36,449 nucleotides of DNA, from positions 1-36,449 of the forward strand of contig JAPPPF010000298.1 of the NCBI GenBank assembly GCA_028817665.1, read 5' to 3'. The DNA comes from Magnetovibrio sp. (GTDB taxonomy: Bacteria; Pseudomonadota; Alphaproteobacteria; Rhodospirillales; Casp-alpha2). Made by a program: the position numbers and the translations under genes. The notes below the pieces were generated by a model that saw only the letters and a program-made list of their open reading frames with translations, ran no database searches and was not told the origin of the DNA. Of the stretch, positions 1-36,449 are shown piece after piece (positions within the stretch are counted from its first letter, which is position 1; each line of letters starts with the position of its first letter).

Positions 1-2
1 AG

Positions 3-563
3 CTGTTCGGCAAGACGCTCGGCATCGTCGGCTACGGCCACATCGGCCGCGAGGCGGCCACCCGCGCCCGCGCCTTCGGCATGCGGATCGAGGCCGTGTC
101 GCGCCGCCCGCCGGCGCCCGACGCCGTCCAGCCCGACCATTTCGCCGGCATGGACGACCTCGACCGCTTGCTTGGGGAAAGCGATTACGTCCTCGTCACC
201 CTGCCGCTATCCGACGAAACCCGAGGCCTGTTCGACGCCGGCCGCTTCCATGCGATGAGCGCCGAGGGCGTGATCATCAACGTCGGCCGTGGCGAGGTCC
301 TTGACGAGACGGCGCTCTACAACGCCCTCTCGGACCGCCGGATCGGCGGCGCCGTCATCGACGTCTGGTACCAGTATCCGAAGCGCGGCGAGGTCGACCC
401 GCCGCCGTCGCGCCACCCCTTCGAGGACCTCGACAACGTCATCATGACACCGCACTCGAGCGCCCGCTCGGAAGCCATGCGGACGCGGCGCTGGACCTTC
501 GTAGCGCGCAACCTCGACCGCTTCGCCCGCGGCGAGACGCTGGAGAACGTCCTCTTCGAGTGA
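3..563 (+). CDS. D-isomer specific 2-hydroxyacid dehydrogenase, C-terminal part (truncated by window edge)
   Basis: Frame is open from base 3: LFGKTLGIVGYGHIGRE (GxGxxG Rossmann motif), then NVGRGEVLDETALYNAL and NVIMTPHSSARSEAM, typical of the family. Confidence 0.9.
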   Translation: MFGKTLGIVGYGHIGREAATRARAFGMRIEAVSRRPPAPDAVQPDHFAGMDDLDRLLGESDYVLVTLPLSDETRGLFDAGRFHAMSAEGVIINVGRGEVLDETALYNALSDRRIGGAVIDVWYQYPKRGEVDPPPSRHPFEDLDNVIMTPHSSARSEAMRTRRWTFVARNLDRFARGETLENVLFE

Positions 564-673
564 CGCCCGGGGCCGGGCATTTTCAACCGCTGGAACGATC
601 GCCGCCGCGGGCTTGCCCCGTCGGCCCGATTACGTTGATATGCCCGCACCGCCGAGCAAACCGGGGAACCGAC

Positions 674-1303
674 ATGAAACTCTATGATTACAAGATGGCG
701 CCGAACGCCCGCCGGGTGCGCATGTTCGCCGCCGAGAAGGGCATCGAGCTGGAGATGGCGAGCGTCGACCTCGGTCAGCGCGAGCAGTTGGAGGACGGCT
801 ACAAGGCCGTCAACCCGCGCCTCGCCGTGCCGGCCCTGGAACTGGACGACGGCACGGTGATCACCGAAAGCATCGCCATCTGCCGCTACCTCGACGAAAT
901 CCAGCCCGACCCGGCGCTGTTCGGCACGGGCGCCAAGGGCAAGGCGACGGTCGAGATGTGGCACCGCCGGATGGAGTTGGAGGGCCTGCAGCCGGTCGCC
1001 GACGCGGTCCGCAATTCGGTCAATTTCTTCGCCGGGCGCGCCATCGCCGGGCCCGTCGACTTCGAGCAAATCCCAGCGCTAGCCGAACGCGGCAAGCAGC
1101 GGATCGACCTCTTCTACGCCATGCTCGACGCGCATCTGGCCGATAACGCGTTCATCGCCGGCGAGGCCTTCAGCATCGCCGACATCGCCGCCGTCGTCGC
1201 CTGCGATTTCGCCAAGGTGGCGAAAAAGCGTATCGGCGACGAGACGCCGAACCTGAAACGCTGGTACGACGCCGTCTCGGCGAGGCCAAGTGCCGCGGCC
1301 TAA
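674..1303 (+). CDS. Glutathione S-transferase family protein
   Basis: MKLYDYKMAPNARRVRMFAAEKGIELEM... with VPALELDDGTVITESIAICRYLDE (GST N-terminal thioredoxin fold) and AFSIADIAAVV C-terminal motif; ATG at 674 preferred to the longer ORF start. Confidence 0.9.
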   Translation: MKLYDYKMAPNARRVRMFAAEKGIELEMASVDLGQREQLEDGYKAVNPRLAVPALELDDGTVITESIAICRYLDEIQPDPALFGTGAKGKATVEMWHRRMELEGLQPVADAVRNSVNFFAGRAIAGPVDFEQIPALAERGKQRIDLFYAMLDAHLADNAFIAGEAFSIADIAAVVACDFAKVAKKRIGDETPNLKRWYDAVSARPSAAA

Positions 1304-2277
1304 GGCGCCGCGCAGGGATAGGGCCAGATCCGCTTGGTGTCGGCGGGCTGGAAACCGCCGCCCCGCCTCATGTAGGGCACGGCGACGCGCTTGTCCGCGG
1401 CCGGCAGCGCCGCCAAGGAGCGTGAATCATAGGGCGGCCGGGCGCGGTAGAAGGCGTTCGGGTCCATCCAGTAGCCGTCCTTCGGGGTCGCGAACCGGCC
1501 GTCGTTGGTCCATTCGGGGCTGTCGCTGTAGAGAATGGCGAAATGCAGCGCGTCGCGGCGCACCCGGCGACCCATCTTGCCCGTGTTGGCGGTCCGGCCG
1601 ACCTCCTGGCCCATGGCCACGGCCGCGCCGATGGCCAGCGGCGACATCGCCTCCAGGTGGGTGTATTGGGAATAGGTCCAGAAGCCGAGTCCGGTCTGCG
1701 CCGGCGCGTGGCGCAGCATGACCTCGATCCCTTTCCGGTTGCCCTCGTTCTCGAACTTGCCGATCACCGTGCCGGCGGCGACGGCCAGGATCGGCGTGCC
1801 GCGCGGCTGCGGGATATCCACCCCCTTGTGGATCGCCGGCCACGGCCGCTTGTGGGAATAATCGATGGCCCATTGCTCGCTGTCGATCTCCGGGCAATCG
1901 GCGCCGCCGATGAAGGCCGCGGAAAGGCCCGTCTCGGTGCCGCCCCGGACCTTCTGGACGGCGACCGCCATTTCCGTTTCGGCGCGATCGCTGATCTTAC
2001 CGATCATCAGGCGCACCTCGCGGGATATCCGGTCGGGCGGGATGAACCCCTCCATGCTTTCGCATGCCGTGCACGGCGGCACCGCGCCGCGGCCACCACC
2101 ATCCGACCCGCGGCGGCGCTTCTTGCCCTTGCGGCGTTCGCCCGATTGGGCGAGCAGCGGTTCCGGCGGGGCCGCGCTGGCGCCATCCGCCACCGCGCCC
2201 ACCGCCGGCGCGCCAAGGGCGGCAGCGGCGATCATGGCCGAAGCCATGGCGTTGAGGATTTGGATGCGCATGATCAT
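1300..2277 (-). CDS. M23-family (LytM-like) peptidase domain protein, secreted
   Basis: N-terminal signal-like hydrophobic stretch; HKGVDIPQPRGTPILAVAAGTVI and DALHFAILY resemble M23 HxxxD / HxH motifs. Confidence 0.75.
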   Translation of the reverse strand: MIMRIQILNAMASAMIAAAALGAPAVGAVADGASAAPPEPLLAQSGERRKGKKRRRGSDGGGRGAVPPCTACESMEGFIPPDRISREVRLMIGKISDRAETEMAVAVQKVRGGTETGLSAAFIGGADCPEIDSEQWAIDYSHKRPWPAIHKGVDIPQPRGTPILAVAAGTVIGKFENEGNRKGIEVMLRHAPAQTGLGFWTYSQYTHLEAMSPLAIGAAVAMGQEVGRTANTGKMGRRVRRDALHFAILYSDSPEWTNDGRFATPKDGYWMDPNAFYRARPPYDSRSLAALPAADKRVAVPYMRRGGGFQPADTKRIWPYPCAAP

Positions 2278-2330
2278 GGCGAATCGGTTTCATCCGTCCG
2301 AACCGGACGATGTTAACATGGGATCACGGC

Positions 2331-2434
2331 CAGAAAGAACCGGCCCCCGGGTTCTCCGGCGGCCGGTTCCCTCTTGAGGGTCGATTGGAAATCCCGAATC
2401 GAGATTGTTCCAATGAACCGCTTATTAGACGATT
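2331..2434 (-). ncRNA. Candidate small RNA or structured 5' leader of the M23 gene
   Basis: Minus strand: TATAAT (2447-2442) next to a perfect palindrome, then about 100 nt containing ATTGGAA...TTCCAAT, CCCTCAAGAGGG, and a strong GC hairpin GAACCGGCC(...)GGCCGGTTC followed by TTTCT. Confidence 0.3.
2337..2369 (-). terminator. Intrinsic terminator-like hairpin
   Basis: Perfect 9-bp inverted repeat GAACCGGCC/GGCCGGTTC, loop can add CCGG/CCGG pairs; followed on the minus strand by TTTCT. Confidence 0.45.
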
Positions 2435-2449
2435 CCCGGCCATTATACC

Positions 2450-2465
2450 TGTGACATATGTCACA
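2450..2465. promoter_or_regulatory. Perfect 16-bp palindrome matching the CRP/FNR-superfamily consensus TGTGA-N6-TCACA
   Basis: TGTGACATATGTCACA read directly; TATAAT on the minus strand 2 bp downstream. Confidence 0.55.
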
Positions 2466-2482
2466 TGGCTAGAGATCTATGT

Positions 2483-3712
2483 CTAAAAATTAGGCGCTTG
2501 CGCGAGCCGGGGCACGGGCCGATCGTTGATCGGCAGGTGCAGCAACGCGCTGGCCACGCCGAGCGCGACACCGGCCGTCCAGATGACGTCGTAGTCGCCG
2601 GTGGCGTCGAACAGCCGGCCGCCGAGCCAGACCCCGGTGAAGCTGCCCAGCTGATGGCTCAGGTAGACGACGCCGAAGAGCACGCCCATGTAGCGGGTGC
2701 CGAAGATCTGCGCGACCAGACCGGACGTCGCCGGCACCGTGCTCAGCCACAGGAGGCCGATGGCCGAGGCGAACAGCACCACCGTCACCGTGCTCACCGG
2801 CAGCATGACGAAGGCCGCGATCACCAGCGACCGGGTGAAGTAGATGGAGCTGAGCAGGTATTTCTTCGGGAACCTGCCGCCGAGCCAGCCCGACAGCCAA
2901 CTGCCGGCCATGTTGAACAGCGCGATCAGCATCAGCGCCGTCGCGCCCAGCGCGGCGCTGGCGCCCTGGTCGGTCAGGTAGGCCGGCAGGTGGATGGCGA
3001 TGAAGGCGACATGAAAGCCGCAGACGTAGAAACCGGTGGTGAGCAACAGGAAACCGCGGTGCGCCACGGCCTCGCGGATCGCCTCGCCGAGCTTCATGTC
3101 CGTATCCTTGCCGGTTTCCGGCGTGATCGCGCCGCTCATGGAGAACGCCATCGGCACGATCAGGCCGGCCATGGCCGACAGCGCCACCAAGGTGACGACC
3201 CAGTCGTATCCGGAAATCAGCGATTGGCTCATCGGCACCACCACCAACTGCCCGCCGGTGGCCAGGGCGGTGACGATGCCGAGCCAGAGACTGCGCTTCT
3301 CCGGCGGCGCCACCTGCCCGACCACGGAAAGCACCAGCGGCAGCCCGCAGGCGCCGAGCCCCATGCCCGCCATGATGCCGGCGCCGGCGAACATGAACCC
3401 GGGCGTCGTCGCCTGGCTCATGGCGAGGATGCCGAGCGCGAACACCAGGCCGCCGAGCGCCACCGTGCGCGGCGCGCCCCAGCGGTCGGCGAGCGCGCTG
3501 GCGAAGGGCACGGCGAGGCCGATCACTAGGTTCTGGGTGGCCAGCGCGAAGGACAGCGATTCCCGGCCCCAGCCGAGGTCCGTGGTGATCGGGTGCATGA
3601 ACAGCCCGAAGCTCTGGCGGATGCCGAACGACGTGAACACGATCAGCGCCGCCGCCATCAGGACGAACAGCGGGCTGCGCCAGAAGGTACCGGCGGCCGG
3701 GCGATCGGTCAT
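2483..3712 (-). CDS. MFS transporter
   Basis: 409 aa with many hydrophobic segments; RQSFGLFMHPITTDLGWGRESLSFALATQNLVIGLAVP typical of MFS N-terminal half. Confidence 0.9.
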   Translation of the reverse strand: MTDRPAAGTFWRSPLFVLMAAALIVFTSFGIRQSFGLFMHPITTDLGWGRESLSFALATQNLVIGLAVPFASALADRWGAPRTVALGGLVFALGILAMSQATTPGFMFAGAGIMAGMGLGACGLPLVLSVVGQVAPPEKRSLWLGIVTALATGGQLVVVPMSQSLISGYDWVVTLVALSAMAGLIVPMAFSMSGAITPETGKDTDMKLGEAIREAVAHRGFLLLTTGFYVCGFHVAFIAIHLPAYLTDQGASAALGATALMLIALFNMAGSWLSGWLGGRFPKKYLLSSIYFTRSLVIAAFVMLPVSTVTVVLFASAIGLLWLSTVPATSGLVAQIFGTRYMGVLFGVVYLSHQLGSFTGVWLGGRLFDATGDYDVIWTAGVALGVASALLHLPINDRPVPRLAQAPNF

Positions 3713-4086
3713 TTCAGGAGTTCCTCCTCATCCCCGGCCGGAAAGGTAGCGGAAATCGGCGCCCGGAGGAACGGATTACTCGGCTGGCGCCGCCGGGCGC
3801 CGGGACGCGCCCGGCCCGTGATCAACCGGCGGACGCGGCATCGGCGTTTGGAACGGCGGTTGATGACGGCTTCCGGACGGCAGGCGGACGGAATATCGGG
3901 GCCATTCCCAATCATGCCGACACATGACGACGGATGCATACACCTGGATGGAGGATCAAGCGCGTGGCCGGCTCGCCGGCGCCAACTGGGGCCTTTACGC
4001 GACGCCGGGAATGCCCAATATATGAGGCTACGCGATCACCGAGGGGCCGGCGCGGCAATCGGCCCCGAATCCCGAGGAGGCGAGAC

Positions 4087-5925
4087 ATGGGTGGCTGGCA
4101 AGGCAAGGTACTGCGCGTCGATCTGAGCGCGGGCACGACGGCGTCGGAACCGCTCAACCAGGAATGGGCCGACCAGTACCTGGGCCAACGCGGCCTCGCC
4201 TCCAAGTACCTCTACGAGGAAATGGACCCCGCCGCGGACCCGCTCTCGCCGGAAAACAAGATGATCTTCGCCACCGGGCCGCTGACCGGAACCATGGCCT
4301 CGACGGGCGGGCGCTGGTCGGTGGTCACCAAGGGCGCGCTCACCGACGCCATCGCGTGCTCAAACTCCGGCGGCTACTTCGGCGGCGAGCTGAAGCTGGC
4401 CGGCTGGGACATGGTGATCTTCGAGGGCAAGTCTCCGCACCCCGTCTATCTCATGATCCGCGACGACGACGCGCAGATCCTTGACGCCCGCGACTTCATC
4501 TGGGGCGAGACCGCCTGGGTCGCCGAGGACAGCATCAAGGCCAAGCATCAGGACCCGCTGATCCGGATCGCCTCCATCGGCCGCGCCGGCGAGGCGCGGG
4601 TGCGCTTAGCCGGCGGCCGGCACGCCCAGGCCCCGGCCGCCGGGCGCGCAGGCGGCGGTGCCGGGCGGGGCGCGAAGAACCGGAAGGCGGTGGCGGTGCG
4701 CGGCACCACCGGCGTCGCCGTCCACGACCCGAAGCGGTTCATGCAGGTGGTCGGCGAGATGCGCCAGAAGCTCGATACCCACGCGGCGCGCGAGCGCCTC
4801 GGCCGGGTCGGCACCCACGCCATGATGGACAACACCAATGCCTACGGCTCGCTGCCCACCCGGAACGGCCGCGACGTCCAGTTCGACGGCCACGACGCGG
4901 TCAAGGTGAAGACCGCGCACACGCCGAGGCGCTCGGACCGCAAGGCCAACGTGATCTCGTCGAAGGCCTGCTTCAGCTGTTCCATCGGCTGCGGGCGCAT
5001 CGCCAAGATCGACCCCGAGCACTTCACCGTGGTCGAGGAAACGGCGAAGAAGCGCTACGGCAACGCCATCGGCGGGCTCGAGTACGAGAGCATCTTCGCC
5101 CTCGCCCCGATGGTCGGCTGCTCGGACCTGAGCGCCGCCACCTACGTCAACGCGCTCTGCAACGAGGACGGCATGGACCCGATCTCCTTGGGCGGCTCCA
5201 TCTCGGCGGCCATGGAGCTCTTTGAGGAAGGCGTCATCACCGAGAAGGAGACTGGCGGCATCAAGCTCAACTTCGGCAACGCCGAGGCCATGTGCCGGGT
5301 TGCCGAGGAAGCGGCCCGCGGCGAAGGCTTCGGCGCCGAGGTCGGACTGGGCTCGAAGCGGCTCTGCGAGAAGTACGGCCGCCCGGAACTGTCGGTTTCC
5401 GTGAAGGGCCTGGAATTCCCCGGCTACGATCCGCGCGCCATGCAGGGCATGGGCCTCGCCTACGCCACCTCGAACCGCGGTGCCTGCCACATGCGGGCCA
5501 GCCCCTTCGTCGACGACTTCTCCCACGTGCGCCCCGACGGCAAGGCGCAGATCGTCAAGGACACCCAGGACGCCAACGCCGGCAAGGACGCCACCGGCCT
5601 CTGCGCCTTCGCCGGCAACGCCTGGGACTTGAGCGATTACGCGGCGCAGATCGACGCCGCCTGCGGCGGCGGCTGGGACGCCGAACGCCTGACCCAGACC
5701 GGCGAACGAATCTGGACGTTGGAGCGCCAGTTCAACATGCGCGCCGGCCTGACCAAGGCCGACGACACCCTGCCCGAGCGCTTCCTCAAGGAAGCCGCCA
5801 AGTCCGGCGTCGCCAAGGGCCGGGTCACGGAACTCGACAAGATGCTGCCGGAATACTACGAGATCCGCGGCTGGACCGCCGACGGCGTGCCGACCAACGA
5901 GACCCTGGACCGGATCGGGCTCTGA
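4087..5925 (+). CDS. Aldehyde:ferredoxin oxidoreductase (AOR) family tungsto/molybdopterin enzyme, with an anomalous internal stretch
   Basis: MGGWQGKVLRVDLSAG start after a GAGGAGG ribosome site; ATGPLTGTMASTGGRWSVVTKGALTDAIACSNSGGYFGGELKLAGWD; CFSCSIGC cluster motif; residues around 4582-4683 do not fit the family. Confidence 0.88.
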   Translation: MGGWQGKVLRVDLSAGTTASEPLNQEWADQYLGQRGLASKYLYEEMDPAADPLSPENKMIFATGPLTGTMASTGGRWSVVTKGALTDAIACSNSGGYFGGELKLAGWDMVIFEGKSPHPVYLMIRDDDAQILDARDFIWGETAWVAEDSIKAKHQDPLIRIASIGRAGEARVRLAGGRHAQAPAAGRAGGGAGRGAKNRKAVAVRGTTGVAVHDPKRFMQVVGEMRQKLDTHAARERLGRVGTHAMMDNTNAYGSLPTRNGRDVQFDGHDAVKVKTAHTPRRSDRKANVISSKACFSCSIGCGRIAKIDPEHFTVVEETAKKRYGNAIGGLEYESIFALAPMVGCSDLSAATYVNALCNEDGMDPISLGGSISAAMELFEEGVITEKETGGIKLNFGNAEAMCRVAEEAARGEGFGAEVGLGSKRLCEKYGRPELSVSVKGLEFPGYDPRAMQGMGLAYATSNRGACHMRASPFVDDFSHVRPDGKAQIVKDTQDANAGKDATGLCAFAGNAWDLSDYAAQIDAACGGGWDAERLTQTGERIWTLERQFNMRAGLTKADDTLPERFLKEAAKSGVAKGRVTELDKMLPEYYEIRGWTADGVPTNETLDRIGL

Positions 5926-6173
5926 TGCGGGTCCGGATCAAGCTGCTGGCGGCGGCCGAGATGCCGCCGGGATTCGACCAGTTCGGCGAGCGCGAGATGG
6001 ACCTGCCGGCCGGCGCCAGTCTCGCCGACGCCATGGCGGACATCAGCCTGCCGGCGGAGGAGACCTATACCTCCTTGGTCGGCGGCCAGGCGGTGCAGGC
6101 CGACGCGCGCGCCGGCCACGCCCTTTCCGACGGCGACGAGGTGACCCTGCTGCCCGCCATTCAGGGCGGCTAA
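5925..6173 (+). CDS. MoaD/ThiS-family small sulfur-carrier protein, partner of AOR
   Basis: 82 aa, ends in ...LLPAIQGG (C-terminal Gly-Gly), start overlaps the AOR stop (TGATG). Confidence 0.85.
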   Translation: MRVRIKLLAAAEMPPGFDQFGEREMDLPAGASLADAMADISLPAEETYTSLVGGQAVQADARAGHALSDGDEVTLLPAIQGG

Positions 6174-6179
6174 CACCTT

Positions 6180-6932
6180 CTAGGCGTTAACGAATTCCTG
6201 GTACTGCTGGGCCAGTTCCTGGGTCGCGATTTCCAGGAACCGCGCGCCGTGCTCGGCCTCGGCCAAGGCAGGGTTGGAGCCGATGCGGCCGTCCGGGAAG
6301 CTGCGGCGGTAATCCTCGGCGTCGAAGATCGAGCCATTGGGGGCGATCTCCGGCGACAGCGGCGCGGTGCGGACCCGGGCCGCGTCCTCGGGGAACAGGT
6401 GATAGGTCAACGCCACCTCGGATGCGGTGGCGTGGGAGCCGTCGGCGTCGCCGTAGAGTTCCTTCGCAAGCTCCATGACGCCCGGACAGGTGAACCAGTT
6501 CCGCATCACGCAACGCACGCTCGGCCGGTTCGACGCCGGCGCCAGGCTGCGCTCGGCGTAGACCTCGTTGAAGGCGGCGTTGGCGGTGGCGATGTTGCCG
6601 CCGTGGCCGTTGATGAAGAACATCCGGTCGAAGCCGTGCCGGGCCAGCGATTCGACGGTATCGCGGATCACCGCGATCAGGGTCGACGGACGCAGCGTCA
6701 TGGATCCGGGAAAGCCGAGGTGGTGCTGGGCCATGCCGACGCTGATGGTCGGCGCGACCATGATGCCGTGGCGCGCGCCGAGGTGATGGGCGATGCCCTC
6801 GGCGGTGAGCGCGTCGGTGCCGACGAAACCGGTGGGACCGTGCTGCTCGGTTGAGCCGATGGGAATGATGATGCCGGTCGAGTCCTTCAGGTAGGTCTCG
6901 ACTTCGGGCCAGGTGGCAAGTTGCAGGCGCAT
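6180..6932 (-). CDS. Creatininase family protein
   Basis: IIPIGSTEQHGPTGFVGTDALTAEGIA, FFINGHGGNIATANAAF, GSHATASEVALTYHLFPE. Confidence 0.88.
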   Translation of the reverse strand: MRLQLATWPEVETYLKDSTGIIIPIGSTEQHGPTGFVGTDALTAEGIAHHLGARHGIMVAPTISVGMAQHHLGFPGSMTLRPSTLIAVIRDTVESLARHGFDRMFFINGHGGNIATANAAFNEVYAERSLAPASNRPSVRCVMRNWFTCPGVMELAKELYGDADGSHATASEVALTYHLFPEDAARVRTAPLSPEIAPNGSIFDAEDYRRSFPDGRIGSNPALAEAEHGARFLEIATQELAQQYQEFVNA

Positions 6933-6990
6933 GGTTCCTCCTTGTCAGGGCCGCATTTTGGCGCCGCCGGGCCGCCTCGGCAACCTTCGA

Positions 6991-8931
6991 TCAGGCGGGC
7001 CCGCGGCGGAGCCGGCGGATCAGGAAGCGCGCCGGATGCAGCGCCAACGCGACGTCGCGCGACACCGGCAACGGCACCCCCCGGATCAGGCCGGCCAGCA
7101 CCTGGCCGGCGAGCGGCGCCGTGACGAACCCGCGCGCGCCGAACCCCGCCATCACGTAGAGACCCGGGCGGTAGGTGGCGCCGGGATAGGTCTCGGCGGG
7201 CTTGCCGTGGGTGAGGGCCGCGTAGTCGCGGCGGTAGGCGGCGCCGTCGGGCACCGGGCCGACCACCGGCAGGCGGTCCGTGGTGGTCGCGCGGCGCCCG
7301 GCCCATCCGCCCCGGACCCGCTCCGGCGTCAGGCCGAGCCCCGCCAGGCGCCGGTTCAGGACGTCCAGGTTGCGTCGGTCGTCGGCGTCGCGGAGGGCGC
7401 GCCAACCGCCCTCCGGCCACGCGTCGGGCCGGTCGAAAGTGGCGCCGAGGACATGCGCCTCGCCCACGCCGGTCTCCACCGGCGGCGTCAAATAGCCGCC
7501 GAAAGTCAGCGCGGAGCGAAGTTCCCGCGTCTCCGGCGACGGCGCCACGAAGGAAACCTGCCCCCGGTTGGCGTGCAATCCGAGATCATCGAAGCCGCAA
7601 TCGGCTTGCGCGTCGAGACCGCCGGCGCAAATCACCGCGGCGGCCTCACCGGCAGTGCCGCCGTCGCCGTCGACAAGCCGCCAGCCCTCCGAAACCGCCT
7701 CTAAACCCTGGACATCGGTGCCGAACCGGCACGCCGCCCCGTCCATCAGCCCTGCACAGACCCGTTCCGTATCGAGGACGCCGGCGTCGGCGAACCAGAC
7801 GCCCGGACCGCCCGGGTCGACGCCGGCTCGCGCCGCCGCTTGCGCCCGGGACACCGTCTCGGCGCCGGGGAACCCGGCGTAGCGGTCCGCATCCTGGCGG
7901 TCACGTCCCAACGCCAACAGGCCGCGATGCAGCCAGGCGCCGTCGATCGCCTCATAGGTCCGGACGGCCTCGGCGTAGGCCGACGCGTAGAACTCGGCCG
8001 CGGCGGTGCCGTCGTCGAGCGGCCGGGGATGCAGGATCCCGGCCGGCGTTCCCGAGGCGCCCTGGGCGGGCCCCGGCGCCCGGTCGTAGACCACCACCTC
8101 CGCTCCGGCGTCGGCGAGTGCCCGCGCCGCCGAGGCGCCGGCGATGCCCGCGCCGATCACCGCGACCGGACCGTGGGGCGGCCGTGGCGGCGCGAACCGG
8201 AACCAGGGATCGGCGACCGGCGGCGCGGCTTCTCCGGCAAAGGTGGCGGCGAGACATTCGCGCTTGGCCCCGTATCCCGGGCGTTTCCCGACCTCGAAGC
8301 CGACCGCCTGCAAGCCACGGCGCACCGCGCCGGCGGCGCTGAACGTCGCCAGCCGGGCGCCGGCGCGCGAACGGCGCGCGACAGCCGCCAGGACATCGTC
8401 CGACCACATGGCCGGGTTCCGCGTCGGCGCGAAACCGTCGAGATACCAGGCATCCGCGTCCGCTACCAAGGCATCGAGCGCCATCTCCACCGGCGCGTAG
8501 ACAAGCGTCAAGGTGACCCGGCCCCCGTCGAGGGTCCGCCGGTGGAAGCCTGGACGACGCGGCGGCAAGACGGCATTCAACGGTTCGGCGAGGTCCCGCA
8601 GCTCGCCGAACGCGGCGGTGGCCCGCAAGGCCTGCCCGGCGGTCATTGGAAAACCCTCGATGGCGACGTAGTGGAGTCGCGCATCGGCCGGCGCGGTAGC
8701 CCGCCATGACTGCCAGGTGGCGAGGAAGTTCAAGCCCGTGCCGAAACCCAGTTCGGCGACGGTGAACTCATCAACGCCGGCCCAGACATCCGGCGCCCCG
8801 ATCCCGTCCAGGAAGACGTGGCGGCTTTCGGCGAGGCCGTCGGCGGCGGAAAAGTAGATGTCGTCGAAGCGACCGGAGACGGGCGTTCCGCCGTCGCGCC
8901 ACGAAACCTCGGGATCGGCAAGCTCCGTCAT
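6991..8931 (-). CDS. mnmC: Bifunctional tRNA mnm5s2U34 methyltransferase / FAD-dependent cmnm5s2U oxidoreductase
   Basis: N-terminal FDDIYFSAADGLAESRHVFLDGIG...ELGFGTGLNFLATW (MnmD part) fused to VAVIGAGIAGASAARALADAGAEVVVYDRA FAD domain. Confidence 0.92.
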   Translation of the reverse strand: MTELADPEVSWRDGGTPVSGRFDDIYFSAADGLAESRHVFLDGIGAPDVWAGVDEFTVAELGFGTGLNFLATWQSWRATAPADARLHYVAIEGFPMTAGQALRATAAFGELRDLAEPLNAVLPPRRPGFHRRTLDGGRVTLTLVYAPVEMALDALVADADAWYLDGFAPTRNPAMWSDDVLAAVARRSRAGARLATFSAAGAVRRGLQAVGFEVGKRPGYGAKRECLAATFAGEAAPPVADPWFRFAPPRPPHGPVAVIGAGIAGASAARALADAGAEVVVYDRAPGPAQGASGTPAGILHPRPLDDGTAAAEFYASAYAEAVRTYEAIDGAWLHRGLLALGRDRQDADRYAGFPGAETVSRAQAAARAGVDPGGPGVWFADAGVLDTERVCAGLMDGAACRFGTDVQGLEAVSEGWRLVDGDGGTAGEAAAVICAGGLDAQADCGFDDLGLHANRGQVSFVAPSPETRELRSALTFGGYLTPPVETGVGEAHVLGATFDRPDAWPEGGWRALRDADDRRNLDVLNRRLAGLGLTPERVRGGWAGRRATTTDRLPVVGPVPDGAAYRRDYAALTHGKPAETYPGATYRPGLYVMAGFGARGFVTAPLAGQVLAGLIRGVPLPVSRDVALALHPARFLIRRLRRGPA

Positions 8932-9041
8932 CCGAGCGTCATAGCGCCGTTGGCCGGCGGCGGCAAACCCTGGAACGCCCGATGCCGTTTGGTTATGCTG
9001 CTTTCTCGAACCAAAAGACGCCTACAGCAGAGGAGGAGACA

Positions 9042-9680
9042 ATGCCCGGAACCCTTCAGGTCAGCGCCGACGGCTGGAACGACGGCGAGCGCATTCCCGC
9101 GAAATTCGCCTTTTGCGCCCCCGATCCCGACTCGCACGTGACCATGAGCACCAACATTTCACCCGCCTTGAGTTGGTCCGGCGTGCCGGACGGCACCCGG
9201 AGCTTCGCCATTCTCTGCATCGACGTCGACGTGCCGTCGGCGCCCGACGACGTCAACCAGGAAGGCCGGGAGATCCCCGCCGACCTGCCGCGCGTCGATT
9301 TCTTCCACTGGGTGCTGGTCGACATCGACGGCGACGCCACGGGCATTCCGGAAGGCGCCGATTCCGACGGGATCACCGCCGGCGGCAAGGACGTCGGCGC
9401 CACGGACTACGGGCTCCGCGGGGTCAACAACTACACCGACTGGTTCGCCGGCGACGCTGACATGGGCGGCGATTACGGCGGCTACGACGGGCCCTGTTCG
9501 CCGTGGAACGACTCGATCATCCACCACTACCATTTCCACGTCTACGCGCTGGACGTCGAAAGCCTCGGCCTGTCCGGCAATTTCGGCGGCCCGGAGGTGC
9601 AGGAAGCCATGGAGGGCCACATCCTGGCCGGGGGATCGATCTGCGGCACCTACAACCAGAACCCGCGGCTCGAGGGCTAG
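9042..9680 (+). CDS. YbhB/YbcL family Raf kinase inhibitor-like (PEBP) protein
   Basis: MPGTLQVSADGWNDGERIPAKFAF...NISPALSWSGVPDGTRSFAILCIDVD; AGGAGGAG just upstream of ATG 9042. Confidence 0.88.
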   Translation: MPGTLQVSADGWNDGERIPAKFAFCAPDPDSHVTMSTNISPALSWSGVPDGTRSFAILCIDVDVPSAPDDVNQEGREIPADLPRVDFFHWVLVDIDGDATGIPEGADSDGITAGGKDVGATDYGLRGVNNYTDWFAGDADMGGDYGGYDGPCSPWNDSIIHHYHFHVYALDVESLGLSGNFGGPEVQEAMEGHILAGGSICGTYNQNPRLEG

Positions 9681-9701
9681 TCCGGACGGCCGGCGGCCGT
9701 C

Positions 9702-9962
9702 CTACTCGACCTTGTCGGCCTTCAGCTTGAGGATCGGCTTGCCCGCCTCGTCGACGATGCCGTTGATGTAGGCGACGAAGGTCGCGTCCATGCCGGCCTT
9801 CATCCTGGCGAAGTCGTCCTCGGAAATCTTCACCATGGCGTCCGGTCCGGGCTTTCCGTCGAGATCGACCAGCATTCCGGCGGCCGGCACGTAGTCGTCT
9901 TCGTGCCACTGGCGGGTCTCCACGACCTTGCCGGTCCACTTGATCTTGCGGTTGTCGAGACC
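9702..9962 (-). pseudogene. C-terminal fragment of an unidentified protein, apparently decapitated at the integrase boundary
   Basis: Minus frame LDNRKIKWTGKVVETRQWHEDDYVPAAGMLVDLDGKPGPDAMVKISEDDF...LKLKADKVE*; further upstream the frame runs antisense to the integrase. Confidence 0.5.
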
Positions 9963-10839
9963 GTTCCGCAACCGCGCTTTCGAACGTCTCGCCGATGCCG
10001 ACGTGCCCGTGGGCGACGGAACGAAGAAGGCCGGGGATCTGCCGTTCGCCGCGATGCGCAGAAAAGACGTGCTGGCGCTGCGCGATGCCCTGGCAGAAAC
10101 CCCCAAGGCGGCAAATGAACGAGTTAAGTTACTTCGGCGAATGTTTGAAACCGCCCTCGACAATGAGGACATCGAACACGACCCCATGCACAAGGTGAAG
10201 CTTCTGGAAAGCAGCAACCCGGACGGCATTCACGCCTGGACCCCTGACGAGTTCCAGCAGTACATGGACAAGCATCCGGTGGGCACGCCGGCCCGGCTGG
10301 CATTGGACCTGTTCCTTTATACCGATCAACGGATTTCCGACGTGTACCAGCTTGGCCGTCAGCACGGGCAAAAGAACGGGTGGCTTTATTTCACCCAATT
10401 CAAGGGCCGCAACAAGAGCCCCGTCACCCTGTGGATGCCGATCATTTCAATTTTGCGTCAGTCCATCGACGCGACACCAACGGGTGATCTGACCTACATC
10501 ATCAGCCAGAGAGGCAAGCCCTACCAGTCGGCAAAGAGTTTCGGCAATCGTTTTAGGAAGTGGTGCGACGAAGCCGAGCTTTACCATTGCTCAGCGCATG
10601 GCGTCAGAAAAGGTGCCGCCGCATGGTACGCGGAAATTGGCCTGACCAATCAAATGTTGAAGGCGCTGGGCGGCTGGAAGACCGACAAGGAGGTCCAGCG
10701 TTACACCGAAAGCGCCCGACAAAAAGTCCTGGCGGAAACCGCCGTTGAGATGATCGAAGCGCACATAAAAAGAACGAAAGTGGCGAACCCTGAAGATGAT
10801 GGACAAAAGGTTCGCCAAAAACGGGGGGCAAACCATTGA
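9928..10839 (+). mobile_element. Tyrosine recombinase/phage integrase remnant, catalytic domain retained, N-terminal region lost
   Basis: VLALRDALAETPKAANERVKLLRRMFETA, R box LFLYTDQRISDVYQL, HGVRK box SAHGVRKGAAAW, GGWKTDKEVQRYTE with the Tyr; ends 24 bp before the tRNA-Phe 3' end. The first ~30 residues do not look like an integrase. Confidence 0.85.
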
Positions 10840-10863
10840 AATCATTGAACAGTGAAAAGGTGG

Positions 10864-10939
10864 TGGTGCCCAGGGGCGGAATCGAACCACCGACACCGCG
10901 ATTTTCAGTCGCGTGCTCTACCAACTGAGCTACCTGGGC
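10864..10939 (-). tRNA. tRNA-Phe (GAA)
   Basis: Reverse complement GCCCAGGTAGCTCAGTTGGTAGAGCACGCGACTGAAAATCGCGGTGTCGGTGGTTCGATTCCGCCCCTGGGCACCA folds as a cloverleaf with GAA anticodon and encoded CCA. Confidence 0.97.
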
Positions 10940-11075
10940 ACAGCCTCTTCACGAGTGGCGAGGAGGCGCCGCGAACGCGGCGAACCGCCTGTACGGCGGT
11001 GTTGGCATCGAGGGCTTTTAAAGGAAACGCCGCCGCCTGTCCAGCGCCCGCGGCCGATCAATTTTTCCGCCCGGC

Positions 11076-11282
11076 TCAATCGTCGGGAAAGGCCTCGTCG
11101 TCCAGCTCGGCGGCCTCCTCGGCGGGAATCCGGTAGTCCTCGTTGAGCCACCGCCCGAGGTCCACGTCGGCGCACCGCTTCGAGCAGAACGGCCGGTAGG
11201 ACTGCGCCGCCGGCATGCCGCAAATCGGGCACTTCCGGCCCTTCAGGGGCACCACCTTGGCGGTTTTCCGCGGGCCGCTCAC
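11076..11282 (-). CDS. yacG: DNA gyrase inhibitor YacG family zinc-binding protein (GTG start)
   Basis: KCPICGMPAAQSYRPFCSKRCADVDLGRWLNEDYRIP. Confidence 0.92.
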   Translation of the reverse strand: MSGPRKTAKVVPLKGRKCPICGMPAAQSYRPFCSKRCADVDLGRWLNEDYRIPAEEAAELDDEAFPDD

Positions 11283-12721
11283 GGCGTATCTCCCGTGGCC
11301 GGACGGACCTCGAAGGAATCCCTGGCCAGGCGGTCGTCGGCCACCAGCTCGAGCCCGCCGCCGAGTTTCCGGGCCGCCGTCTCGCGCGCCGCCGCGGCCG
11401 CCCCCTCGAGGGTTTCGATGACCGCCGAATGCGCCGCCAACACCAACCCCGGCGCCGCCGACGCCGACGCCTCGCGGACGACGGCCCGCAACGCCTCGAG
11501 CGCCGTCGACAGGGGCGTGGGAACCGCCGCCGCCGGCCCGCCGAAGATGATCTCCGTCAGGCTGGCGCCCTGGCGGCGGCGGGTCAGCTCGACCAGGCCG
11601 AAGCGCGTGAAGCCGCCGACGAAGGGATGGCAGGGATCGTTGGCCAGGGCCTGGCGCAGGGTCTCCAGGACCTGTTCCTGGTAGCGCTTGTCGCGCATGG
11701 TGATGAAATCGATCACCAACAGCCCGCTCAGGTTCCGCAACTGGATTTGATGGGCGATCTCGCGCGCCGCCTCGTCGTTGACCTCGAAGGCGCCGCGTTC
11801 GCGGTTGCCGCCGCCGGCGGCACCGGCGCTGTTGACGTCGATGGCGGTCAGGGACGAGGTTTCGTCGATGATGATATTGGCTCCGGAAGGGAGGCGCACC
11901 TTGGCCGCGGTGGCTTGGTCGATCATCTCCTCGACCCCTTCCGCCTCGAACACGCCGGCTTCGTCCTTGTGGGCCCGGATCAGGTCCGCGATGTCCGGCA
12001 TCTGCTCGGCCGCGAAGGCCTTCACCCGAGCGCAGACCTCGGCGTCGTCGACGACCACCGCGCCAAGGTCGACGCCGCCCTGTTCGCGCAGGATCCGGCA
12101 GGCCGGCTCGAGGTCGCGGCGCAACACCGCCGGCGCCTTGGCCGCGCCGCGCCGGTCGTCGATCACCGACCATTCGGCGCGGAGCCGCTCGGCCTCCGCC
12201 AGCAGGTCGTCGTCCTCGGCGGCTTCCGCCGCGGTCCTGAGTATGAACCCGCCGGCCGCGTCGTCCTGGCCTTCCATGACGGCGGCGAGGCGGTCGCGCT
12301 CCTCCGCGTCGGCAATCCTCCGGGAAATGGAAATCCCCGGCTGGCCCGGCGTGAAGACGAGGTCGCGGCCGCTCAGCACCGGCCGGGCCGTCAGCTTCGC
12401 GCCCTTCCCCGCCTCAGGATCTCGGGTCACTTGAACGACCACGGCGTCGCCCTCGTTCAGGTAGTCGCCGATCGCGTCGTCGGTGGCGTCGCGGGGCCGC
12501 ACCTCGGCCAGGGCCAGGTATCCCGAGCGCTCCAGCCCGATATCGACGAACGCCGCCTGCAGGTTGTGGATCACCGCCTCGACGCGGCCGAGATAGATGT
12601 CGCCGACCAGGGTTTCCTGGCCGTCCCGGTGCAGGGTCAGCCCGGTCAGCTCGCCGTCGCTCAACTCGGCGATCCGCACCTCACCGGGGCTGCACGAGAT
12701 CAGGATCCGGATATCGCTCAT
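11279..12721 (-). CDS. rng: Ribonuclease E/G family (RNase G-like)
   Basis: GDIYLGRVEAVIHNLQAAFVDIGLERSGYL (S1-like), LTAIDVNSAGAAGG, GLLVIDFITMRDKRYQEQVL. Confidence 0.93.
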   Translation of the reverse strand: MSDIRILISCSPGEVRIAELSDGELTGLTLHRDGQETLVGDIYLGRVEAVIHNLQAAFVDIGLERSGYLALAEVRPRDATDDAIGDYLNEGDAVVVQVTRDPEAGKGAKLTARPVLSGRDLVFTPGQPGISISRRIADAEERDRLAAVMEGQDDAAGGFILRTAAEAAEDDDLLAEAERLRAEWSVIDDRRGAAKAPAVLRRDLEPACRILREQGGVDLGAVVVDDAEVCARVKAFAAEQMPDIADLIRAHKDEAGVFEAEGVEEMIDQATAAKVRLPSGANIIIDETSSLTAIDVNSAGAAGGGNRERGAFEVNDEAAREIAHQIQLRNLSGLLVIDFITMRDKRYQEQVLETLRQALANDPCHPFVGGFTRFGLVELTRRRQGASLTEIIFGGPAAAVPTPLSTALEALRAVVREASASAAPGLVLAAHSAVIETLEGAAAAARETAARKLGGGLELVADDRLARDSFEVRPATGDTP

Positions 12722-12724
12722 GGT

Positions 12725-13306
12725 TCAGGGCCGCAATGGTACGCCGAGGCCTTTCAGCAAGGCCAGCGTTTCATGCAGCGGCAGGCCGACGACGTTGCTG
12801 TAGGACCCGTTGATCCGCGTCACGAATCCGCCGGCGCGCCCCTGGATGGCGTAGGCGCCGGCCTTGCCCTTCCACTCGCCGCTGGCCAGGTATTCGTCGA
12901 TCTCGGCGGCGCTCAGCCGCTTGACGCTGACCTGGGTCATCACCAGCCGCGCGTGGCTCCGGCCGTCGGGGCCGACGAGGCTGACGCCGCCGTAGACGCG
13001 GTGGCGGCGGCCCGAGAGCAGACTGAGATGGCGACGGGCCGCCTCGGCGTCGGCCGGCTTGTCGAGGATGCGCCGCCCGCAGGCGACGACCGTATCGGCG
13101 CCGAGAACGAAATCGCCCGGGAAATCCGCCGCCACCGCGCGCGCCTTGGCCTCGGCCAGGCGGCCCGCCAGGTGGCGCGGCAATTCACCGGTTTCCGGGG
13201 TCTCGTCGATATCGGCGGCGGCGACCTCGGCCGGCTCGATGCCGAGCTGCGCCAGCAACGCCGCGCGCCGGGGCGAGCTTGAGGCGAGGATGAGGCGGCC
13301 GGTCAC
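12725..13306 (-). CDS. maf: Maf-family nucleoside triphosphate pyrophosphatase
   Basis: LILASSSPRRAALLAQLGI and VLGADTVVACGRRILDKPADAEAARRHLSLLSGRRHRVYG. Confidence 0.93.
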   Translation of the reverse strand: MTGRLILASSSPRRAALLAQLGIEPAEVAAADIDETPETGELPRHLAGRLAEAKARAVAADFPGDFVLGADTVVACGRRILDKPADAEAARRHLSLLSGRRHRVYGGVSLVGPDGRSHARLVMTQVSVKRLSAAEIDEYLASGEWKGKAGAYAIQGRAGGFVTRINGSYSNVVGLPLHETLALLKGLGVPLRP

Positions 13307-13318
13307 GCGGCCAGCTCC

Positions 13319-13537
13319 TTACTTGTAGCGGAAAGTGATGCGACCCTTGGTCAGGTCGTAGGGGGTCATCTCCACGTTGACACGGTCGCCGGCGAGCACC
13401 CGGATGCGGTGCTTGCGCATTTTCCCCGCCGTGTGGGCGAGGATTTCATGCTCGTTGTCGAGCTTCACCCGGAACATGGCGTTCGGGAGGATCTCGGTGA
13501 CCGTGCCCGTGAATTCTAGCGGCTCTTCCTTGGCCAT
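13319..13537 (-). CDS. infA: Translation initiation factor IF-1
   Basis: [72 protein letters not shown]. Confidence 0.98.
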
Positions 13538-13653
13538 AACTCACTCATCGTTGTTCGCGATCGCGCATAAAGATGCCGTCAAATCGGCCTGGGTCAAGCG
13601 TTTTCCCCGTTTCGGCGCCCGATTCCCCGGGATTCGCCGAGGAATTTCGGTCC

Positions 13654-14100
13654 TCAGGTGTCGACCGCGCTGGTCAGGGGGAACCGGTCCTTGATCCGCT
13701 GCATGAGTTGGTCGCGGACCTGCCTGTAGGCCTCCAACCGCCGCTCGCGGTCCTCCGAATCGATGACCGACGGGTCGAAGGTGTTCCAGAATTCGATGTC
13801 GCAGGCCATCACCCGGGTCATCTCGACGGCCCGGTGCTGGGCCTCCGGCGACAGCGGAATGACGAGGTCGTAGTAGTTATCCTCGAGATCGTCGAAGGTC
13901 TTGGCGTTGTGGCGGCTCACGTCGATGCCGATCTCGTCCATCACGGAGATCGCGTAGCCGTCGATATCGAGGGAGCGGACGCCGACGGAATCGACATAGA
14001 TACGGGTACCGTGCAGGAACTTGAGGATCGATTCCGCCATCGGCGAGCGCACCGAATTCATGGTGCAGGCGAACAGAACCGCTGACGGCAGATCCACCAT
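13654..14100 (-). CDS. Low-molecular-weight protein tyrosine phosphatase / ArsC-like family
   Basis: VLFACTMNSVRSPMAE (CX5R loop), DLVIPLSPEAQ. Confidence 0.88.
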   Translation of the reverse strand: MVDLPSAVLFACTMNSVRSPMAESILKFLHGTRIYVDSVGVRSLDIDGYAISVMDEIGIDVSRHNAKTFDDLEDNYYDLVIPLSPEAQHRAVEMTRVMACDIEFWNTFDPSVIDSEDRERRLEAYRQVRDQLMQRIKDRFPLTSAVDT

Positions 14101-14107
14101 GGCAGTC

Positions 14108-14581
14108 CTAGGCCCTGATGTGCAGCACGCAAACCAGCGTGAACAGACGCCGCGCCGTCGGCCGGTCCATGGTCACGTTCTCGGCCATCCGGTCCTTCAA
14201 CAGCTCGGCGCCCTCGTTGTGCAGGCCGCGCCGCGCCATGTCGATGGCCTCGATCTGCGACGGCGTCTTGGTCTTGATCGCCTCGAAATAGCTGTCGCAG
14301 ATCATGAAGTAATCCTTGACCGTCTTACGGAACACGCTGATCGGCAACGAGAACCGCTCCAACGGGCTGTCATCCTCGTGGCGGACGTCGAAGATCAGGC
14401 GGTTCTCCTCGATGCCCAGGTGCAGGCCGTAGGGGCCGTCGGCGCCGTCGACCAGCTCGAATTCGTTGTCCTCCAGCAGATCGAAGATCGCGACCTTGCG
14501 TTCGTGCTCGACCTGGGGCGAGCGCCGGACGACCGACTTCTCGTCGAGTTGGATGCTGGAAATGCGGTTGGTGTCGGCCAC
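14108..14581 (-). CDS. UPF0262 family protein
   Basis: RISSIQLDEKSVVRRSPQVEHERKVAIFDLLEDNEFE... and position next to hisD, as common in Alphaproteobacteria. Confidence 0.85.
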   Translation of the reverse strand: MADTNRISSIQLDEKSVVRRSPQVEHERKVAIFDLLEDNEFELVDGADGPYGLHLGIEENRLIFDVRHEDDSPLERFSLPISVFRKTVKDYFMICDSYFEAIKTKTPSQIEAIDMARRGLHNEGAELLKDRMAENVTMDRPTARRLFTLVCVLHIRA

Positions 14582-14596
14582 GAGCGGAACCCGAAT

Positions 14597-15895
14597 TCAG
14601 TCCGCGCGGTTGAGGCGGATCGCAACCGAGAGCGCGTGCGCATCCAGGCCCTCGGCGCGGGCCAGCGTGACCGCCGCCGGCCCGATGGCGTTCAGGCCTT
14701 CGCTGGAGCACTCGATCATCGAGGTGCGTTTCAGGAAATCGAGCACGCCGAGGCCCGAGGAGAACCGCGCTGAGCGCGCCGTCGGCAGGACGTGGTTGGG
14801 GCCGGCCAGGTAATCGCCGAGCGCCTCGGGCACGAAGCGGCCCATGAAGATGGCGCCGGCGTTGCGGATCCGCATGGCCAGATCGCGGGCGTTCTCGGCG
14901 GCGATCTCGAGATGCTCCGGCGCCAGCCGGTCGATCAGCGGCACGGCGTCGGCCAGCGTCGGCACCGTGATGACGGCGCCGTAGGTGCGCCAGCTCGCGC
15001 CCGCCGTCTCGGACCGGGGCAGCGTCGTCAGGTGGCCGTCGACGGCGTCGGTGACGGCGTCGGCGAACGCCGCGTCGTCGGTGATCAGGATCGCCTGCGC
15101 GGCGGTGTCGTGCTCGGCCTGGGAGAGCAGGTCGGCGGCGATCCAGGCCGGATCGTTGGCGCCGTCGGCGAGCACCAGGATCTCCGACGGGCCGGCGATC
15201 ATGTCGATGCCGACGGTGCCGTAGACCTGCCGCTTGGCCGCCGCCACGTAGGCGTTGCCCGGCCCGACGATCTTGTCGACGGCGGCGATGGTCTCGGTGC
15301 CGTAGGCCAGCGCGCCGACGGCCTGGGCGCCGCCGATCCGGTAGATCTCGTCGACGCCGGCGATTTCCGCCGCCGCCAGGACCAGCGGATTGACCACGCC
15401 GTCCGGCGTCGGCACGACCATGACGAGGCGCTCGACGCCCGCGACCTTGGCCGGAACCGCGTTCATCAGCACCGAAGAGGGATAAGCGGCGGTGCCGCCC
15501 GGAACGTAAAGGCCGGCGGCGCCGACCGGCGTCCACCGGTATCCCAGGCGCAGGCCCTGCGGGTCCGTGTGATCCAGGTCGTCGGGCGTCTGGCGGGCGT
15601 GAAAATCGCGGATCCGTTCGGCCGCCAGTTCGAGCGCCGCCACCGTTTCGGGCTCGCAGGCGGTCCGCGCCGCGGCGATCTCCGCGGCCGGGAACCGCAG
15701 CGTCGCCGGGCTCACCTCGAACCGGTCGAACTTGCGGGTCGCCTCGACCACCGCCGCGTCGCCCCGGACCCTGACGTCGTCGAGGATCGCGGCGACCGCG
15801 TCGTTGACGTCGGCCTCGGTCTCGCGTTTCTCGTTCAGCAGGGCCTCGAAGGCGGCGCCGAACCCGGGATCGAGGGAATCAAGCCGCCTCGGCAT
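14597..15895 (-). CDS. hisD: Histidinol dehydrogenase
   Basis: [62 protein letters not shown]. Confidence 0.97.
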
Positions 15896-16553
15896 CGACA
15901 GCCTCCCCGAACCGCCCGATCCAATCGTTGATCTCCGCTGAGCGCGTCTTCCAGGCCGCCCGGTTGACGGTCAGGCGCGACGTGATCTCGCAGATCGTCT
16001 CGATCTCGACCAGGCCGTTGGCCTTCAAGGTCGCCCCGGTGGACACCAGGTCGACGATCCGCCGGCACAGGCCGAGCTGCGGCGCCAGCTCCATGGCGCC
16101 GTTGAGCTTGATGCAGTCGGCCTGGACGCCGCGCCGGGCGAAATGCCGCCGGGTGATGCCTGGATACTTGGTCGCGACCCGGACCGAACTCCAGCGCGCC
16201 GGATCGTCGTCGCCGGCGAAATCGGCGGGCTCCGCCACGGAAATCCGGCAATGCCCGACGTCGAGATCGAGCGGCGCGTAGATCTCCTGGTAATCGAACT
16301 CCATCAGCACGTCGTTGCCGGCGACGCCCAGGTGCGCGCCGCCGAAGGCGACGAAGGTGGCCACGTCGAAGCTGCGGACCCGAATGACGTCGAGCCCTGG
16401 GATGTTGGTGGTGAACCGGAGCTGGCGCGCGTCCGCGTCGTCGAACGCCGCCTCGGGTTCGATGCCGGCGCGCCTGACGATGGGCATGACCTCCTTGAGG
16501 ATTCGTCCTTTCGGCAGCGCCAGGACCAGTTTCTCGTTCGAAACGGCGTCCAT
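15879..16553 (-). CDS. hisG: ATP phosphoribosyltransferase catalytic subunit
   Basis: [49 protein letters not shown]; overlaps hisD start by 17 bp. Confidence 0.96.
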
Positions 16554-16646
16554 GTCCGTTAAGTCCGTATAATTAACCGCTTTCGCGGCATTAATAGAGG
16601 GTTTTCCCGGCGTTCTCTAGCGATTGTTCGGGTCCGGATCGGACCA

Positions 16647-17933
16647 TCACTCGGCGGCGCGCTCGATGGCGGCGCCGCATCCGGCCAATTTCTCCTCGAG
16701 CCGCTCATAGCCGCGGTCCAGGTGGTAGACCCGGTTGACCACCGTCTCGCCCTGCGCCGCCAGGCCGGCCAGGATCAGCGATACCGAGGCCCGGAGATCG
16801 GTGGCCATCACCGGCGCGCCGGACAGGGCGCCGACGCCGCGGATGATGGCCGAGGCGCCGTGGACGTTGATGTCGGCGCCCATCCGGCAAAGCTCGGGCA
16901 CATGCATGAAGCGGTTCTCGAAAATCGTCTCGGTGACCATCGAGGCGCCCTCGGAGACCGCCATCAGGGTCATGAACTGGGCCTGCATGTCGGTGGGAAA
17001 GCCGGGAAACGGCTCGGTCATCAGGTCGACGCCCTTCAACGGGCCGTTGGTCCGGCTGACGCGGATGCCGTCGGTCTCCTCGACGAAGGTGACGCCGGCG
17101 CGGCCGAGCAACTCGATCACCGATTCGATGAGCTCTGCCCGGGTGCCCTTGAGGTACAGCTCGCCGCCGGTGATCGCCGCGGCGACGGCGTAGCTGCCGG
17201 TCTCGATGCGGTCGGGCAGCACCGCGTAGTCGGCGCCGCCGAGCGCGTCGACGCCCTCGACCTTCAAGGTATCGGTGCCGATACCTTCGATCTTGGCGCC
17301 CATGGCGACCAGGCAGTTGGCCAGGTCGGCGACCTCGGGCTCGCGCGCCGCGTTGCCGATGACGGTCTCGCCGTCGGCCAAGACCGCGGCCATCAGGATG
17401 TTCTCCGTGCCGCCGACGGTGACCATGGGAAAGACCACGTGGCCGCCCTTCAGGCCCTTCGGCGCCTGGGCGTTGACGTAACCCTCGGCGAGCTCGATCT
17501 CGGCGCCCAGCTGTTCGAGCGCCTTCAAGTGCAGGTCCACCGGCCGGGTGCCGATGGCGCAGCCGCCCGGCAACGACACCCGCGCCTCGCCGACGCGCGC
17601 CAGCAAAGGCCCCAACACCAGGACCGAGGCGCGCATCTTGCGGACCAGGTCGTAGGGCGCCGTGGTCTCGGAGATCCGCGACGCCGTCAAGTCGAGGACC
17701 CGGCCCATGTTGCCGCCGCTCGGCGCGGCGCCGTTCATGGAGATCTCGACGCCCAGCTCGCCGAGGAGATGCGCCATCGACGAGATGTCGGCCAGGTGCG
17801 GCAGGTTGGAGAGGCTGAGCGTGCCTTCGGTGAGCAAGGACGCCGCCATCAGCGGCAGCGCCGCGTTCTTGGCGCCGCTGATGGGTATTTCGCCGTTCAA
17901 CGGTTTGCCGCCGATGATTCGAATTTGATCCAT
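16647..17933 (-). CDS. murA: UDP-N-acetylglucosamine 1-carboxyvinyltransferase
   Basis: [66 protein letters not shown]. Confidence 0.98.
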
Positions 17934-18033
17934 GTGACGCCCTGCGGATTGACCCCGATCGGATGCGAGAGCTTTTAAATGAAGCGCCCGCCGGCCTCAA
18001 GGTATCGACTGCAATAATGGCGAAGTTAGGGCG

Positions 18034-18219
18034 CTAGTCCGGGTTCTCGTCCGCGTCGGCGGCGGCGACGTCGGGCTCGCCGCCGCGCGCCCGGGCTTGC
18101 GCCTTGCGTTTCGCCAGGTTGGCCCGCAAGGCGCCGGCCAGGCGCGCGTCGCGGCCGGCCTTGCCGTTCGGCGCCGCCGGCGCCGGGCCGTCTTCATCGG
18201 TTTTCCGCCACTTCGCCAC
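18034..18219 (-). CDS. Small conserved-type hypothetical protein
   Basis: GTG start: AKWRKTDEDGPAPAAPNGKAGRDARLAGALRANLAKRKAQARARGGEPD; basic helix DARLAxALRANLxKRKAQARAR looks like a family seen in Alphaproteobacteria (recollection, unverified). Confidence 0.6.
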   Translation of the reverse strand: MAKWRKTDEDGPAPAAPNGKAGRDARLAGALRANLAKRKAQARARGGEPDVAAADADENPD

Positions 18220-18361
18220 CCCTATCGCCCTCCGGATTAACGCCGCCCAATCGTGGGGGCCCGCCGCCCACCGGTCAAGGGATTGGCTCACCGCCGCGAC
18301 GCCGACGGCGGTGCTTGCGCGGGCGAGCGGCGTATGGCATTTTGCGCCCGCTTCTCCCGAT

Positions 18362-18436
18362 GCCGCGGTAGCTCAGGGGTAGAGCACGCCCTTGGTAAGG
18401 GCGGGGTCGGTGGTTCAATTCCACTCCGCGGCACCA
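18362..18436 (+). tRNA. tRNA-Thr (GGT)
   Basis: GCCGCGGTAGCTCAGGGGTAGAGCACGCCCTTGGTAAGGGCGGGGTCGGTGGTTCAATTCCACTCCGCGGCACCA; anticodon GGT in loop TTGGTAA. Confidence 0.97.
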
Positions 18437-18519
18437 TTTTTCCCTTTATATTCAAAGCACTTACGACGGTTCCGCCAAAACGGCACTATGCAGAACACTG
18501 CATAAACATGCACGCTTTC

Positions 18520-18550
18520 CCGGGGGAAATCCGGGGGAAAACCGGGGGAG
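18520..18550. repeat. Three tandem copies of CCGGGGGA(A/G) at exact 11-bp spacing
   Basis: CCGGGGGAAAT / CCGGGGGAAAA / CCGGGGGAG starting at 18520, 18531, 18542. Confidence 0.8.
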
Positions 18551-18576
18551 GCGTTTTCGGTCCGTTCCCAGCCAGC

Positions 18577-19362
18577 CTAGCGAGTTCTCAGAAGCGAGCG
18601 CCAACCTGGCCCAACCACCCCCGCTTCTGCCCTCTCACGAACGCAGCAATTCCCGGTTTTCCTGCACTTCTGGAACTCGGCTTTTACCCACGGAACCCCC
18701 AACGGGTTCTGGCGGGACGTTCTGTGATTCCACGCAACCCCGACCCGGGCCCGCTCGCCGACGATCCGCACGCTGCCGTCGAGCACGTAGTGGACGCCGA
18801 GCTCGCGGCCGACGGTCTTCACGTCGACGTTCCGATCCTTGTAGGTGAACGACGAATTGCGCGCGATGACGAAGAAGGACCGGGCGTTCGACAGCGCCAT
18901 GATGATGTCCTCGCAGATACCGTCGGTGAAGTAGTCCCGCGCCGCGTCGCCGCTCAGGTTGACGAAGGGCAGGACGGCGATGGACGGTCTGTCGGGAAGC
19001 GCCGGGCCCGGCGCGTCGGGTTCCGCCGGCATGGCTTCGACCTTGTCCGCGGCGCCGGCCGTCACGTCCGCGACGAATCGGAAACCGCGGTGCGGCGCGG
19101 TCCGGATCACCGCTTGCGCGCGGCCGTCGTCGCCGATGGCGCGCCGCGCCGCGTTGATGCGGGTGCTCAGGGTCGCGTCGGAGACGATCCGGCCCCGCCA
19201 CACGGTATCGATCAGCTCGTCCTTGCTGACGACCCGCTCGCGGTTCTCGATCAGGTGCAGGAGGAGGCTGAAGACCTGCGGCTCGACGGCGATGGGATCG
19301 GCGCCGCACCAAAGCTCGAGCCGGTCCGCATCCAATCTGTAGCTGCCAAACTCGTAAATCAC
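18577..19362 (-). pseudogene. OmpR/CadC-type winged-helix regulator with TolB-like segment, C-terminally truncated
   Basis: VIYEFGSYRLDADRLELWCGADPIAVEPQVFSLLLHLIENRERVVSKDELIDTVWRGRIVSDATLSTRINAARRAIGDDG...RPSIAVLPFVNLSGDAARDYFTDGICEDIIMALSNARSFFVIARNSSFTYK...; family-like sequence stops near GERARVGVA, then unrelated residues. Confidence 0.75.
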
Positions 19363-19497
19363 GTCGCAAGAACCGGGTGGCCAAAAACACCGAATCAAGA
19401 ATATCAGAAAGAAACCTAAAGACGATCTTCAAGCGGCGAAAGTACCCCGGGTCTATGGTCCAGCCACCGAATGATGGCGGAAACGGGAGCCCGGCCA

Positions 19498-20762
19498 TGG
19501 TTACAGCGATGACACAAGCGGCGAAGCCCGCCACCGGAGAAAATCGATCCGGCGCCCCGGCGGCCCGGCCGGGCGGGTTGACCGTCGCCGCGGCGTGGGC
19601 CGGCCTGACCGCCTTCGTCTGGTACGTCTTCGGCGCCCTGCCCCTGCACCTGGAGGTCGCCGGCCAACTGGCGCTCAGCCCGGCGCAAGCGTCGAGCTGG
19701 ATCTTCATCATCTGGATGTCCGGCGCGGTCTCGTCGATCGCGCTGTCGCTCCGCTACCGGATTCCCATTCCCATCACCTGGACGCTGCCGGGGCTGATCT
19801 ACCTCGGCACCCTCGCCGGTCAGTTCTCCTTCGCCGAGATCGTCGGCGCCAACCTGATGGCCGGCGCGGTGATCCTGGCGTTCGGCTTCGCCGGCATCGG
19901 CGAGCGCATCATGGCGTGGCTGCCGCTGCCCATCGTCATGGGCATGTTCGGCGGCTCCATCCTGGTCTACGTGACCCGCATGGTCGCCGCCAGCGTCGCC
20001 GACGTCCTGGTCGCCGGCATCACCGTCGCCGCCTATCTCGCTGGGCGGCTGTTGGCCAATCCGAAGCTGCCGCCGATCGGGTTGGCGGTGATCGTCGGCG
20101 CCGCCGCGGTGTTTTTGACCGGCGGCGCGGCGCCCGAGGCCATCGTGTGGGAACTGCCGGAGCTCGTCGTGCCGGAGATCGCCTTCTCGGCGCCGGCCTT
20201 CGTCGCCGTCAGCCTGCCGATGATCGTCTTCGCCATGGGATTGGGCAACGTCCAGGGGCTGGGCTTCCTGCTCAATCAGAAATACCGCGTGCCGGTGACG
20301 CCGGTGACCGTGACGGTCGGCCTGAACTCCATCGTCAACGCGCTGCTGGGCGGTCACGCGGCGACCGTGGCGCGCACCGGCGCGGCGATCCTGGCGGGCC
20401 CCGAGGCCGGACCGAAGGAAAGCCGGTATTGGGCCAACCTGATCGCCGCCGGCCTGACCGTCAGCATCGCGCTGGGCGCCGGAACCCTGGTATCGCTGGT
20501 CGCGGTGCTGCCCGCGAGCTTCGTCGTCACCCTGGCCGGCCTGGCGATCGTGCAATCCCTGCAGACGGCGCTGGAATCAGCCTTCGGCGGCAAGCTCCGG
20601 TTCGGCGCCCTGGCCGCCTTCGCGGTCGCGGCGACGCCCTTCGCGGTGTTCGGCATCACGTCGGCGTTCTGGGCCGTGCTCGCCGGGATCGGCGCCTCCC
20701 TGATGGCCGAACGGCGCGAGATCCTGGCCTACTGGCGGGGCCGCGAGGCCGACGCCGGCTAG
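19498..20762 (+). CDS. benE: Benzoate/H+ symporter BenE family transporter
   Basis: LTAFVWYVFGALPLHLEVAGQLALSPAQASSWIFIIWMSGAVSSIALSLRYRIPIPITWTLPGLIYLGTL; start ambiguous (ATG 19455 or 19498). Confidence 0.85.
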
Positions 20763-22183
20763 TGCAGCTTCACGTACTCGAAGTCCATGGGCTGGCCGTG
20801 GATGCCGCGCCGCGGCGCGGCGATCCAGCCGGCCATCTTGCCGGGCTCGGTGACCGGCTTCATCAGGCTCATGACGAAGGCGCGGTCCTCGGCGGTGGGC
20901 ATGAACTCGCCGAGGCGCCTTTCGAACACCTCGTCGGAGATGATCTCGCCCCGCACATCGGTCGAGACGTCCGCCCAGCTGCCGATCTCGCGGCGGAACC
21001 GGGTGCTCGGCAGGGTCAATCGGAATTCGAACCCGGCCTCGGCGATGGTCTTGTTCCAGCGGTCCATGCCGCGCTGGCAGTCGCCGACGTAGAGATTGCG
21101 GGTGATCTCGTTCATGGCGTTGCGGGTCGGCACCTCCATGGTGGTGACGCCGCCGTCGCCGTCGGGCACCTCGATGACCTCGACGGTGCCGGTGCAGTCG
21201 TGATCGTCGAACTTGGCCTCGTCGGGCCGGCCCTTGAGGCCGGTGGCGAAATATCCCGCCGCGTTCGATGACTGGTCGGCGCCGAACAGGTCGAGGCATG
21301 ACGAGAACCAGAAATTGACGTAGCGCTGCAGCAACGGCAGGTCGATGACGCCGGCGGCGCGGAGCGTCTCCGGATCCTCGGCCTTCAACTCCTTCATCAC
21401 CTCGACGGTGCGCTCGACGACGCGGCCGATGACGGTCTAGCCGACGAACATGTTGTATGCCTCCTCGGTGAGCATGAACTGACACGTCCGGGCCAGCGGA
21501 TCGAAGGCCGATTCGGCCAGGCACTTGAGCTGGTACTTGCCGTCGCGGTCGGTGAAGTAGGTGAACATGAAGAAACTGAGCCAGTCCTCGATGGGCTCGT
21601 TGAAGGTGCCGAGGATGCGCGGGTTGTCGGGGTCGCCGGAATGGCGTTCCAAAAGCTCCTCCGCCTCCTCGCGGCCGGCCCGGCCGAAGTGCGCGTGCAA
21701 GAGGTAGACCATGGCCCAGAGGTGGCGGCCTTCCTCGACGTTGACCTGGAACAGGTTGCGGAGGTCGTAGAGCGACGGGCAGGACAGGCCGAGGAGGCGC
21801 TGCTGCTCGACCGACGCGGGCTCCGTGTCGCCCTGGGTGACGATCAGCCGGCGGAGCGCGGCCCGGTGCTCGCCGGGCACGTCCTGCCAGGCCGGCTTGC
21901 CCATGTCGTCGCCGAAACCGATGACGCGGTCCGGGTCGCGCTCGGCCAGGAAGATACCCCACCGGTAGTCGGGCATCTTGACGTGGTCGAAGTGCGCCCA
22001 TCCCTCGGCGCCGACGTTGATGGCGGTGCGGAGATAGACGTCGTTGGCCTGGAAGCCCTCGGGCCCGAGCGCGTTCCACCAGTCGAGATAGCGCGGCTGC
22101 CAGTGCTCGAGGGCGCGCTGCAGCTTGCGGTCGCCGGCCAGGTCGACGTTGTTGGGAATCTTCTGTTGGTAGTCGATGCTCAT
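20759..22183 (-). pseudogene. boxB: Benzoyl-CoA 2,3-epoxidase oxygenase subunit BoxB, interrupted by an in-frame TAG at 21437-21439
   Basis: MSIDYQQKIPNNVDLAGDRKLQRALEHWQPRYLDWWNALGPEGF...NVEEGRHLWAMVYLL...EEAYNMFVG*TVIGRVVERTVEVMKELKAEDPETLRAAGVIDLPLLQRYVNFWFSSCLDLFG...; both pieces are in the same frame. Confidence 0.9.
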
Positions 22184-22185
22184 GG

Positions 22186-23844
22186 TCAAACTCTCTTCCA
22201 GTCGAAATCGGGCTTCGAGCCCGACCCGAAGCGCTTCAGAGCGCCCTCCTCCCCGACCGCGTTGGGCCGGTTGAAAATCCAGTTCTGCCAGGCCGACAGC
22301 CGGCCGAACACCTTGGTCAGCATGGTCTCGGCGCCGGCGAAGCGCAGGTTCGCCTCGAGGCCGGTGAGCGCGTCCGGCGACAGCGCCGCGCGCTCCTCGA
22401 TGGCGATGCGAATCTCGTCGTCCCAATCGATGTCGTCGGGGGCGAAGGTGACGAGCCCGGCCGCCTCGGCGTCGAGCGCGGTGAACGGCTCGCCGGCGTG
22501 GCGCGCCAGCTCGGCCAGTTTCTCCGCGTCGCCGGCGAACCGGAGCGCCAGGCGCGAGGAGCCGCTGATCGTCTCGAGGGGCCCGAAGTTCATGTCGGAA
22601 AGCGCGATCGCCGTCGGCCGCCCCTCCTCCTCCGGCAGGTCGAGCATGTAGCTGCGGTCGGCGGCGAGCGCCAGCTCGTAGAGCGTGCCAGCGAAGCACG
22701 AGCCCTCGTCGATCAGCGCGAACAGGCTCCTCGACGAGACATCCAGCCGGGCCAGGGTCCGGCGCAGCATGCCGATGACCTCACGGACGAACCAATCCCC
22801 GGCGTTGGCCGCCAGCGCCGCGTCGGCGGCCAGCACCAGGGCCGCGTCGCCTTCCGTCCTGAGCACGATGACGCCGGCCTCGGCCTCGTTGGTGCGCAGC
22901 ATGAGGATCGCGTCGTCCAGTTCGCGGGCCATGGCCAGCGGCCAGAAGTCCATGCCCTGGGCGCGGATCGCGCCGGCGTCCGCGGGCACGGGTTCCGTCG
23001 GCGCGCGCACCGTCAACGTCGCCGTCCGCGCCGCCCGGTCGACGGCCGCGTCGACAAAGGTGTAGTGGTATCCGTCGGCGTCGGCGCGGCGCGCCAGGGG
23101 CGTCACGGCGACGCCCTCGGCGGCTGGCGGCGCCGGGCGGGCGGCGGCCAGATCGGCGGCGCGGGCCCTCACCCGGTCCATGAACTGTTGAGGCGGCGCG
23201 GTCTCGTCGACCAGCCCCCATTCCTTGGCGCGGCGGCCGCGCACCCCTTCCTCGCTGGTGCAGAAGACGTCGGCGAGGTCGCGGCGCACCCGGCGCTTGT
23301 CGACGACCCGGGTCAGCCCACCGGTGCCCGGCAGCACGCCCAACAGCGGCACCTCGGGCAGGCTGACGGCGCTGGAGCGGTCGTCGACCAGCCAGATCTC
23401 GTCGCAGGCGAGCGCCAGCTCGTAGCCGCCGCCGGCGGTGGTGCCGTTCAGCGCCGCGATGTAGGTGACGCCGGAGTGCCGGCTGGTGTCCTCGATGCCG
23501 TTGCGGGTCTCGTTGGTGAACTTGCAGAAGTTGACCTTCCAGCCGTGGCTCGATTGGCCCAACATGTAGATGTTGGCGCCGGCCGAGAACATGCGGTCCA
23601 GCGCGCTGGTGACGATCACGGCGCCGACGCCCGGGTGCTCGAAACGGAGCCGCTGAAGCGCGTCGTAGAGCTCCATGTCGACGCCGAGGTCGTAGGAATT
23701 GAGCTTCAGCTTGTAGCCCGGCCTGAGCCCGCCGTCCTCGTCGACGCCGAGGGTCAGGGTGGCGACGCCGCCGTCGACGGTGAGCGTCCAATGCCGGTAG
23801 CTGGCGGGATCGCGGTCGTAGACCACCAAGTCTTTTGTTGTCAT
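22186..23844 (-). CDS. boxC: 2,3-epoxybenzoyl-CoA dihydrolase / benzoyl-CoA-dihydrodiol lyase
   Basis: 552 aa crotonase-type: LKLNSYDLGVDMELYDALQRLRFEHPGVGAVIVTSALDRMFSAGANIYMLGQSSHGWKVNFCKFTNETRNGIED; directly upstream of boxB. Confidence 0.93.
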   Translation of the reverse strand: MTTKDLVVYDRDPASYRHWTLTVDGGVATLTLGVDEDGGLRPGYKLKLNSYDLGVDMELYDALQRLRFEHPGVGAVIVTSALDRMFSAGANIYMLGQSSHGWKVNFCKFTNETRNGIEDTSRHSGVTYIAALNGTTAGGGYELALACDEIWLVDDRSSAVSLPEVPLLGVLPGTGGLTRVVDKRRVRRDLADVFCTSEEGVRGRRAKEWGLVDETAPPQQFMDRVRARAADLAAARPAPPAAEGVAVTPLARRADADGYHYTFVDAAVDRAARTATLTVRAPTEPVPADAGAIRAQGMDFWPLAMARELDDAILMLRTNEAEAGVIVLRTEGDAALVLAADAALAANAGDWFVREVIGMLRRTLARLDVSSRSLFALIDEGSCFAGTLYELALAADRSYMLDLPEEEGRPTAIALSDMNFGPLETISGSSRLALRFAGDAEKLAELARHAGEPFTALDAEAAGLVTFAPDDIDWDDEIRIAIEERAALSPDALTGLEANLRFAGAETMLTKVFGRLSAWQNWIFNRPNAVGEEGALKRFGSGSKPDFDWKRV

Positions 23845-23971
23845 CGCTACGCGCCCTTGTTCTTGATAGCCGCACTATAATGCATGTCACGGTCGCCGCT
23901 CACGCGCAAACCCCCGGCGCTTTGACCGGTTCGCGGAAAAGGACCAAAATCACCGTGATCGGGAGGGAAGC

Positions 23972-25525
23972 ATGAACCAATCATCGCCGGGAACCGGGCT
24001 CTACAACGCCGCCGCCGACCTGCTCGGCCGCAACCTCGAAGCCGGGCGCGGCGAACGGATCGCCGTCATCGACGGGGCGGGGCCGACCACCTACGCCGAG
24101 CTCGACGCCCGCGCCAACCGCTTCGCCAACGCCCTCGCCGGCCTCGGGTTGGAGATGGAGCAGCGGGTCGTGCTGTGCCTGCACGACACCGTCGATTTCC
24201 CGGCCTGCTTCCTCGGCGCCATCAAGGCCGGCGTCGTCCCGGTGCCGGTCAACACCCGGCTGACGGAACGCGACTACGACTTCATCCTCGGCGACAGCCG
24301 GGCCCGCGCCCTGGTGGTCTCGGAGAACCTGCTCGGCGCCTTCGCGCCGCACCTCGACGACCATCCGCTCCTCGACCACGTCATCGTCAGCGGCGGCGAC
24401 GGCGGCGGCCACGCGCGCTTGGCGGATTTGACCGACGGCGCCGCCGAGACCTTCCAGGTGGCGCCGACGAAGGCCGACGACATGTGCTTTTGGCTCTACA
24501 CGTCGGGCACCACGGGGATGCCGAAGGGCGCCGTGCACCTGCACGGACACCTGCTCCGGACCGCCGATCTCTACGCCATCCCGACCCTGGGCCTCAGCGA
24601 GGACGACGTCGTCTTCTCCGCCGCCAAGCTGTTCTTCGCCTATGGCCTCGGCAACGCCATGACCTTCCCCTTCGCGGTCGGCGCCACCGCGGTGCTGCTC
24701 GAGGGCCCGCCCATGCCCGACGCCATCATCGGGATATTGAAGGCGCACAAGCCGACGGTGTTCTACGGCGTGCCGACCCTGTTCGCCATGCTGCTGGCCA
24801 ACGACGCCCTGCCGGCGGCCGGCGATCACGCGCTGCGGCTCTGCGTCTCCGCCGGCGAGGCGCTGCCGGGCGATCTGCTGGCGCGCTGGCGCGACGCCGT
24901 CGGCACCGACATCCTCGACGGGCTCGGCTCGACGGAGATGCTGCACATCTTCCTGACCAACCGCCAGGGCGACGTGCGCCCCAATTGCTCCGGCAAGCCG
25001 GTTCCGGGCTACGAACTCAGGATCGTCGACGACGCCGGCCGGCCCGTGGCCGAGGGCGAGCTCGGCAACCTCCACGTCGCCGGGCCGACCAGCGCGATCA
25101 TGTACTGGAACCAGCGCGACAAGAGCCGCGAGACCTTCCTCGGCCCCTGGACCGTGACCGGTGACAAGTACAGCGTCGATACTGAGGGCTACTACATCTA
25201 CGGCGGCCGTTCCGACGACATGCTCAAGGTCGGCGGCATCTACGTCTCGCCCTTCGAGGTCGAGGGCGCGCTGATCGAGCACGCCGCCGTGCTCGAGGCC
25301 GCGGTCGTCGGCCACCCGGATTCCGACGACTTGATCAAGCCGAAGGCCTTCGTCGTCCTGCAGGACGGGCAGGAAGGCACCGAGGCGCTGGCCGACGAAC
25401 TGCGGCAGTTCGTGCGCGACTCGCTCGCCGACTACAAATACCCGCGCTGGATCGAGTTCGTCGACGAGTTGCCGAAGACGGCGACCGGCAAGATCCAGCG
25501 CTTCAAGCTGCGCCAGGCCGGCTGA
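23972..25525 (+). CDS. Benzoate-CoA ligase family protein
   Basis: LYTSGTTGMPKGAVHLHGHLLRTADLY, GLGSTEMLHIFLTNRQGDVRPNCSGKPVPGYE, DDMLKVGGIYVSPFEVE, KTATGKIQRFKLR; divergent from boxC. Confidence 0.92.
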   Translation: MNQSSPGTGLYNAAADLLGRNLEAGRGERIAVIDGAGPTTYAELDARANRFANALAGLGLEMEQRVVLCLHDTVDFPACFLGAIKAGVVPVPVNTRLTERDYDFILGDSRARALVVSENLLGAFAPHLDDHPLLDHVIVSGGDGGGHARLADLTDGAAETFQVAPTKADDMCFWLYTSGTTGMPKGAVHLHGHLLRTADLYAIPTLGLSEDDVVFSAAKLFFAYGLGNAMTFPFAVGATAVLLEGPPMPDAIIGILKAHKPTVFYGVPTLFAMLLANDALPAAGDHALRLCVSAGEALPGDLLARWRDAVGTDILDGLGSTEMLHIFLTNRQGDVRPNCSGKPVPGYELRIVDDAGRPVAEGELGNLHVAGPTSAIMYWNQRDKSRETFLGPWTVTGDKYSVDTEGYYIYGGRSDDMLKVGGIYVSPFEVEGALIEHAAVLEAAVVGHPDSDDLIKPKAFVVLQDGQEGTEALADELRQFVRDSLADYKYPRWIEFVDELPKTATGKIQRFKLRQAG

Positions 25526-25528
25526 TCC

Positions 25529-26308
25529 GTGAACCCCGCCGCTCCGGACTTCATCGAGATCGGCGGCGCGGCGCTCGAATTCCACCGCCACGACGGCGAA
25601 GGGCCGGCGCTGGTGTTCCTTCACGAGGGTCTCGGCTCGGCCGCCATGTGGCGCGACTTCCCGGCGCGGCTGGCGGCGGCGACGGGGTGCCAGGCGGTCG
25701 TCTATTCGCGCCGCGGCTACGGCCGTTCGGCGCCCCGGGACGGCGCCTACGGCGTCGATTTCATGCACCGGGAGGCGCTGGATGTCCTGCCTGAGCTGCT
25801 CGCGCGTCTCGGGATCGAACGCCCGGTCCTCGTTGGCCATTCCGACGGCGCTTCCATCGCGCTGATCCACGCCGCCCATCATCCGGTTGCCGGCGTCGTC
25901 GCCGAGGCGCCGCACATCTTCGTCGAGCAGATCTGCGTCGACGCCATCGCCGAGGCCCGGGACGCCTTCGCCGCCACCGACCTCGCCGCCCGCCTCGGCC
26001 GCTACCACGACGATCCCGAGCACGCCTTCCGGGGCTGGAACGACATATGGCTCGACCCGGCCTTCCGGGATTGGCGGATCGACGGTCTCCTGGACCGTGT
26101 CGATTGTCCGGTCCTGGCCATCCAGGGCACGGATGACCAGTACGGCACCATGGCGCAGATCGACGGGATCGCCGCGCGGGCCGCGGGCCCGGTGGACTTG
26201 CTGAAATTGCCCGATTGCGGACATTCGCCGCACCGCGACCGGCCCGGCGCCGTCCTCCGCGCGATGGCCGGCTTCGTCGCCGCGCTTGGCGAGCCGGCCG
26301 GCGGTTAG
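25529..26308 (+). CDS. Alpha/beta hydrolase (GTG start), of the type often found in box clusters
   Basis: LVFLHEGLGSAAMWRDFPARLAAATG, VLVGHSDGASIALIHA (GxSxG), LPDCGHSPHRD. Confidence 0.88.
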   Translation: MNPAAPDFIEIGGAALEFHRHDGEGPALVFLHEGLGSAAMWRDFPARLAAATGCQAVVYSRRGYGRSAPRDGAYGVDFMHREALDVLPELLARLGIERPVLVGHSDGASIALIHAAHHPVAGVVAEAPHIFVEQICVDAIAEARDAFAATDLAARLGRYHDDPEHAFRGWNDIWLDPAFRDWRIDGLLDRVDCPVLAIQGTDDQYGTMAQIDGIAARAAGPVDLLKLPDCGHSPHRDRPGAVLRAMAGFVAALGEPAGG

Positions 26309-27018
26309 ACGCCGAGCAGCGCGTGCAGGCGGTCCGGGTCGGCGGCGAGGTCGTCGCTGTCGCCCTCGAAGACGACCCGGCCCTTGACCAGGATCATGTG
26401 CCGGTCGGCCAGCTCGATCAGCCGGCCGACGTTCTTGTCGACGATGATCGAGGCGATGCCGGCGGCCTTGATGGCGCGGATCACCGACCAGATCTCCTCG
26501 CGGATCAGCGGCGCCAGGCCCTCGGTGACCTCGTCCAGGAGCATCACCCTCGGGTTGGTCATCAGGGCGCGGCCGATGGTCAGCATCTGCTGCTCGCCGC
26601 CGGACAGGTGGTCGCCCCAGTGGCCGCGGCGCTCGGCAAGGCGCGGGAACAGCTCATAGACGCGTTCCAGCGTCCACGCGCGCCCGCCGCCGGCACCGGG
26701 CCGGGCCGCCATGGTCAGGTTCTCGGCGACGCTCAGGTTGGGGAAGATGTCGCGCCCCTCCGGCACGTAGCCGACACCGGCGCGGGCGATGGCGTGGGTC
26801 GGCACGCGCGTCCCGTCGCGGCCGAGCACGTCGACCCGGCCGCGCCGCGCCCGCACTTCGCCCATGATGGTCTTGAAGGTGGTGGTCTTGCCCATGCCGT
26901 TGCGGCCCATCAGGCTGACGCAGGCGCCCGGTTCCAGCCGCAGGTCGATGCCGTGCAGCACGTGGCTGGCGCCGTAATAGGCGTGCACGCCCTCGAGCGC
27001 GATCAGCGGCGCGCTCAC
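26305..27018 (-). CDS. Branched-chain-type ABC transporter ATP-binding protein (LivF-like)
   Basis: GRNGMGKTTTFKTIMGEV Walker A, LSGGEQQMLTIGRALMTNPRVMLLDEVTEGL. Confidence 0.93.
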   Translation of the reverse strand: MSAPLIALEGVHAYYGASHVLHGIDLRLEPGACVSLMGRNGMGKTTTFKTIMGEVRARRGRVDVLGRDGTRVPTHAIARAGVGYVPEGRDIFPNLSVAENLTMAARPGAGGGRAWTLERVYELFPRLAERRGHWGDHLSGGEQQMLTIGRALMTNPRVMLLDEVTEGLAPLIREEIWSVIRAIKAAGIASIIVDKNVGRLIELADRHMILVKGRVVFEGDSDDLAADPDRLHALLGV

Positions 27019-27788
27019 GGCCCGTCTCCGCCGGCGCCGCCGAGCTCGTCGCCGAGATAGGCCTCGCGGACCCGGGCGCTGTCGCGGATATCATCGGGCC
27101 GGCCGCTTTCCAGGATCACCCCGTCGACCATCACCGTCAGGGTGTCGGCGACGGCGAAGACGGCGTCCATGTCGTGCTCGATCAGGACGATGCCGTGATC
27201 GGGGGCGACGCGCCGGATCAGGTCGATGACGTAGGCCGATTCGTCCGCCCCCATGCCGGCCAGGGGCTCGTCGAGCAGAAGCACATCGGGGTCCATGGCC
27301 AGCAGCATGGCGATCTCCAGCTGGCGCTGCTCGCCGTAGCTGACGGCGCGCGCGGCGGTGTCGGCCTTGGCCTCCAGGCCGGCGGTGCTGAGCGCCGTTT
27401 CGGTCCGGGCCCGCACGCTTTGCTGGGCGTTCGCCGGCGCCACGAAGCGGAGCGACGAGGCTTCGCGGGACTGCGCCGCCAGCCAGCAGTTCTGCCAGAG
27501 CGTGAACTCCGGGAAGATGTTGGTGCGCTGATAGCTGCGCCCGATGCCGAGGCGCGAGATCCGGTGCGCCGGCATGCCGGTGATGTCCCGGCCCTTGTAG
27601 GTGATCCGCCCGGCGCTCGGCGCCAGATCCCCGGAAAGCAGGTTGATCAGCGTCGTCTTCCCCGCCCCGTTGGGACCGATGACGGCGTGCACCCGGCCCG
27701 TCTCGCAGCTCAGGCTGACCCCGTCGACGGCCCTGAGCCCGCCGAAGTTCCTGCTCACCGCCGTCGCCTGCAGGAGCGCCTCCGCCAT
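27015..27788 (-). CDS. Branched-chain-type ABC transporter ATP-binding protein (LivG-like)
   Basis: MAEALLQATAVSRNFGGLRAVDGVSL...IGPNGAGKTTLINLLSGD, SYGEQRQLEIAMLLAMDPDVLLLDEPLAGM. Confidence 0.93.
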   Translation of the reverse strand: MAEALLQATAVSRNFGGLRAVDGVSLSCETGRVHAVIGPNGAGKTTLINLLSGDLAPSAGRITYKGRDITGMPAHRISRLGIGRSYQRTNIFPEFTLWQNCWLAAQSREASSLRFVAPANAQQSVRARTETALSTAGLEAKADTAARAVSYGEQRQLEIAMLLAMDPDVLLLDEPLAGMGADESAYVIDLIRRVAPDHGIVLIEHDMDAVFAVADTLTVMVDGVILESGRPDDIRDSARVREAYLGDELGGAGGDGP

Positions 27789-28774
27789 CACCGCTCCCCC
27801 TCGCGCCGGCCGGCGAGCCGGACCAGCAGGCCGCCGAGCCCGTTGTTGAGGAAAAGCACCACGGCGATGACGAAGCCGCCCATCAGGATCTGCCAATGCT
27901 CGGCCATGACCCCGACGACGGCGCGGTCGCGGAACAGCTCCTCGACGCCGAGGAGCGCGATGGCGCCGATCAGCGGCCCGAACAGCGTGCCCATGCCGCC
28001 GAGGATGACCATCACCAGGGCGATCCCCGATTCCTGCCAACCCAGCAGTTCCGGCGACACGAAGCCGTCGATGGAGGCGAACAGGAAACCGGCGTAACCG
28101 GCCAGCGTACCGCCGATGACGAAGCTCACCAGCTTGTAGACGTAGACGTTGTAGCCGAGCGCCCGCATCCGGTGCTCGTTGATCTTGATGCCCTGGATGA
28201 CCTTGCCGAAGGGCGAGCGCAGCATCACCACCAGGCCAGCGTAGATGACCACCTGGCTGGCCAGCGCCAGGTAGTAGAGCGCGGTCCGCCCGCCCAGGTC
28301 GAGGAGCACCCAGTCGCCCAGCTGGACCACCGGCTTGACGTAGATGAAGGCGCCGTCGGAGCCCCCGGCGAGGTCGGAATCGTGGAAGAAGTAGAACAGC
28401 ATCTGGGCGAAGGCGAGCGTCACCATGATGAAGTAGATGCCCCGGGTCCGCACGCTGAGCGCGCCGATCACCGCCGCCGCCGCGGCGGTCGCGGCGAGGC
28501 AGGCGGGCAGCGCCCAGAGCATGTTGACCGCCGCGTCGTCGGGCGAGATCAGGTGCAGCACGTAACCCGCCAGCCCGAAGAAGGCGGCGTGGCCGAAACT
28601 GACCAGCCCCGTGTAGCCGACCAAGAGGTCGAGGCTCATGGCGAAGATGCCCAAGACCATCATCCGGGTGACCAGCTTGATCCAGTACTTGTCGCCGCCG
28701 AGCGGCACCAAGGCGAGAGCGAGGGCCAGTAAGATCAGCGCGGCGGCGATGCCCCGGGACGGCGCGTTAACCAT
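27788..28774 (-). CDS. Branched-chain-type ABC transporter permease (LivM-like)
   Basis: MSLDLLVGYTGLVSFGHAAFFGLAGY, KINEHRMRALGYNVYVYKLVSFVIGGTLAGYAGFLFA. Confidence 0.93.
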   Translation of the reverse strand: MVNAPSRGIAAALILLALALALVPLGGDKYWIKLVTRMMVLGIFAMSLDLLVGYTGLVSFGHAAFFGLAGYVLHLISPDDAAVNMLWALPACLAATAAAAAVIGALSVRTRGIYFIMVTLAFAQMLFYFFHDSDLAGGSDGAFIYVKPVVQLGDWVLLDLGGRTALYYLALASQVVIYAGLVVMLRSPFGKVIQGIKINEHRMRALGYNVYVYKLVSFVIGGTLAGYAGFLFASIDGFVSPELLGWQESGIALVMVILGGMGTLFGPLIGAIALLGVEELFRDRAVVGVMAEHWQILMGGFVIAVVLFLNNGLGGLLVRLAGRREGER

Positions 28775-29645
28775 TCTCCGCCCCGCGTCCGAACAGGCCC
28801 TCGGGCCGCCACAGCAGGATCGCCGCCATCAGCGCGTAGACGGCGACGCTGGCGATCTCCGGTAGGTAGACCTGGCCGTAGACGTCGGCGAGGCCGATGG
28901 CCAGGGCGCCCAGGAAGGCGCCCTTGATGGAGCCGATGCCGCCGATCACGACGACGACGAAGGAGACGATCAGGATCTGCTCGCCCATGCCGGGATAGAC
29001 CGTCTCGACGGGCGCGGCGAGCATGCCGGCGACGCCGGCCAAGGTGACGCCGACGGAGAAGACGACGGCGTAGAGCGCGCGGACGTTGACGCCGAGCGCC
29101 TCGACCATGCGGCGGTTGGACGCGCCGGCGCGGATCCGCATGCCCAGCCGGGTCTTCTGGATGACCACCATCATGATCCCGGCGAGCACCAGGCAGACCG
29201 CCGACAGGAACAACCGGTAGACCGGGTAGCTCAGCGTCTCGGAGACCGGGATCGAGCCGGCCAGGATCTCCGGCACCGGCACGCCGTTCGGATCGCCGCC
29301 CCAGATCACCAGTTGCAGCTCGTTGAAGATCAGAATCAGCCCGAAGGTCAGCAGCACCTGCTGCAGGTGGTCGCGGTGGTAGAGGTGGACGATGAAGAAG
29401 CGCTCGATGACGACGCCGAGGACCAGGGTCGCCGGGATGCCCAGCACGATCGCCCACAACAGGCTGCCGGTCATCTGGGTGAACGAGAACGCCAGGTAGG
29501 CGCCGATCATGTAGAACGAGCCGTGCGCCAGGTTGATGATCCCCATGATCCCGAACACCAGCGTCAGGCCGCTGGCGATCAGGAACAGCAGCAATCCGTA
29601 CTGGATGCCGTTCATCGTCTGGATCAGCAGGAACAGCCAGTCCAT
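28767..29645 (-). CDS. Branched-chain-type ABC transporter permease (LivH-like)
   Basis: NGIQYGLLLFLIASGLTLVFGIMGIINLAHGSFYMIGAYLAF, VVVIGGIGSIKGAFLGALAIGL. Confidence 0.93.
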   Translation of the reverse strand: MDWLFLLIQTMNGIQYGLLLFLIASGLTLVFGIMGIINLAHGSFYMIGAYLAFSFTQMTGSLLWAIVLGIPATLVLGVVIERFFIVHLYHRDHLQQVLLTFGLILIFNELQLVIWGGDPNGVPVPEILAGSIPVSETLSYPVYRLFLSAVCLVLAGIMMVVIQKTRLGMRIRAGASNRRMVEALGVNVRALYAVVFSVGVTLAGVAGMLAAPVETVYPGMGEQILIVSFVVVVIGGIGSIKGAFLGALAIGLADVYGQVYLPEIASVAVYALMAAILLWRPEGLFGRGAENG

Positions 29646-29677
29646 GCGCCGCTACCGGTCGGAACCCTGGCCACGTC

Positions 29678-30898
29678 TTACATGCGGCACCCCTTGGCCG
29701 GATCGGAGAGGTTCTCCATGGCCAGCTTGACGACCTCGTTGACGCCGTTCCGGACCTGGCGGAGATAGAAGTTCTGCACCGGGTTGTGGGCCGCCGACAT
29801 GGTCCACTGGCCGCGCGGCGAGGGGATGGCCGTGGTTTCCATGGCCTTGATCATCGCGGCGCGCGCGCCGGTGTCGCCGCCGGCGGCGTCCATGCCGGCG
29901 CGGATCAACAGCCCGGCGTCGAAGCCCTGCACCGCGTAGACGTCGGCTTCCTTGCCGAAGGCCTGCTTGTAGGCGGCCCGGAAGGCGCGGTTGGCGGGGA
30001 TGTCGAGGGTGTCGGCGTAGTGCAGCGTCGTGCGGATGCCCTCGGCCGCCGCGCCCTGCGCCTTGGTCACGCCCTCGGTCAGGAAGCCCGGGCCGACCAG
30101 CTCGATCTTGTCTTTGAGGCCGGCCGCGGCCCAGTCCTTGACGAACTTCACGGCGCCGCCGCCGGCGAAGAAGACGTAGACGGCGTCGGGCTTGATCGAG
30201 GCGATCTCGGTCAGCGCCGCCTGGAACTCGACCTTCGGGAAGGGAACGGCGATCTCCTTGATGATCTTGCCGCCATGCGGCACGAAGCCGTCCTTGAAAC
30301 CCTGGGCCGATTGCTTGCCGGCGCCGTAGCCCCAATAGCAGAGCACCACGTTCTTCTTGCCCTCGTCCAACAGCACCTTGCCCATGGGATGGCCGGGCTG
30401 CCAGTTGGAGAACGAGGTGCGGAAGATGTTGGGCGAGCAGAACGGCCCGGTCACCTGGTTGGCGCCGGCGTTCGGCACCACCACCATGGTGTTCTCCTCG
30501 CGCGCGATCTTGGCCATCGCCATGGCGACGCCGGAATGCACCGGGCCGACGACGAAATCGACCTTCTCCTGGTTGATCAGCTTGTTGGTGAGCTCGGCCG
30601 CCTTCGGCGGCTTCGCCTCGCTGTCGACCTTGACCAATTCGATGGGGCGACCGCCGAGCTTGCCGCCGCCCTGATCGAAGGCCAGCTCCATGGCGTTGGT
30701 GATGGCCTGGCCGAGACGCGTGTAGGTGCCCGAATAGGGCAGCAGGGTGCCGATCCTGACCTTCGCCTGGCCACCGATGGCGAACCGCGTCGGCAGCGCC
30801 GTCGAGGCGGCGGCGACGCCGGCCCCGGCGCCCATGAGCGCCAACGCGCGGCGCCGCGAATAACCCGAAGTACTGTTGGCCACGTTTCTTCCTCCCAT
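29678..30898 (-). CDS. ABC transporter substrate-binding protein (Leu/Ile/Val-type), probable Tat signal
   Basis: SRRRALALMGAGAGVAAAS leader; VRIGTLLPYSGTYTRLGQAITNAMELAFDQGGGKLGGRPIELVKVDSEAKPPKAAELTNKLI. Confidence 0.9.
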   Translation of the reverse strand: MGGRNVANSTSGYSRRRALALMGAGAGVAAASTALPTRFAIGGQAKVRIGTLLPYSGTYTRLGQAITNAMELAFDQGGGKLGGRPIELVKVDSEAKPPKAAELTNKLINQEKVDFVVGPVHSGVAMAMAKIAREENTMVVVPNAGANQVTGPFCSPNIFRTSFSNWQPGHPMGKVLLDEGKKNVVLCYWGYGAGKQSAQGFKDGFVPHGGKIIKEIAVPFPKVEFQAALTEIASIKPDAVYVFFAGGGAVKFVKDWAAAGLKDKIELVGPGFLTEGVTKAQGAAAEGIRTTLHYADTLDIPANRAFRAAYKQAFGKEADVYAVQGFDAGLLIRAGMDAAGGDTGARAAMIKAMETTAIPSPRGQWTMSAAHNPVQNFYLRQVRNGVNEVVKLAMENLSDPAKGCRM

Positions 30899-31000
30899 GC
30901 TGTGTCGCAGTCGCAAGCAAGGGTGGAATTTTCACGACTCCGGGCGATTCACACAAGCCCCATGACCGGCGCGATCACCGTTCGGCGCCGGCGAACCGCC

Positions 31001-31444
31001 CTATTTCGCCCCCTTGAAGTTGTTGGCGACCAGCGGTTTGGCATCTGCCTGCGGCACGTGACACTGGGTGCAGAAGTACCGGCTCATGTGGATCTGGTCG
31101 CGTTCCTTGCCGTCGGGGTGGATGTAGTGGCTCTTGCCGATCATCGGCGCCTCTTCCTCCTTGTAGTCGGCCTTGCCGTGGCAGTTGATGCACTTGTTGG
31201 TCTTCAGGTTGATCCTGTACTTGTCGACCTTGTGGGGCACCAGCGGCGGCTGGCTCTTGAAGCTCCGCTCGAATTTCTCCTGATCGAGCTTCAGCTCGTA
31301 GACCGGCGGCGGCGATTTCGCGTCGGGCAATGCCAGGTTGCCGCGCAGCGACGAGACTTCGTCGGCGCCAGCCGTCGCGGCCGGCATCGCCCAACCGGCC
31401 GCCAGCGCGGCGCCGATGATTATCGAGACGAGTATATTCTTCAT
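31001..31444 (-). CDS. napB: Periplasmic nitrate reductase diheme cytochrome c subunit
   Basis: QPPLVPHKVDKYRINLKTNKCINCHGK...SRYFCTQCHVPQADAKPLV; two CxxCH motifs; AGGAGG before ATG. Confidence 0.93.
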   Translation of the reverse strand: MKNILVSIIIGAALAAGWAMPAATAGADEVSSLRGNLALPDAKSPPPVYELKLDQEKFERSFKSQPPLVPHKVDKYRINLKTNKCINCHGKADYKEEEAPMIGKSHYIHPDGKERDQIHMSRYFCTQCHVPQADAKPLVANNFKGAK

Positions 31445-31506
31445 GACTAAACCTCCTGATCGAAACGTTTCAAACTTCGTATCCGCGTTCATCTTTCCAA
31501 GTCACC

Positions 31507-32337
31507 TCACGCGGCATCGTGAAGCGCGGGCGGCGCATCCGGCTGCGGCGTGAACACGATGCCGTTGTCGGCGAGCTCGAAGTTGCGGTTCTCGAAGGTC
31601 GACAGCACGTGCACCTCGCAGCCCTTCTTGGTGAGCCGCGTGTTGGTCAGGCGCGACCACAGGATCGGGTGCATCTCGGCCATGTTGGCGCCCCACAGCA
31701 CGAACACGTCGGCGTGCTCCAGGTCGTCGTAACAGCCCATGGGCTCGTCGATGCCGAAGGCCCGCATGAAGGCGCCGACGGCCGACGCCATGCAGTGCCG
31801 GGCGTTGGGGTCGATGTTGTTGGAGCGCAGCCCCGCCTTCATGAACTTCGACGCCGCGTAGCCCTCCCAGATCGTCCATTGGCCGGAGCCGAACATGCCG
31901 ACCCGGGTGGCGCCCTTCGGATCCTCGGGATCGATGGCCGCCTTCCACTTCTCGGCCATGATGTCGAAGGCCTGATCCCAGCCGATCTCCGAGAACTCGT
32001 TCGTGTTCTTGTCGAACTTGCCGTTCCTGCCGCGCAGCAGCGGCTTCGTCAGGCGGTCCCTGCCGTACATGATCTTCGACAGGAAGTAGCCCTTGATGCA
32101 GTTCAGGCCCTTGTTCACCGGCGCGTCGGGGTCGCCCTGGGTGGCGACGACGCGGCCGTCCTTGACGCCGACGAGCACGCCGCAACCGGTGCCGCAGAAC
32201 CGGCACACGCCCTTGTCCCAGCGGATGCCGTCCTGGGCGGCGGCGGCCGTCTTGACCGCCGGCAGCGCCAGTCCGGCGGCGGCGGCGGTGGCGGCGACGG
32301 CGTTGGTCTTGATGAAATCGCGTCTGTTCATGGTCAT
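31507..32337 (-). pseudogene. napA: Periplasmic nitrate reductase catalytic subunit, severe C-terminal truncation
   Basis: Tat leader [74 protein letters not shown]...[23 protein letters not shown] then [11 protein letters not shown]; about 276 aa versus roughly 830 for the family. Confidence 0.9.
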
Positions 32338-32339
32338 GA

Positions 32340-32627
32340 TCATGCCTCCGAAAGAATGTCTTCGATGGGTTCGCAATGGTGATAAACGAGGGATGCGTTG
32401 AGCACGCCGTCGACGCCGAACACCCGGCTCAGGGTCTCGCTCGCCGGGTCCGTCGCGGTGTCTTCGATGGTGACGACCAATTGGCCGTCTCCGGCCCGCT
32501 CGTGGATTTCCAATCCGGGGAGCGCGCTCAAGGCGCCGATGACGTCGTCGAGGCCGCCCGGCTTGGTCTGAACCAGGACGCCGCAGATATTGAATTCATC
32601 GGCGAGGAAAGATTGGGCATCGGGCAT
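32340..32627 (-). CDS. napD: NapD-type chaperone for nitrate reductase maturation
   Basis: [44 protein letters not shown]...[17 protein letters not shown]. Confidence 0.9.
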
Positions 32628-32640
32628 GCTTGGGCCTCCT

Positions 32641-33138
32641 TCAGGCGGCGACGAGGGAAATGGCGCCGGCCGGACAGGGCGCAACGCAGGCGCCGCACTC
32701 GGTGCACGCGGCGGAACGGACGCGGGGCCGGCCGAGGCCGGAGGGATGGGGGAAGGCGAACGCGCCGGCCTCGCACTTCGCCTGGCAGATCCGGCAGACG
32801 ACGCCCTTCGCGGCCAGGCAGAGGTCACTGATCCGGACCTCGAGAGCCCACGGCCGCCGCGCCGCGCCCCGGTCGTCGACCGCAGGCCCGAGCGCCGCCG
32901 CCGGGCAGGCCTCCACGCAGGCTTGGCAGAAGGTGCACTCTCCGGTAGAAAAATCTATTCTCGGAAATCCGGAACCGCTGACGATGATTCCTTCCGGACA
33001 GGCGGCGGCGCAATACATACCGCGCTTGCACACATCGACGAAACGACTTTCAGGGAGCGCCCAAGGGGGCCGAATGGCATCGGAATCCGCCCTTAAGTTC
33101 CCACGAATTTATGAGTTTCGTGATAAACGGGCGGGCAT
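32641..33138 (-). pseudogene. napF: NapF-type ferredoxin with an in-frame TAA at codon 10
   Basis: ATG 33138 (GGAG 8 nt upstream): MPARLSRNS*IRGNLRADSDAIRPPWALPESRFVDVCKRGMYCAAACPEGIIVSGSGFPRIDFSTGECTFCQACVEACP...CRICQAKCE...CTECGACVAPCP. Confidence 0.85.
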
Positions 33139-33200
33139 AATCGAAACTCCGACCACTGCATCTAGTGACATCGATTGTGCGCCTGCAGCACAAATCGACC

Positions 33201-33214
33201 TTAACAATGATCAA
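33201..33214 (-). promoter_or_regulatory. FNR/Dnr-like half-conserved site upstream of napF
   Basis: Minus strand TTGATCATTGTTAA versus TTGAT-N4-ATCAA: 8 of 10 positions match; 63 bp upstream of the napF ATG. Confidence 0.4.
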
Positions 33215-33301
33215 AGGTTTCGAGAATAAAATTCCCGATTTGATTGAAATAAATTCGGAGACTAGACCGGGGTCAATTCCGGAGGAAATCGCGCGATTCC
33301 G

Positions 33302-33667
33302 TCAGCGCCGCGCCGCGACCTCGCGGATCCGCGCGACCACGGCGTCGCGGGTCGCCCGTTCGTACTTGCCGGCGTGGAACATGTAGAGCGCCTCCTCGCG
33401 GTCGACGCCGAAGAACGCGCGGACCGCCTTCCAGCCCTTGTCCGCGCCGAACGACGGCGACTTGCCGTCGCGGCCCAGGCCCTGCTGGCGGAACCACTCG
33501 TCCTTCATCGCCCAGCCGACCGCGCAGGCCACCGTGCGGCAGACCCCGTTCTGGTTCCAGTCGCGGAGATCGAAGGCATCGTCGGCGACGCCTTCGATGA
33601 CGCGGCACAGCTCGAGCAGACGCACGGTGCGCTCGGCGTCGTCCTGAGGCATGGCATCAAACGGCAT
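33302..33667 (-). CDS. Hypothetical protein
   Basis: 121 aa, MPFDAMPQDDAERTVRLLELCRVIEGVADDAFDLRDWNQNGVCRTVACAVGWAMKDEW; mixed composition and GC-rich third positions consistent with coding; family not recognised. Confidence 0.6.
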   Translation of the reverse strand: MPFDAMPQDDAERTVRLLELCRVIEGVADDAFDLRDWNQNGVCRTVACAVGWAMKDEWFRQQGLGRDGKSPSFGADKGWKAVRAFFGVDREEALYMFHAGKYERATRDAVVARIREVAARR

Positions 33668-33782
33668 GATCGCCTCCCTTTCCGATGATGATGAGCGGCG
33701 ATTGTCGCACGAATCCGGGCCCGCCGGAACCGCCGCAAGGATCGGGTGGCGGCGGTGGCCCGGGGAGCGCTATGGTGACGCC

Positions 33783-34649
33783 ATGAACGACATGACATCC
33801 CCGAAGGCGGGCCCGTCCCGCGATTACCAGCGGATCGCCGAGGCCATCCGCTTCGTCACCGAGCGCCGCGAGGACCAGCCCGAACTGGCCGACGTCGCCG
33901 GCGCCGTCGGCCTGAGCCCGCACCACCTGCAGCGCCTGTTCACCCGTTGGGCCGGCGTCAGCCCGAAGAAGTTCCTGAAGTATTTGACCCTCGCCGACGC
34001 CAAGGCGCGGCTCGACGCGTCGGCGAGCGTCCTCGACGCGGCATTGGACGCCGGCCTCTCGGGCCCCGGCCGCCTGCACGACCTGTTCGTCAGCGTCGAC
34101 GCGGTGACGCCCGGCGAATACAAGGCGCGCGGCGCCGGCATGACCTTCACCTACGGCTTCCACCCGAGCCCCTTCGGCGAATGCCTGGCGGTGACCAGCC
34201 GGCGCGGCCTCACCGGCCTCGCCTTCGTCACCGATGAAGGCCGCGACGCGGTCCTAGAAGACCAACAGACCGGGTGGGACGCGGCCACCTGGCGGCCCGA
34301 CCAAAAAGCCACCGCCGGCGCCGCCGAGGCCGCCTTCGCCGAGGCGCCGGCCGGCGGCGAGGGCCTATCGTTGCTGATGCGCGGGACGCCCTTCCAGATC
34401 AAGGTCTGGGAGGCGCTGATGCGGATCCCGGCGGGCGCGCTCACCACCTACGGCAACCTGGCCCAGCATCTCGACCATCCGGGCGCGGCGCGCGCCGTCG
34501 GCACCGCCTGCGGCGCCAACCGGCTCGGCTACTTGATCCCGTGCCACCGGGTGATCCGTGACACCGGCGCCATCACCGGCTACCGCTGGGGGCCCGACCG
34601 CAAGCGCGCCATGCTGGCCTGGGAAGCGGCGAAGGCGGAAGCGGCCTGA
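33783..34649 (+). CDS. AraC-type HTH fused to methylated-DNA-protein-cysteine methyltransferase (Ada-like without N-terminal zinc domain)
   Basis: LADVAGAVGLSPHHLQRLFTRWAGVSPKKFLKYL; TPFQIKVWEALMRIPAGALTTYGNLAQHL...GANRLGYLIPCHRVIRDTGAITGYRWG. Confidence 0.93.
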   Translation: MNDMTSPKAGPSRDYQRIAEAIRFVTERREDQPELADVAGAVGLSPHHLQRLFTRWAGVSPKKFLKYLTLADAKARLDASASVLDAALDAGLSGPGRLHDLFVSVDAVTPGEYKARGAGMTFTYGFHPSPFGECLAVTSRRGLTGLAFVTDEGRDAVLEDQQTGWDAATWRPDQKATAGAAEAAFAEAPAGGEGLSLLMRGTPFQIKVWEALMRIPAGALTTYGNLAQHLDHPGAARAVGTACGANRLGYLIPCHRVIRDTGAITGYRWGPDRKRAMLAWEAAKAEAA

Positions 34650-34677
34650 GGACAGACCGAGGCGCGCGCGGCCGTGC

Positions 34678-35490
34678 TCAGCCCGACGCGGTGGCGAGAT
34701 AGATGTCGGCCGTCTGCCGCAGCTTGAACACGCCGTCCTCGCGGAACCGGCTCAGGGCCTCCCGGCATTCGCCGACGATCCGGCGCATCAGATCCGGATC
34801 CGCCGGCGCGAGATCCACGGCCACGGGGCTCGCCGCGATCTCGCCGTCGATGGCGTCGTGAGTGTCCTCGATGAGGCGGTCGATGGGCAGGTCTTCGCGC
34901 GAGATCTCGGCGAAACCGGCCTCGGCGATGCGGCCCATCAAGCCATCCCGTCCGCGATAACTGAACGGCAACATGGCCTTCGCCGCCATGGCCCCGTCGA
35001 AGTGCCGGCCCAGCACCTCGGCGATCGGCTCGAACAGCTCGCTGTCGCCCTTCCAGATCGTCATGCAGAGCCGCCCGCCCGGTTGCAGGACCCGGCGCAT
35101 TTCGCCGAGCGCCGCGATCTCATCGGGAAAGAACTGGAATCCCTGCTGGCAGTAGAGCTTGCTGAACGCGCCGTCGGCGAAGGGCAGGTCCATGACATTC
35201 GCCTCGTGCCATTCGATGAGGCCCGCGGCCGGGTCCGCGACCTCCGCGGCGACGGCCAGCATGGCGCCATCCCGGTCGGCGCCGACGATCGAGGTTTCCG
35301 CCGGCGCGCGTTCCCTGAGGGTGCGGGCCAGGATGCCGGTGCCGCAGGCCAGGTCGAGGATACGGTCGCCGTCCAGCGGCGGCAGGTGCCGCAGGGTCGC
35401 CGCCGCGAGCGGCGCGAACACGTTCGGCACCTTCTGGTCCTCGTAGATCCGGGCGGCGCCGTCGGCCAGGATGAACTCGCCGGCGCTCAA
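34678..35490 (-). CDS. Class I SAM-dependent methyltransferase (TTG start overlapping upstream stop)
   Basis: ILDLACGTGILARTLRERAPAETSIVGADRDGAMLAVAAE; VMDLPFADGAFSKLYCQQGFQFFPD. Confidence 0.85.
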   Translation of the reverse strand: MSAGEFILADGAARIYEDQKVPNVFAPLAAATLRHLPPLDGDRILDLACGTGILARTLRERAPAETSIVGADRDGAMLAVAAEVADPAAGLIEWHEANVMDLPFADGAFSKLYCQQGFQFFPDEIAALGEMRRVLQPGGRLCMTIWKGDSELFEPIAEVLGRHFDGAMAAKAMLPFSYRGRDGLMGRIAEAGFAEISREDLPIDRLIEDTHDAIDGEIAASPVAVDLAPADPDLMRRIVGECREALSRFREDGVFKLRQTADIYLATASG

Positions 35491-36446
35491 GAGGCCCCGT
35501 CCTTCCGCGCCGCCACGACCTCCGCCAACAGGCACAGGATCTCGTACATCAGGGTCGCGCCGACCAGCGCCGTGTTGCCGGTCTGATCGAAGGGCGGCGC
35601 GACCTCGACGACGTCGCCGCCGACCAAATTCAACCCCCGCAGGCCCCGGAGCAGGGCCTGGCCCTCGACGGTGGTGATGCCGCCGACCTCCGGCGTGCCG
35701 GTGCCGGGCGCGTAGACCGGGTCGAGGCCGTCGACGTCGAAGGAGATGTAGGTCGGGCCGTCGCCGACGACGCGCCGGGCCTCGGCGATCACCGCGTCGA
35801 CGCCGATGGCGGTGAACTCCTCCATGAAGATCACCCGCATGCCGCTGTCGCGTGAGAAATTCCAGCCGTCGTCGACGTTCTGCGGGCCGCGGATGCCGAT
35901 CTGCACGGTGCGCTTGGGGTCCAGGACGCCGTCCTCGACGGCCCGGCGGAAGGGCGCGCCGTGGTTGAACTTGTTGCCCTGCCAGGCGTCCCAGGTGTCG
36001 GTGTGGGCGTCGATGTGGACCATGCCGAGAGGCGCGTCCGGCGTCGCGATGGCGCGGAAGATCGGGTGCGTGATCGAATGGTCGCCGCCGGCCGACAAGG
36101 GCAGCGCGCCGGCGGCGTGGATCCTGGCGAAGAACGCCTCGATCTCGGCCATCGCCTTCTCCGGCACGTGGGATTCGGCGAACGGCACGTCGCCGACGTC
36201 GGCGACGCGGCACGCCTCGAAGGGATTGATCCTGGAGACGTGGTGGATGCCGCGCATGAAGCTCGACTGGTTCCGGATCTCGCGCGGCCCGTGGCGCGCG
36301 CCCGGCCGGTTGGTGACGCCGCCGTCGTAGGGCACGCCGCAGAGCGCGATGTCGAGGCCTTCGAAGTCGTCGGCGAAGGGCGTGCGCATGAACGTCGGAA
36401 TGCCGATGAACCGGGGGGCGGCGATGCCGTCGGGGTGATGGGGCAT
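35487..36446 (-). CDS. Agmatinase/guanidino-acid hydrolase (ureohydrolase) family protein
   Basis: SAGGDHSITHPIF, MVHIDAHTDTWD, YISFDVDGLDPVYAPGTGTPEVGG metal-binding motifs. Confidence 0.92.
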   Translation of the reverse strand: MPHHPDGIAAPRFIGIPTFMRTPFADDFEGLDIALCGVPYDGGVTNRPGARHGPREIRNQSSFMRGIHHVSRINPFEACRVADVGDVPFAESHVPEKAMAEIEAFFARIHAAGALPLSAGGDHSITHPIFRAIATPDAPLGMVHIDAHTDTWDAWQGNKFNHGAPFRRAVEDGVLDPKRTVQIGIRGPQNVDDGWNFSRDSGMRVIFMEEFTAIGVDAVIAEARRVVGDGPTYISFDVDGLDPVYAPGTGTPEVGGITTVEGQALLRGLRGLNLVGGDVVEVAPPFDQTGNTALVGATLMYEILCLLAEVVAARKDGAS

Positions 36447-36449
36447 GGG

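Follow-up and report, generated by a model that had tools for sequence, protein, structure and literature searches.

Within the aldehyde:ferredoxin oxidoreductase (AOR) gene of a draft metagenome bin, we found a run of about 85 bases in which most conserved A and T positions have been changed, T to G and A to C, with G and C positions left intact. We consider this run most probably (at about 85%) a base-calling artefact that was fixed into the consensus rather than a product of biology, judging from the substitution spectrum and from comparison with related sequences. The window, that is, the whole stretch of DNA analysed (36,449 nucleotides), is one entire contig (C277) of the draft genome G000, which totals 3.21 Mb on 312 contigs at 85.7% completeness and 3.3% contamination. 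Its closest relative among the genomes compared, G003 of the same genus, served as the sister genome. The gene and the affected region are as follows.

4087..5925, + strand: AOR gene (aldehyde:ferredoxin oxidoreductase, a tungsten enzyme of the AOR/WOR family), 612 amino acids (Pfam, phmmer and sister orthologue)
4598..4682, + strand: altered stretch, residues 171-199, most conserved A/T positions changed by T>G or A>C, G/C intact and no indel (codon alignment, Fisher test, genome scan and 99 AORs)
4612..4672, + strand: core of the altered stretch, with 14 conserved A/T positions changed (codon table)

The encoded protein matches both AOR domains, AFOR_N (PF02730, 5.7e-65) and AFOR_C (PF01314, 3.8e-122), which together cover it entirely. 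Its best match among solved AORs is 8c0z_A (phmmer, E = 3.6e-219), and it shares 87% identity with its orthologue in the sister genome over the full length, with the altered stretch counted in.

Motif loss and substitution spectrum

In a codon alignment with six close relatives, the stretch is gap-free and both flanks agree well, with the first change at 4598 and the last at 4682. An earlier note on this DNA had located the disturbance at 4582-4683; the stretch does lie there, with bounds a little narrower than proposed. The translation given in that note, IGRAGEARVRLAGGRHAQAPAAGRAGGGAGRGAKNRKAVAVRG, is accurate, as is the family sequence that it gave, which equals the consensus of 99 distinct other AORs. 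Each residue of the motif R-A-A-G-R-S-G-V-G occurs in 99 of these 99 proteins. The AOR as sequenced lacks the cofactor- and Mg-binding motif RAAGR(S/G)GVG...GSKN and reads PAAGRAGGG...GAKN, a failure that most likely sits in the sequence data and not in the gene. As had been noted, the length is unchanged; there is no frame shift, the codons pairing one to one with those of the relatives (codon table); a frame shift followed by a compensating shift is ruled out by the same one-to-one alignment. At 85.9% GC, 4598-4682 is among the GC-richest parts of the window, and this high value is partly produced by the recoding itself.

We counted substitutions at columns identical in the six relatives, comparing 4582-4698 with the rest of the gene. 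Inside this interval, T was replaced by G at 10 of 14 columns (4 kept) and A by C at 6 of 15 (9 kept), compared with changes at 2 of 47 G/C columns (G>C at 1 of 29, with 28 kept; C>G at 1 of 18, with 17 kept). No A>G, T>C, A>T or T>A change was found at these columns, and there were no transitions. Over the rest of the gene, T>G was seen at 0 of 181 invariant columns and A>C at 3 of 243 (together 3 of 424). Inside and outside therefore differ at A/T columns (Fisher test, p = 5e-19), with no difference at G/C columns (p = 0.34). The leaning towards T>G and A>C that had been suspected from likely codons alone is thus real, and stronger than that first reading could reveal: 16 of 29 invariant A/T columns changed, every one of them by T>G or A>C, and these account for 16 of the 18 changes at invariant columns. 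Of the conserved A and T positions in the core, only two A's survive, at 4622 and 4628, each preceded by another A.

The pattern extends to the protein. Ala, Gly and Arg codons that contain neither A nor T have survived, and those for Met, Asn, Asp, Lys, Ser, Val, Cys and Leu were mostly lost. It is thus largely base composition that decides which residues survive, and selection on the protein would not act in this way. Three changes lie outside the pattern, namely G>C at 4634, the third-base A of a TTA codon (4608) and C>G at 4692, and each may be ordinary divergence. The change at 4634 is the sole one in the core that falls at an invariant column and is neither T>G nor A>C. The TTA codon, previously singled out as unusual, is indeed present at 4606, where relatives carry TTT, TTC or TAT.

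Occurrence elsewhere in the genome and family

To place the stretch in its genome, about 464 kb of the draft assembly was compared, codon by codon, with 1.24 Mb of the sister genome, covering 110 orthologous genes and 36,816 codons. The stretch was the sole outlier among the 110 genes: of the 16 differences at first and second positions within 25 codons, 15 were T>G or A>C (binomial p = 4e-11, against 4.5e-4 for the next best of 33,782 scan windows), and a separate nucleotide scan also put it first. No second such stretch was found in the 110 genes and 36,816 codons compared, and the window's two other GC-saturated spots (7237 and 23065-23180) do not carry the signature. The runner-up in the codon scan lies at L227:5733-5845 (contig C8 of the same genome), where 9 of 16 first- and second-position differences were T>G or A>C (p = 4.5e-4 for 5771-5845 of C8); it is not significant given the 33,782 scan windows tested.

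The stretch stands equally alone in its protein family. In the 99 other AORs, the number of T>G or A>C changes at conserved columns reached at most 1 per 30 codons, compared with 11 here. The earlier note had held that orthologues with the same segment would speak against its suspicion; none of the 99 AORs has the segment, and neither does any of 384 further genomes of the class, which were searched for the core 30-mer with up to two mismatches.

A probable base-calling fault and rival processes

The earlier note had offered two options, one of them a biased sequencing or consensus artefact, and it is this one that the computed spectrum favours: the changes are of the dye-channel type, spare G and C, and affect one genome at one spot. 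If so, the gene itself probably has an ordinary AOR motif. The base calls would have lost the signal that separates T from G and A from C, turning most T's into G and most A's into C, and the contig consensus would have retained the faulty calls. In two-channel chemistry, C and T each carry a dye of their own, A carries both and G is unlabelled (PMC11140927), such that loss of the T dye alone yields exactly T>G and A>C. A loss of this kind may be the instrumental cause, with T going dark and being called G, and A keeping its C label and being called C. The spectrum of the stretch is also compatible with four-dye Illumina chemistry, in which A and C share a laser, as do G and T, and confusions within these pairs are the commonest HiSeq errors (PMC3334598). 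G is, in addition, reported to be overcalled upon signal dropout (PMC8002175). Because the recoding is identical on both strands, the degraded ends of forward reads could match those of reverse reads and be joined to them.

Several observations bear on this reading. Like Illumina dye-channel errors (A/C and G/T confusion, and G overcalling in two-channel chemistry), the changes are substitutions only, comprise T>G and A>C, and are clustered at a GC-rich spot. They are of these two types at 16 of the 18 changed invariant columns, include no indels and are absent from the independent sequences of relatives (all of other species), as an artefact would have it. The loss of the cofactor-contact Arg in a protein that is otherwise conserved, and the draft state of the genome, in 312 contigs, also count in its favour. 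Counting against an artefact, recurrence elsewhere in the assembly, although not a required feature, was not seen in the part compared; with no second case in 110 genes and two GC-saturated spots, the fault is not frequent in this assembly. A survey of public data did not see clear dye-pair associations (PMC8002175), and the three changes outside the pattern count against an artefact as well. An 85-base error run with clean flanks is also unusual for a consensus: documented Illumina errors mostly occur singly or at the ends of reads and are outvoted, whereas here they would form a run of about 85 bases in a finished contig.

As an artefact, the stretch is of interest only as a warning: where a gene of a metagenome bin seems to lack a conserved motif, base-call recoding alone can be responsible. 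Because neither T>G nor A>C can introduce a stop codon, the reading frame remains open and the gene passes annotation pipelines. Such stretches can be recognised simply by looking for T>G together with A>C at columns that are otherwise invariant.

It is unlikely that the stretch instead reflects real, very recent and clustered A:T to C:G hypermutation, whether by 8-oxo-dGTP misincorporation (mutT-like) or in an error-prone repair tract, in a gene now inactivated or drifting. Mutators that cause A:T to C:G transversions are known (mutT), and on double-stranded DNA theirs is the base change seen here. The observed strand-symmetric spectrum is the one expected of such a process, and a normal second AOR paralogue (on contigs C73 and C19) might make loss of the altered copy tolerable. 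However, mutT-type changes are genome-wide and sparse, whereas those seen here are packed into 85 bases, with 16 of 29 A/T positions changed without transitions and the rest of the gene almost free of such changes. Neither the rest of the window nor the 110 genes show a mutator spectrum of this kind. We know of no process that packs 16 such conserved-position changes into 85 bases and leaves the genome otherwise quiet, and a bacterial mechanism that converts almost all A:T pairs to C:G across roughly 60-85 bases of one gene, sparing G:C, strikes us as very unlikely. Were the stretch real, it would point to an unknown, very specific local mutator.

Highly improbable is a template switch or gene conversion, in which a nearby inverted copy or another gene would have supplied the sequence of the stretch. 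The feature that suggests the former is an inverted repeat with arms that codon shuffles reach in only 2% of cases.

4610..4643, + strand: perfect 11-bp inverted repeat with a 12-nt loop (sequence scan and recoding script)

When the corresponding stretch of the six relatives was recoded by script (T>G and A>C), however, arms of 9-13 bp appeared, compared with 5-6 bp natively, and the repeat can thus be understood as a by-product of recoding the sequence that relatives carry. Rewriting would have hit G/C columns too, yet 45 of 47 are intact. The genome offers no good donor (best match 81% over about 60 bases), and the AOR paralogue is ruled out as a donor, as its motif is normal.

Adaptive divergence, in which a functional AOR variant would have gained a new cofactor-binding loop, is more improbable still. 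The reading frame is open and the length is the same, but an open frame is no evidence where the changes can never create stop codons. Moreover, the residues kept are those with GC-only codons and not the functional ones, Arg has become Pro at the cofactor contact, and none of 99 relatives carries the segment. Finally, a diversity-generating retroelement target, which localised substitutions without indels might bring to mind, has a negligible probability, as these elements alter only A-templated positions, to any base, whereas here T is hit as well as A and each is replaced by a single kind of base, and no reverse transcriptase match (PF00078) was found in the 85.7%-complete bin.

Cofactor site and gene surroundings

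The note had also expected the lost motif to matter for cofactor binding, and the structure of the Aromatoleum AOR backs this view: Arg181 hydrogen-bonds the tungsten cofactor, and the backbone carbonyl of Ala182 helps to bind the Mg ion that bridges both pterin phosphates (PMC10413684). These residues align to residues 183-184 here, of which Arg is replaced by Pro (through G>C at 4634) and Ala is kept. The pair and the gene that follows AOR are located as follows.

4633..4638, + strand: site of the Arg-Ala pair through which relatives contact the W cofactor and Mg (alignment to 8c0z; PMC10413684)
5925..6173, + strand: gene for a small ThiS/MoaD-like protein (Pfam ThiS, 1.9e-6)

The protein resembles AorB of Aromatoleum aromaticum (PDB 8c0z) in family, length, both Pfam domains, and the FeS-cysteine and DxxGLC motifs. 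It differs from AorB in its altered residues 171-199, among them the Arg of the cofactor-binding RAAGR motif. The FeS-cluster/pterin motif CxxCxxxC ... DxxGLC is present as CFSCSIGC and DATGLC (translation, aligned to 8c0z). If the altered stretch were real, the enzyme would probably be unable to hold its cofactor.

The ThiS/MoaD-like gene lies directly 3' of AOR, and its start codon shares one base with the AOR stop codon. The second AOR paralogue of the genome (57-60% identical) is present as pieces on two contigs (C73:4880-5636, L256; C19:1-1108, L001) and keeps the normal motif. A contig break apparently splits this paralogue, with one piece ending at about residue 254 and the other beginning at about residue 251. 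Within the AOR gene of the window, positions 5032-5055 form a further divergent and variable segment, which reads VEETAKKR here and SSDDNKQK in the sister genome; its changes are mixed, and it looks like an ordinary surface loop.
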